DNA of 64,000 nucleotides from Hyphobacterium indicum. Lineage in GTDB: Bacteria; Pseudomonadota; Alphaproteobacteria; Caulobacterales; Maricaulaceae. Below are positions 1 through 64,000 of this stretch, one piece after another (position 1 is the first letter of the stretch; each line of letters begins with the position of its first letter). The translations under genes were made by a program, and so were the position numbers. The notes under the pieces are model-generated. The model was not told the origin of the DNA. It worked only from the letters and a program-made list of their open reading frames with translations, and did no database searches. The stretch lies in contig NZ_QBDX01000002.1 in the NCBI RefSeq assembly GCF_003129605.1, forward strand, positions 285,501-349,500. Reading direction: 5' to 3'.

Positions 1-917
1 TTGGCAAGCCCCGCGACGATCAGCGCCGCGGCCGCATTCATCACTACAATATCGCGATAGGCAGACGGCGTCCCGCCCAGCAGGGCCCGCAAGGCCGCAG
101 CATTGGCTTCCGGCGTTCCCCCGATCAGCTCCTCGATCCGGGCAGTGGCCAGACCGGCATCGCCGGGCAAAAGTGTGAACTCGGTGATCTTGCCATTGTT
201 CAGCTCGACCACGCGGGTTTCGCCGGTCGTGGTGATCTCATCCAGACCATCCGAGCCATGGACCACCCAGGCAAATTCACAGCCCAGCGTATGCAGTGCC
301 TGGGCGACCGGCGCCTGCCAGCGGGCATCGAACACTCCCAGAAGCTGCCGCCTGGCACCGGCGGGATTGGCCATCGGCCCCAAAAGGTTGAAAATTGTGC
401 GGGAGCGCAACGCCTTGCGCGCCCCGCCGACATGGCGCACGGCGGAATGATGCGCGGGCGCGAACAGAAAGCCGGCCCCGGCTTCGCGCACCGACCGTTC
501 CACCTGTTCCGGTGTGGCGTCCAGATTGATGCCCAGGGCCGCCAGCACTTCCGACGAACCGGATTTGGAGGACGCCGCGCGATTGCCGTGCTTGGCCACC
601 TTGGCCCCTGCACCCGCCGCCACAATCGCGGCCGCGGTGGAGATATTGTATGTGCCCTTGGCATCGCCGCCCGTGCCGCAGGTATCAATCGCCCCTTCCG
701 GCGCGGTAATGCCCTTCATGCGCTTGCGCAGCGCTTGTGCCCCGATGGCAAGATCCTCCGGCGTCTCCCCCACAGCCGCTAGGCCGATCAGGAATCCGCC
801 GATTTCCGCTTCTCCGGCTTCGCCCTCCATCAACAGGTCAAACGCACCGGTCATGTCTTCGGCAGACGGGTGTTCGCCGCGGGACAGCGACTGCAGGCAG
901 TTGTGTAGCGCGCTCAT
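1..917 (-). CDS. trpD: Anthranilate phosphoribosyltransferase (3' end outside window)
   Basis: TrpD transfers phosphoribosyl from PRPP to anthranilate, the second step of the tryptophan branch, in the cytoplasm. The reverse strand reads MSALHNCLQSLSRGEHPSAE from an ATG at 917-915 and stays open to base 1, about 305 residues, so the C-terminus is cut by the window edge. The PRPP/anthranilate signatures are visible: a glycine-rich CGTGGD loop near residue 80, KHGNRAASSKSGS about 30 residues later, and the FNLLGPMANPAGARRQLLGV helix region. The start overlaps the trpG stop as ATGA (917-914), indicating translational coupling to the glutaminase subunit. Confidence 0.96.
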   Translation of the reverse strand, partial: MSALHNCLQSLSRGEHPSAEDMTGAFDLLMEGEAGEAEIGGFLIGLAAVGETPEDLAIGAQALRKRMKGITAPEGAIDTCGTGGDAKGTYNISTAAAIVAAGAGAKVAKHGNRAASSKSGSSEVLAALGINLDATPEQVERSVREAGAGFLFAPAHHSAVRHVGGARKALRSRTIFNLLGPMANPAGARRQLLGVFDARWQAPVAQALHTLGCEFAWVVHGSDGLDEITTTGETRVVELNNGKITEFTLLPGDAGLATARIEELIGGTPEANAAALRALLGGTPSAYRDIVVMNAAAALIVAGLA

Positions 918-1507
918 CGGGCAATCTCCCTGACCGGAAGTCCGGCCAGCATCATGAAATTGGCCAGCACGTCATGACCATGAAGGGAGGCGATGGATTC
1001 GGGGTGAAACTGGACGCCGTGCAGGGGCCGCGTGCGGTGCCGCATCGCCATGATCTCACCGTCCGCCGTGCGGGCATTGACGATCATCCCGCTATCGTCC
1101 GGCAGATCACCGACCGCCAGCGAATGATAGCGTGCAACCCCGAACGGGCTGGGCAGGCCGGCAAACACACCGCTGCCATCATGGGTGATCTCGCTGGTCT
1201 TGCCATGCATGATGGCCTTGGCCTGCACCGTGCGTCCGCCGAAAATCTCGCCCATGCACTGATGCCCCAGACAGACGCCCAGAACGGGCAGGTCTTCCGG
1301 TGCTGTGGTCAGGATATCCAGGCAGATACCGGCAGTGTCCGGACGTCCCGGTCCGGGGGACAGGCAGATGGCTGCGGGCTTCATTGCCAGCGCTTCTTCC
1401 GCCGTCATCACATCATTGCGGATGACACGGGTTTCCGCCCCCAGCTCCTCGAAATAATGCACGAGGTTGAAGGTGAAGCTGTCATAATTGTCGATGATCA
1501 GCAGCAT
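914..1507 (-). CDS. trpG: Anthranilate synthase glutaminase component
   Basis: A 197-residue class I glutamine amidotransferase that supplies ammonia to TrpE. The N-terminus MLLIIDNYDSFTFNLVHYFE is the classic TrpG/PabA start, so the ATG at 1507 is preferred to an upstream in-frame ATG at 1546 that would add 13 poorly conserved residues. The nucleophile lies in LGVCLGHQCMGE and the His-Glu pair in VQFHPES near the C-terminus. An AGGA lies about 10 bases upstream of the chosen start. It runs into trpD by an ATGA overlap. Its partner trpE is about 1 kb away, across an oppositely oriented gene, so the two subunits are not in one contiguous operon. A PabA role cannot be excluded. Confidence 0.96.
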   Translation of the reverse strand: MLLIIDNYDSFTFNLVHYFEELGAETRVIRNDVMTAEEALAMKPAAICLSPGPGRPDTAGICLDILTTAPEDLPVLGVCLGHQCMGEIFGGRTVQAKAIMHGKTSEITHDGSGVFAGLPSPFGVARYHSLAVGDLPDDSGMIVNARTADGEIMAMRHRTRPLHGVQFHPESIASLHGHDVLANFMMLAGLPVREIAR

Positions 1508-1625
1508 GGGGCACGGGTCCTGTTGGCTGCGCGGTAATCTAGGCACGGACCGCCTGTGTGCAACGCCGCAATGCCGTTATCAGCGGTAAACGGGACATTA
1601 ACCGAAACGGTGTGGTCATCCTGTC

Positions 1626-2558
1626 ATGAGCCGCAATTCCATTCATCCGGCGACACCGCTGATTTCGGGCCTGATTACGTCGCTGGCGTTTCTGTCCGGT
1701 GCGGCGGCATTTGAAATCGGCCGGGCGGCGGCGGAGGCCGATCCGCGCCCGGCAGAAACCTGGACCGCCAGTGCGGAACCGGCGCCTCCGGCCGCTTCGA
1801 TTTCGCCGCAGCCTGCGGAATCAGCCGTGATCGACACCCGTCCCGTCGTGGCGCTGGTCATGGATGATGCCGGAATCGACCCGCAATTGACGCGCCGCGC
1901 CATGGCGCTGGATATTCCGCTGACCCTGTCATTCCTGCCTTATGCGGAGCAGACACCGGAACTTGCCGTCATGGCCGATGCTCAGGGACATGCGGTTTTC
2001 CTGCACATGCCGATGGAGCCCTTTGGTCTGGAAGACCCGGGCCCCGGCGCGCTCAACCGCTACCTGCCGCCTGTGGAGACCGCCCGCCGCATCGAGGCCG
2101 CGCTGGCGCGCGTGCCGGGCGCGATCGGTCTCAACAATCACATGGGCAGCGCTTTTACAGCCGATGCGGATGCCATGCGCGCGGCCCTGGGACCGCTGGC
2201 AGGCCGCGATCTGATTTTCCTGGATTCCCTGACAACCGGGCGCAGCCGGGCCGGAATGATTGCCCGGACTCTGGGCCTCACCACATTGCGGCGGGATATC
2301 TTTATCGATCATGACGCCGGAAACATGCCGGCCATGCTGGATGCCCTCGTCGAGGCGGCACACCGGAACGGGCAGGCCATCGCCATCGGCCACCCGCGCG
2401 GAGGCACATTGGATGTGCTGGAGACCTGGTTGGAAACGGAAGCCGCCCGTTCGGTCCGCTTTGTCACCATCCAGGACTATGCAGACAGGGGGCAGCAACC
2501 GGTAAGGGCTGCCGGTGCGTCAGACGAATCGATGGGCCTGTTCGGCGGCGCGGAATAG
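1626..2558 (+). CDS. Divergent polysaccharide deacetylase family protein (YibQ-like)
   Basis: 310 residues. An N-terminal hydrophobic segment (about residues 10-30) suggests export or membrane anchoring, followed by a Pro/Ala-rich linker to about residue 72 and then the deacetylase-like (beta/alpha)7 domain. Family hallmarks are ALVMDDAG near residue 80, NNHMGSAFTAD near 175, DSLTTGRSRAG near 205 and IGHPRGGTLD near 260. The family is assigned to the divergent polysaccharide deacetylases (DUF610); its substrate is not established, though an envelope role is likely. It is convergent with trpE and overlaps its 3' end by 39 bases (2520-2558), and it separates trpE from trpG. Confidence 0.88.
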   Translation: MSRNSIHPATPLISGLITSLAFLSGAAAFEIGRAAAEADPRPAETWTASAEPAPPAASISPQPAESAVIDTRPVVALVMDDAGIDPQLTRRAMALDIPLTLSFLPYAEQTPELAVMADAQGHAVFLHMPMEPFGLEDPGPGALNRYLPPVETARRIEAALARVPGAIGLNNHMGSAFTADADAMRAALGPLAGRDLIFLDSLTTGRSRAGMIARTLGLTTLRRDIFIDHDAGNMPAMLDALVEAAHRNGQAIAIGHPRGGTLDVLETWLETEAARSVRFVTIQDYADRGQQPVRAAGASDESMGLFGGAE

Positions 2559-3956
2559 CGCGCGTGCCTTGTTGATGCATTCCTGACGTTCGGCCTCGGG
2601 GTCGGAATCCAGTACGATTCCCGCCCCGGCCTGCACATGCATCTGGCCGTCCCGGATCAGCGCAGTGCGCAAGGTGATCGCCATGTCCATATTGCCGTCG
2701 AAGCTGAAATAGCCGGCCGCACCGGCATAATAGCCGCGCCTGTGAGGTTCGATCTCGTCAAGGATCTGCATCGCCCGCACTTTTGGCGCGCCCGACACCG
2801 TACCGGCCGGGAAACCGGCAAACAGGGCGGATATGGCATCCTCGCCATCGGCCAGTTCGCCTTCGACATTCGAGACGATATGCATGACATGGCTGTAGCG
2901 CTCGACGATTTCCCGATCCGTGATGCGGATGGTTCCGGGCCGGACAACACGGCCGACATCATTGCGGCCGAGATCCAGCAACATCATGTGTTCGGCGCGC
3001 TCTTTCGGATCTGCCAGAAGATCGGCTTCCAGCGCAGCATCTTCGGCGGGGTTCGCCCCGCGTGGCCGCGTGCCCGCAATCGGCCGCACAGTGACGACGC
3101 CATCGCGGAGCCGCACCAGGATTTCCGGACTCGAGCCGGTGACGGCATAGCCGTCGAACTGGAAGTGAAAGAGAAAAGGTGAGGGGTTCAGCCGCCGCAG
3201 GGCCCGGTAAAGCGCAAAGGGCGGCAGGGTGAAGGGCGTGGAAAAGCGCTGGCTTAGCACACCCTGGAATATATCGCCCGCGCGGATGTGCTCCTTCACC
3301 CGCGCAACGCTGGCCCGGTAGGCCTCCGCATCGAAGGTGGATTCCGGCGCAATCGATTGCTGTTGTGCCGTTTTCCCAGGACCCAGCGGCGCATCAAGCT
3401 CTTTCAGAAGCGATTCCAGCTGCTTGCGGACAGCATCGGCAGAGCCGCCCGCCGGCACACGTCCATAGGCGGTGATTTCCTGCTGCAGGGCATCAAAGAC
3501 GATGACCGTGCGCGGCCGGATCAGGCGCGCTTCGGGAATGCCGGCCGGATCGTCTGCCTGATTATCTGGCAGGGGTTCGATGGCACGGATGAGATCATAG
3601 CCGATATAGCCGAAGAGACCGGAGGCGATTGACGGCGTATTGTCCAGGCCGGGCAGGCGGGAGGCGTCGACAATCCGACGGAGTGACGCCATCGGGTCGG
3701 TTCCGTCCGCCACCGGTGTTCCGTCCGCGGCTGTCTGCAGGAAGGGCCGGCCTTTTTCGACGGTCCAGACCAGATCCGGATCGAAGCCGATGGCGGAATA
3801 CCGGCCACGAAACGATCCGCCCTCCACCGATTCCAGCAGGAAAGCGTTGTTCCGGTCCTTTGCCAGTTTCAGGTAAGCCGCAACCGGTGTTGTCAGGTCA
3901 TCGACCCGGGTTACCGAGACCAGTCCGGCACCGGCAGCAAGAAGGCTTTCGGTCAC
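2520..3956 (-). CDS. trpE: Anthranilate synthase component I
   Basis: TrpE, 478 residues, converts chorismate to anthranilate using ammonia from TrpG. The LLES element at residues 40-43, which in characterised TrpE proteins binds feedback-inhibiting tryptophan, is intact. The chorismate-binding core shows IRAGDIFQGVLSQRF, GSSPEILVRLRDG, RPIAGTRPRG, DLGRNDVGRV, FPAGTVSGAPKVRAM and QAGAGIVLDSDPE. Translation starts at a GTG (3956-3954) whose bases overlap the ppiD stop codon (GTGA), so it is probably translated by coupling to ppiD. The C-terminus overlaps the convergent deacetylase gene. Membership in a ppiD-trpE unit rather than with trpGDC means its supply could follow envelope-chaperone expression; that last point is inference. 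Confidence 0.97.
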   Translation of the reverse strand: MTESLLAAGAGLVSVTRVDDLTTPVAAYLKLAKDRNNAFLLESVEGGSFRGRYSAIGFDPDLVWTVEKGRPFLQTAADGTPVADGTDPMASLRRIVDASRLPGLDNTPSIASGLFGYIGYDLIRAIEPLPDNQADDPAGIPEARLIRPRTVIVFDALQQEITAYGRVPAGGSADAVRKQLESLLKELDAPLGPGKTAQQQSIAPESTFDAEAYRASVARVKEHIRAGDIFQGVLSQRFSTPFTLPPFALYRALRRLNPSPFLFHFQFDGYAVTGSSPEILVRLRDGVVTVRPIAGTRPRGANPAEDAALEADLLADPKERAEHMMLLDLGRNDVGRVVRPGTIRITDREIVERYSHVMHIVSNVEGELADGEDAISALFAGFPAGTVSGAPKVRAMQILDEIEPHRRGYYAGAAGYFSFDGNMDMAITLRTALIRDGQMHVQAGAGIVLDSDPEAERQECINKARALFRAAEQAHRFV

Positions 3957-5863
3957 CGGATTGCGTTGGGATCGACCACGCCCAGGGCCTGGTCGCGCAA
4001 GCGGACGTCAACCTCCGACCCATCATAGTCAAACTCGCGGTAAAGCGCGGAGACAAGGCTCGAATCGATGTCGCGGCGATAGCCCTGGTCCAGGAACTCA
4101 TCCACCTGGGTGACAATTTCCGGCCGGATTTCACCATCGCGGGCATCATTCACCCGCAACACCATGTGCGAACGCCCGGAGCCGGAGCGCGTGGCTTCAA
4201 TGTCGCCAATATCCAGGGTGAAGGCGAGCTGCACGACCTGGCGGCTGAAATTGTCGGCGGCCTCGCCGCGGCGCAGGCTGGCCTGCTCGATCCGGAAATC
4301 GGGATTGGCCGCCGCGATAGACTCAAATGACTGACCGCTTTCCACAAGCCCGGCCACTTCCGTTGCAAGCTCTTCGAGACGTGTGTCGATTTCCTGCAGC
4401 CGCCAGACCGTTTCGGCGTCATCGCGGGCCTCCTCCAGCGTCCGGACGCGGGCGTCTTCGACGACATCCACACGGACCGCATAGAAATTGCCATCACCAT
4501 ACTCGGTCAGTTCGCCGTCCAGCATGGGCTGGCTGGCAAAGACGGCGGCGAGGATTTCCTGTTCGGCGAAAAAGCTGAAGGCAAAGCGGCCGTCCTTGTC
4601 GCGGCCCTGATCATCAACCGGCTGGTAGACTTCATCGGGAATGGCCGCAGCGGCCGCGGCTTCCTCGATATTGAAACCGCTGCCGCGGGCTTCTTCATAC
4701 TCGCCCAGATCGGCATAAAGCGCATCTTCCGCTGCGGCGCGCGCCAGAAGCTCGCGAATCTCCTCGCTGCGCTCTTCCAGAGTCGGGATGTCATCCTCTT
4801 GAGCGGCTTCCACCACCAGGGCGAACCAGCTCCCGAACCGGGTCTCGATAGCGGCTGTATCGCCGGCAGCCATTTCAAACAGTGCATCCCGCACATTTGT
4901 GTCCGGGATCTGATAGGCTTGGCGGTCTTCCTGCCGGGACGGTGGATTGCCGCCGAGATCACTTGCAATGGCAGCAGGATCCTCGTCATTGCCGAGACGT
5001 TCGGCGGCCTCGCGCGCGGCGGCTTCATTGTCGAACGAAATCTGCGTGTAGGTCCGGGACGCCGGCGTTCCGATCGCCCCCGTCTCCAACTCATACTCGT
5101 ATTGCTCGGCAATCCGGGTTTCATCAACGGTGATATTGCCCAGATAATCATCAATCCGCAGCCGCATCAGGGTGAAGCCCCGGCGTTCCGGCGTGGTGAA
5201 GAATTGCGGGGTATTGTCGATGGTGGATTGCAATTGTTCGTCGGTGGGTTCACCGATCTCGCCGGCCGCGGCGGGCGAGATGACAATGGCTTCGAGATCG
5301 CGTGTCTCGGCCAGGAAACGCGTCAGAATGGTGCGGTAGACATCTGGCTGGCGGATACCGTCGAACAGGCCCTCGGTCAGTTGGCGTAACACCAGGTCAT
5401 TGCGGATCTCTGCCTCGAACTGGTTCTCGCGCTGCCCGGCGCTGCGGAGGAAGTTGGAGTATCCGATCCGGTCAAAGCCGCCGGTCACGGGATTCACGAA
5501 AGCGTCGTAGGACAGGATTTCATCCCGCACGGCGGAATCGGAAGCGGATATGCCCAATTCCCGGGCCTGGGAGCGCAGCATGGCATCCAGCACCAGCTGG
5601 TTGAGGACCTGATCACCCAGCCCGTCGGCACGCGCTTGCTCTTGCGTATAAGTCGGGTTTTCCTCGCGTTCGCGCTGCACGGCGCGTTCGAAATCGCGCT
5701 GCAATTCAAACGCGGTAACCCGTTCGCCTCCCACCACGGTCACGGAATTTCCGGGAGCCTGGAAAATGTCGTTCACCCCCCAGAGCGCGAAGCTCACAAT
5801 CATCAGACCGATGATAACCATGAAAATGGGAGACTTGAGGGCATTGCGAACGGCAGAAAGCAT
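3953..5863 (-). CDS. ppiD: SurA/PpiD-type periplasmic peptidyl-prolyl isomerase
   Basis: 636 residues, the usual PpiD length. Residues 13-30 (MVIIGLMIVSFALWGVND) form a single N-terminal membrane anchor, and the rest faces the periplasm. A SurA_N-like chaperone domain follows (about 35-190, with LNQLVLDAMLRSQARELGIS), then a parvulin-like region (about 230-370) and an acidic C-terminal chaperone half. PpiD proteins sit at the Sec translocon and help newly exported outer-membrane proteins fold. It is the first gene of a two-gene unit with trpE and is divergent from tpiA across a 110-base gap that must hold both promoters. No clear Shine-Dalgarno precedes the ATG. Confidence 0.93.
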   Translation of the reverse strand: MLSAVRNALKSPIFMVIIGLMIVSFALWGVNDIFQAPGNSVTVVGGERVTAFELQRDFERAVQREREENPTYTQEQARADGLGDQVLNQLVLDAMLRSQARELGISASDSAVRDEILSYDAFVNPVTGGFDRIGYSNFLRSAGQRENQFEAEIRNDLVLRQLTEGLFDGIRQPDVYRTILTRFLAETRDLEAIVISPAAAGEIGEPTDEQLQSTIDNTPQFFTTPERRGFTLMRLRIDDYLGNITVDETRIAEQYEYELETGAIGTPASRTYTQISFDNEAAAREAAERLGNDEDPAAIASDLGGNPPSRQEDRQAYQIPDTNVRDALFEMAAGDTAAIETRFGSWFALVVEAAQEDDIPTLEERSEEIRELLARAAAEDALYADLGEYEEARGSGFNIEEAAAAAAIPDEVYQPVDDQGRDKDGRFAFSFFAEQEILAAVFASQPMLDGELTEYGDGNFYAVRVDVVEDARVRTLEEARDDAETVWRLQEIDTRLEELATEVAGLVESGQSFESIAAANPDFRIEQASLRRGEAADNFSRQVVQLAFTLDIGDIEATRSGSGRSHMVLRVNDARDGEIRPEIVTQVDEFLDQGYRRDIDSSLVSALYREFDYDGSEVDVRLRDQALGVVDPNAIR

Positions 5864-5974
5864 TGACGAAGGTCCGTTATCTAGCGTGAAGGGCGGAAAC
5901 TAGCGGCGGCGTTTACAGGCCGCAAGCGCGGCGTCATTGTCCGCCCGCAGGGAATCGTGAAGCTGGAGGGGCGC

Positions 5975-6706
5975 ATGACAAGACGCATGCTGATCGCAGG
6001 CAATTGGAAAATGAACGGCTTGCGCCAATCGCTTGTATTTATGGAAGAAATTCGCGACGTCGCCAATTCAAGAGCCGATCTTGATATTCTCGTTGCGCCC
6101 CCTGCCACCCTGATAGAGCGCGCAGCAAGAATTGCAGGCCCGGTGAAAATCGCCGGACAGGACTGCCATACCGAGCAATCCGGCGCGCATACGGGCGATA
6201 TTTCTGCAGACATGCTGAAGGATGCCGGCGCCAGCCACGTTATACTCGGTCACTCGGAACGCCGCGCTGACCATAATGAGCACAGCGCCATGGTCCGCGC
6301 CAAAGCGCTGAGCGCTTTGTCTGCCGGCTTGATTCCGGTCATCTGCGTTGGCGAGAGCGAAGCCGAACGCCGTGCCGGGACAGCCGAGCTGGTGGTCGGG
6401 CAGCAACTGGCAGACTCCCTGCCGGATCGCAGCGGTTATGTCATCGCCTATGAGCCCGTCTGGGCGATCGGCACTGGGCTGACAGCGTCTCTCGATGATA
6501 TCGCGGCGATGCATGGCTTCATCCGCAGCAAGGTGCCGGGGGGCAGTGATGTGCAGCTTCTCTATGGCGGCTCGGTCAAACCGGAGAATGCGTCCGGTAT
6601 TCTCTCGATCGGCGATGTCGATGGCGCGCTGGTCGGCGGTGCCAGCCTCGAAGCGGCGAGCTTCGCCGCAATAATTGAAGCCGCACCGATAAGATTCGCT
6701 TCTTAA
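5975..6706 (+). CDS. tpiA: Triosephosphate isomerase
   Basis: 243 residues, interconverting dihydroxyacetone phosphate and glyceraldehyde-3-phosphate. Catalytic residues in this numbering are K12 (GNWKMNG), H93 (ILGHSERR) and E160 (AYEPVWAIGTG); the phosphate-binding YGGSVKPENA and GALVGGASL are near the C-terminus. The ATG at 5975 is preferred to a GTG at 5957 because GGAGGG (5965-5970) lies four bases ahead of it and the protein then begins MTRRMLIAGNWK. It is divergent from ppiD. In this lineage tpiA often starts the tpiA-secG-pyrG block seen here. Confidence 0.97.
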   Translation: MTRRMLIAGNWKMNGLRQSLVFMEEIRDVANSRADLDILVAPPATLIERAARIAGPVKIAGQDCHTEQSGAHTGDISADMLKDAGASHVILGHSERRADHNEHSAMVRAKALSALSAGLIPVICVGESEAERRAGTAELVVGQQLADSLPDRSGYVIAYEPVWAIGTGLTASLDDIAAMHGFIRSKVPGGSDVQLLYGGSVKPENASGILSIGDVDGALVGGASLEAASFAAIIEAAPIRFAS

Positions 6707-6777
6707 AAGTAAGCGCCTATCAATCATTTCTTGCGATCCTGACGGTTCACTTGCCTTTGCAGTCCGGGGTGCAATTC

Positions 6778-7761
6778 ATGGCAGAAATGGATCTTCAGCG
6801 CGCAGCCGTCCTGCTTTTCGACCCTGTGCATGTCAATCTGCGCACGACCCGCTACGCCCTCAATGAAATCGGATTCAAGTCGATCGAGGCTTGCAGCGCG
6901 ATCGAGGAGTTCCAGCGGCACCTGCGCGAAAATAATTGGGACATGATCGTGGCCGAGTGTTCGTCGCCCAAGGTGGATGTGTTCAAACTGGTGCGGATGA
7001 TCCGCCGCGGGGAGGCAACGCCCAACCCCTATGCCGTGATTGCGCTGACATCCTGGACCCGCGATGGCGGCCATGTACGAAACGCCATCGAGTCCGGCGC
7101 TGATGATGTGATTGTCCGTCCGTTTTCCACGCAGTTTGCCGAAGAGCGGATCCGGACAATGATCCGCAACCGCAAGGCGTTTGTCGTGACCAGTGATTAT
7201 GTCGGGCCGGACCGGCGTTCTGGCGAACGCGCCGCATCGGCGAAAGATTCCCTGATTGTGCCCAACACCTTGCAAGCCAAGGCCGACGGCAATGAAGACC
7301 AGCTGCGCGAAGCCTATCAGGGCATCCGCGAGGCCAAGAAACAGATCGAGGGCGAGCGCATTCGCCGCCTGGCCATGCGGGTGGTGGTAACAGCGGAGCT
7401 GCAGTTCGATTCAAAAGCCGGACCGGCAAAAGTGTTTGATCCGGCCGATATGATGCGGACGGCGCGCGAACTTCGGGACCAGCTGGAGCAGGGCGGACGC
7501 TATGAGGCCGTCCAGGTGGCGGAGGCGTTGATTGATCACGTCCGCAATTTCCGCAATCCGGAAGAGCGCAACGTCAAGAATTTCCGTCTCGCCAAGGAGC
7601 TGGCCATCGGCACCTTTGCAGCCTATGCGGACGGTGAAACACTTGAAAAAGCCAAGGATGAAATCGCCAGCACGGTCAAGGCCCTGCGAAAGCGGCTGTC
7701 ATCCGCCGCACCGGGGAGTGGCGTTCGGGACTTGCCTGCGCTAAAAGCCGCCTCCATGTAG
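6778..7761 (+). CDS. Degenerate receiver-domain response regulator
   Basis: 327 residues. Residues 8-125 form a CheY-like receiver fold, but the active site is altered: the phospho-acceptor position in DMIVAECSSP is Glu60 instead of Asp, the acidic pocket has a single Asp15 (LLFDPV), and the usual KPF lysine is Arg114 (VIVRPFS). Glu at this site can mimic constitutive phosphorylation. After the receiver comes YVGPDRRSG (about residue 141), a motif found in some alphaproteobacterial receiver proteins, and then about 170 charged, helix-rich residues without a DNA-binding domain. The ATG at 6778 is preferred to a TTG at 6751. It sits between tpiA and secG; partner and output are unknown. Confidence 0.8.
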   Translation: MAEMDLQRAAVLLFDPVHVNLRTTRYALNEIGFKSIEACSAIEEFQRHLRENNWDMIVAECSSPKVDVFKLVRMIRRGEATPNPYAVIALTSWTRDGGHVRNAIESGADDVIVRPFSTQFAEERIRTMIRNRKAFVVTSDYVGPDRRSGERAASAKDSLIVPNTLQAKADGNEDQLREAYQGIREAKKQIEGERIRRLAMRVVVTAELQFDSKAGPAKVFDPADMMRTARELRDQLEQGGRYEAVQVAEALIDHVRNFRNPEERNVKNFRLAKELAIGTFAAYADGETLEKAKDEIASTVKALRKRLSSAAPGSGVRDLPALKAASM

Positions 7762-7794
7762 ACGGGGTGTCCCGAAGAAGGCGGCGATTTTGCC

Positions 7795-9827
<2,033 letters not shown>

Positions 9828-9905
9828 TTTTTTCGTCTGTTGCATCCATTCCCGCTGTTGGGTGCATCCCTGAACTGACGATGTTTGTCAGGACGGGAGA
9901 TTAAC

Positions 9906-10556
9906 ATGATGAAATACGCAATCAGTGCACTACTTGCTGCCGGGCTGGCAGGAATGGCCGTGGCGCAAACCGGCACGAATGATCGCTCGATTGACGCTTT
10001 CCGTCACCTGGATGCCGGCGGAAATTTCAATATCCGGTTTGAACCGTCGGATGTCGCCCGTCTTCGCTTTGAAGGCGATGCGGAGGACATTGAAGATATT
10101 GAAATTGACCATAGTCGAGACACGTTGGAAATCCGTCAGGATCGCGGTGCCTTGGGGTGGTTTGGCCGTCGGCGTCATCTGAACGTAACCGTTTATGTAA
10201 GCGGTCCGGACGTCGCCTCATTCGATTTTTCCCGGGGCATTGATGCAAACATCACCTCGCTTGAGAGTGATGATATTGCCATCAGGGCCTCCACCGGCGC
10301 CGATGCGGAGTTTTCCGGAACCTGTGAGACAGCTCGAATCAATGTCTCGACCGGCGCGAATCTCGACGGAAGGGACTTGGCATGCGCCAGCATTCGTGCA
10401 AACGCCTCAACTGGTGCGAACGTGACAATTGACGCCCGGGACGCGTTGGTCGCCAATGCCTCCACCGGTGCAATTATTCGTTCAATATCGCGGCCGGAAA
10501 GCCTGAGTGTCCGGTCAAGCACGGGTGGCAATGTCCGTGCAGGGAGCCGTCGTTAG
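9906..10556 (+). CDS. Secreted beta-helix protein, head-GIN/DUF2807 type
   Basis: 216 residues. A signal peptide is evident (MMKYAISALLAAGLAGMAVA, residues 1-20, cleavage before QTG). The mature part carries the DUF2807 pattern: an N-terminal LDAGGNFNIRFE strand followed by repeating rungs containing STGA/STGG (RASTGADAEF, NVSTGANLDG, NASTGANVTI, NASTGAIIRS, RSSTGGNVRA) that predict a right-handed beta-helix. GGGAGA (9895-9900) precedes the ATG at 9906, supporting this start over one at 9885. The family's function is unknown; some members are annotated as putative adhesins. It resembles in style, but is not clearly homologous to, the bactofilin-like proteins at 23.5-29.2 kb. Confidence 0.78.
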   Translation: MMKYAISALLAAGLAGMAVAQTGTNDRSIDAFRHLDAGGNFNIRFEPSDVARLRFEGDAEDIEDIEIDHSRDTLEIRQDRGALGWFGRRRHLNVTVYVSGPDVASFDFSRGIDANITSLESDDIAIRASTGADAEFSGTCETARINVSTGANLDGRDLACASIRANASTGANVTIDARDALVANASTGAIIRSISRPESLSVRSSTGGNVRAGSRR

Positions 10557-10674
10557 AATTAGCCTCAGTCCATCCGCCCAAGGCGGTTGCGTTCTCGCAA
10601 GACTGGGGGTATACGCGCCGGTCTTCGCAGGCATGGGCTTGCGTCATCTGTTCACTTAACGACCGGAGAGACCT

Positions 10675-10857
10675 ATGGCGGTCCCCAAGAGAAAAACCAC
10701 CCCGTCCAAGCGCGGGATGCGCCGCAGCCACCACAAGCTGGCGAATCCGTCCTACGTGGAAGACAAGGACTCCGGCGAGCTGCGCCGTCCGCACCACATT
10801 GACCTGAAGACCGGCATGTATCGCGGCAAGCAGGTCCTGGAACCGAAGGAAGACTAG
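10675..10857 (+). CDS. rpmF: 50S ribosomal protein L32
   Basis: 60 residues, [20 protein letters not shown] at the start, the canonical L32 N-terminus, with basic residues throughout. The four zinc cysteines of some L32 proteins are absent, as is usual in proteobacteria. GGAGAG lies just ahead of the ATG. It is followed within 25 bases by a strong hairpin terminator, so it is probably a monocistronic unit with its own promoter in the 118 bases upstream. In many bacteria rpmF is next to plsX/fabH; here it is not. Confidence 0.97.
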
Positions 10858-10878
10858 GTCTTTCTGGATTGGTTGATT

Positions 10879-10912
10879 GAAAGCCCCGTGCAAGCGATTG
10901 TGCGGGGCTTTC
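10879..10912 (+). terminator. Hairpin terminator after rpmF
   Basis: The arms GAAAGCCCCG (10879-10888) and CGGGGCTTTC (10903-10912) are perfectly complementary (10 bp) around a 14-base loop, 21 bases after the rpmF stop. The GC-rich core flanked by AAA/TTT suits bidirectional use: it also lies 11 bases past the stop of the oppositely oriented serine hydrolase gene. Confidence 0.75.
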
Positions 10913-10922
10913 CTTGTGATTT

Positions 10923-12812
10923 TCACGCGGTCCAGATTCTTAATGCAAACCAGCCACCCCATGCAAGATAACAGAAAATCATCAGGGAAACCGTGCATTG
11001 TAGCGCCCCGATAACTTTCACTGACACGCTCGCACGATGCGCTCGTACAAGCGATGCAACTGCAATGAAGACTGAAATTGGGGCGAGGATCGTGAGCACG
11101 AACAGCGTCCATCCCGTCAGACTTGGCTGACCCAAGGTTTCGAAGCTCGCAGTTTGCAAAACGACCAGCGGCATCAACGCCGCGCTCAATGCCAGCAAGA
11201 GCGCAGTCGCTGGCCAGGCACGCGGCGCCGGCCCGCCGCGTTTTCGCAGCCGTCCAAGGGCGAAGCTGGGAATCCAGATCAGGGCGTAGAAAATCGCGGC
11301 GGCCATGACGGCGGCGCTGAGCCCGATGGCGCTCATCTTGGTCCAGAGTTCGAATTTAGAAACCTGCCGATATGCACCAAAGCCGGTATGCAGCTCCATT
11401 CGGCCGTTTGTTTCGATCAATACTGTGCTTGGCACAGCGTGCCCCTCGGCCTGGAATAGCCGGTTACCGACATGGAGGAGGCTTTCGCGACGAAATTGCA
11501 GCCTTGATCCGTCGAGGGAGGCACCCTCCCATTGGGTCAGGCCGATAATAGGGGCGAGGAGCGCACGTCTTGGCGTGATGGTTTGATACTGCCCTTCGAT
11601 CCCATCCACGACCTCTGGTGCGAGCGGGACAGCGTCGATAACGGGGAGGGACATACCTTCTTCGAGATAGGCGCGCAGCTCGTTTTCTATCCTTTCAAAC
11701 TCTGGTGAAAGCGCGTTGACCAGAATGACATATCCGGCATTCAAGTCATGAGAGTACCTCGCTGCGGCACGAAAGCCGTCAATCGTTCCGTCATGGCCCA
11801 ACCAAACGGTAGGTCCGGCGACGTCAGCTTCATTGCCTAAGCCCAGACCATACGCGAGCCCGGCGCGCGCTGCGCTGTTAGTCGTTGGATGCTCTATACG
11901 CCGCGCGGTTTCGGGGCGTAAGTATTCGACTCCATCAAGCGTGCCTCGCGCAAGCATGAGGCGCGGCAGCTGCGCGAGATCGCGGGCGGTCGTATTCAGC
12001 CCGCCGCTCGGCCGGCCGGGAGGGTCGATGACGGGCTCCGGTGTTCGGCCGTCAGATTGATAGCTGCGAGCGAGTTGGCCATTCTCAGCTGCCTCGGTGA
12101 CTGTCCAGGAGCTATCGGTCATCCCGAGCGGATTGAGCAATTGTGAATGCATAAAGTCGGTGAAAGACTGCCCGCTCGCGGTTTCCAATACGCGACCGGC
12201 CAGAATAGGCCCGGCATTGCTATAAGAGGTCCGAGTGCCGGGGCGCCACCGAGCGGTATAAGGTCCATAGAGCTCGACCGCGGTCTCGAGGCCAATGTCC
12301 GAGCTGGAGATCAAGTAATGGCGGAACGCAATATCGTTCAGTCCGGCGGTATGCTCGAGTAAGTGGGACAGGCGCACCGGATCGCTTTCTGCCCAGCGGT
12401 TTGAAACTGGAACTTCGGGGAGGTGGGTCGCAAGCGGATCGCTGATGTCGAGTGCGCCGGCTTCCTCCAGCATCATGATGCCGAGGGCGGTGAAGCTCTT
12501 TGAGATCGACCCGGCCCGGAACACCGTTCGGGGCGTGACCGGGAGCCCGGTCTCATGATCCGTTATGCCATAAGCGCCGATAAAGACGATTTCGCCGTTC
12601 TCGATAACGGCAATACTTGCCCCCGGGATGAGGCTATCATCAATCAGATTGCGCAGGCTGTTGTCCAGTACAGCGCGATCGTCTGCCTCGTTCGCCGCAA
12701 CCGCGGCGGACCCCGCCAGAAGAGTCCAGCAGGCCAGTGTGACCAGAAATAATCTGAATTTACCCACGGATCCCCTAAATATTTTCACACCAGCTTTATG
12801 TGATTGTGGCAT
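10923..12812 (-). CDS. Membrane-anchored serine hydrolase (class C beta-lactamase/PBP4 family)
   Basis: 629 residues from the ATG at 12812, chosen because GGGAGG lies 9 bases upstream; an in-frame ATG at 12887 lacks this. A signal peptide/anchor spans residues 19-40 (FRLFLVTLACWTLLAGSAAVAA). The catalytic fold shows the Ser-x-x-Lys motif S102-I-S-K105, the YSN motif in TSYSNAG and the third motif in WLGHDGTIDGF. An extension with four predicted membrane helices occupies about residues 495-629. Family members cleave D-amino peptides or esters; the beta-lactamase fold alone does not show antibiotic hydrolysis. Convergent with rpmF and divergent from eno. Confidence 0.87.
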   Translation of the reverse strand: MPQSHKAGVKIFRGSVGKFRLFLVTLACWTLLAGSAAVAANEADDRAVLDNSLRNLIDDSLIPGASIAVIENGEIVFIGAYGITDHETGLPVTPRTVFRAGSISKSFTALGIMMLEEAGALDISDPLATHLPEVPVSNRWAESDPVRLSHLLEHTAGLNDIAFRHYLISSSDIGLETAVELYGPYTARWRPGTRTSYSNAGPILAGRVLETASGQSFTDFMHSQLLNPLGMTDSSWTVTEAAENGQLARSYQSDGRTPEPVIDPPGRPSGGLNTTARDLAQLPRLMLARGTLDGVEYLRPETARRIEHPTTNSAARAGLAYGLGLGNEADVAGPTVWLGHDGTIDGFRAAARYSHDLNAGYVILVNALSPEFERIENELRAYLEEGMSLPVIDAVPLAPEVVDGIEGQYQTITPRRALLAPIIGLTQWEGASLDGSRLQFRRESLLHVGNRLFQAEGHAVPSTVLIETNGRMELHTGFGAYRQVSKFELWTKMSAIGLSAAVMAAAIFYALIWIPSFALGRLRKRGGPAPRAWPATALLLALSAALMPLVVLQTASFETLGQPSLTGWTLFVLTILAPISVFIAVASLVRAHRASVSVKVIGALQCTVSLMIFCYLAWGGWFALRIWTA

Positions 12813-14334
<1,522 letters not shown>

Positions 14335-14413
14335 CTGTGGCGGGACGCCAGACGCACGAGTCCCCGTTCCGCTTTCCCCTCCGGGCGATAGAAAGGCGGG
14401 ACGGAGGACGCTC

Positions 14414-14512
14414 ATGCTGGAATTTATATCAGATCACTGGTGGATGTTCGTGCTGCTGATCCTGATCGGAGGGTCGGGCGGAATCGCGATTTCCCGGCGC
14501 AAGGACGAATAA
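14414..14512 (+). CDS. 32-residue single-pass membrane peptide
   Basis: MLEFISDHWWMFVLLILIGG, followed by SGGIAISRRKDE. One hydrophobic helix (about residues 9-26) ends in a basic SRRKDE tail, giving a predicted N-out/C-in orientation. GGAGG (14403-14407) is ideally placed 6 bases before the ATG, the best Shine-Dalgarno in this neighbourhood, which supports a real gene despite its size. It lies 79 bases after eno and 112 before ftsB on the same strand. I do not recognise the family; a small regulator of a membrane complex is possible but unproven. Confidence 0.6.
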   Translation: MLEFISDHWWMFVLLILIGGSGGIAISRRKDE

Positions 14513-14624
14513 TTTCGCTTGCTGTAACCCTTGATTCACCCTGTTGGCGTTGAATGCCGCCTCAGAAGACGAGCCCGGACAAACCGGGCCGGTTTCAGAC
14601 GTGGTGAACCAGGCGGGGCATGGC

Positions 14625-14930
14625 ATGCAATCCTTGAAACGGCTTTTTCCATCCATGCTGTTTGCAGCGATGATCGCCTATTTCGGCTATCACGCGCTGA
14701 ATGGCGAGCAAGGCGTGCTCAACTGGATCGTGGTCAAGAACCAGATCAATGAGGCCGAGATCGAATTGGCCGAAGCCCGCAGCGAGCGTGAAGCGCTGGA
14801 AGTCCGCGCTGCCCGCCTGCGCTCCGACAGTCTGGACCTGGATTATGTCGAGGAACGCGCAACCGCTTTGCTCAATATCGCCCATCCGCGGGATTTCGTC
14901 GTCGATATCGAGACGCCGGACCCGCGTTGA
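14625..14930 (+). CDS. ftsB: Septum formation initiator FtsB/DivIC-type
   Basis: 101 residues from the ATG at 14625 (an in-frame ATG at 14544 would add 27 hydrophilic residues before the membrane helix). One transmembrane segment (about 8-24, PSMLFAAMIAYFGYHAL) is followed by a coiled coil (about 40-75, NQINEAEIELAEARSEREAL) and the conserved DYVEERATALLNIAHPRDFV end. FtsB forms the FtsQLB complex that activates septal peptidoglycan synthesis. The eno-ftsB neighbourhood is the expected one. The pdhA gene follows 104 bases later. Confidence 0.88.
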   Translation: MQSLKRLFPSMLFAAMIAYFGYHALNGEQGVLNWIVVKNQINEAEIELAEARSEREALEVRAARLRSDSLDLDYVEERATALLNIAHPRDFVVDIETPDPR

Positions 14931-15034
14931 ACACGCGTTGAAGTCACGAAATTGCAGCTTGCCGCAGACGGCAACTTCCTGTTATGGCCGGGCCAGACAT
15001 CAGGGAGTGTGGACTTTAGTTCACATACGAAAGA

Positions 15035-16069
15035 ATGGCTGCAAAGAAAGCTGCTGACCGGACCACGGATACCGCTGCCAAACGGGCCAAGGGGCCCGCT
15101 GCCAAGGTCACCAAGAACGACCTGCTGACCTATTATCGCGACATGGTGATGATCCGCCGCTTCGAGGAGAAGGCGGGCCAGCTCTATGGCATGGGGCTGA
15201 TCGCCGGTTTCTGCCACCTCTATATCGGGCAGGAGGCCGTCGTGGTCGGCGTTCAGGCGGCGCTGGACGAGGGCGATCAGGTCATCACCGGATATCGCGA
15301 TCACGGCCACATGCTGGCCTGTGGCATGGACCCGAACGGCGTGATGGCCGAGCTGACCGGCCGCGAGGGCGGCTATTCACGCGGCAAGGGCGGCTCCATG
15401 CACATGTTCAGCCGCGACAAGCAATTCTTCGGCGGCCACGGCATTGTCGGCGCCCAGGTCTCCATCGGCACCGGGCTCGCCTTCGCCGATCTCTACAAGA
15501 ATAACGGCAAGGTCTGCGCCACCTATTTCGGCGACGGGGCGGCCAATCAGGGCCAAGTCTATGAAAGCTTCAACATGGCGAAGCTCTGGAATCTGCCTGT
15601 GATCTACATCATCGAGAACAACCAGTATGCCATGGGGACCAGCGTCAAGCGGTCCTCCTCGGAAACCCACCTCCACAAGCGCGGTGCCTCTTTCGGCATT
15701 CCGGGTGAGGAAGTGGACGGCATGGACGTCATTGCCGTGCGCACAGCCGCCGCGAAGGCGCGCAGGCATTGCATGGACGGCAAGGGCCCCTTCATTCTGG
15801 AAATGAAGACCTATCGCTATCGCGGCCACTCCATGTCCGATCCGGCGAAATACCGCACGCGCGAGGAAGTCGACGATATCCGTTCGCACCACGACCCGAT
15901 CGAGGGCGCGAAAGAGCGCATCCTGAAGGAAAAATTCGCCACCGAGGACGATCTCAAGAAGATCGACAAGGAGGTGAAGGCCATCGTCAACGCCTCGGCC
16001 GATTTCGCCAGGGAGAGCCCGGAGCCCGATCCGTCCGAACTCTACACCGACGTTCTGGTGGAGAGCTGA
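15035..16069 (+). CDS. pdhA: Pyruvate dehydrogenase E1 component, alpha subunit
   Basis: 344 residues. It binds thiamine diphosphate and, with PdhB, decarboxylates pyruvate. The Ala/Lys-rich N-terminus (1-28) is followed by the ThDP-fold domain: GFCHLYIGQEAVVVG, GYRDHGHML, GGSMHMFS, the ThDP/Mg motif GDGAANQGQ...NN (about residues 168-197), and the phosphorylation-loop region YRYRGHSMSDPAKYR. The stop overlaps the next ATG (TGATG, 16067-16071), starting a chain of coupled genes leading to pdhB. Confidence 0.97.
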   Translation: MAAKKAADRTTDTAAKRAKGPAAKVTKNDLLTYYRDMVMIRRFEEKAGQLYGMGLIAGFCHLYIGQEAVVVGVQAALDEGDQVITGYRDHGHMLACGMDPNGVMAELTGREGGYSRGKGGSMHMFSRDKQFFGGHGIVGAQVSIGTGLAFADLYKNNGKVCATYFGDGAANQGQVYESFNMAKLWNLPVIYIIENNQYAMGTSVKRSSSETHLHKRGASFGIPGEEVDGMDVIAVRTAAAKARRHCMDGKGPFILEMKTYRYRGHSMSDPAKYRTREEVDDIRSHHDPIEGAKERILKEKFATEDDLKKIDKEVKAIVNASADFARESPEPDPSELYTDVLVES

Positions 16070-16467
16070 TGACTCCCGCCGAATTCCTCCAGCACTGGCA
16101 CAAAGCCGTCCTCGGCAAGGATGCGGCGCTGTTATCGTCCATCATCGCCGAGGGCTGTGAGCTGCATTCCCCGGTGGTCTGGAAGCCGGCAAATGACAAG
16201 GCCTATCTCATCCATATCCTGCAAGGCGTCATCAATACCATTGATGATTTTGCCTATCGCGAGGAATGGGTGAAGGGAAACGGGATTATCCTGGAATTCA
16301 CCGGCACGGTCGCCGGCAAAGCCCTCGTCGGGATCGACAAGATCACACTGAATGAGGACGGACTCATGTCCCGCATCGAAGTCCTGATCCGTCCGATGAA
16401 CACCTATATCGAATTTGCCACACGCATGCGCGAACACGCGCTGGCCTTCAAGAAGGAAATCGCCTGA
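16069..16467 (+). CDS. NTF2-like (SnoaL-type) small protein
   Basis: 132 residues with the NTF2 alpha+beta cone pattern: an N-terminal helix pair (MTPAEFLQHWHKAVLGKDAA), HSPVVWKP, a GIILEFTGTVAGKALVGIDK strand pair, and LIRPMNTYIEFATRM at the C-terminus. Many family members are small isomerases, hydrolases or ligand-binding proteins; no catalytic residue can be assigned. Its ATG overlaps the pdhA stop and its stop overlaps the next gene, so it is translated within the pdh mRNA. A role connected to pyruvate dehydrogenase is suggested only by this position. Confidence 0.8.
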   Translation: MTPAEFLQHWHKAVLGKDAALLSSIIAEGCELHSPVVWKPANDKAYLIHILQGVINTIDDFAYREEWVKGNGIILEFTGTVAGKALVGIDKITLNEDGLMSRIEVLIRPMNTYIEFATRMREHALAFKKEIA

Positions 16468-16874
16468 TGATGCCCCTGGAACTTTCCTACCTCGTATCCG
16501 CGATCGCCCTCTATTTCGTGATGATTGCGGTGCAGGCTTTCCTGTCCAACATCGAAAACAAGCCGGCGGTTATGGCCGGCGGTCGTGATGGCATCACCGA
16601 TAAAGGGGTCATGCTGGGCCGGGCGCGCCGGGCCAATGCCAACATGGTCGAATCTCTTTTGATGTTCGTACCACTCGTGCTGGTCGCCCATGTCACCGGC
16701 AATCTGAATGGCATGACCGAGCTTGGCGCCGGCCTGTTTCTGGCGGCGCGAATTGTCTACGCCCCGCTCTACTGGTTCGGCATTCCGTGGCTGCGCACAC
16801 TGGCCTGGGCCGGGGGTCTTGCCGGCATCGTCCTCATCTTCCTGCAAGTCCTGCCGTTTTCCGGAGCTGCCTGA
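16467..16874 (+). CDS. MAPEG family membrane protein
   Basis: 135 residues with four hydrophobic helices (about 5-27, 60-80, 83-100, 110-130) and the MAPEG features [20 protein letters not shown] and [19 protein letters not shown]. Eukaryotic MAPEG proteins are glutathione-dependent transferases/isomerases in membranes; the function of bacterial ones is mostly unknown. The start overlaps the NTF2-like stop (TGATG) and the stop overlaps the pdhB start (TGATG, 16872-16876), making it an integral part of the pdhA-pdhB coding chain. Confidence 0.88.
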
Positions 16875-18304
16875 TGCCGATTGAAGTCCTGATGCCCGCC
16901 CTGTCTCCCACAATGGAGGAGGGCAATCTGGCCAAATGGCTGGTCAAGGAAGGCGATACCGTCTCTTCCGGCGATGTCATTGCCGAGATCGAGACCGACA
17001 AGGCGACGATGGAAGTCGAGGCCGTCGAGGAAGGCACGGTCGGCAAGCTGCTCGTCGCGGAAGGCACGGAGGGCGTGAAGGTCAATCAGCCCATCGCGCT
17101 TCTGCTGGAAGAGGGCGAGGATGAGAACGCTCTGGAGAATTATTCTCCGAACGGCACGGCCGGTGACGATTCCGGTTCTGACTCTGACGGGGATGAAGAG
17201 TCAGATGCGCCGGAAGAAAAAACAGAATCCGGCAAAGACGATGCAAAAGAGAATACGCCCGAACCTGTCCGGCACATAAAACCCGCCGCCTCCGATCCCG
17301 AAATCCCGGACGGTACCGATATGGTGCCGACCACCGTCCGCGATGCGCTGCGGGATGCCATGGCAGAGGAAATGCGCCGCGACGACACCATCTTCGTCAT
17401 GGGCGAGGAAGTTGCCGAATACCAGGGCGCCTACAAGGTCACACGCAATCTGCTGCAGGAATTCGGCTCCAAGCGCGTCGTCGACACGCCGATCACCGAG
17501 CACGGCTTTGCCGGTCTGGGCGTGGGCGCGGCCTTCGGCGGACTGAAGCCCATCGTTGAATTCATGACATTCAACTTCGCCATGCAGGCGATCGACCACA
17601 TCATCAATTCCGCCGCCAAGACGCTCTACATGTCCGGCGGTCAGATGGGCTGTCCGATGGTCTTCCGCGGCCCCAATGGCGCGGCCTCCCGCGTCGGGGC
17701 CCAGCACAGCCAGGACTATTCCGCCTGGTATGCCCAGGTGCCGGGCCTGAAAGTCATCGCGCCCTATGATGCCGCCGATGCCAAAGGCTTGCTCAAGGCC
17801 GCGATCCGCGATCCGAACCCGGTCGTCTTCCTCGAACACGAGCTGATGTATGGCGAGACCTTCGATGTGCCGGACATGGAAGACTGGGTCCTGCCCATCG
17901 GCAAGGCGAAAATCCGCCGTGAAGGCTCGGACGTCACCATCGTGGCGCATTCCCGCATGGTGGGTTTTGCCTTGCAGGCCGCCGAGGAACTGGCAAAGCA
18001 GGGGATAGAGGCGGAAGTCATCGACCTGCGCACGCTGCGCCCGCTCGATACCGACACCGTTATCGAGAGCGTCAAGAAGACCAACCGCATTGTCTGTGCG
18101 GAAGAGGGCTGGGGTCAGCACGGCGTCGGCGCGGAAATCGCCGCGCGCGTTGTGGCCGAGGCCTTCGATTATCTTGATGCGCCGCCCGCCCGCGTCTTCC
18201 AGAAAGACGTGCCACTCCCTTACGCCGGCAATCTCGAAAAGCTGTCCCTGCCAGGCAAGGACGATGTCGTGAAAGCGGCGAAACAAGTGTGTTACGTGGA
18301 CTGA
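16874..18304 (+). CDS. pdhB: Pyruvate dehydrogenase E1 beta subunit with N-terminal lipoyl domain
   Basis: 476 residues. An N-terminal lipoyl domain (1-80) has the lipoylated lysine in [12 protein letters not shown], followed by a Ser/Asp/Glu-rich linker (about 90-150) and the transketolase-like E1-beta domain (about 155-476: [60 protein letters not shown]). The lipoyl-E1-beta fusion is known from alphaproteobacteria. The ATG at 16874 sits on the MAPEG stop and gives [17 protein letters not shown]; a longer frame from 16787 reads through MAPEG coding sequence and is rejected. The lipoyl domain is very close to that of PdhC. Confidence 0.97.
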
Positions 18305-18702
18305 TGAGTGCTCCCGTCAAACCCCGCAGCGGTGGCTGCCATTGCGGCGCGGTGCGCTTCTCGGCTGATCTGCCCGATCAGGTGGTTGCCCTTTCGTGCA
18401 ATTGCTCGAACTGCGCCATGACGGGTTTTATTCACGTCATCGTCGAACCCGAAAAGTTTCACCTTGAAAAAGGTGAGGGCGCGCAGAGCGAATACACCTT
18501 CAATACCCGCACGGCCAAACACCTCTTCTGCAAGACGTGTGGCGTCAAAAGCTGGTATTATCCGCGGTCGCATCCGGGCAAGGTCTCGGTCAATCTGCGC
18601 TGTTTCGACAGTGATCAGGGCCTCTCCGGCCGTATCGTCGATTTTGACGGCGCGAATTGGGAAAAGAATGTGAACGAAATCAATCCGGAGATGGGTGCAT
18701 GA
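18304..18702 (+). CDS. GFA/CENP-V family zinc protein
   Basis: 132 residues. The family's zinc-binding cysteine groups are all present: GGCHCGAVRF near residue 13, SCNCSNC near 34 and FCKTCG near 76, followed by SWYYPRSHPGKVSVNLRCFD. Named after glutathione-dependent formaldehyde-activating enzyme, but most members have no proven activity. The ATG overlaps the pdhB stop (TGATG) and the stop overlaps the next gene, so it is coupled within the pdh operon. A detoxification role for reactive carbonyls near pyruvate dehydrogenase is conceivable, not shown. Confidence 0.87.
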   Translation: MSAPVKPRSGGCHCGAVRFSADLPDQVVALSCNCSNCAMTGFIHVIVEPEKFHLEKGEGAQSEYTFNTRTAKHLFCKTCGVKSWYYPRSHPGKVSVNLRCFDSDQGLSGRIVDFDGANWEKNVNEINPEMGA

Positions 18703-19013
18703 TCGCCGCTTTCCTCCTGTCCCAGGCGCTGTCACCGGCCTTGCCCGTTCTCGAGCCAGATACAATCTGCCGCGGCGACACGGCTTGCCTGTCGCGCGAA
18801 GCTGGCGCTCATGCCCGTCTGGCTGAGAGCTGGGCCGGACAGCCGGCCGCGGCGCGCGCCCATTGCACCGCAAAAATCATGGCCGGTGATATCGACCAGT
18901 ATGCCGGCCTTGAAGCCTGTCTGATCATCTACCGGGTCATGGGCGAACAGGGCGCGGCAGAAACCACGCAGGCCCGCATCACCCTGACCCCCGCCATCGC
19001 CGAGAGGAATTAG
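18699..19013 (+). CDS. Small exported cysteine-containing protein, unknown
   Basis: 104 residues. The N-terminus [17 protein letters not shown] is a likely signal peptide. The mature part contains four cysteines (in [21 protein letters not shown] and [10 protein letters not shown]), consistent with two disulfides in the periplasm, with helical Ala-rich stretches between. The start overlaps the GFA-like stop as ATGA (18699-18702), and pdhC begins one base after its stop. I do not recognise the family. Its persistence as an overlapping gene inside the pdh operon argues against spurious coding. Confidence 0.62.
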
Positions 19014-19014
19014 G

Positions 19015-20367
19015 ATGCCGATTGAAATCCTCATGCCCGCCCTGTCGCCCACCATGGAAGAGGGCACGCTGTCGAAATGGCTGGTGAAAGAAGGCGATAC
19101 GGTCAGCTCCGGCGACCTGCTGGCGGAAATCGAGACCGACAAGGCCACGATGGAAGTCGAGGCCGTGGATGAAGGCGTGGTCGGAAAGATCCTCGTGGAC
19201 GAAGGCACTGAAGGCGTGAAGGTCAATGCCGTCATCGCACTGCTTCTGGAAGACGGCGAGGACAAGAGCGCCCTCAAGGATTATTCGCCGGAAGGCGGAC
19301 CGGATGTGTCGTCTGACAAGGAAGAGGGCGGAGACGGTGACGCCGCCCAGAAAGACAAAAAAGAGGAAACCTCCGCCTCGCCCCCCGAGGGGGGAGAGGC
19401 CGCGAAGGCAAAGCCTGAGCGGGTGAGGGGGGCAGATAGCCGGCAAGATGACCGCATCAAGGCCTCCCCGCTGGCCAAGCGCATGGCCGAACAGGCGGGC
19501 ATAAACCTCAAGGACGTCGACGGCTCCGGCCCGAATGGCCGCATCGTCAAGCGCGACATTGAAAGCTTTGACAGCAAGGCAGCCCCGGCAAAGTCCGATG
19601 CCCCCAAGGCTGCTTCTGCCGAAGCGACCGGGGAGATCAGCCAGGACGATCCGCTCGCCCGCTTCGGTATTTCCGCCGATCGCTACGAGATCGAGAAGGC
19701 CGACAATGTCACGAAGATTTCGGCCAAACGCCTGACCGACAGCTTCCGCGATGTCCCGCACTTCCCGCTGACCGTCGATTGCGAACTCGATGCGCTGCTG
19801 TCCTTCCGCAAGCAGGTGAATGACAAAGCGCCGGACGGCGTGAAAGTCTCGGTCAATGACATATTGATCAAGGCGTCCGGTCTCGCCCTGAAACGCGTGC
19901 CGGAAGCCAATTCCAGCTGGATCGAGGATGGCCGCATTGCCCGTCACAAACATGCCGACGTCTCGGTGGCCGTGGCCATCGAAGGCGGGCTGATCACACC
20001 GATCATCAAGGATGCTGACGCCAAGGGCCTCGCGCAAATCTCGTCCGAGATGAAGAATCTCGCCGCCCGGGCGCGCGAGCGCAAGCTGAAGCCGGAAGAA
20101 TTCCAGGGCGGCACCTTCTCGCTCTCCAATCTGGGCATGATGGGGATCAAGTCCTTTGCCTCCATCCTCAACCCGCCGCAGGGCATGATCCTGTCCATCG
20201 GCGCGGGCGAGGAACGCCCGGTGGTCAAGGAGGGTGCGCTGGCCAAGGCGACCGTGATGACGGTCACGCTGACCTGTGATCACCGTGTCGTGGACGGCGC
20301 GACGGGCGCCCGCTGGATCGCGGCCTTCAAGGGCTTCATCGAAGACCCGATGACGATGCTGATGTGA
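19015..20367 (+). CDS. pdhC: Dihydrolipoamide acetyltransferase, E2 of pyruvate dehydrogenase
   Basis: 450 residues: lipoyl domain (1-80, Lys in [12 protein letters not shown]), an acidic linker, the peripheral subunit-binding domain (about 150-185, [20 protein letters not shown]) and the catalytic acetyltransferase core (about 215-450) with the active-site His and Asp in [13 protein letters not shown]. It forms the core of the complex and transfers acetyl to CoA. The linker around residues 121-143 ([20 protein letters not shown]) is encoded by a GC-rich palindromic sequence that looks like an inserted dispersed repeat (see that entry). AGG precedes the ATG one base after the upstream gene. 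Confidence 0.97.
19379..19436. repeat. Palindromic repeat-like element inside the pdhC linker
   Basis: Six C then GA then six G (19381-19394) form a perfect inverted repeat, followed by GAGAGGCCGCGAAGGC, CCTGAGCGGGTGAGGGGGG. This composition matches the style of dispersed intergenic repeats common in alphaproteobacterial genomes and differs from the surrounding codon-biased linker. It is in frame and adds about 20 residues rich in Pro, Gly, Lys and Arg between the lipoyl and subunit-binding domains. That it derives from a mobile repeat is inference; copies elsewhere in the genome would need to be found. Confidence 0.5.
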
Positions 20368-20408
20368 CCTCCGCATCAGCGGAGGTTATCCCGGACCTGA
20401 TCCGGGAT
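20367..20408. repeat. Two tandem hairpins after pdhC
   Basis: The first has arms ACCTCCGC and GCGGAGGT (20367-20386) around ATCA, starting at the last base of the pdhC stop. The second has arms ATCCCGGA (20388-20395) and TCCGGGAT (20401-20408) around CCTGA. The second resembles the element at 20834-20852 and is of a repeat type seen between alphaproteobacterial genes. It may attenuate readthrough into the cupin gene or protect the mRNA 3' end. Confidence 0.6.
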
Positions 20409-20431
20409 CGGGTTTATGAAGGGACGCAAGC

Positions 20432-20797
20432 ATGACCGGTGCCAAGGTTTCCATCACCGAAAAACACGCCCTGTTCGACGAACGCTGGTCGCCGAAAATC
20501 ATCGCCGGTCTGGATAATTACGACGTCAAGATCGCCAAGGTCGAAGGCGAGTTCGTCTGGCACCAGCATGACGAGGAAGATGAATTCTTTCTCGTCACCA
20601 AGGGCCGGCTGAAGCTGGAACTCGAAGGCCGCGACGATGTCGTGCTGGACGCCGGCGATATCTATGTCGTCTCCGCCGGCCTGCCTCACAAGCCCGTCGC
20701 CTTGCCCTATGCCGAGATCATGATGATCGAACGCAAGGGCGTGGTGAATACCGGCGATGCCGGGCATGAGCGGGCGGTGGCGGCGGAAGAGATATAG
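20432..20797 (+). CDS. Small cupin-domain protein
   Basis: 121 residues forming one cupin barrel. The metal-ligand set is visible as HQHDEEDEFFLV (about 44-55) with the second motif GDIYVVSAGLPHKPV (about 75-89, His near 86). The C-terminus ends MMIERKGVVNTGDAGHE, as in single-domain cupins of the mannose-6-phosphate-isomerase-like type. No substrate can be named. It lies 64 bases after pdhC on the same strand, separated by two hairpins. Confidence 0.85.
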   Translation: MTGAKVSITEKHALFDERWSPKIIAGLDNYDVKIAKVEGEFVWHQHDEEDEFFLVTKGRLKLELEGRDDVVLDAGDIYVVSAGLPHKPVALPYAEIMMIERKGVVNTGDAGHERAVAAEEI

Positions 20798-21046
20798 GCC
20801 CGGCTGCAGCCGTCATCCGATCCTTCGGGGCTCCCCCGGATCAAGTCCGGGGTCACACCTCAGGATGAGGTGGTGAGGGACTTCGAACTCCAACTTACCT
20901 CATGGTGAGGTGCCCGCCTGAAGGCGGGCCTCGAACCGCGCACACAATCCGTCACCCTCCGACTTGCCTGCCTTCGCAAAAAGCGGGGGATCGGAGGGTC
21001 TCTGAGATCGTCCGGTCAAGCCGGACGAAGACGCGTAAGAAAGCGG
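20798..21046. repeat. Intergenic block of palindromic repeats
   Basis: 249 bases without a gene, made almost entirely of inverted repeats: CCCCGGA/TCCGGGG around TCAAG (20834-20852), ACCTCA/TGAGGT (20897-20911), GCCCGCC/GGCGGGC around TGAA (20912-20929), a long-range pair ACCCTCCGA (20954-20962) with TCGGAGGGT (20991-20999), and CGTCCGG/CCGGACG around TCAAG (21009-21027). The run around 20895-20935 resembles a repeat common between genes in alphaproteobacteria. It lies between the convergent cupin and dehalogenase genes and probably terminates both. Confidence 0.7.
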
Positions 21047-21943
21047 CTACAAACCGAATTTCTTCACCGCCGCCTTCGCGATCGGCTCGCCCCATTCCTG
21101 CACGAAATGACCGCCATCGGCGATTTCCATCGGCTCCGGGCAGCCCTTGATCAGCTTTTGCAGCGCGCGCATGGCGGGCGGGCCCAACACCGGGTCCTGC
21201 ATGCCGATAGCCATGAAGCTGTCACCATTCCAGTCCTGATTCCAGAATTGGGCGGCTTTCAGATTCGTATCCACACCTTCCATGTCCGGCGAGACCTGCA
21301 CCAGCATCGGGAAACGGCGCACACCGCCCATATAGGACGGATCGGGGAAGGGGGCTTGGTAGGCCGCAATCTCGTCCTCATCGAGGATCGGCGTGGCCCG
21401 CTTCATCAGCTCGCCGACATTGAACTCCGGATTGGTCGCCACATAATCGCGCCACGCCATGAAGCCCGGGCCCGGATCCCGGCCGATTCCCAGTCCGGTA
21501 TTCATGACCAGCAGGCGGGTGAAACGGTCCGGATAATCCATCGGCACCGACAGGCCGAGAAGCCCGCCCCAGTCCTGACAGACCAGGCAGACATCCTTCA
21601 AATCCATGTATTCAATAAAGGCTTTCAGGGAATTGCGATGAAAGTGGAAGGTATAGTCCTCATCCTTCGCCGGCTTGTCGGATCGGCCAAAGCCGAAGAA
21701 ATCCGGTGCCACGACGCGGCAGCCGGCTTCGAGAAAAACCGGAATCATCTTGCGGTAGAGATAAGCCCAGCTCGGCTCGCCATGCAGGCACAGAAAGACG
21801 GGCGCATCCTTCGGCCCTTCATCGACATAATGCATGCGCAGACCTTCATAGCCCGGCAGGCTGTCGACATAGTGCGGCGCATAGGGCCAGTCTTTGAGGT
21901 TTGCAAACCGCTCTTCCGGTGTGCGCAAGGCATTGATCGTCAT
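21047..21943 (-). CDS. Haloalkane dehalogenase (HLD-I, DhlA-like)
   Basis: 298 residues, alpha/beta hydrolase fold. The catalytic set matches DhlA of Xanthobacter, where the nucleophile and first halide-binding Trp are D124 and W125: here D124-W125 in CQDWGG, acid D250 (GMQDPVLG), base H279 (ADGGHFVQEWGE), and oxyanion/halide residues in HGEPSWAYLYRK. W164 (FMAWRDYV) may be the second halide-stabilising Trp. The ATG at 21943 is chosen because AGGGAG lies upstream and the protein then begins MTINALRTPEERF. It opposes the pdh genes. The residues support dehalogenation of small haloalkanes, but the substrate is unknown. Confidence 0.88.
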   Translation of the reverse strand: MTINALRTPEERFANLKDWPYAPHYVDSLPGYEGLRMHYVDEGPKDAPVFLCLHGEPSWAYLYRKMIPVFLEAGCRVVAPDFFGFGRSDKPAKDEDYTFHFHRNSLKAFIEYMDLKDVCLVCQDWGGLLGLSVPMDYPDRFTRLLVMNTGLGIGRDPGPGFMAWRDYVATNPEFNVGELMKRATPILDEDEIAAYQAPFPDPSYMGGVRRFPMLVQVSPDMEGVDTNLKAAQFWNQDWNGDSFMAIGMQDPVLGPPAMRALQKLIKGCPEPMEIADGGHFVQEWGEPIAKAAVKKFGL

Positions 21944-22075
21944 GTTGGTCTCCCTCTGTCTCGCGGCACCATGGCCTGACATTGCGGGTCTGCAAACCCG
22001 CCTTGCGTTTGAAGCATTGATTTTTTCCGGGTCAGCCGTCAAACCCGAGCCAGCAAGTGCAAGGAGTTATCCCGT

Positions 22076-23488
22076 ATGGCCGAGCAATTTGACCTCATCG
22101 TGATTGGCAGTGGTCCGGGCGGCTATGTGACCGCCATCCGCGCCGCCCAACTCGGCTTGAAGACCGCCATTGTCGAACGCGACCAGCTCGGCGGGATCTG
22201 CCTCAACTGGGGCTGCATTCCGACCAAGGCGCTGCTGCGGACCTCCGAAATCTATCATCTGATGCACCGCGCGGACGAGTTCGGCCTGTCGGCCAAGGCC
22301 ATCTCCTTTGACATCAGGAAGGTGGTCGAGCGCTCACGGAAGGTTGCGGGACGTCTCTCCGGCGGTGTCGGTATGTTGATGAAAAAGAACAAGATCACGG
22401 TGATCGAGGGAACAGCGCGCCTGGAAAAGGGCCGCGCGGCGCCGAAAGTCATCGTGACCGGCAAGGACAAGAAAGACACGGCCTACGAGGCCAAAAACGT
22501 CATCCTCGCCACCGGCGCCCGCGCCCGCACGGTGCCGCAGGCCGGCCTCGAGCCGGACGGCAAGCAGATCTGGACCTATCGCGAAGCCATGGTGCCGGAG
22601 GAGATGCCGAAATCTCTCCTCGTCATCGGATCGGGCGCGATCGGCATCGAGTTCGCCAGCTTCTACAAGACCATGGGCGCGGATGTAACAGTCGTCGAGA
22701 TGATGGACCGCGTCCTGCCGGTCGAGGATGAGGAGATCTCCGCCTTCGCCGCCAAGCAGTTCAAGAAACAGGGGATGAAGCTCATCACTGGCGCGCAGGT
22801 CGAAAAACTCGACAAGGGCGCAAAGTCAGTCAAGGCAGCGATCAAGACAAAGGACGGCAAGAACCAGACCATCGAGGTCGAGAAAGTCATCCTCGCCATC
22901 GGAATCACCGGTAATGTTGAAAATCTCGGCCTCGAGGATCTCGGCGTGAAGGTCGAGCGCGGGCATATCGTCATCGACGGCTATGGTGCGACTAATGTCA
23001 AAGGCCTCTACGCCATCGGTGATGTCGCCGGCCCGCCCTGGCTGGCACACAAGGCCAGCCATGAAGGCATTATCTGCGTCGAGAAGATCGCCGGGAAAAA
23101 TCCACACGCCATGGACACGTCCAACATACCCGGCTGCACCTATTGCCATCCGCAAATCGCCTCCGTCGGCCTGACCGAGGCCAAAGCGAAAGAGGCCGGG
23201 CACGAGGTGAAGGTCGGCCGCTTCCCCTTTGTCGGCAATGGCAAGGCGATTGCCCTGGGCGAGGATCAGGGGCTGATCAAGACGGTGTTCGACGCCAAAA
23301 CCGGTGAATTGCTGGGCGCCCACATGGTCGGGGCCGAAGTCACCGAGCTCATACAGGGCTTCATGGTCGGCAAGGTGCTCGAGACCACCGAGCAGGAATT
23401 GATGCACGCCATCTTCCCGCACCCGACGCTCTCGGAAATGATGCATGAGAGCGTGCTCGATGCCTATGACCGGGTTCTGCACATCTAG
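22076..23488 (+). CDS. lpd: Dihydrolipoyl dehydrogenase (E3)
   Basis: 470 residues. It reoxidises dihydrolipoamide of the pyruvate (and probably 2-oxoglutarate) dehydrogenase complex using FAD and NAD+. N-terminal FAD motif VIGSGPGGYVTAIRAAQLG, redox-active disulfide in GGICLNWGCIPTKAL (about 40-55), NAD-binding VIGSGAIGIEFASFY near 180, FAD motif YAIGDVAGPPWLAHKA near 305, and the active-site His-Glu in HAIFPHPTLSEMMHE at the C-terminus. AAGGAG lies 8 bases upstream of the ATG. It completes the pdhA-pdhB-pdhC set. Confidence 0.97.
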   Translation: MAEQFDLIVIGSGPGGYVTAIRAAQLGLKTAIVERDQLGGICLNWGCIPTKALLRTSEIYHLMHRADEFGLSAKAISFDIRKVVERSRKVAGRLSGGVGMLMKKNKITVIEGTARLEKGRAAPKVIVTGKDKKDTAYEAKNVILATGARARTVPQAGLEPDGKQIWTYREAMVPEEMPKSLLVIGSGAIGIEFASFYKTMGADVTVVEMMDRVLPVEDEEISAFAAKQFKKQGMKLITGAQVEKLDKGAKSVKAAIKTKDGKNQTIEVEKVILAIGITGNVENLGLEDLGVKVERGHIVIDGYGATNVKGLYAIGDVAGPPWLAHKASHEGIICVEKIAGKNPHAMDTSNIPGCTYCHPQIASVGLTEAKAKEAGHEVKVGRFPFVGNGKAIALGEDQGLIKTVFDAKTGELLGAHMVGAEVTELIQGFMVGKVLETTEQELMHAIFPHPTLSEMMHESVLDAYDRVLHI

Positions 23489-23561
23489 TGCATCCGGACG
23501 CGGCCTGACCTGCATCTCTCCAGCATAGGCCCGATAGCGGGACAGCACAGGGAGACAGGTG

Positions 23562-24236
23562 ATGAGAGCGATACTGATGATCACGGCGGCAGCTACCGCA
23601 TTGGCAGGATGCAGCTATTCAGCGCGCGGTCCGGCCGATAACCGCTCGATCGAACGGGCCGGTCTGGTGGCTGCGGGCGACGTCGATTCGACAGGCAGTG
23701 CTGACTATTCCGGCATGTTTGTCGATGCCGGCGGCAATATAGATCGAGACCTGTCGCTCGCCGGTGCCAATGTCGTTTCCGATGCGCGCGTGGGCGGCAA
23801 TCTGAACATTGAAGGCGCGCGGATACGCTTCACCGGAAGCGTGGACGGTGACACCGAGATTGCCGGTGCAACCATGTATCTGAATGGCCGTTTCGGCGGC
23901 CGTATGGAAGTCATGGGGGCTCGCGCCACGATTGACGGAGACGTGCTCGGCGAACTTGACGCCATGGGAGCCCGTTTCAACCTTCTGGGCCATTTCGCGG
24001 CGCCGGTCCGCATTTATGGCGGGGGTGGCGAAGGCCGCAATGGCCGCGTCGTCATCAGCGGTACGCTCGAAGAGGGTGGCTATATCTGTGCCCAGCATGT
24101 TGATTTCCGCAGCAATGCCCGGGTCAACGGCCCGCTGCACATCATTGCCGAACGCCGCCCGGATTGGGACGGCGCCTTTGACTTTGAAGCTCTGGGCACG
24201 CGTGATTGCGAGGATATCCGCCGCAATCGTGGCTGA
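23562..24236 (+). CDS. Secreted bactofilin-like lipoprotein (member A)
   Basis: 224 residues. The lipoprotein signal MRAILMITAAATALAGC has its acylated Cys at residue 17. The body (about 48-170) is a run of beta-helix rungs (LAGANVVSDARVGGNLNIEG, ATMYLNGRFGGRMEVMGA), the style of polymer-forming bactofilin domains, which are normally cytosolic. The C-terminal module contains YICAQHVDF (C176), VNGPLHIIAERRPDW and TRDCED (C206), shared with members B and C. GGGAGA precedes the ATG at 23562, preferred to an adjacent GTG. It lies 73 bases after lpd. Probable location is the periplasmic face of a membrane; function unknown. Confidence 0.82.
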   Translation: MRAILMITAAATALAGCSYSARGPADNRSIERAGLVAAGDVDSTGSADYSGMFVDAGGNIDRDLSLAGANVVSDARVGGNLNIEGARIRFTGSVDGDTEIAGATMYLNGRFGGRMEVMGARATIDGDVLGELDAMGARFNLLGHFAAPVRIYGGGGEGRNGRVVISGTLEEGGYICAQHVDFRSNARVNGPLHIIAERRPDWDGAFDFEALGTRDCEDIRRNRG

Positions 24237-24284
24237 TGCCTCTTGATTTTTATCGCGGAATGAAAAAGGTGAGCAGCGGAAGGG

Positions 24285-24309
24285 GCTCTCTTGAATCCTT
24301 GAAGGGAGC
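24285..24309 (+). promoter_or_regulatory. Hairpin enclosing the ribosome-binding site of member B
   Basis: Bases 24285-24292 (GCTCTCTT) can pair with 24302-24309 (AAGGGAGC), eight pairs including one G-U, around a nine-base loop. The 3' arm holds the Shine-Dalgarno GGGAG of the gene at 24315. An alternative, shorter pairing of GAGC (24271-24274) with GCTC (24285-24288) would free the site. This geometry fits a translational switch, but it could be chance in GC-rich DNA. Confidence 0.35.
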
Positions 24310-24314
24310 TTGAA

Positions 24315-25052
24315 ATGACTAAATCACTCTTTTTGCTGACCGCTTCGGCGGCAGTTTTGCTGGCATCGCCTGTTATGGCGCAGAGCCAGAACGTCTCCAT
24401 GTCCGGCATTACGGTCGACTATTCCGGTGATGTCGCTGGAAATGGTGAATTCTCCGGAGCCACGGTCGACGTCTCCGGCAGCTTCGGTGGTGATCTCGAG
24501 GTTTCCGGTGCCGCCACAGAGATCAATGCCGAAGTCGGAGAAGATCTCGAAGCCAGCGGCGGTGCCGTGGAAATCTCCGGTTCTGTTGGTGGCAATGCCG
24601 AAATCAGTGGCGGGGCCGTGGATATCAATCTGCAGGTCGCGGGCCGGGCCGAGATTTCCGGCGGCGCGGTGGACGTATCTTCCGGCTCGGTCTTTTCCGG
24701 CGATGTCGAGATCGCAGCCGGAGCATTGGAATTTGGCGGACACGCCATGTCCGGGCTCCAGATCCGTTTTGGCGACATGGAATTTTCCGGCCGCGCGGAT
24801 CAGGCCGTCGATCTTGAAGGCAATAACCGCGAGGGCATTTTCCGCCGCCGTGATCGCAGCGAGATCGAGATCAGCGGAATTCTGGACGCTGGCGGTACGA
24901 TCTGCGCCCACGAAGTCCGATTCCTCAATGGCGCTGAAGTCAATGGCCCGCTGACGGTTCTGGCCGATGATGAACCGGACTATGCCGCAGGCTTCGACGC
25001 TTCCAATATCAGCTATGCCCTGCGCGAACGGGAAAGCTGCCGCGGCGATTAA
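24315..25052 (+). CDS. Secreted bactofilin-like protein (member B)
   Basis: 245 residues. Signal peptide MTKSLFLLTASAAVLLASPV with cleavage likely after MA (residue 22), and no lipobox cysteine. Rungs repeat every 17 residues from about 47 to 140, each with SGG/SGA (SGATVDVSGSFGGDLEV, SGGAVEISGSVGGNAEI). The C-terminal module has TICAHEVRFLNGAEVNGPL (C197) and ends ERESCRGD (C242). The two cysteines are 45 residues apart, the same spacing as in member C. GGGAG precedes the ATG, inside a possible hairpin. The 3' end overlaps the convergent AMP-ligase gene by four bases. Function unknown. Confidence 0.82.
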   Translation: MTKSLFLLTASAAVLLASPVMAQSQNVSMSGITVDYSGDVAGNGEFSGATVDVSGSFGGDLEVSGAATEINAEVGEDLEASGGAVEISGSVGGNAEISGGAVDINLQVAGRAEISGGAVDVSSGSVFSGDVEIAAGALEFGGHAMSGLQIRFGDMEFSGRADQAVDLEGNNREGIFRRRDRSEIEISGILDAGGTICAHEVRFLNGAEVNGPLTVLADDEPDYAAGFDASNISYALRERESCRGD

Positions 25053-26815
25053 TCCTCGCCCTTGGCGAGTTTTTCGATCGCCACATAGTTGATCTTGCCA
25101 GTGCCCAGGACGGGGATCTCGGAAACCGGGATCACCCGTTTCGGGATGGCCAGCTCGGCAATTCCGTGGCTGCGGGCAAAGGCCACCATGTCACCACGCT
25201 CGGCATTGGGGTATTCTGTTACGATGACGATCTGCTCGCCTTTCCGGGCGTCAGGCAGGGTGACAGCAGCATGCAGGCAGTCAGGCCACAGTGAAGTCGC
25301 GATATTTTCGACCACCGCCAGCGACACCATTTCGCCGCCGATCTTGGCAAACCGCTTCTGCCGCCCGCGGATCTGCACACAGCCTTCCTCGTCAAAACTG
25401 ACAATATCGCCGGTATCATGCCAACCATCCTCGGGCGGGTGGATGACACCGGGCTGGTCGCTGAAAATATAGCCCTGCATGACATTCGGACCCTTGACGT
25501 GCAGACGGCCTCCATCGGAAATGCCCTCGACCGGCTCCAGCCGTGCCCTCATTCCGGGAATCATGCGGCCGACCGTGCCGGGCTTGTTGCGCTGCGGTTG
25601 ATTGACGGCGATCACCGGTGCTGCTTCCGTAGCGCCATATCCTTCCAGCACCATCAGATCGAATTCGCGCCGCACCATGGTGCGTGTTTCATCCTTCACC
25701 CGTTCGGCACCACAGACGACAAAGCGCAGGGAATCAAAATCGCCCTTGTCCGCGACCCGGGCATACTGGTTCAGGAAGGTGTCGGTTGCGAACAGCACTG
25801 TGGATTTCGTCTTCCGCACACGCTCCATGATGGTTTTGCCTTGCAGCGGGCTGGGGTGCAGAACAGCCGGAATTCCGACAAAAAGCGGCAATAAAAGCCC
25901 GCCTGTCAGACCGAAACTGTGGAAGGTCGGCAGGGAGTTGAAGACAATATCTGTTGGCAGGATGTCCACATGCGCCCGAGCCTGTTCGACATTGGCGACC
26001 AGATTCATATGACTGAGGGCGACTCCCTTGGGATCGCCTTCGGTGCCCGAGGTGAACAGGATGACGGCTGTATCGTCCGGGCTGACGCGCGTGGCCACCA
26101 GGTCCGGGAAGATCGGCCCCAGCACGGCCCTGACCTTGTCGCCCAGGGAAATGTTTTCGCGGACATCCTCAAGATAGATCATTTCATGATCCTGCTTGAG
26201 ATGCCCTTCAAGCTCTTCCAGCCCGCCCAGTTCGATAAATTTGTGCGCCGTGACGATTTTTGTCGCCTGCGCGGCCCGGCAGGCCGCCTTGATCGCTTTT
26301 GCGCCGGCTGTGAAATTCAGCATGGCGGGAATGCGCCCATAGGTATTCAGCGCGAAGAACGCGATTCCCGAACCGGCACCTGTGGGAAGCAGTACGGCGA
26401 CTTTCTCGCCCTTTTCGGTCAGCTTTGCGAGGGCTGAGCCCAAGGCAAACGACGCCCGCAGCATTTCATTATAGTCCAGCTGGCGCCCGTCAGCATCGAT
26501 AATAACGACGGTCTTGCCCCCGACCTTGTTTTTGGCCCGCAACATTGCCTGGAGTACGGACTTTCGGGCGCGAGACAAACGGAAAGGCTCCCCCTCGATC
26601 TGCGGCCAGGAAGAGGGATCAATCGCAGGCGGATTGTCGCCATCGGTTGTCACGTCATCGCCGCCATCCGGGACGATATCCGCGGAGGTCAGTTTGCCGG
26701 GACCGGCGTCATGATTGCGAACCTCATCCAAGCCTTCAGCTGCCGGAATATCCGGACCAGACATGTTGGGGCCAGTGAAAGAGGTGTCGTCCGCGGCTTT
26801 GCGGTCGGTCATCAT
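25049..26815 (-). CDS. Acyl-ACP/acyl-CoA synthetase (AMP-binding)
   Basis: 588 residues. An acidic, low-complexity N-terminal extension (about 1-75, with many Asp, Pro, Gly) precedes the adenylate-forming domain: P-loop ILFTSGTEGDPKGVALSH near 255, YGATEAAPV near 400, GWHDTGDIVSFDEEG near 475 and GRQKRFAKIGGEMVSL near 490, with the C-terminal lysine in PVLGTGKINYVAIEK. It most resembles the ligase part of Aas-type acyl-ACP synthetases, which reacylate lyso-phospholipids; no acyltransferase domain is attached here. GGGGAG precedes the tandem ATGs at 26815/26812. It lies antisense within the bactofilin-like cluster. Confidence 0.85.
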   Translation of the reverse strand: MMTDRKAADDTSFTGPNMSGPDIPAAEGLDEVRNHDAGPGKLTSADIVPDGGDDVTTDGDNPPAIDPSSWPQIEGEPFRLSRARKSVLQAMLRAKNKVGGKTVVIIDADGRQLDYNEMLRASFALGSALAKLTEKGEKVAVLLPTGAGSGIAFFALNTYGRIPAMLNFTAGAKAIKAACRAAQATKIVTAHKFIELGGLEELEGHLKQDHEMIYLEDVRENISLGDKVRAVLGPIFPDLVATRVSPDDTAVILFTSGTEGDPKGVALSHMNLVANVEQARAHVDILPTDIVFNSLPTFHSFGLTGGLLLPLFVGIPAVLHPSPLQGKTIMERVRKTKSTVLFATDTFLNQYARVADKGDFDSLRFVVCGAERVKDETRTMVRREFDLMVLEGYGATEAAPVIAVNQPQRNKPGTVGRMIPGMRARLEPVEGISDGGRLHVKGPNVMQGYIFSDQPGVIHPPEDGWHDTGDIVSFDEEGCVQIRGRQKRFAKIGGEMVSLAVVENIATSLWPDCLHAAVTLPDARKGEQIVIVTEYPNAERGDMVAFARSHGIAELAIPKRVIPVSEIPVLGTGKINYVAIEKLAKGED

Positions 26816-27062
26816 GATCTCCCCGTGTAACGCTTTGGCGCGCTTGTCATATCATTGACGCAGACGTTAAGCGGTGTGCCAGGCGCTGAAAAGCCCGAAA
26901 TTCGCCTCTCCGCACGATTTGCGCAGCATTAGAACTGCCAAAATTTATCGAAAAACGAAAAATCGCTTTCATATCGAATTTCGATATGCTAGATAGGAAT
27001 CACCGCTGGGGAGCGATCAGGACGGACTTATCCTTCGTCCATCGAGTCTGGAGTTTTCGGGC
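26816..27062. other. Divergent regulatory region upstream of bactofilin-like member C
   Basis: 247 bases without a gene, noticeably AT-rich from 26930 to 27000 compared with its surroundings. It holds the start region of the minus-strand AMP ligase on one side and the promoter of the gene at 27063 on the other. It contains the 19-bp palindrome described separately and a second half-like ATCGAAAA at 26947-26954. TATGCTAGATAGGAAT (26985-27000) could serve as an extended -10 region. Confidence 0.55.
26970..26988. promoter_or_regulatory. 19-bp perfect palindrome, likely operator
   Basis: CATATCGAATTTCGATATG: nine-base arms CATATCGAA (26970-26978) and TTCGATATG (26980-26988) around a single T. 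It ends 74 bases before the ATG at 27063 and overlaps a plausible promoter. Two-fold symmetry of this size is typical of a dimeric repressor or activator site; the cognate regulator is not in the window. Confidence 0.55.
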
Positions 27063-27941
27063 ATGAAAAGATTTCTTGCCATAAGCGTGTCTGCGAGCGC
27101 GCTCATCGTGGCTGGTTGCAGCAATAACGCATCCGCCACAGTCCATGTCGACGCTCAAAATCACAATGGCCGTGATGGTGCGCATCATTTTGATCAGGAC
27201 GGCGATGCCAGCCTGATGGCGGGTGATATGCGCATCGCCGGCCGTATTGGCGGTGACTTGTCGGTCATCGGTTCTGATTTGCATGTATCGGCCGGAATTG
27301 GCGGCGACATGTCGCTCGTCGGGTCCGACATCATATTCGAGGGCAGTGTCGGCAGTGAGGCCAATATCGCAGGCAGTGACGTTGCCTGGTCGGGCAATGC
27401 CCGCGGCGATGTCGACATCGCCGGCAGTGACGTGAATTGGTCCGGTACAACGGAACGCAGCCTGTCAATTGCCGGCAGCGATGTCATGATTGACGGCAGG
27501 ATCGGCGAGGATCTCGACATTGCCGGAAGCGATATTGAAGTGTCACGTGACAGCGACGTTGGCGGCAATCTTTCCATGGCAGGCAGCGACCTTGAACTCT
27601 TCGGCTCTGTCGGCGGTAATGCCAGCCTGGCCGGCAGCTCGGCCGAAATAGAAGGTCCTGTTGATGGCCGTCTTATCGCCGTTGCCTATTCGAGGCGCGG
27701 ATGGAGCTGGTCTTCAGGCAACACTCATCAACGCGTCCGTATCAATGCGGCCATAGGAGAGGGCAGTGCAGTATGCGCCCGCCGCGTCGTGATTGGTCCT
27801 GAGATGGTGATAACCGGACAATTGGCCGTTTTTGCCGAAGAGGCTCCGGTGTTCGAAGCCGGGGCATCGCAATCCAGCGTGACATTCGAGGCCATTGACG
27901 GACGCGACTGTAACGACCTTCTGGAACCCTTTGACCGCTAG
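27063..27941 (+). CDS. Secreted bactofilin-like lipoprotein (member C)
   Basis: 292 residues. Lipoprotein signal MKRFLAISVSASALIVAGC with acylated Cys19. After a His/Asn/Asp-rich stretch (about 28-48), eight rungs carry GSD (or GSS) at residues 70, 87, 104, 121, 138, 155, 174 and 191, a 17-residue period with one 19-residue step. The C-terminal module (about 225-292) has SAVCARRVVIGPEMVITGQL (C238), AVFAEEAPVFEAG and GRDCND (C283), equivalent to members A and B. It is 45 bases upstream of member D and probably co-transcribed from the promoter region with the 19-bp palindrome. Function unknown. Confidence 0.84.
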   Translation: MKRFLAISVSASALIVAGCSNNASATVHVDAQNHNGRDGAHHFDQDGDASLMAGDMRIAGRIGGDLSVIGSDLHVSAGIGGDMSLVGSDIIFEGSVGSEANIAGSDVAWSGNARGDVDIAGSDVNWSGTTERSLSIAGSDVMIDGRIGEDLDIAGSDIEVSRDSDVGGNLSMAGSDLELFGSVGGNASLAGSSAEIEGPVDGRLIAVAYSRRGWSWSSGNTHQRVRINAAIGEGSAVCARRVVIGPEMVITGQLAVFAEEAPVFEAGASQSSVTFEAIDGRDCNDLLEPFDR

Positions 27942-27986
27942 TTTTTCTTTGCACTCACTCGTTACGCTTGGGGGCGAACGGAGGTA

Positions 27987-29249
27987 ATGATGCTTATACG
28001 TTCACTGCTGCTCGCGGCCGGACTGGCCGCCACGCTCGCCTCGGGCGCATGGGCCCAGCATTTTGGTGGCCATGTCGAGCTTCGCGATGTTGACCGCGAT
28101 GGCGACCTCAAGGTCATCGCCGGCTCTGCGGAAATCTCAGGGCGGATCGGCGAAGATCTTGCTGTGTTCGGCGGCAGCATTGTCATCGACGCCCAGGTTG
28201 AAGGCGATATCCGCGTGGCCGGCGGAAATGTGACCGTCACTGGAACTGTTGGCGGGGATGCGGAAGTTGCCGGCGGGTCGGTCGAGCTGACAGTCGATAT
28301 CGGTGACAGTGCCGAATTTGCCGGCGGTTATGTCGAATATTCTGGTACAATCGGCGGATCGCTGGATTCGGCTGCTGGCGTGCTGGAGATCGCCGAGGGC
28401 AGTGTCGTCACGGGCCCGGCCGATATGGCCGGTCAATCGATCACGTTGCGGGGCCATTTCCTCGACACCGTCGAGATTCTGGCTCAGGACGTCGTTATAT
28501 CCGGCCGCATAGATGGCGATGTTGAGATCGAGGCCGAGCGCCTCACCATCGAACCCGGAGCCGTCATTTCCGGCCGTCTGGAATATTTCGGCCCGTCCGA
28601 GCCCGAGATTTCGCCTGATGCCACATTGGCAAATGGCGTTGAATACACATACCGCCTGATCGAGCTTGATTGGGACGGCGACCAGTTTAGCGATATTGAT
28701 TTCGATTTCGATATCGTTCCGCCGGCCGAATTCTTTGCGGTATCCGGCGTCGCCTTTTCGCTTCTGCTGGGCCTGTTGGCGCTCGTGATGATGCCGAAAG
28801 GCGTCACCCGTCTGTCGACGAAATTCCGGAAGCACCCGCTTCTGGCTCCGTTGATCGGTCTGTTCCTGCTTCCGATGGGCTGGATCATGCTGATGACCGC
28901 TGGCACGGTGCTCCTGTTCATCTCCGTTGTGGGGATCGTACTGATACCCTTCTGGTGGGTTTTCGGCATATTCCTGCTCTTGCTGGCCTATCCACTCGGG
29001 GCGATTGCCGTCGGCGACTGTATTTTCAATCGCGCCGGAAAGCCCAATCCCGGCCTGGGAATGCGGCTTCTGGGGATGGCCGTTGTCCTGATCCTGTCAG
29101 CTGCGCTCTGGATATTGCCGCCTCTGGCTGTGATTGCGTCGCTGATCCTGTCCTGGATCGGCCTTGGGTCCTGGATGCTGGCCGCTTTTGGTCGCAAGGA
29201 CGATAATGGCGGCAGCCCGGCTGCCGCATCCGCCGATACTTCTGTCTAG
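27987..29249 (+). CDS. Bactofilin-like domain fused to a multi-pass membrane domain (member D)
   Basis: 420 residues. Signal peptide (1-23, ending GAWA), then beta-helix rungs (about 38-190: AGSAEISGRIGEDLAVFGGS, AGGNVTVTGTVGGDAEVAGG) and a short equivalent of the family's C-terminal module (GAVISGRLEYFGPSEPEI) without cysteines. A membrane domain follows (about 245-405) with five or six hydrophobic segments and a charged tail. GGAGG precedes the tandem ATGs. Its membrane domain may anchor or transport something for the lipoprotein and secreted members; this is inference. It is the last gene before a strong hairpin. Confidence 0.84.
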   Translation: MMLIRSLLLAAGLAATLASGAWAQHFGGHVELRDVDRDGDLKVIAGSAEISGRIGEDLAVFGGSIVIDAQVEGDIRVAGGNVTVTGTVGGDAEVAGGSVELTVDIGDSAEFAGGYVEYSGTIGGSLDSAAGVLEIAEGSVVTGPADMAGQSITLRGHFLDTVEILAQDVVISGRIDGDVEIEAERLTIEPGAVISGRLEYFGPSEPEISPDATLANGVEYTYRLIELDWDGDQFSDIDFDFDIVPPAEFFAVSGVAFSLLLGLLALVMMPKGVTRLSTKFRKHPLLAPLIGLFLLPMGWIMLMTAGTVLLFISVVGIVLIPFWWVFGIFLLLLAYPLGAIAVGDCIFNRAGKPNPGLGMRLLGMAVVLILSAALWILPPLAVIASLILSWIGLGSWMLAAFGRKDDNGGSPAAASADTSV

Positions 29250-29263
29250 GCGCTGAACACAAA

Positions 29264-29292
29264 TTGCGGGCGGTGCTTGAAGCCGCCCGCAA
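29264..29292 (+). terminator. Hairpin closing the bactofilin-like operon
   Basis: Perfect ten-base arms TTGCGGGCGG (29264-29273) and CCGCCCGCAA (29283-29292) around a nine-base loop, 15 bases after the stop of member D and 21 bases before lipA. There is no T-run after it, so it may be a pause or 3'-end stabiliser rather than a classic intrinsic terminator. Confidence 0.6.
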
Positions 29293-29313
29293 CTAGCGCC
29301 ATGTTGCGCCGCA

Positions 29314-30279
29314 ATGGCCAATCTTATCGACACCCTCGCGGAGACCCCGCGGCCCCGGCATCCGGAAAAGCAGCATCGCCCGGACAATCCGGTCCTGCGC
29401 AAGCCGGACTGGATCCGTGTCAAGGCACCGGTTGGCGGCGAGTATGCTGAAACCCGCAATATCGTGAAAGATAACAATCTGATCACGGTCTGCGAGGAAG
29501 CCGGATGCCCGAATATCGGTGAATGCTGGACCCAGAAACATGCCACATTCATGATTCTGGGGGACACCTGCACCCGCGCCTGTGCCTTCTGCAATGTAAA
29601 AACCGGCCTACCGTCGCCGGTCGATCATGATGAGGCCAATCGCATCGGCGACGCGGTCGTCAAGATGGGGCTCAAACACGTCGTCATCACTTCCGTGGAT
29701 CGCGATGATCTGGAAGATGGCGGTGCGCAACATTTCGTCGATGTGATCAAGGCCATTCGCGCGGCATCGCCCGGGACCACCATTGAAATCCTTACGCCGG
29801 ATTTCCTCCGTAAGGACGGCGCGATCAATACGGTGATCGATGCCCGTCCGGACGTCTTCAATCACAATTTGGAAACGGTGCCTCGGCTCTATCTCTCTAT
29901 TCGGCCCGGCGCCCGCTATTACCACTCCCTGCGCCTCCTTGAGCAGGTGAAAGAACGCGATCCGTCCCAGTTCACAAAGTCCGGCCTGATGGTTGGCCTC
30001 GGCGAGAGCAAGGAGGAGGTCATGCAGGTGATGGATGATATGCGCTCGGCCGGAATCGATTTCCTGACCATTGGCCAGTATCTCCAACCCACGCGCAAGC
30101 ATGCTTCGGTTCAGCGTTTTGTCGAACCGCAGGAATTCAAGGCCTATGAGACCATTGCCCGGGCCAAGGGCTTCCTGATGGTCTCGGCAACACCACTGAC
30201 GCGCTCCAGCTATCATGCCGGCGATGATTTCGTGCGCCTTCGTGCGGCACGTGACGCTTCGCTCGCTGGCGGCAGATGA
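29314..30279 (+). CDS. lipA: Lipoyl synthase
   Basis: 321 residues. A radical-SAM enzyme that inserts two sulfurs into octanoyl-lysine on lipoyl domains such as those of PdhB and PdhC. Both clusters are present: auxiliary cysteines C60, C65 and C71 ([15 protein letters not shown]) and the radical-SAM CxxxCxxC at C86, C90 and C93 ([10 protein letters not shown]), plus the conserved RSSYHA serine near the C-terminus. No Shine-Dalgarno is obvious at the ATG. The next gene overlaps by ATGA. Confidence 0.97.
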
Positions 30280-30764
30280 TTTCCCGGCATTCCGAACGCT
30301 TGCGGGTGCGTCATGCGCCGGCCGATATATTCGCGCTTGTCTCCGATGTCGAACGCTATCCCGATTTCATTCCCTATCTGACCTCGTTGCGGATTCTCAG
30401 TCGCGAATCCTCTGGATCACAACTGGTTTTCGTGGCGGAGGCGGTCGCCCGCTACAAATTCGCCCGGGAACGTTTTGTGACGCGCGTCACGGCGGATGCC
30501 GCCGCGCTGCGTGTTTCAGTCAACCTTGTGGAGGGGCCGTTTCACATTCTGCGTAATGTCTGGCAGATGTCGGAGCTGAGTGATGGCTCGACGGCGATCG
30601 ATTTCGAGTTGGAATTCCAGTTCAATAACATGGTTCTGGACATGCTGATCCGCGCGAACAAGCAGCGCGCCGTACACAAGATGATCGGACATTTCGTTCA
30701 GGAAGCTGACAGGCGCTATCCTGTGACCGGCCGGGCTTCAGGACCGTCCGACGCCGGACAGTAG
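30276..30764 (+). CDS. COQ10/RatA-type START-domain protein
   Basis: 162 residues: [38 protein letters not shown] and the C-terminal [21 protein letters not shown] helix match the polyketide-cyclase/COQ10 START family. Mitochondrial COQ10 binds ubiquinone and supports respiration; E. coli RatA was described as a ribosome-association toxin. In alphaproteobacteria next to lipA the quinone-chaperone role is more likely. Its ATG overlaps the lipA stop (30276-30279), and its 3' end overlaps the convergent cinA-like gene by 27 bases. Confidence 0.88.
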
Positions 30765-31238
30765 CAATTCGAGCGCCTGCTTTACCGACGCCTGCCGCAC
30801 AACGTCGCGGCCGATATCACCGAATCTCTGTTCCAGTGTCTCGATGAGGCCGGACGAGGTCGCCAGACCAAACCAGACGAGGCCGGCCGGTTTTACATCA
30901 CTCCCGCCAGGGCCCGCGATTCCGGTAATTGAAACGGCCACATCTGCGCCCGATGCCGACAATGCGCCGAGCGCCATTTCCCGGGCAACAGCTTCGGACA
31001 CCGCACCGAATTCCGCAATCAAATCCGGGTCCACTCCGAGACTGTCGATCTTTGCCGTATTTGAATAGGTAATATAGCCGCGGTCATAAGCGTCAGATGA
31101 TCCCGGAATGCGCGTGATAGCCCCCCCGACCAGCCCGCCGGTACAGCTTTCCGCCGTCGCAAGTCGCAGCTTTCGCGCTGAAGCGGTTTCAACAACACGA
31201 AAGGCCAGGGCGCTTATTTCAGCTTCGACATCATGCAT
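30738..31238 (-). CDS. CinA-type nicotinamide-nucleotide amidohydrolase
   Basis: 166 residues, the stand-alone PncC/CinA C-terminal domain. The motifs LRLATAESCTGGLVGGAITR (about 25-44), GYITYSNTAK, AVSEAVAREMALGA and SITGIAGPGGSDVKPAGLVW are all typical. It deamidates nicotinamide mononucleotide to nicotinate mononucleotide, salvaging NAD breakdown products. The start overlaps the end of ispDF by eight bases, so it is probably translated from the same message. Confidence 0.93.
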   Translation of the reverse strand: MHDVEAEISALAFRVVETASARKLRLATAESCTGGLVGGAITRIPGSSDAYDRGYITYSNTAKIDSLGVDPDLIAEFGAVSEAVAREMALGALSASGADVAVSITGIAGPGGSDVKPAGLVWFGLATSSGLIETLEQRFGDIGRDVVRQASVKQALELLLSGVGRS

Positions 31239-32385
31239 GTCGTTTCACCGTTACGATCGCCTGCGCGGCAATGCCTTCGCCGCGCCCCGTGAAGCCCAGA
31301 CCTTCCGTGGTAGTGGCTTTGATATTCACAGAGGCGGTCGGCAAGCCCAGCAATTCTGCGACTCTTTCCTGCATGGCCGCACGAAAGGGGCCGATCCTGG
31401 GTTGCTCACAGATCAAAGTGATATCCGCATGTAACACCTGCGCGCCCACCTTGTGGAGCAGTGCCAGCGCATGTTCGACAAAAGCCGAAGATGCTGCGCC
31501 TTTCCATTGCGGATCAGAGGGCGGAAAATGTTGACCGATATCGCCCGCGCAGATGGTGCCGAGCAGGGCGTCGACCAGGGCATGCAGGCCGGCATCCGCA
31601 TCAGAATGCCCGATCAGCTCGAATTCACAGGGGATTTCCACACCGCAGAGCCAAACGCCCTGTCCGGGACCCAGGCGATGAACATCAAATCCGGACCCGC
31701 TGACGGTGGTCATACTATCACCTGTTCTGACTGGCATCTGAAAGTCTTCGGGAAAGGTGAGTTTGATATTCGCCGGTTCGCCGTCCACGATTTTCACAGG
31801 GATGCCGGCGGCGCGCATCAGGCTGGCTTCATCGGGAAAGTCCCGGTTGGACTCTCTTGCCTCGAAAGCGCCGAGCAGCGACTGGAACTGAAACGCCTGC
31901 GGAGTCTGTACGCGCACCAACAGATTACGATCCACGCTGTCACCGATAGCATCCTGCTCTCTGGTGAAAGTCGCATCTGTGACAGGCAAACCCGGTACGG
32001 CTGCCTCTGACCCAGCCAGAGCATCACACAGGCGTTGTATCAAATCATGTGAAACGAAAGGGCGGGCGGCATCGTGAATCAGAACATGATCAGGTGCGTG
32101 ATCGGCTAGCGCCAGTAACCCCCTATGGACTGACTGGTTTCTCGTAGTCCCACCAAAACAATGCATTGCACCGATATATTCATTTGCCAGATCAAAATAC
32201 GCCTGATCGTCAGGATGGATCACCACACAGACCGTATCAATGGCGGGATGCGTATGAAATGCCCGCAGCGTCTGCGCCAGCACTGACTCTCCGCCCATGT
32301 CGCGATATTGCTTCGGCAGGCCACCGCCGGCCCGGTGTCCACGGCCGGCGGCAACGATCAGGGCGGCGGTTGTGGTCTGTGACAC
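31231..32385 (-). CDS. ispDF: Bifunctional IspD/IspF, MEP isoprenoid pathway
   Basis: 384 residues. The N-terminal IspD half (1-225) has the nucleotidyltransferase motif IVAAGRGHRAGGGLPKQY and VLIHDAARPFV and forms CDP-methylerythritol. The C-terminal IspF half (about 228-384) has the metal-binding SGFDVHRLGPGQ and LIGHSDADAGLHALVDALLG and forms methylerythritol cyclodiphosphate. Fusion of these non-consecutive enzymes is a known alphaproteobacterial feature. It is divergent from dusB across 84 bases. Confidence 0.97.
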   Translation of the reverse strand: MSQTTTAALIVAAGRGHRAGGGLPKQYRDMGGESVLAQTLRAFHTHPAIDTVCVVIHPDDQAYFDLANEYIGAMHCFGGTTRNQSVHRGLLALADHAPDHVLIHDAARPFVSHDLIQRLCDALAGSEAAVPGLPVTDATFTREQDAIGDSVDRNLLVRVQTPQAFQFQSLLGAFEARESNRDFPDEASLMRAAGIPVKIVDGEPANIKLTFPEDFQMPVRTGDSMTTVSGSGFDVHRLGPGQGVWLCGVEIPCEFELIGHSDADAGLHALVDALLGTICAGDIGQHFPPSDPQWKGAASSAFVEHALALLHKVGAQVLHADITLICEQPRIGPFRAAMQERVAELLGLPTASVNIKATTTEGLGFTGRGEGIAAQAIVTVKRHA

Positions 32386-32469
32386 GGGTGAGGCGCCTCA
32401 ACTTGCGATTCAGGGAGCTCCTCTATAGGTTCCGCCAGCTTTTTAGACCAGCCGCGAAGTAAATGTCTC

Positions 32470-33444
32470 ATGATTCAACTGGGTCCACACCGGATAGACG
32501 CGCGCGCCATGCTGGCGCCGATGTCTGGTGTGACAGACCTGCCCTTCCGGGCCCAGGCCCGCGCGTTTGGGGCCAGGATGGTCGTCAGTGAAATGGTTGC
32601 CAGCGAGGAATTCGTGACCGGCGGCAAGCAGGCCTGGGAAAAGGCTGCGCTGGATGATGGTGCCGGCCTGAAAATACTGCAGCTGGCCGGCCGTGAAGCC
32701 CGATGGATGCATGAAGCCGCAAAAATCGCCGAAGGCGAGGGCGCTGACATCATCGACATCAATATGGGCTGCCCGGCACGCAAGGTCACCAATGGCCTCT
32801 CGGGCTCGGCGCTGATGCGTGATCTGGATCATGCCATGAGCCTGATCGAGGCGACACTGGCGGCGGTAAAAGTGCCGGTAACTCTGAAAATGCGCCTCGG
32901 CTGGGATCACGAAAACCTGAATGCGCCCGAACTTGCCAGTCGGGCGGAAGCAGCGGGTGTCCGCTTGATAACCGTTCATGGCCGGACCCGTCAGCAATTC
33001 TACAAGGGACAGGCGGATTGGGCGCGGGTCGGTGATGTAAAAGCTGCGGTCTCTGTTCCGGTTGTGGTCAATGGCGACATACGTGACCTGCCGACGGCGC
33101 GCGCTGCTCTCGATCGGTCTGGCGCGGACATGGTTATGATTGGCCGGGCCGCCGAGGGGCGTCCATGGTTGATTGCCGAGCTCGATTCCGCTCTTGCCGG
33201 GGAGGTGCGCAGCATATCGATGGCGGACAAGTTGTCGGCGTTGACGGCGCAGCTCGAGAGGTCATTGATCTTCTACGGCGATCACATAGGCCTGCGGATG
33301 ATGCGCAAGCATCTGGCGGCCTTTGCCGGTGTTGAATTCGCTGCCGACCCCGGATTGCGGCAAGGCCTGTGCCAGACGGCTGAGCCCGCGACAGTTTTCA
33401 AATTGCTTTCTGGTCTGCAACAGCGCACCCATATCGCCGCCTGA
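32470..33444 (+). CDS. dusB: tRNA-dihydrouridine synthase B
   Basis: 324 residues. A flavoenzyme reducing uridines in the tRNA D-loop or beyond. [20 protein letters not shown] at the N-terminus, [20 protein letters not shown] with the catalytic Cys near 100, [12 protein letters not shown] near 168 and [17 protein letters not shown] in the FMN site. The C-terminal helical domain includes [12 protein letters not shown]. Located upstream of nitrogen two-component genes, as in rhizobia and Caulobacter relatives. Confidence 0.95.
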
Positions 33445-33510
33445 CAGCCCTGTGTCATTCGCGACACAAGGGCGTTGATTTTCAGCAACAACTCGGCGAA
33501 ACTCTTTGGA

Positions 33511-35763
33511 ATGTCGGTGGATAACAGCGATCCTTCCTCACCGGATTTCCCGGAATCCGCAAACCTTCCCCGCGCAATCGTGGTTGCGCTCTGGGCCGGT
33601 GTCGGCGTTTCAACGGCCATTCTCATCCTTGCCGCATTCATTCTGATCTTTGGCGATGACCAGACATTTCCCGGGCGACAGAATCTGGTCCTGCTGCTGA
33701 TTGCCAACCTTGTCTTGTTGTCCGGTCTGGCCGGACTCGTCGGTTTCCGTGTGGCGCGGCGCTTTGCCGGGCGCAAATATGGAGAGCCGGCACCACGGCT
33801 GCACCTCCGTTTCATTGCCATGTTTTCCCTGGCAGCCGTCGCCCCGGCCATTTTGATGGCGCTTTTTCTCGGAGGCGTGCTGACCCGCGGGGTGGAATAC
33901 TGGTTTGGTGAGCGTGTGAATACCGTGGTTGAGTCCGCCGCTGAAACCGCTGCGGTGATTGTGGAACAGCAGTCCCAGCAGGCACTGAACGAAATCCAGC
34001 TTATGGCATTTGACATCTCTGGCGCTGAGCCGGTTGCAGCGTTTTCGGAGGACCCGGAGACCTACACAGCCTATTTCCGCCGCCAGGCAATCGTTCGCAG
34101 CTTTCCGTCAGCCTATCTGGTGGACAGTGAAGGCAATATCCTTGTCAGGGCAGAAGATTCTGGCTCTCCGGCTTTTGTGAGCCCGTCACAGCGCCTTTAT
34201 CAACTGGCGCGGGACGGCGATCTCGGCGTCTCCGACCCGGAACAGGCGACCGGCAGCGAGCCGGCCTTGCGGGGGTTGCTGCTGTTGCCGGCATATGAGG
34301 ATGCTTTTCTCTATGTCACGCTGGATGTCGACCTTTCCTTACTGCTGCGCGCCCAGGCGGCACTCGATGATTTCCGGTCAGCGACCGAGAGCGAAGCGGA
34401 AACCCGTCTGGTATTCATTCTGGTCTATCTCGAAACCGCTTTCCTGATCCTTCTGGGCGCCGTCTGGCTAGCCCTGTCTGCGGCCACACGGGTTGTGCGG
34501 CCTGTCGCCAGCCTGGTTCGGGCCGCCGAACAGGTTCGTCAGGGCAATCTGGACACACGTGTCGAAGTTCACCGCGAAGACGATGAAATCGCCACACTGG
34601 GACGGGCTTTTAACCGGATGACCCGGCAGCTGCGCGGTCAGCGCCGCGAACTCCTCATGGCACACGGCCAGTCCGAAAACCGCAGGGCCTTCACCGAGGC
34701 CGTCCTGTCAGGGATCAGCGCAGGCGTGATCCGGATAGATGATCAGGACCGCATTACGCTGGCCAATCGTCCGGCCTGTGATCTCCTGGGCCGAGATGAA
34801 GACAAGCTCGTTGGGCAGGAATTGGCACAGGTGTCGCCGGAACTGGAGAGCGTGGCGGTTCAGGCGCGTCAACGCCCGGGCGATATCGCCAGCTCGCAGA
34901 TAGAATTGTCCGAAGACGAGGAACGCCCGATCAGCCTGAACGTCCGCGCCGGCCTGGATCCCGATGCAGGACTTATCCTGACATTCGATGATGTCAGCCG
35001 CCTTGTGGCCGCACAACGCAGCGCGGCCTGGCGCGACGTGGCGCGCCGGATTGCGCATGAAATCAAGAACCCGCTAACACCGATCCAGCTCTCGGCCGAG
35101 CGCCTGCAACGGCGCTACCGCAAACAGGTGAATGAGGACGATGTCGAGACATTCGATCGATGCGTAGCGACCATAGTGCGTCAGGTCAGTGATATTGGCC
35201 GGATGGTTGATGAATTCTCGTCATTCGCCCGGATGCCGCAGCCGAAAATCGAGCCTGTCGGCATGACAGACCTGATCCGGAATGTTGTGTTCGCCCAGCG
35301 GGTTGCCAGCCCGGCCGTGTCCATCGAGTTTTCTCATCCTGACGCTGATATCCATGCAGAATGCGACGAACGCTTGGCCGCGCAAGCGCTGACCAACATT
35401 GTCAAGAATGCCGCGGAAAGCGTCACCGCGCGCATGGAATCCATTGCCGGAACCAAGCTGAAGGGACGTATTCAGCTCACACTTTCCGCAACCGACGGAT
35501 TCGCCGAAATCATTATTCAGGACAATGGGCTGGGCTGGCCCTTGGCCAATCGCGAGCGCCTGACCGAACCCTATATGACAACGCGCGAAAAGGGGACCGG
35601 CCTCGGTCTCGCAATCGTCAAACGGGTGATGGAAGACCATCGTGGGCGCTTGGAACTCGATCAGCCCGATGAAGGCCATGGGGCCATCGTCCGCATGAAA
35701 TTTCCGATGTCGAGCCAGACTGGCCCGGATATCGCTTCTGAAACCGAAAATGCCCAGGTGTGA
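33511..35763 (+). CDS. ntrY: NtrY-type sensor histidine kinase
   Basis: 750 residues from the ATG at 33511; an upstream TTG at 33475 would add 12 residues. Three membrane helices (about 22-47, 60-80, 100-124) and a fourth (about 300-328) flank a periplasmic domain, followed by HAMP (RPVASLVRAAEQVRQGNLDT), PAS (about 395-500), the H-box AHEIKNPLTPIQLSAERL with His516, and the ATPase with DNGLGW and EKGTGLGLAIVKRVM. NtrY signals to NtrX; in alphaproteobacteria the pair affects nitrogen metabolism, respiration and envelope. It is three bases upstream of ntrX. No ntrB or ntrC gene lies between it and dusB. Confidence 0.93.
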   Translation: MSVDNSDPSSPDFPESANLPRAIVVALWAGVGVSTAILILAAFILIFGDDQTFPGRQNLVLLLIANLVLLSGLAGLVGFRVARRFAGRKYGEPAPRLHLRFIAMFSLAAVAPAILMALFLGGVLTRGVEYWFGERVNTVVESAAETAAVIVEQQSQQALNEIQLMAFDISGAEPVAAFSEDPETYTAYFRRQAIVRSFPSAYLVDSEGNILVRAEDSGSPAFVSPSQRLYQLARDGDLGVSDPEQATGSEPALRGLLLLPAYEDAFLYVTLDVDLSLLLRAQAALDDFRSATESEAETRLVFILVYLETAFLILLGAVWLALSAATRVVRPVASLVRAAEQVRQGNLDTRVEVHREDDEIATLGRAFNRMTRQLRGQRRELLMAHGQSENRRAFTEAVLSGISAGVIRIDDQDRITLANRPACDLLGRDEDKLVGQELAQVSPELESVAVQARQRPGDIASSQIELSEDEERPISLNVRAGLDPDAGLILTFDDVSRLVAAQRSAAWRDVARRIAHEIKNPLTPIQLSAERLQRRYRKQVNEDDVETFDRCVATIVRQVSDIGRMVDEFSSFARMPQPKIEPVGMTDLIRNVVFAQRVASPAVSIEFSHPDADIHAECDERLAAQALTNIVKNAAESVTARMESIAGTKLKGRIQLTLSATDGFAEIIIQDNGLGWPLANRERLTEPYMTTREKGTGLGLAIVKRVMEDHRGRLELDQPDEGHGAIVRMKFPMSSQTGPDIASETENAQV

Positions 35764-35766
35764 GAC

Positions 35767-37170
35767 ATGGCCAACGACATTCTCATTGTAGATGACGAAG
35801 AAGATATCCGCGATCTGGTCGCCGGATTGCTCGAGGATGAGGGCTATCAGGCCCGCGAAGCGGCGAATGCCGATGATGCGCTGGCGGCTTTGCGAACGCG
35901 CAAGCCATCGCTCGTCATTCTTGATGTCTGGCTGCAGGGAAGCCGGCTGGACGGGATCGAATTGCTGGAAGAGATGAAAAAGGTTGACCCGGAATTGCCG
36001 GTCATCGTGATCTCGGGACATGGCACGATCGAGACCGCGGTCGCGGCTATCCGCAAGGGAGCCTATGATTTCATCGAAAAACCGTTCAAGAGCGACAAGC
36101 TGATCCTGACGATTGAACGCGCCATGGAAGCCAGCCAGTTGCGCCGGGAAAACGCTGAATTGAAGGCGAGGGGCCCGGGCGAACCGGAACTCGTTGGCAA
36201 GTCAGGACCGATTTCCCAATTGCGGCAGTTGATCGAGCGCGTCGGGCCGACCAATAGCCGTGTTCTGATTTGTGGTCCCGCCGGAAGCGGCAAAGAAGTT
36301 GTCGCGCGTCTGATCCATGCCAGGTCACCCCGCGCCAAGGCTCCCTTCATTGCCGTCAATGCCGCGGGCATGGAGCCTGACCGCGTCGAGGAAGAATTGT
36401 TCGGCTCGGAAACCGAACAGGGGCTCGTCTCGCAGGTCGGCCTTCTGGAGCGGGCCCACGGGGGCACGCTCTTCTTCGATGAAATTGGTGATATGCCCAT
36501 CGCAACGCAGAATAAATTGCTGCGCATGCTGGTCGATTCCAGCTTCCGTCGCCTGGGCGGCGGTGGCGACGTCAAAATCAATGTTCGAGTGATATCATCA
36601 TCCTCGCGGAATCTGCGCGATCATATTTCGGCGGGCTTGTTCCGAGAGGACCTTTACCACCGTCTTGCCGTCGTGCCGGTGGATGTGCCCGGTCTTTCCG
36701 AAAGGCGCGAAGATATTCCACTCCTGGTCGATCATTTCCTGTCGCGCATTACCAGCTATTCCGGCCTGACCAAGCGCGAGATCGGCGAAGACGCCATGGC
36801 AGCGCTCCAGGCTCATGACTGGCCCGGTAATGTCCGCCAGTTGCGCAACAATGTCGAACGTCTGCTGATTCTGACCTCTGGCAATCCGGACGGGCCAATC
36901 ACACTCGATTCGCTGCCATCCGAAGTGGCGGGGCGCGAAACAGACGATAGCGGCTTTGACGCCGAGCGGATGATCGCTCTGCCGCTGCGCGATGCACGTG
37001 AAAAATTCGAACGTGAATATCTGAAATCGCAGATCAACCGCTTTGGTGGCAACATTTCCCGCACAGCCGCATTTATCGGCATGGAACGCTCCGCCTTGCA
37101 TCGCAAGCTGAAGTCTTTAGGGGTAAATACCTCTGAAGCCCGCTCGGATGGCGAGCTCGCCGAGGAATAA
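35767..37170 (+). CDS. ntrX: NtrX-type response regulator
   Basis: 467 residues: receiver (phospho-Asp53 in LVILDVWLQG, Lys in FIEKPFKS), AAA+ domain (Walker A GPAGSGKE near 170, Walker B LFFDEIGDM near 240) and a C-terminal Fis-type helix-turn-helix (GGNISRTAAFIGMERSALHR). The sigma54-contact GAFTGA loop is missing: the region after EEELFG reads SETEQGLVSQVG. NtrX proteins of alphaproteobacteria are known to lack this loop and to act without sigma54. Starts three bases after ntrY. Confidence 0.95.
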   Translation: MANDILIVDDEEDIRDLVAGLLEDEGYQAREAANADDALAALRTRKPSLVILDVWLQGSRLDGIELLEEMKKVDPELPVIVISGHGTIETAVAAIRKGAYDFIEKPFKSDKLILTIERAMEASQLRRENAELKARGPGEPELVGKSGPISQLRQLIERVGPTNSRVLICGPAGSGKEVVARLIHARSPRAKAPFIAVNAAGMEPDRVEEELFGSETEQGLVSQVGLLERAHGGTLFFDEIGDMPIATQNKLLRMLVDSSFRRLGGGGDVKINVRVISSSSRNLRDHISAGLFREDLYHRLAVVPVDVPGLSERREDIPLLVDHFLSRITSYSGLTKREIGEDAMAALQAHDWPGNVRQLRNNVERLLILTSGNPDGPITLDSLPSEVAGRETDDSGFDAERMIALPLRDAREKFEREYLKSQINRFGGNISRTAAFIGMERSALHRKLKSLGVNTSEARSDGELAEE

Positions 37171-37182
37171 GGATTTGACGCC

Positions 37183-38556
37183 ATGAAGGCTGTCGTTTGT
37201 GGGGCCGGGCGCGTCGGATACGGCATCGCTAAGGCATTGTCGCGTGAAGGCAATGCGGTAACGGTCGTCGACTGGTCACAAGACCTGATTTCACAGATTA
37301 CAACGGATCTCGATGTCCGCGGAATTGTGGGACATGGATCGCATCCCGAAGCGCTGGAGCGTGCTGGCGCAGCTGATGCGGAATTGCTTGTGGCCGTCAC
37401 CCACTCCGATGAAACCAATATGATCGCCTGTCAGGTGGCCCACTCGCTTTTCAAGACGCCGATGCGGATCGCCCGGGTCCGGGCTCAAGCCTATCTCGAT
37501 CCGGCCTGGCGGGGCCTGTTCTCGACCGGCAACCTGCCTGTCGACGTGGTTATTTCGCCTGAGCTGGAGGTTGGCCGGGCCATTCTGCAGCGTGTGGAGA
37601 CGCCGGGAGCATTTTCCACTGCGCTCTTTGCAGGCGGCCGCGTCCAGCTGCTGGGCATAAGGATGGAGGAAGACAGTCCGGTCGCCGGATCTTCCATTGA
37701 GCAGATCCGCGAGATTTTCCCGGACCTCCGGCTATCACTGTGTGGTGTCATGCGTGATGGCAAGCTGTTTGTCCCGACCGTCACCGACCCCCTGCTGGCC
37801 GACGACGAGATCTATATCTCGATCGAGCCTTCCATGCTGGAACGGGCACTGCAGATCTTCGGACAGAAGGCGGAAAAGGTTCGCCGGGTTGTGATTATCG
37901 GTGCCGGCAATATCGGCGTTTACGTGGCCCAGGCGCTCGAACGCCTCGGACACGTCAAGGTCCGCCTTATAGAAGCCGACAAGAAGCGAGCGGAAAGCGC
38001 GGCTGACCAGCTCAAGAAGACCGTCGTGCTGCATGGGGACGGCCTGACTCCGGACCTGTTGCGTGAAGCCGGCGCGGACAGGGCCGAATTGGTCGTCTGT
38101 GTCACCAATGACGACAAGGTCAATTTGCTCAGCTCTGTGATGGCCAAGAGTGAAGGGGCAGGGCGGTCGATCTGTCTGGTCAATGAGCAGGCTTTCCAGC
38201 CACTTCGCGAACCACTGCAAGTGGATGCCTTCATCGACCCGAGAACGACCACCGTTTCGACTATTCTCCAGCACATCCGGCGTGGGCGCATCACTGGCCT
38301 GCAATCCATTGCCGGTGGTCTCGCCGAGGCGCTGGAAGGCGTCATCCTGGCCACATCGCCGCTGCTCGGAAAATCAATAGATGAACTGGAACTGCCCGAC
38401 AATGTAACGATTGGCGCTTTGGTTCAGGCCGGAAAGATCTACATGCCGGGTGAGGGGGCGATCGTAAAAGAAGGCGACAGGATGCTATTGTTTGCAGAAT
38501 CCGCTGCCGTTTCCAAGGTCGAACGCCTCTTCCGCGTCAGCCTGGACTACTTCTAG
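37183..38556 (+). CDS. trkA: Trk potassium uptake regulatory protein TrkA
   Basis: 457 residues with two tandem RCK units. The first nucleotide-binding motif is VCGAGRVGYGIAKALSREGN, the second VIIGAGNIGVYVAQALERLG (about residue 230); each is followed by a TrkA-C domain. It is a cytoplasmic NAD(H)-binding subunit that gates TrkH. It follows ntrX by 12 bases and is upstream of trkH by five bases, giving a ntrY-ntrX-trkA-trkH block common in this class. Confidence 0.96.
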   Translation: MKAVVCGAGRVGYGIAKALSREGNAVTVVDWSQDLISQITTDLDVRGIVGHGSHPEALERAGAADAELLVAVTHSDETNMIACQVAHSLFKTPMRIARVRAQAYLDPAWRGLFSTGNLPVDVVISPELEVGRAILQRVETPGAFSTALFAGGRVQLLGIRMEEDSPVAGSSIEQIREIFPDLRLSLCGVMRDGKLFVPTVTDPLLADDEIYISIEPSMLERALQIFGQKAEKVRRVVIIGAGNIGVYVAQALERLGHVKVRLIEADKKRAESAADQLKKTVVLHGDGLTPDLLREAGADRAELVVCVTNDDKVNLLSSVMAKSEGAGRSICLVNEQAFQPLREPLQVDAFIDPRTTTVSTILQHIRRGRITGLQSIAGGLAEALEGVILATSPLLGKSIDELELPDNVTIGALVQAGKIYMPGEGAIVKEGDRMLLFAESAAVSKVERLFRVSLDYF

Positions 38557-38561
38557 CGAGG

Positions 38562-39974
38562 ATGAATTCGCTCGGCTTCCTCCGGCCACTGGGGCAGACA
38601 TGGACTGCACTCGCGATCGTGATTTTCGCTATCGCCCTTGTCTCACTCCTGGCCCAGTCATGGTTTGCCGCGCGGGCGTTTCTGGTCACGGCCGGGACAA
38701 TGGGCTTTGCAGGTGGTTTGATCTGGTCCGCGACGACAGGAACAACGGTCGTCGCGCGGGCGACTGAAGCCTCTGCCTATGTAATGGCGCTTTGGGTGCT
38801 GACCCCGCTCTTCCTGATAATTCCCTTTCTGATGCTCTTGCCTGGCATGAGCTATCCGGAAGCCTTGTTTGAATCCTATTCCGCTTTCACGACCACAGGG
38901 GCCATATTGCGGGCACCGGAAAACGTGACGGACACAATAATCTTCTGGCGTTGTCTTCTGAGTTTTCTGGGCGGGTATATGACGCTTTTAACGGCGGCCG
39001 GCGTTCTCGCGGCTTTTGATAATTCGGGGCTTGAATTACGCAAGTCCATTCTCCTGACGGTCAGTAAGGAGAATATTTTCTCGAATCTCCATGTCGCGGC
39101 CCGGCGCATAGCTTTTATCTATTGCGGTCTGACGGCAGTGGGATTCCTGTTGCTCCTTGCCTCACAAGTGCCGGCCTTCGAAGCGCTTTGCCTGGCTTTC
39201 TCCGCAATATCGACGGGCGGTTACACGGTAACCTCAGGGGCTCTGGACGGTCAGGTCAATGGCCTTGCCATAGCCATTCTGGCCGCAATCACGTTCATAG
39301 GCGCGAGCAATATTGCTTATCTACGCAATCTGGTGTCACGCCATGAGACCGGGCTCAATATGGAACCATTGGCCATGATTGCGGCCATAGCGGCGCTGGC
39401 TTTCCTCTTCTTTCTCGGGACCGCACATGTGGCGGGACCGCATCACGTTATCGCAGACGCTATCTTCGTGGTGACCACCACCGGGTTTACAGTGTCCAAT
39501 TCGGCCGGGCATGTCCCGCTTGCGGCTGTGTTGGCAGCAATGATCGGCGGTGCCGTGGCATCAACGGCAGGCGGCCTGAAGATTTCCAGACTTGTCATCC
39601 TCTCCCGCACAGCGTTGGCCGAATTGGCGCGCATGGCGCACCCCTCCGGCATTGTGTCGGTGAAATTCCGGGGCCGGACGACGTCCAACCCGGCCATGCT
39701 GGCGCTCTGGGCCACGGTTCTCGGTTATATCGGGCTGGTCGCCATAGGCGTTGTGCTGTTGGCATTTTCCGGCGAGCCGTTTGAAGCCGCCTGGAGTGCG
39801 GCTGCAACAGCCATCGCCAATGCCGGCCCCTTGCATGACCAATTGTCGCCAGATCATGCTTGGGCTGACATGAAACCTGTTTCTCTCGGAATTACGGTCT
39901 TGCTTATGGTGCTTGGACGGCTTGAAGTATTGGCTGGCCTCGCCGCGATAGCCTCGCTTTTCAGAAGGTTCTGA
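38562..39974 (+). CDS. trkH: Trk potassium uptake channel TrkH
   Basis: 470 residues, a highly hydrophobic protein with the four pore-loop repeats of the TrkH/KtrB family: YSAFTTTGAIL near 107, SAISTGGYTVT near 212, FVVTTTGFTVS near 305 and TAIANAGPL near 420 form the K+ selectivity filter. Located in the inner membrane with TrkA as cytosolic partner. GAGG lies directly in front of the ATG. The Dat gene follows five bases later. Confidence 0.94.
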   Translation: MNSLGFLRPLGQTWTALAIVIFAIALVSLLAQSWFAARAFLVTAGTMGFAGGLIWSATTGTTVVARATEASAYVMALWVLTPLFLIIPFLMLLPGMSYPEALFESYSAFTTTGAILRAPENVTDTIIFWRCLLSFLGGYMTLLTAAGVLAAFDNSGLELRKSILLTVSKENIFSNLHVAARRIAFIYCGLTAVGFLLLLASQVPAFEALCLAFSAISTGGYTVTSGALDGQVNGLAIAILAAITFIGASNIAYLRNLVSRHETGLNMEPLAMIAAIAALAFLFFLGTAHVAGPHHVIADAIFVVTTTGFTVSNSAGHVPLAAVLAAMIGGAVASTAGGLKISRLVILSRTALAELARMAHPSGIVSVKFRGRTTSNPAMLALWATVLGYIGLVAIGVVLLAFSGEPFEAAWSAAATAIANAGPLHDQLSPDHAWADMKPVSLGITVLLMVLGRLEVLAGLAAIASLFRRF

Positions 39975-39979
39975 TTTCC

Positions 39980-40903
39980 ATGTCCCGCATTGCCTACGTC
40001 AATGGCCGGTTTGTCCGGCACCGTGATGCCTGCATTCATATCGAGGACCGCGGCAATCAGTTTGCCGATGCCGTCTATGAAGTCTGGGGCGTCAGGGGTG
40101 GCGCACTGATGGATTTTGACGGCCATATGACGCGTCTGGCCCGGTCGCTGTCGGAATTGCAGATCCGGCCACCCATGAGCAATGCGTCATTGAGCGTTAT
40201 TCTGGCCCGCATGGTCGCGCTCAATCACATCGGGAATGGCTTGATCTATCTGCAGATTTCGCGTGGTCAGGCCCGTCGGGATCACATTTTCCCACCACTG
40301 GATACGCGGCCGGGGATCATGATCACAGCCAAACCGGTCAATTTCGAAAAGGCGGAAGTTCGTGCCGGAAAAGGCATTTCTGTTATCACACAGCCGGACA
40401 TCCGCTGGGCCCGCCGCGATATAAAATCCGTGTCATTGCTGCCGAATGTACTGGCAAAGCAAGCTGCAGCTGAAGCCGGTGCAGGAGAGTGCTGGATGAT
40501 CGATGCAGACGGGTTCATTACCGAGGCCTCTGCCTCGAATGTCTGGATCGTCACCGCTGATGGCACACTGGTCACCCGCCCGGCATCGAATGATATTCTC
40601 AATGGCATTACCCGGCGCACCTTGTTCGAGCTGGCGCGGAATGCGGGTATCAAGACGCAGGAGCGTCCGTTCACGCGCGATGAAGCACTTTCGGCCCGCG
40701 AAGCCTTCATCACTTCTGCATCGGCGTTTTTGACACCTGTCGTGGAAATTGACGGAAAATCGGTCGCAAACGGTCATCCGGGCACGTTTTCCTTGCAGCT
40801 TCGCGCGTCTTATGTTGCAACTGCGAACGAACGTGCTCGTAAACAGATAAACCGCCCGTCGGTCTGGCTGGTTGCGCGCCGGGGCGAACGCCCTGTAAAT
40901 TAG
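39980..40903 (+). CDS. D-amino acid transaminase-like PLP enzyme (class IV)
   Basis: 307 residues. Fold type IV aminotransferase: [20 protein letters not shown] at the start, the PLP lysine in [17 protein letters not shown] near 147, [14 protein letters not shown] near 175 and [14 protein letters not shown] near 200. The length and DIKS context fit D-alanine transaminase (Dat); aminodeoxychorismate lyase and branched-chain transaminases are related alternatives. A Dat would make D-glutamate or D-alanine for peptidoglycan. The C-terminal 30 residues are rich in Arg. Between trkH and hfq. Confidence 0.87.
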
Positions 40904-40947
40904 GCAAACGGTTCGGTGAAAAGAACAAGAACAACTGGAGCAGGCCA

Positions 40948-41208
40948 ATGTCTGGCGAACGCAAAAGCAATAATCTGCAGGACGTCTTCCTCAATTCCGT
41001 CCGCAAAACAAAAACGCCTCTGACCATTTTTCTGGTCAATGGTGTCAAGCTCCAGGGCGTTGTGACCTGGTTCGATAATTTCTGCCTGCTACTGCGACGC
41101 GACGGTCAATCCCAGCTGGTCTACAAGCATGCGATTTCCACCATCATGCCATCTGCACCGGTCTCCCTGTTTGAGGCCGAACAGGATGATGAGGACAGCG
41201 AAGATTGA
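40948..41208 (+). CDS. hfq: RNA chaperone Hfq
   Basis: 86 residues. The Sm1 motif [20 protein letters not shown] and the Sm2 motif [10 protein letters not shown] are intact, with the conserved [20 protein letters not shown] between. A short acidic C-terminal tail (EQDDEDSED) is typical of alphaproteobacterial Hfq. It assists small RNA-mRNA pairing. Its stop overlaps the hflX start (TTGA, 41205-41208). Confidence 0.98.
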
Positions 41209-42533
41209 TCGAAACCGGAACGCCCGCTGACAAGGCTATCGTCATTCGCGCCCGGTTGGGCGGCGAAGATCCAGAAGAAAATGCGCGGCTGGAAGAAGCC
41301 ACCGGACTGGCCGAAGCACTCGGTCTTGACGTTGTCGAATCCACGTTCGCACCGGTACGCAAGATTGACCCGGGCCGTTTCTTCGGCCGGGGCAAGCTGG
41401 AAGAGATCGGGGCACATATCGCGGAAATCGGTGCCACGGTAGCCGTCGTTGACGCCGCCCTGTCACCGGTCCAGCAACGCAATCTTGAAAAAGCCTGGAA
41501 GATCAAGGTCGTCGACAGAACCGGCCTGATTCTGGAAATATTCGGTCTGCGGGCGCGCACCCGCGAAGGCCGGTTGCAGGTCGAGCTGGCCCGGCTGGCC
41601 TATGAACGCTCGCGCCTGGTCCGGACATGGACCCACCTTGAACGTCAGCGTGGCGGGCAGGGCTTTATGGGCGGTCCCGGTGAGACCCAGATCGAGGCCG
41701 ACCGGCGTATCCTGGCGGACAAGATGGGACGATTGCGCCGCGAACTGGAAGAAGTTCGCCGCACCCGTGCCCTGCATCGCAAATCCCGTCAGGTCGCGCC
41801 TTATCCGATGGTGGCGATCGTTGGCTACACAAATGCCGGCAAGTCCACTCTGTTCAACCGGATCACGGGGGCAGGGGTGTTCGCCAAGGACATGCCCTTT
41901 GCCACGCTCGATACGACCATTCGCGGCTTCAAGTCACCGGCCGGGACCCAGTTGCTGTTATCAGATACAGTCGGTTTCATCACCGATTTGCCCACGGAAC
42001 TTGTAGCTGCTTTCCGGGCGACGCTGGAAGAAGTCCGCGAAGCCGACATCATTGTGCATGTCCTGGACGTCTCGGCGGTCGATTTCGAAACCCGCCGCCG
42101 CGAAGTCGAAGCCATTCTCGACGCCATAGATGCCGGCAGCGAACATGGTCAGCCGGTCATCGAGGTCTTTAACAAGATTGACCTCTGGAAAGATGAGGAC
42201 GGGCTGGATCCGGACAGTCTCGCCGATCTGCCCCGCAAGAGCGAAGACGCCATCTGCGCCATCAGCCTGTCTGCACAGACAGGCGAGGGGATTGATCGCC
42301 TTCTCCATGCCATTGACCGTGCCATGGCAGAGAAATCCGTCATGCTGGAAGTCAAGGCCGGCGTCCGCGATCAACGTGCACTGGCCTGGCTACACCAGCA
42401 TGGTGCCGTTATCTCGGAAAGCGTGGATGAAAAGGGCGTAACGACAGCTCACGCGCGCCTGTCGCCCGAGGCTGCAGGCCGGTTTGCGTCCCAGTTTCCG
42501 GAACTCGCCCCGAATTTCGAGGATGCCGGCTAG
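41205..42533 (+). CDS. hflX: Ribosome-associated GTPase HflX
   Basis: 442 residues. An N-terminal HflX domain ([33 protein letters not shown]), a glycine-rich [19 protein letters not shown] segment, and a G domain with [12 protein letters not shown] (G1), DTTIRGF (G2), [12 protein letters not shown] (G3) and FNKIDLW (G4). It splits or rescues stalled ribosomes. Translation begins at a TTG overlapping the hfq stop; no nearby ATG gives a better start. The 3' end overlaps the convergent mazG by four bases. Confidence 0.95.
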
Positions 42534-43327
42534 CTGTTCTCCTGGCCCTTGGCGTCGACCCAGAGGGCTTCCATTTCATCCAGCGCGGTCTGGCGGATAT
42601 CGCGCTTTTGGGCTTTGAGCGCCGCTTCAATATAACGGAATCGGCGCTCGAATTTGGCATTCGCGCGCCGCAAGGCTGCCTCACTGTCTACTTTCATTTT
42701 TCGCGCCAAATTCGTACAGACAAACAATAAATCCCCGATTTCATCTTCGATCTTATCGGCATCATTTGACGCAATGGCTTCGCGGACTTCTGCCAATTCC
42801 TCATCCACCTTTTCCAGAACGCGCCCTGCATCCGGCCAGTCAAATCCGACCGTAGCGGCCCGTTTCTGGAGTTTTTGCGCGCGTTTCAGGCCGGGCAGGG
42901 CCAGCGGAACATCATCCAGCAAGCCATCGAACCCTGTCTTTTCCTTGCGTTCTGCGGCCTTCAGGCGTTCCCAGTCCTGCGTTTGTGCCTCCGCATCAGC
43001 ATAGGATTTGTTACCAAAAACATGGGGATGGCGGTTCACCATCTTGTCGGATATTGCCGTGGCAACATCGTCCAGGTCGAAAAGGCCGGCTTCTTCGGCC
43101 ATGCGGGAATGAAACACGACCTGCAACAAAAGATCGCCGAGCTCATTCTTCAGGTCCGCCATATCACCGCGCCGAATGGCGTCATCGACTTCATAGGCTT
43201 CCTCGATCGTATAGGGCGCGACGGTTTCAAACGTTTGTGCAACATCCCATGGGCAGCCATTTTCGGGATTACGAAGGCGCTCCATGATGGACCGCAGACG
43301 CTGGAGGGGAGATTGGTTATTTCTCAT
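42530..43327 (-). CDS. mazG: Nucleoside triphosphate pyrophosphohydrolase MazG
   Basis: 265 residues, a double MazG protein. The first domain shows GCPWDVAQTFETVAPYTIEE and KNELGDLLLQVVFHSRMAEE (Mg-binding Glu/Asp), the second DEELAEVREAI and IEDEIGDLLFVCTNLAR. It hydrolyses non-canonical or excess NTPs, and in E. coli affects the stringent response. About 50 bases upstream of its ATG lie two AT-rich palindromes. It is the last gene of the minus-strand run that starts at rlpA, though the 81-base gap suggests its own promoter. Confidence 0.95.
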   Translation of the reverse strand: MRNNQSPLQRLRSIMERLRNPENGCPWDVAQTFETVAPYTIEEAYEVDDAIRRGDMADLKNELGDLLLQVVFHSRMAEEAGLFDLDDVATAISDKMVNRHPHVFGNKSYADAEAQTQDWERLKAAERKEKTGFDGLLDDVPLALPGLKRAQKLQKRAATVGFDWPDAGRVLEKVDEELAEVREAIASNDADKIEDEIGDLLFVCTNLARKMKVDSEAALRRANAKFERRFRYIEAALKAQKRDIRQTALDEMEALWVDAKGQENS

Positions 43328-43358
43328 GCTCGCCTTCAGTTCTGATATCTAAAATGCG

Positions 43359-43390
43359 CATAATGTATATTATGAGACATATTATATGTC
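43359..43390. promoter_or_regulatory. Paired AT-rich palindromes upstream of mazG
   Basis: CATAATGTATATTATG (43359-43374, arms CATAAT/ATTATG) is followed at once by the perfect GACATATTATATGTC (43376-43390, seven-base arms around T). The block is strikingly AT-rich in a GC-rich genome. It lies 32-63 bases upstream of the mazG start on the minus strand and 19 bases beyond the stop of the MBL gene, a fitting position for an operator or promoter of mazG. Confidence 0.5.
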
Positions 43391-43408
43391 ATTCTTATCA
43401 TTGGACCT

Positions 43409-44257
43409 TCAGGCGGCCCATGTTGAAGCCTCGCATTTCAGCGTCATGCCGTCAAAGGCCGGTACAACGGTTTTTGGCAGTCTGGCCAAGAGCGTTTCAT
43501 AGTCGAGATCAACATGAAGATTGGTGAGTATGCCCCGCCCGGCGCCAGCGCGATCCAGCCAGGCCAAAGCATCACTGACACTTGCATGCGTAGGATGCGG
43601 GGTTTCGCGCAATGCATCGACAATCCAGACTGGCACGCCGTTCAGAATGTCAAAGGCGCGATCCGGGACCGCGCTGACATCCGGCGAATAGGCAAAGGGG
43701 CCGAACCGGAAACCGCCCGCGATGATTCCACCGTGTTCCAGACGCATCAAGGTGACCGGCATCGCTCCGCCCGGGCCATCAACACGAAAGTATTCGCCTT
43801 CATCTGGAATGCCACGCGCCGCGAGAATCGCAGGATATGGTGATCCTTCGCGCGCCTCGAACACGTATTTGAAGCGCGTCGTCAAGCTCTGGGCCGTTTC
43901 AGGCATCATCCAGACCGGTAACCGCTTGCGGGCACGCAGCACATAGGGCCGCAAATCATCGATACCATGGGTCTGATCGGCATGATCATGGGTATAAATG
44001 ACCGCATCAAGGCGTTTCACGCTGGCCGACAGCATCTGCTCACGAAAATCAGGGGATGTATCGATCACCGAAACTGTCCGGGTTCCCGACTGGAATAATT
44101 GAATATTATCCGCATATTCGACGAGAATACTGCAGCGTCTGCGGCGGTTTTTCGGATTGCCCGGGTCGCAAGCGCCCCAATCCCCGTCCGGCCGCGGCAC
44201 ACCGCCCGACGACCCGCAACCAAGGATCGTCACCTGCCAGACAGATGTCTCCGTCAT
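43409..44257 (-). CDS. PhnP-like MBL-fold metallo-hydrolase
   Basis: 282 residues. The N-terminal ILGCGSSGGVPRPDGDWGAC and the zinc motif YTHDHADQTHGIDDLRPY (HxHxDH-type, about 90-107), together with ILTNLHVDLDYETLLARLP near the C-terminus, place it in the PhnP/RNase Z-like subgroup of phosphodiesterases. It is coupled to tatD by ATGA overlap (44257-44254). The TatD-MBL pair is conserved in alphaproteobacteria; substrate unknown, possibly a nucleotide or phosphodiester. Confidence 0.9.
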   Translation of the reverse strand: MTETSVWQVTILGCGSSGGVPRPDGDWGACDPGNPKNRRRRCSILVEYADNIQLFQSGTRTVSVIDTSPDFREQMLSASVKRLDAVIYTHDHADQTHGIDDLRPYVLRARKRLPVWMMPETAQSLTTRFKYVFEAREGSPYPAILAARGIPDEGEYFRVDGPGGAMPVTLMRLEHGGIIAGGFRFGPFAYSPDVSAVPDRAFDILNGVPVWIVDALRETPHPTHASVSDALAWLDRAGAGRGILTNLHVDLDYETLLARLPKTVVPAFDGMTLKCEASTWAA

Positions 44258-45039
44258 ACCGGACGCTCCGCCTTGGTGAACAGGCGGAAGAAAGCATCAG
44301 TGGTCTTTTGCTCCCCCTCTTCCCGGCTCCAGCCAAGTGTATCGCACACGCCGGTCAGTACATCCGGGAGAAACGCCGGTTCATTGCGGCGTCCCCGATG
44401 TGGCATCGGCGCAAGATATGGACAATCCGTCTCGATGATCACGCGATCTGCCGGGATGTGATCACGGAAAACAGTGCGGACATCCTCTGCTTTCCTGAAA
44501 GTGATGATCCCCGAGGCGGCGAAATACGCGCCAAGGGCCGCACCGCGCACCGCCAGTTCTGCGCCGCCGGTATAACAATGCAGCAATGTCCGGAAAGCTC
44601 CCCTGCCCGTTTCTTCTTCCAGAAGGGCCGCCATCTCGCTATCGGCCTCTCTGGTGTGCAGGATGAGCGGCAAATCCGTGCGTCTGGCGGCCTCTATATG
44701 CGTGCGCAGGCTTTGAAACTGATCCTCACGCGGGCTGTATCCATAGTGAAAGTCCAGCCCGGTTTCGCCAATTCCTATCACTTTCGGATGCTGGGCGATC
44801 TCGATCAGCTCGTCTGCACTGATATCCGGGCGGTCCTTGGCATGGTGCGGATGCGCGCCGATCGTGCACCAGATATCCTCATGCGCTTCAGCAATCGCCG
44901 AAACAGCCTCGAAATCCGACAACCGGCAACAAATGGCAATCATCCCACCAACACCGGCTGCGCGAGCGCGTTCAAGGACCTCTGGCAAATCCTCGGCATA
45001 GGTTTCACCGTGTAGATTGGTGTGACTGTCGATCAGCAT
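44254..45039 (-). CDS. TatD family deoxyribonuclease
   Basis: 261 residues, TIM-barrel metal-dependent hydrolase. The start MLIDSHTNLHGETYAEDL is the family N-terminus; an open frame continuing upstream to 45351 runs through holB and is not used. The usual HxH metal pair near residue 6 reads H-T-N, i.e. the second ligand is Asn. Other ligands are present: IGETGLDFHYG, LILHTREADSE, LHCYTGG and IETDCPYLAPMPHRGRRN. Members are 3'-5' exonucleases acting in DNA repair or RNA turnover. It ends in an ATGA overlap with the MBL hydrolase. Confidence 0.92.
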   Translation of the reverse strand: MLIDSHTNLHGETYAEDLPEVLERARAAGVGGMIAICCRLSDFEAVSAIAEAHEDIWCTIGAHPHHAKDRPDISADELIEIAQHPKVIGIGETGLDFHYGYSPREDQFQSLRTHIEAARRTDLPLILHTREADSEMAALLEEETGRGAFRTLLHCYTGGAELAVRGAALGAYFAASGIITFRKAEDVRTVFRDHIPADRVIIETDCPYLAPMPHRGRRNEPAFLPDVLTGVCDTLGWSREEGEQKTTDAFFRLFTKAERPV

Positions 45040-45043
45040 GGCC

Positions 45044-46054
45044 TCAATTCCGGCTGGCGCGGGCCGCGCTCTCCATATGGGCAAATGCAGCGAGTGCGGC
45101 CTGTTTGGCATCCAGATACACGCCTTCGGCTTCCGTTTCGAGATTCTGGATGGACTTCCATGCATCAAGCCAGGCTTCGGGTGCCTGACCATTTTCTGCA
45201 TTTTCCTTGGCCAGCCGCGCCGCATTTCGCGCCAGTGAGGCATAAAGATGCGGACGCAGGGATTCTCCAGCCTTGGATGAAACCCTGGCGGCCAGGCGTC
45301 GGCTAGCGCGCGCATCCCAGTTCGGCAGGCGGTCCAGAAGAGTCCGAACATCCTTTTCCAGTTCCACCGCGCCGGACTGCAGCAGCGCCAGCGCCCGTCC
45401 CGGCGCGCCGGAGGCTAAAGCCGAGGCGGCCGCAGCCTGTTCGGCCGGCACACCGTGTATGCGGATCAACCAGTCGCGTGTTTCATCGACGGGCGGCGAT
45501 CTCAGTTCCAGCTGACGGCATCGGGACCGGATCGTCGGCAAGAGCCGCCCCGGCGAATGCGTAACCAGAAAGAGGAGGCCTTGCGTTGGCGGCTCTTCCA
45601 ATGTCTTCAGCAAGCCATTGGCCGCATTGCGGTTGAATTCATCCAGCGAGTCGATGATGGCGATGCGCCAGCCGTCCTCGCCACCACTGCGCGAGAAGAA
45701 GTCCGGAACCCGCCGCACCTCATCAATCGTGATTTCGCCCCGCCAACGCTTGCGCTTGTCATCCCAGGGCCGCCGGATGGTCAGAAGATTGGGGTGAGCC
45801 TGGGCCCGAACTTTTTGCCGGGCGGCGTCAGGGGAACCGCTACCCGCCAGCAGCTGCAGGGCCGCCGTGTAGGCAAGACTGGCCTTGCCGACCCCTTTGG
45901 GACCGGTAATCATCCAGGCATGATGCAAGCGTCCGGACCGGCGGGCGGCGTCAAACTGGGCCAGCGCGGCGTCATGGCCGAACAGCGCGGCGATCTCGCG
46001 CGGCGGAGCGCAACCGGCTTCGCAATCGGGCTCGAGGTCGGGGCTACTCATCAT
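45044..46054 (-). CDS. holB: DNA polymerase III delta' subunit
   Basis: 336 residues, clamp-loader AAA+ protein: GHDAALAQFDAARRSGRLHH, Walker A TGPKGVGKASLAY near 50, the Walker-B-like IIDSLDEFNRNAANGLLKTLEEPP near 135 and sensor 1 SRCRQLEL. The zinc-finger cysteines seen in gamma/tau are lacking, as is usual in delta'. Its start overlaps the end of tmk by 11 bases. A metG gene, common between holB and tatD in related genomes, is absent; tatD begins four bases after the holB stop. Confidence 0.93.
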   Translation of the reverse strand: MMSSPDLEPDCEAGCAPPREIAALFGHDAALAQFDAARRSGRLHHAWMITGPKGVGKASLAYTAALQLLAGSGSPDAARQKVRAQAHPNLLTIRRPWDDKRKRWRGEITIDEVRRVPDFFSRSGGEDGWRIAIIDSLDEFNRNAANGLLKTLEEPPTQGLLFLVTHSPGRLLPTIRSRCRQLELRSPPVDETRDWLIRIHGVPAEQAAAASALASGAPGRALALLQSGAVELEKDVRTLLDRLPNWDARASRRLAARVSSKAGESLRPHLYASLARNAARLAKENAENGQAPEAWLDAWKSIQNLETEAEGVYLDAKQAALAAFAHMESAARASRN

Positions 46055-46676
46055 TCAAACGGTCCATCACCGCGCTCAGCGCCCTGGCTGCGACTTTATC
46101 GGCATCATCTTCACCCTTCAGCGTCACGAAACGGTCTGGTTCGTCCGCCGCCAATTGCCGGAAGCAATTCCGCAGGCGCTCATGAAACGCCAGCGCCTTG
46201 GATTCAAACCGCACTTCCAGTCCCAGCCGGTCGCGCGTCCGCGCCAGCCCGGTTTCCGGCGGTATATCAATCAAAAGCGTCAGTGCGGGTTGAAAATCGC
46301 CAAGCGCAAGACGATGCAGGGCTTTCAGGCGGGCAAGCTCAATACCGCCCGCTGCGCCCTGATATGCCATGGTCGAATCCGCGAACCGATCGGAAATGAC
46401 AATCGCCCCGCGGCCGATGGCGGGTTGAATGACTTTCTCGACATGGTCGACGCGGGCTGCGTAGAACAAAAGAGCTTCGGTCATCGCCGACCAGCGTTCG
46501 GTATCGCCTTTGACCAGCAAATCCCGGATTTGTTCGGCCCCGGGTGTACCGCCGGGTTCACGCGTCAGGACAACATCGCGGCCATGCGCAATCAGCGCCG
46601 TTTGCAAGGCCCGGGCGAGTGTGGACTTTCCGGCCCCCTCACCGCCTTCCAGCGAGATAAACAATCCCTTCGGCAT
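46044..46676 (-). CDS. tmk: Thymidylate kinase
   Basis: 210 residues. P-loop LEGGEGAGKSTLARAL at the start, LTREPGGTPGAEQIR with the DRX-type active site in VISDRFADSTMAYQGAAGG near 95, and the LID region ARTRDRLGLEVRFE. It phosphorylates dTMP to dTDP. The ATG shares a base with the dacC stop (TGATG) and the 3' end overlaps holB. Confidence 0.96.
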   Translation of the reverse strand: MPKGLFISLEGGEGAGKSTLARALQTALIAHGRDVVLTREPGGTPGAEQIRDLLVKGDTERWSAMTEALLFYAARVDHVEKVIQPAIGRGAIVISDRFADSTMAYQGAAGGIELARLKALHRLALGDFQPALTLLIDIPPETGLARTRDRLGLEVRFESKALAFHERLRNCFRQLAADEPDRFVTLKGEDDADKVAARALSAVMDRLNDE

Positions 46677-47809
46677 CAGTTGACGCCGAACAGGCTGCCC
46701 AGTCCGGCCAGTGCGCGTCCGATGAGGCCCTGCTTGGCCACCGTCCCGGCAGCTTCAAGCGCAAACTGACGTGTTTCCATACCCGGAGCCGACACTTCCA
46801 GGCGCGCAATCACATCCCCTTCGGCCACGGGAGCGGCAATCGGACCATCATAGACAATTTCGGCCTGGAGATCGCCGCGGGCCCGAACATGCAGTCCGAC
46901 GCGCGCATCTTCTGTCAGCCGCAGCGCAACCGTTTCCGCCTGTCCCAGAAACAGATCGGCTTCACCCACCACATCACCGGCAGTGCCCAGTTCAACCAGA
47001 GTGAAATCGGCCAGCGCAGCGCGCATCAGGCGTTCGCCTTCACTGGCCCGTGCCCGTTCGCTTTCCATACCGTTATAGACGACGATACGGCGCGCACCGT
47101 CACGTTCGCCGGAGGCAACGAGGCCGTATCCGCTTTCCTCGGTATGACCGGTTTTGAGCCCATCAACCTCGTCCATGGTCGCCAGCAGCGGGTTGCGGTT
47201 GAACTGGCGGATGCCGTTATAGGTGAATTCCCGGACATCGAAGATTTCATAGAATTCCGGGTATTCGCGGATGATGATGGCCGCAAGCCGGGCCAGATCA
47301 ATGGCACTGATCCGTTGATCCGGATGCGGCCAGCCGGTCGAATTTGCGAACCGCGCACTGGACAGGCCCAGCTCACGCGCCCGCACCGTCATATCAGCCG
47401 CGAACGCGCTTTCAGACCCGGATATCGCCTCGGCGAGCACGATGCAGGCATCATTGCCGGATTGAACGATGATGCTGCGGATCAGATCATCCACACGTGC
47501 CCGTGAATGGACCTCCAGAAACATGGTGGAGGAGCCCGAAGCCGCTCCGCCAGTCCGCCATGCATGTTCGGAAACCGGCAATTCATCGTCCAGCGACAAT
47601 GCGCCCCGTTCGATAGCTTCAAACGCCATCAGCAGCGTCATCAGCTTCGACATGGAAGCCGGCGGCATCGGCTCATCACCATTGTGGTTGAACAGGACTT
47701 CGCCGGTTTCGTAATCCAGAATGACAGCATGGCTGGCGGATGTCTGGAAGTCCTGCGCCTGCGCCAGCGAAGCGAAAGTAAACAGGCAGAATACTATGAG
47801 TGCGCGCAC
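46676..47809 (-). CDS. dacC: D-alanyl-D-alanine carboxypeptidase (PBP5/6 type)
   Basis: 377 residues. Signal peptide MRALIVFCLFTFASLAQAQ. Penicillin-binding motifs: S52-x-x-K55 (ASMSKLM), SGN in VQSGNDACI near 118 and KTG in LKTGHTEESGYG near 218. A C-terminal PBP5-like beta domain and an amphipathic terminal helix (about 355-377) probably attach it to the membrane. It trims pentapeptides in peptidoglycan. It lies downstream of rlpA and is coupled to tmk, an order typical of alphaproteobacteria. Confidence 0.94.
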   Translation of the reverse strand: MRALIVFCLFTFASLAQAQDFQTSASHAVILDYETGEVLFNHNGDEPMPPASMSKLMTLLMAFEAIERGALSLDDELPVSEHAWRTGGAASGSSTMFLEVHSRARVDDLIRSIIVQSGNDACIVLAEAISGSESAFAADMTVRARELGLSSARFANSTGWPHPDQRISAIDLARLAAIIIREYPEFYEIFDVREFTYNGIRQFNRNPLLATMDEVDGLKTGHTEESGYGLVASGERDGARRIVVYNGMESERARASEGERLMRAALADFTLVELGTAGDVVGEADLFLGQAETVALRLTEDARVGLHVRARGDLQAEIVYDGPIAAPVAEGDVIARLEVSAPGMETRQFALEAAGTVAKQGLIGRALAGLGSLFGVN

Positions 47810-47891
47810 GGGCGTTTCTCCATCACGGAATCAGACAGCCAGAAGACAAGGCTGATTGAAACGCGATGGAGGGCTGGCGTCCAGCCTGCTG

Positions 47892-48728
47892 TCAGTTCAG
47901 CGCCACAACCCGCGCGTCGTACACGCCGTATCGCGACAGATCCCGGCTGAGTATATCGGCATCAGAACGCGCTAGATCGCTGCCTACATAAACCCGGTAG
48001 ATACGCCTTCCGGCTGACCGGGCATCTTCAATCCGCACATCCCCGGCAGATGCCAGGCGCTGGCGAAGAGCTTCTGCATTGGCGCGCTCCGAGAAGGCAC
48101 CGGCCTGGACACGAAATCGGGTATTGCCATTGCTGGCCGTATAGATGTGGCTTTCCGCCACCGTTCCGGCCGGCGCCACGCCCTCGGGCGGGCCAAGATA
48201 CCGCACCCTCACCCGCGCCAGCCCCTGCTCGAGAAAACCGAGTTCAATAGCGGCCGCACGGCTGACGTCCAGGATCCGGTCGCCTGCAAACGGACCCCGA
48301 TCATTGAGCCGCAATACGGCTGATCTGCCATTTTCAAGATTGGTAACCTCGATCATGCTGGGAATCGGCAGGGTCGTATGCGCCGCTGTCAGCAGGTTCT
48401 GGTCAAAAATTTCACCATTGGCCGTAGGAAGGCCTTGGAAATTCGGCCCGTACCAGGAGGAAATCCCGGTGGCATCATAATCATCGTCCCGTGCCGGCAC
48501 ATAGGTGCGACCGGCAATGGTATAGGGCCGTCCTATTTTCTGCTCGCCACTACCCCCATTCCAGGCCGGGCTGGCCGAACCGGAAGAACCCGCAGATGTC
48601 GAGCGGGAGGGGGGTGATACAATATCGATCCCGCGCACGATATGTGATGCTGATGACGAGCATGCGCCTAGAAACGCTGAACAGATCAGCGTCGCAATCA
48701 TGATTGAAGACCGGGCTGAAATCTGCAC
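47892..48728 (-). CDS. rlpA: RlpA-family septal lytic transglycosylase, lipoprotein
   Basis: 278 residues. The signal ends with a lipobox LGAC (acylated Cys near residue 23). A Ser/Gly-rich linker precedes the double-psi beta-barrel (about 95-185: [39 protein letters not shown] with the catalytic Asp/His area), and a C-terminal SPOR domain (about 205-278: [20 protein letters not shown]) that binds denuded septal glycan. It cleaves peptide-poor glycan strands at division sites. It is the first gene of the rlpA-dacC-tmk-holB-tatD run. Confidence 0.94.
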
Positions 48729-48847
48729 AGCGCCTCTCCCACACCATAAAATCCCGCACTGTCTCTAATCGAAAGGAGTGAAACAAGTGTAAGCATTCAC
48801 CAGTTGCCTTATACCGGCCTCCCCCGCTAAGAGGAAACATCATCTGC

Positions 48848-48935
48848 GGAGGGGTGGCAGAGTGGTCGATTGCGGCGGTCTTGAAAACCGTTGAGCCGCG
48901 AGGTTCCGGGGGTTCGAATCCCTCCCCCTCCGCCA
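48848..48935 (+). tRNA. tRNA-Ser(UGA)
   Basis: 88 bases including the encoded CCA. The acceptor arms GGAGGGG (48848-48854) and CCCCTCC (48925-48931) pair fully, followed by discriminator G and CCA. Anticodon stem GCGGT/ACCGT with the loop CTTGAAA gives anticodon TGA, reading UCA. The long variable arm and the GGTTCGAATCC T-loop region fit the serine type. Confidence 0.97.
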
Positions 48936-48943
48936 GTCTATGA

Positions 48944-48969
48944 AAGCCCGGCATGTCTGCCGGGTTTTT
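48944..48969 (+). terminator. Intrinsic terminator after tRNA-Ser
   Basis: Stem CCCGGCA (48947-48953)/TGCCGGG (48958-48964) around TGTC, extended by A-T pairs and followed by TTTTTC, eight bases after the tRNA CCA. A textbook rho-independent terminator. Confidence 0.85.
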
Positions 48970-49008
48970 CTGTGTTCAGTGATATCGGCAGGTCTGTCAT
49001 GAGGCCTG

Positions 49009-49039
49009 AAAAAGGGGCCGCTCCGGAAAGCAGCCCCTC
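49009..49039 (-). terminator. Intrinsic terminator of the metzincin gene
   Basis: On the minus strand, GGGGC-TGCT and AGC-GGCCCC pair with one mismatch around a short loop, followed by TTTTT (plus-strand A-run at 49009-49013). It is 29 bases after the minus-strand stop at 49068. Confidence 0.75.
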
Positions 49040-49067
49040 ATCCAGTGTCGAATTCAGATTCGCAGAC

Positions 49068-51257
49068 CTATTGGGTCCGGACCGCCACGCTTGTGGCTCC
49101 CACCGCATTACCACCCTCGGCAAAGCGGACGAAGACACGGTTCCGCGCCGGATCATTGCTGATCGCGGCTCCGGTCCCCCTTACGAAAATACCGAATGTG
49201 GCCGTGCCATTGGCACCCACAGCGAGATTCTGCGTTGCAGCACGCGCGGCCGTACAAGCCCCTGTCGCCGGGTTGGTCGGGCAAATCTCAATATTATTGA
49301 TGGCCAGAGTCCGCCCTCCGGTGTCAGCGGAGACCACAATATTACCCGCATTCCCGACATTGGAGATTGCGACTGCAAAGACGCCAACGAAATTACCTGT
49401 TGTCGGAACATTCACGCGGCCCGGGTCACCAGATGTGGCCAGTGCGACGATGTCAGCAGACCCTGCAGCGGTTGACCGGAAAGTAAGCGAGTTCAGGCCC
49501 AGCGTATATTCCGCCGAACGACGATTGTCACAGAAGGCCTCGATGAAGAGATCGCTCTCATTGTTTGTGGATGGGTAGAAGCCTGGCGTGCCCACGCCAT
49601 CGACGAAATCAGCAGCACTGGTAACCGAGAACAGGAAGTTCTGTGCGGCTCCCGCAGCAATACTGACGGGCGTATTCGCCGTACCTGTCAAGGCATTCGC
49701 CGGCGTCGTCGTCTGATAGGAGAATTGCGCCGGTGTTGCGCCTGCCAGACGCAATCCACAGCCGGTAGCCGTCGATCCTGTTGCGGTGGGATTGATGATG
49801 GTGGCAAACGCCGTGGCTGTTGTACCATTGGTCACTGACCGGGTAATTGGCAGTACCGATGATACGACACGCGGAGCTTCAGGTCGGAAGCTCACGACAT
49901 TGAGACTGACCTCGCGTGCCGCCCGTGCATTGTCTGCCGGGTCGGAAGTCGAAGGACCATCAATCTGCGCAAAGGCAACTTGCTCCTGTCCCGGCGCAGC
50001 AATCCCGCACGCAGCACCATTCGGACAAAGATTGATATCCGGATTGGAGAAATACAGCGCTTCGGCCTCTCCACCGGGCCCATTCGGAGCCCCTTGCGGG
50101 CAGGTAATGCCAGCGCCTGATTGATAGGACATTATCGTGCCGAACGTGCAATCAACGCGGTGGCCATGTGCATAGGCCCGTACGCCGCCGCCGGGTGTGC
50201 CGCCGGCATCTTCAACATTGTGAGCAAAGCCCAGATTGTGGCCGATTTCATGAGCAAACGTGACGTCAGAACAGAAGCTGTACTGGCCTGCGGGATTATC
50301 GGTATCCGCAATCCAGTCGGCAGAAACCGAGTATCCGAAACGGGCACTATTGGCATTGATCACCCCATTGGTGGAAGGCTGGCCAATTCCCCAGGCAAGC
50401 CCGCATGAACTCTGTCCGGTCAGTGATCGCTGCAAGATGGCGACAAGATCCGCACCATAGGTCACGCCGGCCGCACGCAGAGCGCTCAAATCCTGCGTGA
50501 CAGGCGTATCTCCATTCGGATCGCCCGAAAGATTGTTCAACGTTTCGCTCTGGTTAGCGGCATCATTATCCAGGGTCACCGAATCGAGGTGGACCAGACG
50601 CGCACGCAATCCGGTGTCAGAATCAATCAGCGCCTGATCAAGCACCGCCATCAGATATTGGACACGGCCTCCCGTGGCCAAGCCCCAGCGGGCAGAAAAA
50701 CCTTGGGAATAGAAGACGGCAATATCAATAATTCCGTTGGAACCCACCGCTACGGCGTCAGCAGTGCCTTCTTCAATTTCAGCAACCCGCTCGCGTCCTT
50801 CCTGAACCACAAGATCATAATTCGGGATCAGCACGTCATTGGGATTCTGGAGAGGCTCACCACCCTCTGGCATCTGCATGATGCGGTGACCTCCGGCCTC
50901 CGGAACAATCATCCACAGACCGTCTTCAGTCTGGATTCGGCCGAAAACAAATCCGTTGGTCTGCGTAAGAAGAACCCGGTTATGGATCGTATGATCGGCA
51001 AGCCGCCCGACCCAGACCCGAGCCCCCAGCGATTGATCACCGATACGGTCAAGCTCGGCTTCATAACCTGGACCAAAATTCAGGGAGACACGCTCGCCGG
51101 CCTCCATTCGCATGATGTCCGGATTTAGCGATTCAAACATGATGCGGGTTTCACCATTGCTGTCAGCAATCGTGGAAACGCCGGCAAACATGTCATCTGC
51201 GAAGGCCATTACCGGCATTGCGGTCATCGCAATGCCAGCCCAGATCAATCTATTCAT
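49068..51257 (-). CDS. Secreted metzincin metalloprotease with beta-sandwich C-terminus
   Basis: 729 residues from the ATG at 51257, chosen for GGGGAGAA upstream and for the signal peptide MNRLIWAGIAMTAMPVMAFA. A pro-region (about 21-165) is followed by the peptidase domain (about 172-440) with the zinc motif HEIGHNLGFAH (H336, E337, H340, G343, H346) and Met-turn IMSYQSG, which match metzincins of the reprolysin-like M12B group. The C-terminal third (about 485-729) is Ala/Thr/Gly/Asn-rich with beta-sandwich character and four cysteines, suggesting Ig-like binding domains. Probably extracellular. Its own terminator follows. Confidence 0.88.
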   Translation of the reverse strand: MNRLIWAGIAMTAMPVMAFADDMFAGVSTIADSNGETRIMFESLNPDIMRMEAGERVSLNFGPGYEAELDRIGDQSLGARVWVGRLADHTIHNRVLLTQTNGFVFGRIQTEDGLWMIVPEAGGHRIMQMPEGGEPLQNPNDVLIPNYDLVVQEGRERVAEIEEGTADAVAVGSNGIIDIAVFYSQGFSARWGLATGGRVQYLMAVLDQALIDSDTGLRARLVHLDSVTLDNDAANQSETLNNLSGDPNGDTPVTQDLSALRAAGVTYGADLVAILQRSLTGQSSCGLAWGIGQPSTNGVINANSARFGYSVSADWIADTDNPAGQYSFCSDVTFAHEIGHNLGFAHNVEDAGGTPGGGVRAYAHGHRVDCTFGTIMSYQSGAGITCPQGAPNGPGGEAEALYFSNPDINLCPNGAACGIAAPGQEQVAFAQIDGPSTSDPADNARAAREVSLNVVSFRPEAPRVVSSVLPITRSVTNGTTATAFATIINPTATGSTATGCGLRLAGATPAQFSYQTTTPANALTGTANTPVSIAAGAAQNFLFSVTSAADFVDGVGTPGFYPSTNNESDLFIEAFCDNRRSAEYTLGLNSLTFRSTAAGSADIVALATSGDPGRVNVPTTGNFVGVFAVAISNVGNAGNIVVSADTGGRTLAINNIEICPTNPATGACTAARAATQNLAVGANGTATFGIFVRGTGAAISNDPARNRVFVRFAEGGNAVGATSVAVRTQ

Positions 51258-51515
51258 CAGTTTTCTCCCCGAAATTATTGCCAAATTTGATGTCGGCCAC
51301 GCCAGCAAATCAACAGTCTTCACAAGCCTATACCGAAACTCGGGATGACACCAATAATTCCGTTAGACTCTCCCAAAAAATATTGCCGCAGCGATCTGCA
51401 TCGGAATCCAATCATTCGGCCAAGCGTAGGTGAACACACAGATGCGGGGGTTACTTTCCGCTCAACACACGCGATAAAGGTAAACTGAATTTCTGTCGCC
51501 TTACGGGAGAAGAGC
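51258..51515. other. Divergent promoter region between two peptidase genes
   Basis: 258 bases with no gene. It serves the minus-strand metzincin and the plus-strand M2 peptidase. Shine-Dalgarno sites are visible at both ends (CTTTTCTCCCC side for the minus strand and GGGAGAAG before 51516). No convincing promoter hexamers or palindromes were found. Confidence 0.5.
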
Positions 51516-53438
51516 ATGAAAACGTGGATGTATGGTGTCGCAGGCATGGCCCTGCTGGCCGCTGCCGGATGTAGCGAAAGCCAGAGTGACGCAGCGAATT
51601 TGGACCAGGACAATTCCGGAAGCGAGATGACATCCGATTCGGGCAGTCTGACCGCCGCAGACGCGAGGGCCTTCCTTGAGGAAACAGAGGCCGAACTTGC
51701 CGAATTCAATGAATATGCGAGCCGTGTTTTCTGGGTTTATTCCAACTTCATCACCGAAGACACCGAATATCTGGTGAGCCGGGTCAGCGCCGAAGGCACC
51801 GAAATGGCTGTCCGCATGGCGCTTGGCACCGCCCCTTTTGCCGATCTTGATCTGCCGCTGGATCTGCGCCGCAAGATGACCAATCTGACGGCAGGCATCA
51901 CCCTGCCCGCCCCGTCCCGAGCCGGAGCGGCTGAGGAATTGGCAGAGCTGACCACGCGGATGAGCTCGGCCTACTCGACCGGAACCGTTTCCCTGGACCC
52001 GGAGCTTATCACCGCAGAGGAGATCACCGAGGCCACCGGCCGGGAGGATATCGACCTGGACGCAGTTCCGCTGGATACGATGGAAGTGCTGATGGGAACC
52101 GAGCGCGACCCGGATGTCCTGTCCGCCATGTGGCGCCAGTGGCGCGATGCCATCAATCCCGAACAGATGAGCCAGGATTATGCGGCCATGGTCGACCTGG
52201 CCAATGAGGGCGCGCGCGAGCTCGGCTTTTCCGATCTCGCCGAGATGTGGTTGTCAAATTACGACATGCCGGCCGACGAAATGGAAGCCGAGGTCGAACG
52301 GCTCTGGGGGCAGGTCGAGCCGCTCTACGAACAGCTTCATTGCTATGCGCGGGCAGAACTGAATGAAGAATATGGCGATGCGGTCCAAGCTGCCTCCGGC
52401 CCGATCCGTGCGGATTTGCTGGGCAATATGTGGGCACAGGGCTGGTCCCCTATCAGTGACATTGTCAGCGTCGGATCATCCGATCCCGGCTATGACCTGA
52501 CCGAATTGCTGGTGGCCGCCGACTACGACGCCCATGAGATGGTCGAGGCCGGTGAACGTTTCTATACCTCTCTTGGCCTCGACCCGTTGCCGCAATCCTT
52601 CTGGGACCGGTCGCTGATCACGCGCCCGCGGGACCGGGATGTGGTTTGTCATGCCTCGGCATGGAACCTCGATTCCCGCGATGATATCCGCATCAAGATG
52701 TGCACCAATGTGAACGCTGAGGACTTCCGTACGGTTCACCACGAGCTGGGTCACAACTATTATCAACGCGCTTATCAGGATCAGGACACGCTGTTCCAGA
52801 ATGGCGCTCATGACGGTTTCCACGAAGCCATTGGTGATTTTGTCGCGCTGTCAGTGACGCCGGAATATCTCGTCCAGATCGATCTGCTCGCCGCCGATCA
52901 GGTGCCGGGGGCCGAAGCCGATCTCGGGCTCCTGATGGACCTGGCGCTCGACAAGATCGCTTTCCTGCCGTTTGCGGTGATGATGGATCAATGGCGCTGG
53001 CGCGTCTTCCGCGGCGAGATCACGCCAGAGGAATACAATTCCGCATGGTGGGAGCTTCGTGATCAGTATCAGGGCGTTTACCCGCCCGTGGACCGGCCGG
53101 ACACCGCATTTGATCCGGGTGCCAAATATCACATCGCCAATAATGTCCCGTATCTACGCTATTTTCTCAGCTATATCCTGCAATTCCAGTTCCAGCAGGC
53201 CGCGTGTGAAATGGCCGGATGGGAAGGACCGCTTCACCGCTGCACCGTCTATGGCAATGAGGAAGTTGGCCGCCGTTTCAACGAGATGATGGAAATGGGC
53301 GCGTCACAGCCCTGGCCGGACGCGCTGGAAGCCTTTACCGGCACGCGCGAAATGGACGGGTCCGCGATCATCGCTTATTTCCAGCCATTGATGACGCATC
53401 TGGAAGAAGAGAATGAGGGCCGTAATTGCGGCTGGTAG
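51516..53438 (+). CDS. M2-family peptidyl-dipeptidase lipoprotein (ACE-like)
   Basis: 640 residues. The lipoprotein signal MKTWMYGVAGMALLAAAGC has its acylated Cys at residue 19. After an acidic linker, the angiotensin-converting-enzyme fold follows. Zinc site: H409-E410-x-x-H413 in HHELGHNYYQ and the third ligand E437 in GFHEAIGDFVALS. NVPYLRYFLSYILQFQFQ near 550 and the C-terminal catalytic Tyr/Arg region are also typical. It removes dipeptides from C-termini of peptides at the cell surface or in the periplasm, probably feeding the peptide uptake of a marine heterotroph. Full family length. GGGAGAAG precedes the ATG. Confidence 0.92.
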   Translation: MKTWMYGVAGMALLAAAGCSESQSDAANLDQDNSGSEMTSDSGSLTAADARAFLEETEAELAEFNEYASRVFWVYSNFITEDTEYLVSRVSAEGTEMAVRMALGTAPFADLDLPLDLRRKMTNLTAGITLPAPSRAGAAEELAELTTRMSSAYSTGTVSLDPELITAEEITEATGREDIDLDAVPLDTMEVLMGTERDPDVLSAMWRQWRDAINPEQMSQDYAAMVDLANEGARELGFSDLAEMWLSNYDMPADEMEAEVERLWGQVEPLYEQLHCYARAELNEEYGDAVQAASGPIRADLLGNMWAQGWSPISDIVSVGSSDPGYDLTELLVAADYDAHEMVEAGERFYTSLGLDPLPQSFWDRSLITRPRDRDVVCHASAWNLDSRDDIRIKMCTNVNAEDFRTVHHELGHNYYQRAYQDQDTLFQNGAHDGFHEAIGDFVALSVTPEYLVQIDLLAADQVPGAEADLGLLMDLALDKIAFLPFAVMMDQWRWRVFRGEITPEEYNSAWWELRDQYQGVYPPVDRPDTAFDPGAKYHIANNVPYLRYFLSYILQFQFQQAACEMAGWEGPLHRCTVYGNEEVGRRFNEMMEMGASQPWPDALEAFTGTREMDGSAIIAYFQPLMTHLEEENEGRNCGW

Positions 53439-53454
53439 ACCTTGTTTCAGAGTA

Positions 53455-53487
53455 AAAAAGGGGCGGTCCTGTCGGGCCGCCCTTTCC
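53455..53487 (+). terminator. Terminator after the M2 peptidase
   Basis: AAAGGGGCGG and CCGCCCTTT pair with one bulged G around TCCTGTCGGG, preceded by an A-run and followed by CCATTTCC. It is 17 bases after the stop and separates the peptidase from the kyn operon. Confidence 0.65.
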
Positions 53488-53583
53488 ATTTCCGGTGCAG
53501 TTGATCCGGATACATCATGCCGCCTTCCGTCCCGGCACCTCCCGGACTAGTCTTCGCGCAAATCAAATGACTGGACCCTGCAA

Positions 53584-54429
53584 ATGCCTGAAACCATCAG
53601 CACATCCGTCGATCTGTCGGGCGAAGACGTTCACTGGTCCCCGGAAGGCGGCCTGTCCTATGGGGCTTATCTCAAGCTCGACCACATCCTGAAAGCCCAA
53701 TCGCCTTTGACCGCGGAGCACGACGAGATGATGTTCATCATCATCCACCAGGCTTCGGAATTATGGCTCAAGCTCTGCCTGCACGAACTTGATGCCGCCA
53801 TTGATTGTATCAATCGGGGGGAATTCGGCCCGGCGTCAAAAATGCTGTCGCGCATCGCCCGGATCCAGGAACAGCTGACGCAATCCTGGGCCATTCTGGC
53901 CACCATGACGCCTGCCGATTACCTGAAGTTCCGCGACCGGCTGGGCCAGAGTTCCGGCTTCCAGAGCTATCAATACCGCATGCTGGAATACCGCCTGGGC
54001 AACAAGAATGCGGCCATGGCCCGGGTCCACGGAAAATCCGAGCACGCAGATGCCGTGCGGAAATATCTCAATCTCCCCAGCATTTACGACGAAGCTTTGA
54101 AACAACTGGCCAAAGCCGGGTTTGATATTCCGGCCGACCGTCTGGAGCGGGACTGGTCAGAACCCTACAAGCCCAGCGCTGAAGTCGAGGCGGCCTGGAA
54201 AGAGGTCTATTCCAACATCGAGGATCACTGGCAGCTGTATGAAATGGCCGAAAAGCTGGTGGATGTGGAACACAAATTCCAGCTCTGGCGCTTCAATCAC
54301 ATGAAGACCGTGGAGCGCATCATCGGCTATCGCCGCGGCACCGGCGGCACGGGCGGCGTCTCCTATCTCGTCAAGGCGCTGGATCTGCGTTTTTTCCCTG
54401 AATTGTGGACGGTCAGGACTTCGCTCTGA
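53584..54429 (+). CDS. kynA: Tryptophan 2,3-dioxygenase
   Basis: 281 residues. A heme enzyme that opens the indole ring to N-formylkynurenine. The family features are LSYGAYLKLDHILKAQSPLT, EHDEMMFIIIHQASELWLK (substrate and heme pocket), QSSGFQSYQYRMLEY, the VERIIGYRRGTGGTGGVSYL loop near the C-terminus and LRFFPELW. It starts a tight operon: the stop shares a base with the kynB ATG (TGATG). Confidence 0.96.
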   Translation: MPETISTSVDLSGEDVHWSPEGGLSYGAYLKLDHILKAQSPLTAEHDEMMFIIIHQASELWLKLCLHELDAAIDCINRGEFGPASKMLSRIARIQEQLTQSWAILATMTPADYLKFRDRLGQSSGFQSYQYRMLEYRLGNKNAAMARVHGKSEHADAVRKYLNLPSIYDEALKQLAKAGFDIPADRLERDWSEPYKPSAEVEAAWKEVYSNIEDHWQLYEMAEKLVDVEHKFQLWRFNHMKTVERIIGYRRGTGGTGGVSYLVKALDLRFFPELWTVRTSL

Positions 54430-55058
54430 TGGGGAAACGATTGATCGACATATCCCAAACCCTGCGGCCCGCCCTGCCCGTCTGGCCCGGGGACACCGCC
54501 TTTTCGCTGGATCAAGTCTGGACAATCGAGCCGGACTGTCCGGTCAATGTCTCCCGGCTGACGCTCTCCACCCATTCCGGTGCCCATGCTGATGCCCCGC
54601 TTCATTATGATCCGCAGGGCAAGGCCATCGCGGAGGTGGATCCGGAGATCTATATCGGCACCTGCCACGTCTTTGATGTCCGCAAGGCGACCAATCTTGT
54701 GCGCCCCACTGATTTCAACCTCGAAAATGCCGCAGGTTGCAAACGCATTCTGTTCCGCACCTTTGACCGCTTTCCGCACGATCAATGGGTCTCGGACTAT
54801 GCGGCGATCGCACCGGACACGATTGATGCCCTGCATCATGCAGGCGTGAAGCTGGTTGGCATGGATGGACCGTCGCTTGACCCCGAAACATCGAAAACCC
54901 TGGACGCGCACCACGCCGTCAAACGCGCCGGAATGGCCATTCTCGAAGGCCTGGTGCTGGATGATGTCACCGAAGGCCGCTACGAACTGATCGCTGCACC
55001 ATTGAAGATCGAGGGGGCTGATGCCTCCCCGGTCCGGGCGTTGTTGAGAGAGCTTTGA
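54429..55058 (+). CDS. kynB: Kynurenine formamidase (arylformamidase)
   Basis: 209 residues, cyclase-like metal-dependent hydrolase. The metal motif STHSGAHADAPLHYD (HxGxHxDxPxH, about 48-62) is complete, with DVR, PHDQWVSDYAAIAPDTI and GMDGPSLDPETSKTLDAHH. It hydrolyses N-formylkynurenine to kynurenine. The ATG at 54429 on the kynA stop gives MGKRLIDISQTLRP; an in-frame ATG at 54405 within kynA is rejected. One base separates it from kynU. Confidence 0.96.
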   Translation: MGKRLIDISQTLRPALPVWPGDTAFSLDQVWTIEPDCPVNVSRLTLSTHSGAHADAPLHYDPQGKAIAEVDPEIYIGTCHVFDVRKATNLVRPTDFNLENAAGCKRILFRTFDRFPHDQWVSDYAAIAPDTIDALHHAGVKLVGMDGPSLDPETSKTLDAHHAVKRAGMAILEGLVLDDVTEGRYELIAAPLKIEGADASPVRALLREL

Positions 55059-55059
55059 C

Positions 55060-56301
55060 ATGAGCCAGATCGGCCTTGACGACATCGAACGGCTGGATTT
55101 AGGCGACCCCGTCGCATTCTTCCGCGACCGCTTCGAGATACCCGATGGCGTGATTTATCTGGATGGTAATTCGCTTGGCTGCTTGCCTAAAGCCGCACGC
55201 GAGCGGATCAATGATGTTGTCGCCCGTGAATGGGGGCAGGATCTCATCCGCTCATGGAACACCAATGACTGGATCAACGCTCCCACGCGGATCGGCGACA
55301 AGATCGCGAAACTGATCGGCGTCAAATCGGGTGAAGTCATTGTCGGTGATAGCACCTCTGTCAATGTCTTCAAATGCTTGACAGCCTGCCTTCAACTGAA
55401 TTCTGACCGCAATATTTTGCTTACGGAAACCGGGAATTTTCCAACCGACGCCTATATGACCGAAGGCCTGGCCGCGATTGCACCGGACCGGATCACGGCT
55501 CGCCTTGTTGAACCGGATGCGATTATTGAAAATCTGGATGATACGACAGCCGCCCTCCTCCTGACCCACACCCATTACAAGACCGGCCGGGTCCGCGATA
55601 TGAAGGCGATAACCGCTGCCGCTCATGCCGCAGGCGTACCGGTCATCTGGGATTTGTCACATTCCTGCGGGGCCATGCCGGTCGACCTCAATGGCTGCGA
55701 AGCCGATTTTGCTGTCGGTTGCGGATATAAGTATCTCAATGGCGGACCCGGCGCTCCGGCCTTCACATTCGTGGCACGTCGGCATCAGGAAAAAGTGTTT
55801 CCGGCCCTGTCCGGCTGGCTGGGTCACAAACAGCCCTTTGCCTTCGACGATACCTATACGCCAGGCCCGGGCATTCATCGCTTTCAGTGCGGCACGCCGG
55901 GAATCATTGGCTGTGCTGCGCTGGAAACCGGCGTCGATCTGATGCTGGAAGCCGATATGGCCGCGCTGCGCAGCAAATCTTCGGCGCTCGGTGATCTCTT
56001 CATCCAGCTGGTTGAACAGCGCTGTGGCGCGTTCGGCTTTGAGCCCGCCTGCCCACTTGAGGCCGAGGACCGCGGCAGTCAGGTGAGTTTTCGTCATCCG
56101 GAAGGCTATGCCATCATGCAGGCGCTGATTGCGCGTGGTGTGATCGGGGATTTCAGGGCCCCGGACATTCTCCGTTTCGGCTTTGCACCGCTCTACAATT
56201 CCTATGCCGATGTCTGGAACGCAGTGGACACTCTGCGCGATGTCATGACAACGAACGAATGGAACCAGGCCCGTTTCAAACAGAAGGCGGCTGTCACATG
56301 A
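55060..56301 (+). CDS. kynU: Kynureninase
   Basis: 413 residues, PLP enzyme releasing anthranilate and alanine from kynurenine. YLDGNSLGCLPKAARERIND at the N-terminus, VGDSTSVNVFKCLTACLQL, WDLSHSCGAMPVDLNGCEAD, the PLP lysine in VGCGYKYLNGGPGAPAFTFV near 228 and FQCGTPGIIG. The stop overlaps the next ATG (ATGA, 56298-56301), tying it to the FadJ-like gene. Confidence 0.97.
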   Translation: MSQIGLDDIERLDLGDPVAFFRDRFEIPDGVIYLDGNSLGCLPKAARERINDVVAREWGQDLIRSWNTNDWINAPTRIGDKIAKLIGVKSGEVIVGDSTSVNVFKCLTACLQLNSDRNILLTETGNFPTDAYMTEGLAAIAPDRITARLVEPDAIIENLDDTTAALLLTHTHYKTGRVRDMKAITAAAHAAGVPVIWDLSHSCGAMPVDLNGCEADFAVGCGYKYLNGGPGAPAFTFVARRHQEKVFPALSGWLGHKQPFAFDDTYTPGPGIHRFQCGTPGIIGCAALETGVDLMLEADMAALRSKSSALGDLFIQLVEQRCGAFGFEPACPLEAEDRGSQVSFRHPEGYAIMQALIARGVIGDFRAPDILRFGFAPLYNSYADVWNAVDTLRDVMTTNEWNQARFKQKAAVT

Positions 56302-58370
56302 GTGAAATTGTTAGCACCGAAAGCCGCGGGGATTGCCTTGTCATCCGGGTAAATAATCCGCCGGTAAATGCCCTGGGGCACGCTGTTCGCGCAGGCGTCG
56401 TCACGGCGCTTGCAGATATTGGCGGTGCCAGATGTGCCGTGTTGCATTGTGAAGGCCGCACGTTTTTTGCCGGTGCCGATATCACAGAGTTCGGCAAACC
56501 GCCGCAATCGCCCTCTTTGCCGGAGATGATTGCCGCCCTTGAAGATTGCCCGGCACCTGTAATCGCGGCCATTCACGGTATGGCGCTGGGGGGCGGGCTC
56601 GAAACCGCCCTCGGCTGCGATTATCGCATCATTGACCGCAAGGCGCGTATCGGTTTTCCGGAGATTGATCTGGGCATTTTCCCGGGGGCTGGAGGCACCC
56701 AACGCGCGCCCCGCCTTGCCGGCATCGCCGCAACGCTTGGCATGACGCTTGATGGCAAACCGATTGATGCCACGCGGGCCGTCAAAACCGGCCTGTGTGA
56801 TGAAATCTCTGATGGGGACATCCTCGAAAACGCCATTGAATTTGCGATGCAGCAATCGCAAAAACGCCGGATCAGGGACCTGCCGTCGCCGGTTGTGGAT
56901 CAGCCCGCCATCGACGCAGAATTGGCCAAGGCAGCAAAGGCGCGGCGCGGCCAGATTGCGGTTGATAAGGCCACCGAAGCCGTCCTCGCTTCCGCTGCCC
57001 TGCCGTTTGAGCAGGGACTGGAAAAAGAACGAGAGCTTTTTCTCGAACTGATTGGCGGGCCGCAATCCCGCGCCATGCGTCATCTTTTCTTCTCCGAACG
57101 CCTCTCCGCCAAAGTCGACGGCCTGAACGCCTCACCAAAATCGCTTGGTCTGATTGGCGTCGTGGGTTCGGGAACGATGGGCAGCGGCATCGCCATGGCC
57201 TTTGCCAATGCCGGTTTCTCTGTCCGCCTCTTTGATGCCAATGCCGACGCCTTGAAAGCGGGAATGGAGAGAATTCGCAGCCTGTACATGGCATCTGCGG
57301 CCAAAGGACGAACCAGTGAAGCCGAAGCCCTGGATCGCTATGACCGTATCCAGCCCGCCCACAATTGGGAGGCGTTTTCTGCCTGTGATCTGATTATCGA
57401 AGCGGTTTTCGAGCGGATGGACGTCAAGAAAGCTGTCTTCGCGGAGCTGGACAAGGTTGCACGCGCCGACGCCATTCTGGCCACCAACACCTCCTATCTG
57501 GATGTCGATTCGATAGCTGCCGCGACAAAGGATCCGGCCCGTATTCTGGGCATGCATTTCTTTTCGCCGGCCAATGTCATGCGCCTTCTTGAAATCGTAC
57601 GCGGGGCGAAGACATACGACATCACGTTGGCGACAGCACTGGACGCCGCAAAGCGGATCAAGAAGGTCCCTGTCGTGTCGGGCGTTTGCCATGGCTTCAT
57701 CGGCAATCGCATGCTGAAAGGTTATGGCCGTGAGGCCGGGCTGTGCATGATGGAAGGCGCGGCACCTGAAGCCGTCGACAAGGCGCTGTACGATTTTGGC
57801 ATGCCAATGGGGCCGCTGGCCATGGCTGATCTGGCCGGACTGGATATCGGCTATGACAATCGCCGTTCCATGACGGCGGGCGAGGATTACGAGCCCCTCG
57901 CCTCCCTGCTTCAGGACCGGCTTGTGGAAATAGGCCGCAAAGGTCAGAAGACAGGTGCGGGCATTTATAATTACGAACCTGGCAACCGCACGCCCCGACC
58001 TGACCCGGATGTCAACGCCATCATCGAACAACTCGCCGCGGAGCACGGCGTAAAACGGCGCGACGTCTCCAGCGAGGAGATTGTCGAGCGCTGCATGCTG
58101 GCGCTGATCAATGAGGGCGCGGCCATCCTGTCAGAGGGCATTGCCCAGCGGGCCAGCGATATCGACGTGGTTTATGCCAATGGGTACGGTTTCCCGCGTT
58201 ATCGCGGCGGCCCCATGTTTTATGCAGACGAGCTCGGTGCCGGGCATATTCTCGAGCGTCTGGAAAATTATCAGGAAAAATACGGCCCCAAATGGTGGAC
58301 GCCCTCCCCGCTGATCCGGGAATTGGCGGCCAGCGGCGGCACATTCGGACACTGGAAAAGGGATAGATAA
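56298..58370 (+). CDS. FadJ-like enoyl-CoA hydratase/3-hydroxyacyl-CoA dehydrogenase
   Basis: 690 residues. The enoyl-CoA hydratase part (1-190) has the oxyanion loop HCEGRTFFAGADITEF and the catalytic Glu residues in GMALGGGLETALGCDYRI and FPEIDLGIFPGAGGTQRAPR. The NAD-binding dehydrogenase part begins with LIGVVGSGTMGSGIAMAFAN near 290 and includes MHFFSPANVMRLLEIV, followed by two C-terminal 3HCDH domains. It performs the hydration and oxidation steps of beta-oxidation. Located directly after kynU with a coupled start, it might act on products of anthranilate activation, but a general beta-oxidation role is equally possible. Confidence 0.92.
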   Translation: MSEIVSTESRGDCLVIRVNNPPVNALGHAVRAGVVTALADIGGARCAVLHCEGRTFFAGADITEFGKPPQSPSLPEMIAALEDCPAPVIAAIHGMALGGGLETALGCDYRIIDRKARIGFPEIDLGIFPGAGGTQRAPRLAGIAATLGMTLDGKPIDATRAVKTGLCDEISDGDILENAIEFAMQQSQKRRIRDLPSPVVDQPAIDAELAKAAKARRGQIAVDKATEAVLASAALPFEQGLEKERELFLELIGGPQSRAMRHLFFSERLSAKVDGLNASPKSLGLIGVVGSGTMGSGIAMAFANAGFSVRLFDANADALKAGMERIRSLYMASAAKGRTSEAEALDRYDRIQPAHNWEAFSACDLIIEAVFERMDVKKAVFAELDKVARADAILATNTSYLDVDSIAAATKDPARILGMHFFSPANVMRLLEIVRGAKTYDITLATALDAAKRIKKVPVVSGVCHGFIGNRMLKGYGREAGLCMMEGAAPEAVDKALYDFGMPMGPLAMADLAGLDIGYDNRRSMTAGEDYEPLASLLQDRLVEIGRKGQKTGAGIYNYEPGNRTPRPDPDVNAIIEQLAAEHGVKRRDVSSEEIVERCMLALINEGAAILSEGIAQRASDIDVVYANGYGFPRYRGGPMFYADELGAGHILERLENYQEKYGPKWWTPSPLIRELAASGGTFGHWKRDR

Positions 58371-59132
58371 ATGGGACACTTGACCGGCCAGACGGCGGTA
58401 ATCACAGGCGGCGGAACAGGCATCGGGCTCGCCATCGCACGGCGGCTGGCCACGGATGGTGCCAATTGTGTGCTAATGGGCCGAAATCTGGAACGCCTTG
58501 AAACCGGAGCGGCCAGTATCCCCCGGGCCCGCGCGATCCAGTGCGATGTCACTGATGCCGCAAGCGTTGCAACAGCTTTCGATGCCGCGCGCGCAGGGGG
58601 GGCGGTCACCATTTTGGTGAACAATGCCGGCATTGCCTCTTCCGCCCCGTTTCATCGCATGAGCGAGGAAGAATTCCTGCGTATCCAGGACGTCAATGTC
58701 ACCGGCGTGTTCCGCTGCACCCGGGCGGTGACCAATGATTTGCGCGCTGCAGACTCCGGCCGCCTCATCAATATTTCCTCGATCGCGGGGCTTTCAGGAG
58801 GACCTTACATCTCTCATTATTGCGCCTCGAAACATGCGGTCATCGGTATGACCCGGGCGCTGGCGGCTGAATGGGCGAAGACCAACACGACGGTGAATGC
58901 GATATGCCCCGGCTACGTCCGTACCGAAATGGCGGAAGGCGCGATCCGGACGATCATCGAGAAAACCGGTGCCAACCGTGACCAGGCGATTGCCGAGCTG
59001 GCCAAGAGCAATCCGCAAGGCCGGCTTCTGGAAGTCGAGGAAGTCGCCGAGATTGCCGGCTGGCTCTGCCATCCGGACAGCCGCAGCGTGAATGGCCAGG
59101 CCATTGCGTTAAATGGCGGACATTCCATGTAG
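58371..59132 (+). CDS. SDR-family NAD(P)-dependent dehydrogenase
   Basis: 253 residues, classical short-chain dehydrogenase: cofactor motif ITGGGTGIGLAIARRLATDG, LVNNAGIASSAPFHRMSEEE, catalytic Ser in INISSIAGLSGGPY, then YCASK (Tyr and Lys), and NAICPGYVRTEMAEGAI. It resembles 3-hydroxyacyl-CoA or beta-ketoacyl-type reductases. It starts at the base after the FadJ-like stop (58371 ATG directly following), so it belongs to the kyn operon. Substrate uncertain. Confidence 0.88.
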   Translation: MGHLTGQTAVITGGGTGIGLAIARRLATDGANCVLMGRNLERLETGAASIPRARAIQCDVTDAASVATAFDAARAGGAVTILVNNAGIASSAPFHRMSEEEFLRIQDVNVTGVFRCTRAVTNDLRAADSGRLINISSIAGLSGGPYISHYCASKHAVIGMTRALAAEWAKTNTTVNAICPGYVRTEMAEGAIRTIIEKTGANRDQAIAELAKSNPQGRLLEVEEVAEIAGWLCHPDSRSVNGQAIALNGGHSM

Positions 59133-59183
59133 GAAGCAAAGGCGTTTAAGCCTAGAAAGACTGCGACAGTCAGTGAGGGTGTG

Positions 59184-59450
59184 ATGCGTCAATTCTACGT
59201 TTTTATCAAATGCGAGCTGGGCCGGACTTATGATGTGGCCAGTGACATCGTCGATCAGATCGACGAGGCACGGCATGTCCATTCGGTCTCCGGCGTTTAT
59301 GATCTCCTCGCGCATTTTTCGGTCGAGGCCGACGAGGATATCGGCCGCTTTGTAAACCAGCGCCTGCAAGTCCTGCCGGGAATCAAGGACACCCAGACAA
59401 TCCTCTGTTTCAACGCTTTTACACCTGACCGCGGTCTGGGCGAAGGCTGA
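59184..59450 (+). CDS. Stand-alone Lrp/AsnC ligand-binding (RAM) domain
   Basis: 88 residues forming one RAM alpha/beta sandwich: QFYVFIKCELGRTYDVASDI, HSVSGVYDLLAHFSVEADED and IGRFVNQRLQVLPGIKDTQT, the usual Lrp C-terminal pattern, but with no helix-turn-helix in front. The ATG at 59184 is taken over an adjoining GTG; GTGAGGG lies upstream. Such isolated domains bind small molecules, often amino acids, and can modulate Lrp proteins. It is five bases upstream of sdaA, suggesting sensing of serine or another amino acid. Confidence 0.87.
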   Translation: MRQFYVFIKCELGRTYDVASDIVDQIDEARHVHSVSGVYDLLAHFSVEADEDIGRFVNQRLQVLPGIKDTQTILCFNAFTPDRGLGEG

Positions 59451-59454
59451 CCCC

Positions 59455-60837
59455 ATGCATCTAGGCGTCTTCGACCTCTTCAAGATCGGCGTCGGCCCTT
59501 CCAGTTCCCATACGGTCGGGCCGATGAAAGCCGCCGCAACATTTGTCTCGCGTGTGCAAGATGAGCACGGCCTGGAATCCATCACGCGCCTTCAGGCCGA
59601 GCTTTATGGCTCACTGGCCTTTACCGGCGTCGGGCATGGCACAGACAATGCAATCCTTTTGGGCCTCGAAGGCGAGGATCCGGCCACCATCGACCCCGAC
59701 TCCATGGCGGGGAAAATCGAGCGTATCCGGAAGGAAAACCGGCTCAAGGCCGGCGGCGAATATGAAATCACTTTCAACGCCGGAGAAGATCTGATCTTTG
59801 ATGGTGGGACACGCCTGCCTTTCCACTCAAATGCAATGAAATTCCGTGCTTTGGATAAATATGGTGAAGTTCTGCGCGAGGAAATATGGTATTCCATCGG
59901 CGGCGGTTTCGTCATTGATGAACGCGAAGCCGGACGCAACTCCGCAGTCGGTGATCAGGAGGGAGAGCCCTACCCCTTCAACACTGGCGACGAGCTCATC
60001 GCAATTGGCAAGGAACACGGCCTCTCGATTCCGGAAATCATGCTGGCGAACGAGATGGCTTTCCGCTCCGAAGCGGAAATTCGTGACGGCATCAAGACCA
60101 TCTGGAAAGCTATGGAGGACTGCATTGATCGCGGTCTGCGCCATGATGGCATTTTGCCGGGTGGATTGAATGTGAAGCGGCGCGCCGCAAAGATGCATCG
60201 CTCCCTTCTGGAGAATCCGGACAAGGCCGAAGCCGATCCTCTCACCGCGATGGATTGGATCAATCTCTGGGCCATGGCCGTCAACGAGGAAAACGCCGCG
60301 GGCGGGCGCGTCGTCACCGCGCCGACCAATGGTGCCGCCGGTATCATTCCAGCCGTCGCCCGCTATTTCGACCGGCACCATCGCCGCACAGGCGATACGG
60401 AATCGATGTTGCGTTTCTTCCTGACCGCAGCGGCGATCGGAGCGCTCTACAAGAAGAATGCCTCTATCTCCGGCGCGGAAGCCGGATGCCAGGGGGAAGT
60501 CGGTGTCGCCTGTTCAATGGCCGCCGGAGGCTTGGCCGCAGCTATGGGCGGCACCAACCAGCAGATCGAGAACGCCGCCGAGATCGGCATGGAGCACAAT
60601 CTCGGCCTGACCTGCGATCCGGTCGCCGGGTTGGTACAAATCCCCTGCATTGAGCGCAATGCCATTGGTGCCGTGAAAGCCATCGATGCGGCCCGCCTCG
60701 CCTTGTCAGGCGATGGCGAACACAAGGTTTCGCTGGATCAGGTGATCAAGACGATGAGCGACGTCGCCAAGGACATGTCGGACAAGTACAAGGAGACCTC
60801 GCAAGGCGGTCTCGCGATCAACGTCCCGGTTTGCTAG
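59455..60837 (+). CDS. sdaA: L-serine ammonia-lyase
   Basis: 460 residues, the single-chain type with fused beta and alpha domains. DLFKIGVGPSSSHTVGPMKA at the N-terminus, FNTGDELIAIGKEHGLSIPE and the catalytic alpha part with APTNGAAGIIPAVARYF, GAEAGCQGEVGVACSMAAGG, LTCDPVAGLVQIPCIERNA, holding the cysteines of the [4Fe-4S] cluster. It deaminates serine to pyruvate and ammonia, feeding the pyruvate dehydrogenase encoded elsewhere in this window. It is convergent with the RND adaptor across six bases. Confidence 0.95.
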   Translation: MHLGVFDLFKIGVGPSSSHTVGPMKAAATFVSRVQDEHGLESITRLQAELYGSLAFTGVGHGTDNAILLGLEGEDPATIDPDSMAGKIERIRKENRLKAGGEYEITFNAGEDLIFDGGTRLPFHSNAMKFRALDKYGEVLREEIWYSIGGGFVIDEREAGRNSAVGDQEGEPYPFNTGDELIAIGKEHGLSIPEIMLANEMAFRSEAEIRDGIKTIWKAMEDCIDRGLRHDGILPGGLNVKRRAAKMHRSLLENPDKAEADPLTAMDWINLWAMAVNEENAAGGRVVTAPTNGAAGIIPAVARYFDRHHRRTGDTESMLRFFLTAAAIGALYKKNASISGAEAGCQGEVGVACSMAAGGLAAAMGGTNQQIENAAEIGMEHNLGLTCDPVAGLVQIPCIERNAIGAVKAIDAARLALSGDGEHKVSLDQVIKTMSDVAKDMSDKYKETSQGGLAINVPVC

Positions 60838-60843
60838 CAGACG

Positions 60844-61950
60844 CTAGTTGGCAATATTGCCGCCACCCGTTGCGCCATTTGCCGATGCCAGGTCACCAAG
60901 GATGTTGACGGCCTGTCCCGGGCGCAGATTTTCCGCACCGCGCACGACAACCCGGTCGCCAGCTTCCAGTTCGCCTGTGACAGCGATCATACCGTCACCG
61001 CGGGTTCCGGCCTCGACGTGAACCTGACGCACAGTGTCATCCTCTTCGACCACCCAGACATGAGAGCCTTGCGACCGCAGCACGAGCGCATCTTGCGGCA
61101 CAGCTATGACATGCTCACTGGGCGCGCGCGGCAAATGCACCCGGACCGCCGTTCCAGCGATCCAGGGCGAGTCTTCCAGATCAACGCGAACCTCGAAGGT
61201 GCGCGTTGCCTCGTCACCCACAGGGATAATCCGGCGCACGGGCGCATTGATGGCCTGCTCGCCATCGCTGACGGATACCTCCTCTCCAACTGTTATGTAT
61301 GCCGCAACTGCAATCGGGGCCTGTGCGCGGGCTTCCAGCGCCGAAGTGTTTACAAGGCGGACGATCTCCCGCCCCGGATTTGAATACTCACCGACTTCAA
61401 TCAGACGCTCGACGACACGGCCATCAAACGGAGCAAGAATTTCCATTCGCTCCAGTGTCAGCCGCGCGCGTTGGACCGCACTACGGGCCTCCGCCACCTC
61501 CTGCAACGCCAGATTCCGCGCCAGTTCGGCCTCTCGCAGACGGGTTTGAGGGGCCGTGCCGGCGTCTGCCAGTCGCGACCAGCGCTCGTATTCCGCATTC
61601 TGGTAGTCAGCGTTGGCTGACAGACGCGCCAAACGCGCTTGCGCTTCACCCAATTGCAGACGTGGCTCCGCATCATCCAGCCGCGCCACAGCCTCGCCTT
61701 CCGAAACCAGATCTCCCGGCTCCGCGACATAGACCACTCGGCCGACACCTTCCGAGGCAATACGGGAATCACTGCGGCTGACAACGGTTGCGGGACTTTG
61801 AATGGTCGGCGCCATGTCGGCTTCAATGGCCAAACCGATCCGCACAGGGGCCGGCGGTGGTCCCCCCTCACCCTGTCCTTGTTGGGCCAGAGTTATCGTT
61901 GCTGACATCATAAACGCAGCAATGAGCATGATCATATGTTTGAGAGGCAT
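60844..61950 (-). CDS. RND efflux periplasmic adaptor (membrane fusion protein)
   Basis: 368 residues. Signal peptide MPLKHMIMLIAAFMMSATIT (cleavage near LAQ). The order is beta-barrel/lipoyl half (VVYVAEPGDLVSEGEAVARLD), a coiled-coil hairpin (about 95-165, RLSANADYQNAEYERWSRLA), the second lipoyl half (ILAPFDGRVVERLIEVGEY) and a C-terminal beta-barrel and proximal domain ending VVVRGAENLRPGQAVNI. It connects the inner-membrane RND pump to an outer-membrane channel not seen here. It starts five bases after the permease stop, so both are transcribed together, permease first. Confidence 0.93.
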   Translation of the reverse strand: MPLKHMIMLIAAFMMSATITLAQQGQGEGGPPPAPVRIGLAIEADMAPTIQSPATVVSRSDSRIASEGVGRVVYVAEPGDLVSEGEAVARLDDAEPRLQLGEAQARLARLSANADYQNAEYERWSRLADAGTAPQTRLREAELARNLALQEVAEARSAVQRARLTLERMEILAPFDGRVVERLIEVGEYSNPGREIVRLVNTSALEARAQAPIAVAAYITVGEEVSVSDGEQAINAPVRRIIPVGDEATRTFEVRVDLEDSPWIAGTAVRVHLPRAPSEHVIAVPQDALVLRSQGSHVWVVEEDDTVRQVHVEAGTRGDGMIAVTGELEAGDRVVVRGAENLRPGQAVNILGDLASANGATGGGNIAN

Positions 61951-61954
61951 CAGG

Positions 61955-64000
61955 TTACTCCGCCGGTGCGAGTCCGGATTGACCCTGACGGGCCGGTGAA
62001 TGCTCGCCCAGCCTTAGCAGGCTAGGAATAAGGATAAGGGTAAAAATCAGGCTGACACTCATGCCGCCGACAATCGCCGCCGCAAGACCGCGATAGATTT
62101 CGCTGCCGGCACCGGGGAAAACCAGCAATGGGGTCATGCCCAGTATGCTGGTCAGGGTGGACATGAAAATCGGACGAAGCCGGATGCGCAATGCTTGCTC
62201 TACCGCATCGGTTCGCGACAGGCCTTCGCGCTCGCCCTGCCGCGTTTGATCAACCAGCAGAATAGCATTGTTGATAACCAGCCCCAGAAGAATGATGAAG
62301 CCCATCATGGTCAGCAGGTCCAGCGGCTGTCTTTGCTGCGTGGTCGCCTGCATGACCATGTCGAGAATACGTAGCACGGCCACACCGCCGACTGTGGCCA
62401 ACGGGATGGAGATTAGAACCAGCAACGCATCCCGTATTGATCGGAACAGGCCCGCAAGGATCAGGAAAAGAATGAACAATGCAAAAGCAAAATTCTGAAG
62501 CATGGTCCGGATCGCACGATTGAGGCTGTCGGCACTGCCGCCGTAAACAATGGATCCATCCTGACCGAGCGTCTGCATCAAGACGGGCTCGACTTCCGCC
62601 TGAATCGTATCCAGGACTTCCTGTAGCGTCTGGCCTTCAGGCTGAGAGATGTTGAGCGTGATGGTGCGGCGCCGGTCTACCCGTTGAATTCCGGCCGGGG
62701 ACAGGCTTTCACGCACTTCGACAAGGTCGCCGAGCGGAACAATTGCCCCGGAAGGTGTAGCAACCGGAATCCCTTCCAGCTCCTGTACATTTTCCCAGCC
62801 ATCACTTCGAAGGATCATGTTCAGCCGTTGATCGCCATCAAAATATTCACCGACAAACTGACCATCTCCCAATGCCGCGATGACGCTTCCGACCTGTTGC
62901 CGGGTCCAGCCGGATTCCTGGATGCGGCGGTCATTGGGAAGAATCGAAAGGCTGGGCTGAGTTGCCTGCGGTGATGGGTTGGCGTTGATGTTGGTGCCCG
63001 GAAACCGCGCCCGCAAGAGTCCCAGACCTTCCACGGCCGCAGCAGAAAGCCGGTCTGGGTCGGCGGACTGCAGATTGATCTGGATACCGCCACCCTGCCC
63101 GAATCCGCCAAACAATTCGCCGCGGAAGGCGAAGGCACCGACATCGGGAATGCCGGCGATCAGCTCATCCCGGACGAGTGTTTCCAGCGCGCGGATATCC
63201 TCGATATTCCTGGCCCGGAATCCGGCATTGGCGAATGTGCCAAATGTACCGAAATAGTAGTTCAGCAGCGCCGGCTCTTCCTCACCGGCCATATAGGGAG
63301 CCGCCCGCTCGATCACGACACTGGCAACTTCTTCATCCACCCAGGCTGGGTTCGCACCCGGCGGCAGTTGAAAAAAGACATCAATGGCATCACGGCGAAC
63401 CGGTGGCAGATAATCCAGATTGGGCAACAGAAACCAGCTGGCGGCGGCGGGAACGACTATGAGTCCCGCAATCAGGCCTATGCGGCGCGACCGTCCGCCC
63501 GTTATCCGCATGAGTTGGGTAGTCAGTTTTTCAATGACCGGCTGACCCGTGGAATTGTTTTTGTCGCGAACCCATTTTTCAGTCGCAACCGGCAGAATGG
63601 TAACAGCGACAAACATGGAAATCGCCACGCCCACGGCAATAGTTATCGCCAGATCGGCAAAGAGCTGCCCCTCGGCATCGTCCAGAAAAATAATCGGCAG
63701 AAAGATTGCGACCGTCGTCGTCGTCGAGGCAAACAGCGCTCCCCAGACTTGCCCTGCTCCTTTGTCCGAGGCCGTGCGCGGATCATCTCCCGCTTCACGC
63801 CTCCGGATAATGTTTTCCATGACCACGATCGCCGCATCGAGGACCATGCCGGTGGCAAAGGCGAGCCCTGCCAGCGAAATCACATTCAAGGTGCGCCCGA
63901 GCGCAAATAGCACGATCAAGGTTGCCAGGAGGCTGACCGGAATGGCGAGTGAAATGATGAGTGTAGCGCGGCTGCGGCGCAGGAACAGCCAGAGCCCGCC
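61955..64000 (-). CDS. RND efflux transporter permease (5' end outside window)
   Basis: About 681 residues visible; the frame stays open past base 64000, so the N-terminal third is missing. The visible part covers TM helices from about TM3 onward, the second periplasmic porter region and TM7-12. The proton-relay segment in TM4 reads GMVLDAAIVVMENIIRRRE: the first Asp of the usual Asp-Asp pair is present and the second is Ala, as in many heavy-metal/uncharacterised RND subgroups. LVINNAILLVDQTRQGERE and MSVSLIFTLILIPSLLRL are near the end. It works with the adjacent adaptor. Confidence 0.94.
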   Translation of the reverse strand, partial: GGLWLFLRRSRATLIISLAIPVSLLATLIVLFALGRTLNVISLAGLAFATGMVLDAAIVVMENIIRRREAGDDPRTASDKGAGQVWGALFASTTTTVAIFLPIIFLDDAEGQLFADLAITIAVGVAISMFVAVTILPVATEKWVRDKNNSTGQPVIEKLTTQLMRITGGRSRRIGLIAGLIVVPAAASWFLLPNLDYLPPVRRDAIDVFFQLPPGANPAWVDEEVASVVIERAAPYMAGEEEPALLNYYFGTFGTFANAGFRARNIEDIRALETLVRDELIAGIPDVGAFAFRGELFGGFGQGGGIQINLQSADPDRLSAAAVEGLGLLRARFPGTNINANPSPQATQPSLSILPNDRRIQESGWTRQQVGSVIAALGDGQFVGEYFDGDQRLNMILRSDGWENVQELEGIPVATPSGAIVPLGDLVEVRESLSPAGIQRVDRRRTITLNISQPEGQTLQEVLDTIQAEVEPVLMQTLGQDGSIVYGGSADSLNRAIRTMLQNFAFALFILFLILAGLFRSIRDALLVLISIPLATVGGVAVLRILDMVMQATTQQRQPLDLLTMMGFIILLGLVINNAILLVDQTRQGEREGLSRTDAVEQALRIRLRPIFMSTLTSILGMTPLLVFPGAGSEIYRGLAAAIVGGMSVSLIFTLILIPSLLRLGEHSPARQGQSGLAPAE

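What the first reader, a model, noticed from the sequence alone, without database searches (positions are those of the whole stretch)
23562..29249. Cluster of four secreted bactofilin-like beta-helix proteins with complementary anchoring
Seen: four consecutive plus-strand genes (23562, 24315, 27063, 27987) encode proteins with repeating 17-residue rungs. All carry export signals: two lipoboxes, one plain signal peptide, one signal peptide plus a multi-helix membrane domain. Known: bactofilins are usually cytosolic polymers shaping the cell. Inference: the set may form an extracytoplasmic polymer, with lipoproteins as attachment points and member D as base or conduit, possibly an envelope scaffold. 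No characterised system with this composition comes to mind.
Basis: partly seen in the sequence, partly recalled or inferred. Interest (0 to 1): 0.72.

Follow-up and report, generated by a model that had tools for sequence, protein, structure and literature searches.

The report
Exported bactofilin-like beta-helix envelope gene set
A bacterium related to Maricaulis carries four related proteins that look like the cell's internal scaffold protein bactofilin but appear to be exported into the cell envelope, and two of them share a DNA control site with a small membrane protein, which points to an undescribed envelope system.

Summary
Four plus-strand genes (A 23562, B 24315, C 27063, D 27987) encode exported-looking proteins with 17-residue beta-helix rungs, but a minus-strand acyl-ACP-ligase gene (25049-26815) lies between B and C. 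AlphaFold models of C and D are beta-helices; D's last rungs overlay Thermus bactofilin (1.6 A, 96 of 101 residues). Only D passes the Pfam bactofilin cut-off. A, B and C are homologues of D's ectodomain without its membrane domain. D follows lpd in 18 of 18 named loci, and strong A/B and C matches were found only in genomes with a close D. New here: the palindrome TATCGANNNTCGATA has two exact sites in the whole genome, at the C-D promoter and at a 60-aa Imm_superinfect gene; this pairing recurs across the family. Best reading: a repressor-controlled periplasmic beta-helix module, D in the inner membrane, A and C probable outer-membrane lipoproteins. Polymer, strut or sensor is untested, and C has lost its rungs in two genomes. 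It should not be filed as a bactofilin: by sequence it is exported, and A-C fail the cut-off. New variant of a known kind.

The parts
23562..24236 (+). Gene A, 224 aa: lipoprotein signal (Cys17), about ten 17-residue rungs, two-Cys tail (Cys176, Cys216)
   Evidence: PF04519 20.8 bits, below cut-off; both Cys invariant in the 18 A/B rows aligned
24315..25052 (+). Gene B, 245 aa: plain signal peptide, beta-helix rungs, same two-Cys tail; paralogue of A
   Evidence: no PF04519 match; A and B fall in one AB clade, support 100/99
26972..26986 (.). Operator-like palindrome TATCGAATTTCGATA, starting 91 bp before the C start; one of two exact TATCGANNNTCGATA sites in the genome
26946..26960 (+). Second, degenerate copy (TATCGAAAAACGAAA, one mismatch to TATCGNNNNNCGATA)
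   Evidence: this relaxed pattern is not above chance in the window (3 matches against 1.5 expected), so weak
27004..27015 (+). CGCT-GGGG-AGCG hairpin in the C leader
   Evidence: GGGG flanked by complementary arms in the 12 Maricaulis leaders printed, by eye also in window, L040, L111, L131, L133; by eye absent from the tandem-site leaders; no Rfam match
27063..27941 (+). Gene C, 292 aa: lipoprotein (Cys19), beta-helix, two-Cys tail (Cys238, Cys283)
   Evidence: three Cys invariant in the 17 full-length rows aligned; model
27987..29249 (+). Gene D, 420 aa: signal peptide (about 1-23), beta-helix ectodomain (24-222), helical membrane domain (247-401)
   Evidence: (PF04519 30.4 bits, above cut-off)
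25049..26815 (-). Intervening gene: AMP-binding enzyme like the acyl-ACP ligase half of Aas-type enzymes; a neighbour, not counted as part of the system
   Evidence: best profile PRK06814, positions 624-1131 of 1140, 690.9 bits, below its whole-protein cut-off of 1349; relative at E<=1e-100 in 113 of 120 genomes of the order

Best explanation
An envelope module of periplasmic beta-helix proteins built around D. Shown by computation: A, B, C and D share one ancestral beta-helix ectodomain; D adds a C-terminal membrane domain; A and C carry a lipobox; full-length A, B and C carry a conserved cysteine pair; C and D lie in tandem behind a palindrome that also stands at an Imm_superinfect gene. Inferred: D sits in the inner membrane with its beta-helix in the periplasm (the Lys/Arg-rich stretches of the membrane domain would then be cytoplasmic), A and C reach the outer membrane (Ser, not Asp, after the lipobox Cys; rule recalled), B is soluble, and the cysteines form a disulfide. 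An unidentified repressor keeps C-D and the small Imm-like protein low; on an envelope signal both are made. The beta-helices of D and its partners then associate through their open ends or sides and form a scaffold or tether in the periplasm, while the Imm-like protein acts in the inner membrane. The association step and the signal are conjecture.
For: Profile alignments join A/B with C (E 3.9e-38) and C with the D ectodomain including its end cap (E 7e-38). AB and D are each one clade at 100/99 in a 54-row tree. D lies downstream of lpd in 18 of 18 named loci, full-length C in 16 of 18, A or B in 15 of 18. In 120 genomes of the order, strong A/B matches (11 genomes, E<1e-70) and C matches (13, E<1e-48) all fall among the 14 genomes with a close D. 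In 59 genomes of the family, 23 have a close D. Exact operator sites there number 62 against 9 for the reversed control pattern; of the 53 in D+ genomes, 30 lie at the C-D (or D) promoter and 19 at Imm. Imm has a site of at least 11 of 12 in 22 of 22 D+ genomes that carry it. In seven A/B upstream stretches examined the best is 6-8 of 12.
Against: No contact, polymer, location or expression was measured. No signal-peptide or topology predictor was run. The regulator is unknown; PadR does not track with the site. One D- genome (G133) also has the operator at Imm, so the Imm link may predate D. A and B lack the operator, so the four genes are not one regulon. D alone or D with one partner is enough in many genomes. 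In two genomes C has lost its beta-helix: a 109-aa C in L022 (same gene as L044) keeps lipobox and Cys pair, and a C of about 51 aa in G149, of the window's own genus, keeps the lipobox and only the last Cys (a draft of about 170 contigs, so a repeat collapse in assembly is possible). So C's rungs are not always needed. Relatedness of the genomes inflates all counts.
Confidence: 0.42

Rival explanations
1. A true periplasmic bactofilin: the four proteins co-polymerise end to end into non-polar filaments, with lipoproteins and D as membrane attachment points.
For: D passes PF04519; D residues 115-221 overlay TtBac filament subunit 6rib_A at 1.6 A over 96 of 101 residues, Z 10.2.
Against: A-C are below or without the Pfam cut-off. 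Many other beta-helix proteins match D and C with higher Z (up to 17.9 and 18.2), so the fold does not imply polymerisation. D's beta-helix is followed by a membrane domain and C's by a probable disulfide tail, which may cap one end. C lacks its rungs in two genomes.
Confidence: 0.2
2. An envelope-stress sensor or response set functionally like PSP/Lia 'Toastrack' partners: D senses periplasmic or membrane damage and C, A, B modulate it.
For: Operator shared with a small membrane protein. Toastrack proteins are also single-stranded right-handed beta-helices coupled to TM domains (PMC11237479, passages). By eye, some distant D-like genes stand beside stress-type genes such as UspA-like and DnaJ-like ORFs. 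A lost beta-helix in C fits a modulator better than a strut.
Against: No DUF4097, PspC, HAAS or LiaI family was listed for the four proteins at E<=1. The paper argues that Toastrack is intracellular, whereas these look exported. PadR, a usual regulator of such operons, does not track with the site.
Confidence: 0.21
3. A phage-entry barrier: Imm-like protein plus surface beta-helix lipoproteins block adsorption or DNA entry.
For: The co-regulated gene is PF14373 Imm_superinfect, 69.3 bits against a cut-off of 27.9; Imm occurs in 22 of 23 D+ and 7 of 36 D- genomes of the family sample.
Against: The T4 Imm role (recalled) need not apply to chromosomal copies; one narrow literature search gave a single paper, on T4-like phage infection of Campylobacter, seen in the listing only. 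The set sits at a fixed housekeeping locus. No PADLOC search was run.
Confidence: 0.08
4. D is part of a transport or cargo machine in which the beta-helix docks on a membrane partner, as NosD does on NosFY.
For: NosDFY (7o0y) is among C's structural matches, Z 16.3, 3.3 A over 225 residues; D has a conserved GD-IFNR stretch in its membrane domain.
Against: I saw no transporter gene between lpd and lipA (by eye); the match is to a common fold.
Confidence: 0.07

Closest known systems
Bactofilins (PF04519; BacA of Caulobacter/Asticcacaulis, TtBac 6rib)
   Same: Beta-helix of 17-residue rungs; D passes the Pfam cut-off and its last rungs overlay 6rib_A at 1.6 A
   Different: Exported by sequence, lipidated or membrane-anchored at the C terminus; longer beta-helix; A-C below cut-off or unmatched; the genome has a separate canonical bactofilin at C2:181675-181959 (95.7 bits)
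Bactofilins with N-terminal transmembrane helices (Proteus CcmA; about 3.2% of bactofilin-domain proteins, PMC12448750, passages)
   Same: Bactofilin domain tied to a membrane by helices
   Different: There the helices precede the domain; in D a signal peptide precedes it and the membrane domain follows it, so the beta-helix should face the periplasm
Toastrack domain proteins of PSP/Lia systems (PMC11237479, passages)
   Different: No DUF4097/DUF2154/DUF2807 match listed; argued there to be intracellular
PapS-porin complex of Rhodospirillum rubrum (PMC11369160, passages)
   Same: A lipoprotein system that organises an alphaproteobacterial envelope from the periplasmic side
   Different: PapS has an OmpA-like peptidoglycan-binding domain; no sequence relation was looked for

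Membership tests
Bactofilin (PF04519), gene D | Sequence match above the Pfam gathering score | tested here: met
   30.4 bits against 27.9; of five D-type relatives scanned, L034 and L048 pass, while L036, L037 and L049 list no PF04519 match at E<=0.1
Bactofilin (PF04519), genes A, B, C | Sequence match above the Pfam gathering score | tested here: not met
   A 20.8, C 21.6, B no match
Bactofilin | Right-handed beta-helix core of 17-residue rungs | tested here: met
   Models of D and C. Handedness is inferred: D fits HMW1-type helices at about 3 A but LpxD, LpxA and GlmU only at over 10 A, though with Z up to 15.7. A and B rest on homology and periodicity
Bactofilin (gene D) | Superposition on a solved bactofilin | tested here: met
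   D residues 115-221 on 6rib_A: Z 10.2, 1.6 A, 96 aligned of 101; by Foldseek alone rank 10, E 1.4, probability 0.44
Bactofilin (gene C) | Superposition on a solved bactofilin | tested here: inconclusive
   6rib is not among the 50 rows shown for C, which does not exclude it
Bactofilin | Cytoplasmic protein on the inner face of the membrane, short N-terminal membrane-targeting peptide | tested here: not met
   All four begin with a signal peptide or lipobox; lipobox Cys invariant in the 17 full-length C rows. Read from sequence, not measured
Bactofilin | Cofactor-free self-polymerisation into non-polar filaments | not testable with these tools
   Needs purified protein and EM
Toastrack / PSP partner | DUF4097, DUF2154, DUF2807, PspC or HAAS profile match | tested here: not met
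   None listed at E<=1 for the four proteins (HMMER's filters drop most matches above about 0.1)
Imm_superinfect (co-regulated 60-aa gene, outside the window) | PF14373 above its cut-off | tested here: met
   69.3 bits against 27.9
Imm_superinfect | Blocks entry of superinfecting phage DNA | not testable with these tools
   Needs a phage plating test

The most novel reading that the evidence does not exclude
The set is an inducible trans-periplasmic beta-solenoid bridge: D rises from the inner membrane, lipoproteins C and A hang from the outer membrane, and their beta-helices stack end to end (B as a spacer) to tie or space the two membranes, switched on together with an Imm-like inner-membrane protein when the envelope is attacked. 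That would be a bactofilin-type solenoid moved outside the inner membrane, with lengths adjusted by gain or loss of whole 17-residue rungs.
Probability: 0.12. Interest if true: 0.8.

Novelty: new variant of a known kind. Interest (0 to 1): 0.52.

Why it matters
Bactofilins are studied as cytoplasmic scaffolds, for example for stalk growth in Asticcacaulis (PMC12364344, passages). A co-inherited set of exported relatives, with lipid and membrane anchors and a control site of its own, gives a testable case of that solenoid being used on the periplasmic side. The two-target operator gives a direct handle on what the system responds to, and ties it to a chromosomal Imm_superinfect protein whose role I found nothing about (one narrow search).

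Tried and rejected
Intervening AMP-ligase as a functional partner (for example lipid repair after lipoprotein acylation): set aside, because a relative (E<=1e-100) is in 113 of 120 genomes of the order, most without D, and four genomes with a close D (G029, G039, G058, G078) are among the seven without it.

PadR as the regulator of the palindrome: not supported. PadR hits occur in 48 of 59 genomes, but G024, G133, G135, G149, G155 and G157 have exact sites and no PadR hit. Six PadR loci were read; no close copy of the site stands at them.

The RtrC motif paper (PMC9648850, passages) describes a pseudo-palindromic motif, but the passages give no letters, so no comparison was possible. Listeria PadR paper (PMC6624303, passages): no operator sequence in the passages.

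Foldseek alone: no PDB match with E<=0.001 for either model; VIA-align was needed. Bactofilin was not in the rows shown for C. Rfam: no match in 23300-29500. Sigma-70 scan: 0 promoter-like sites, uninformative for this organism.

A link of D-like genes with pyruvate-dehydrogenase-type genes in distant genomes (L037, L147): seen twice only, not pursued.

Literature: searches listed no paper on periplasmic, secreted, extracellular or lipoprotein bactofilins as a system (five of the six phrases had zero occurrences in the 14 papers found; the sixth, 'bactofilin domain', brought them in). Searches showed 20 of 1,691 and 25 of 500 papers. 'Bactofilin' with 'Maricaulis' gave one paper, seen in the listing only. 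The library lacks most subscription papers. The halofilin paper (PMC11459167) is not held; I know it only from a reference list and recall.

Full report
1. What is there. The window carries four plus-strand ORFs at 23562-24236 (A, 224 aa), 24315-25052 (B, 245 aa), 27063-27941 (C, 292 aa) and 27987-29249 (D, 420 aa). They lie between lpd (22076-23488) and lipA (29314-30279); these names are by recognition of the products. The four are not consecutive: a 588-aa gene on the minus strand (25049-26815) separates A-B from C-D. It is an AMP-binding enzyme (PF00501) whose best NCBIfam line is the acyl-ACP-ligase half of an Aas-type acyltransferase (positions 624-1131 of 1140, 690.9 bits, below that model's whole-protein cut-off of 1349). 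A relative at E<=1e-100 is in 113 of 120 genomes of the order, so I treat it as a housekeeping neighbour.

2. Repeats and fold. In the beta-helix stretch of all four proteins lag 17 is the strongest of lags 5-30; 0 of 2000 shuffles reach it by hydropathy in any of the four, and 0 of 2000 by residue identity except A (2 of 2000). AlphaFold models of C (mean pLDDT 84.8) and D (82.5, pTM 0.53) show strands every 17 residues. In VIA-align, D's ectodomain fits beta-helix proteins such as HMW1 (2odl, Z 17.9, 2.6 A, 201 residues), while LpxD, LpxA and GlmU fit only at more than 10 A, though with Z up to 15.7; the handedness of both groups (right for HMW1, left for the others) is recalled. D residues 115-221 fit the Thermus bactofilin filament subunit 6rib_A with Z 10.2, 1.6 A over 96 of its 101 residues. 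C fits other beta-helix proteins over most of its length (3p4g, Z 18.2, 2.8 A, 234 residues). Foldseek alone gave nothing at E<=0.001. A and B were not modelled.

3. Anchors and tail. Read from sequence: A and C have lipoprotein signals (Cys17, Cys19), with Ser after the Cys, which by the E. coli rule (recalled) favours the outer membrane. B has a plain signal peptide. D has a signal peptide and, after the beta-helix, long helices at 247-268, 286-311, 314-347, 357-376 and 378-401, with a shorter one at 270-282. The Lys/Arg-rich stretches around residues 269-284 and 349-360 would be cytoplasmic if the beta-helix is periplasmic (inference). A, B and C share a tail with two cysteines, invariant in the 18 A/B rows and 17 full-length C rows aligned; being exported, they probably form a disulfide (inference).

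4. Origin. hhalign joins A/B to C (E 3.9e-38) and C to the D ectodomain through its end cap (E 7e-38). In a tree of 54 rows (D rows cut to the first 55%) AB and D are each one clade at 100/99, while C (17 rows) is not resolved as one; long branches are present, so deep joins are unsure. Length differences come in rung-sized steps: 17 columns in D (absent from 7 of the 15 rows, the window among them) and 36 columns, about two rungs, in C (absent from the 8 Maricaulis-type rows of 13).

5. Distribution. A scan of named genomes returned 18 loci: Maricaulis, Oceanicaulis, Glycocaulis, Marinicauda, unnamed Maricaulaceae and a close relative of the window, MAG RI_462. D follows lpd in 18 of 18; full-length C is in 16 of 18 (L046 has none; L044 has only a short one); A or B is in 15 of 18 (not L043, L047, L048); the AMP-ligase gene lies in the cluster in 12 of 18. 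Of 120 genomes of the order, 14 have a close D (E<=1e-150), and all strong A/B matches (11 genomes, E<1e-70) and C matches (13, E<1e-48) are among these 14. Eight more have only distant D-like proteins, on which the A/B and C profiles also ring weakly; the C profile rings once elsewhere (G033, E 1e-6, a 400-aa frame, not looked at). A profile of the D membrane domain finds 9 of 398 genomes of the phylum at E<=1e-6, the window's included. One of them (L145) again has a D-like gene between lpd and lipA.

6. C without rungs. In L022 (the same gene as in L044) C is 109 aa: lipobox, a short tether, and the Cys-pair tail. In G149, of the window's genus, C is about 51 aa: lipobox and the last Cys only, followed by a normal D that runs off the contig. 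That genome is a draft in about 170 contigs, so an assembly collapse of the repeat is possible. If real, C's rungs are dispensable in some strains, which counts against a C-D strut.

7. The operator. Upstream of C in the window and its relatives is a palindrome, core TATCGANNNTCGATA. It has two exact sites in the window's genome and the reversed control pattern none: one at 26972-26986, starting 91 bp before the C start, and one just before a 60-aa gene that matches PF14373 Imm_superinfect (69.3 bits, cut-off 27.9). In 59 genomes of the family there are 62 exact sites against 9 for the control pattern. Twenty-three genomes have a close D (E<=1e-80); the other 36 are called D-, one of them (G073) with a distant D-like match. 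Of the 53 exact sites in D+ genomes, 30 lie at the C-D (or D) promoter in 18 genomes (12 with two tandem copies), 19 at Imm, and 4 elsewhere; the 9 in D- genomes lie in 6 genomes, none of them at Imm. The other five D+ genomes have near-matches before C: four with 11 of 12, G125 with two of 10 of 12. Imm is in 22 of 23 D+ genomes (the exception, G157, is 88% complete) and in 7 of 36 D- genomes; none of 14 control genomes rings. The Imm promoter has a site of at least 11 of 12 in 22 of 22 D+ cases. Among the 7 D- cases one has it (G133, 11 of 12); in the other six the best over the 601 bp fetched is 8 of 12 (for L155 and L159 my script did not recognise the Imm frame, so the whole stretch was scanned). 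The second Imm copies of two D+ genomes (G127, G044) have no site (best 8 of 12). In 4000 random 170-bp windows of eight loci, which include true sites, 42 reach 11 or more. In seven stretches upstream of A/B the best is 6 to 8 of 12: A and B seem to be outside this regulon. At Imm the site follows a TTGC-like element and a TA-rich hexamer and overlaps the likely start of transcription, which suggests a repressor (inference, by eye). Relatedness of the genomes inflates all these counts.

8. How it may work. See Best explanation. Shown: common descent, co-location, shared palindrome. Inferred: topology, lipidation, disulfide, repression. Conjectured: contact between the beta-helices, and the inducing signal.

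9. Known kinds. PMC12448750 (passages) says that about 3.2% of bactofilin-domain proteins have N-terminal transmembrane helices; D differs in having the membrane domain after the beta-helix. PMC12364344 (passages) gives the shared features of studied bactofilins: a beta-helical core with variable ends, and self-polymerisation. PMC11237479 (passages) describes Toastrack beta-helices of stress systems and argues that they are intracellular. Since the cytoplasmic-location criterion is not met (by sequence) and A-C fail the Pfam cut-off, the set should be called bactofilin-like, not bactofilin.

10. Verdict.

Noticed in passing
27004-27015 and the leaders of C in L042, L049-L057: A short CGCT-GGGG-AGCG hairpin sits between the operator and the C start, with paired changes such as ATGCT/AGCAT in L029. 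It may be a translational control element.
   Followed up: partly
L087 and L088 (genome G133): In a D- genome the same palindrome stands before an SppA-like signal-peptide-peptidase ORF (by eye) and another membrane-protein-like ORF, besides a near-match at Imm, so the unknown regulator may be a wider envelope regulator.
   Followed up: no
L022:7339-7668 and L111 (genome G149) after 2026: Two C genes that lost their beta-helix rungs but keep the lipobox, one with the Cys pair and one with only the last Cys.
   Followed up: partly
L037 and L147: Distant D-like genes near an acyl-ligase-like gene and pyruvate-dehydrogenase-type genes in two unrelated genomes.
   Followed up: no
outside the window, G000:C2:181675-181959: The genome's own canonical bactofilin (PF04519, 95.7 bits), separate from this cluster.
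   Followed up: no
31231-32385: IspD and IspF appear fused in one 384-aa ORF (by eye).
   Followed up: no
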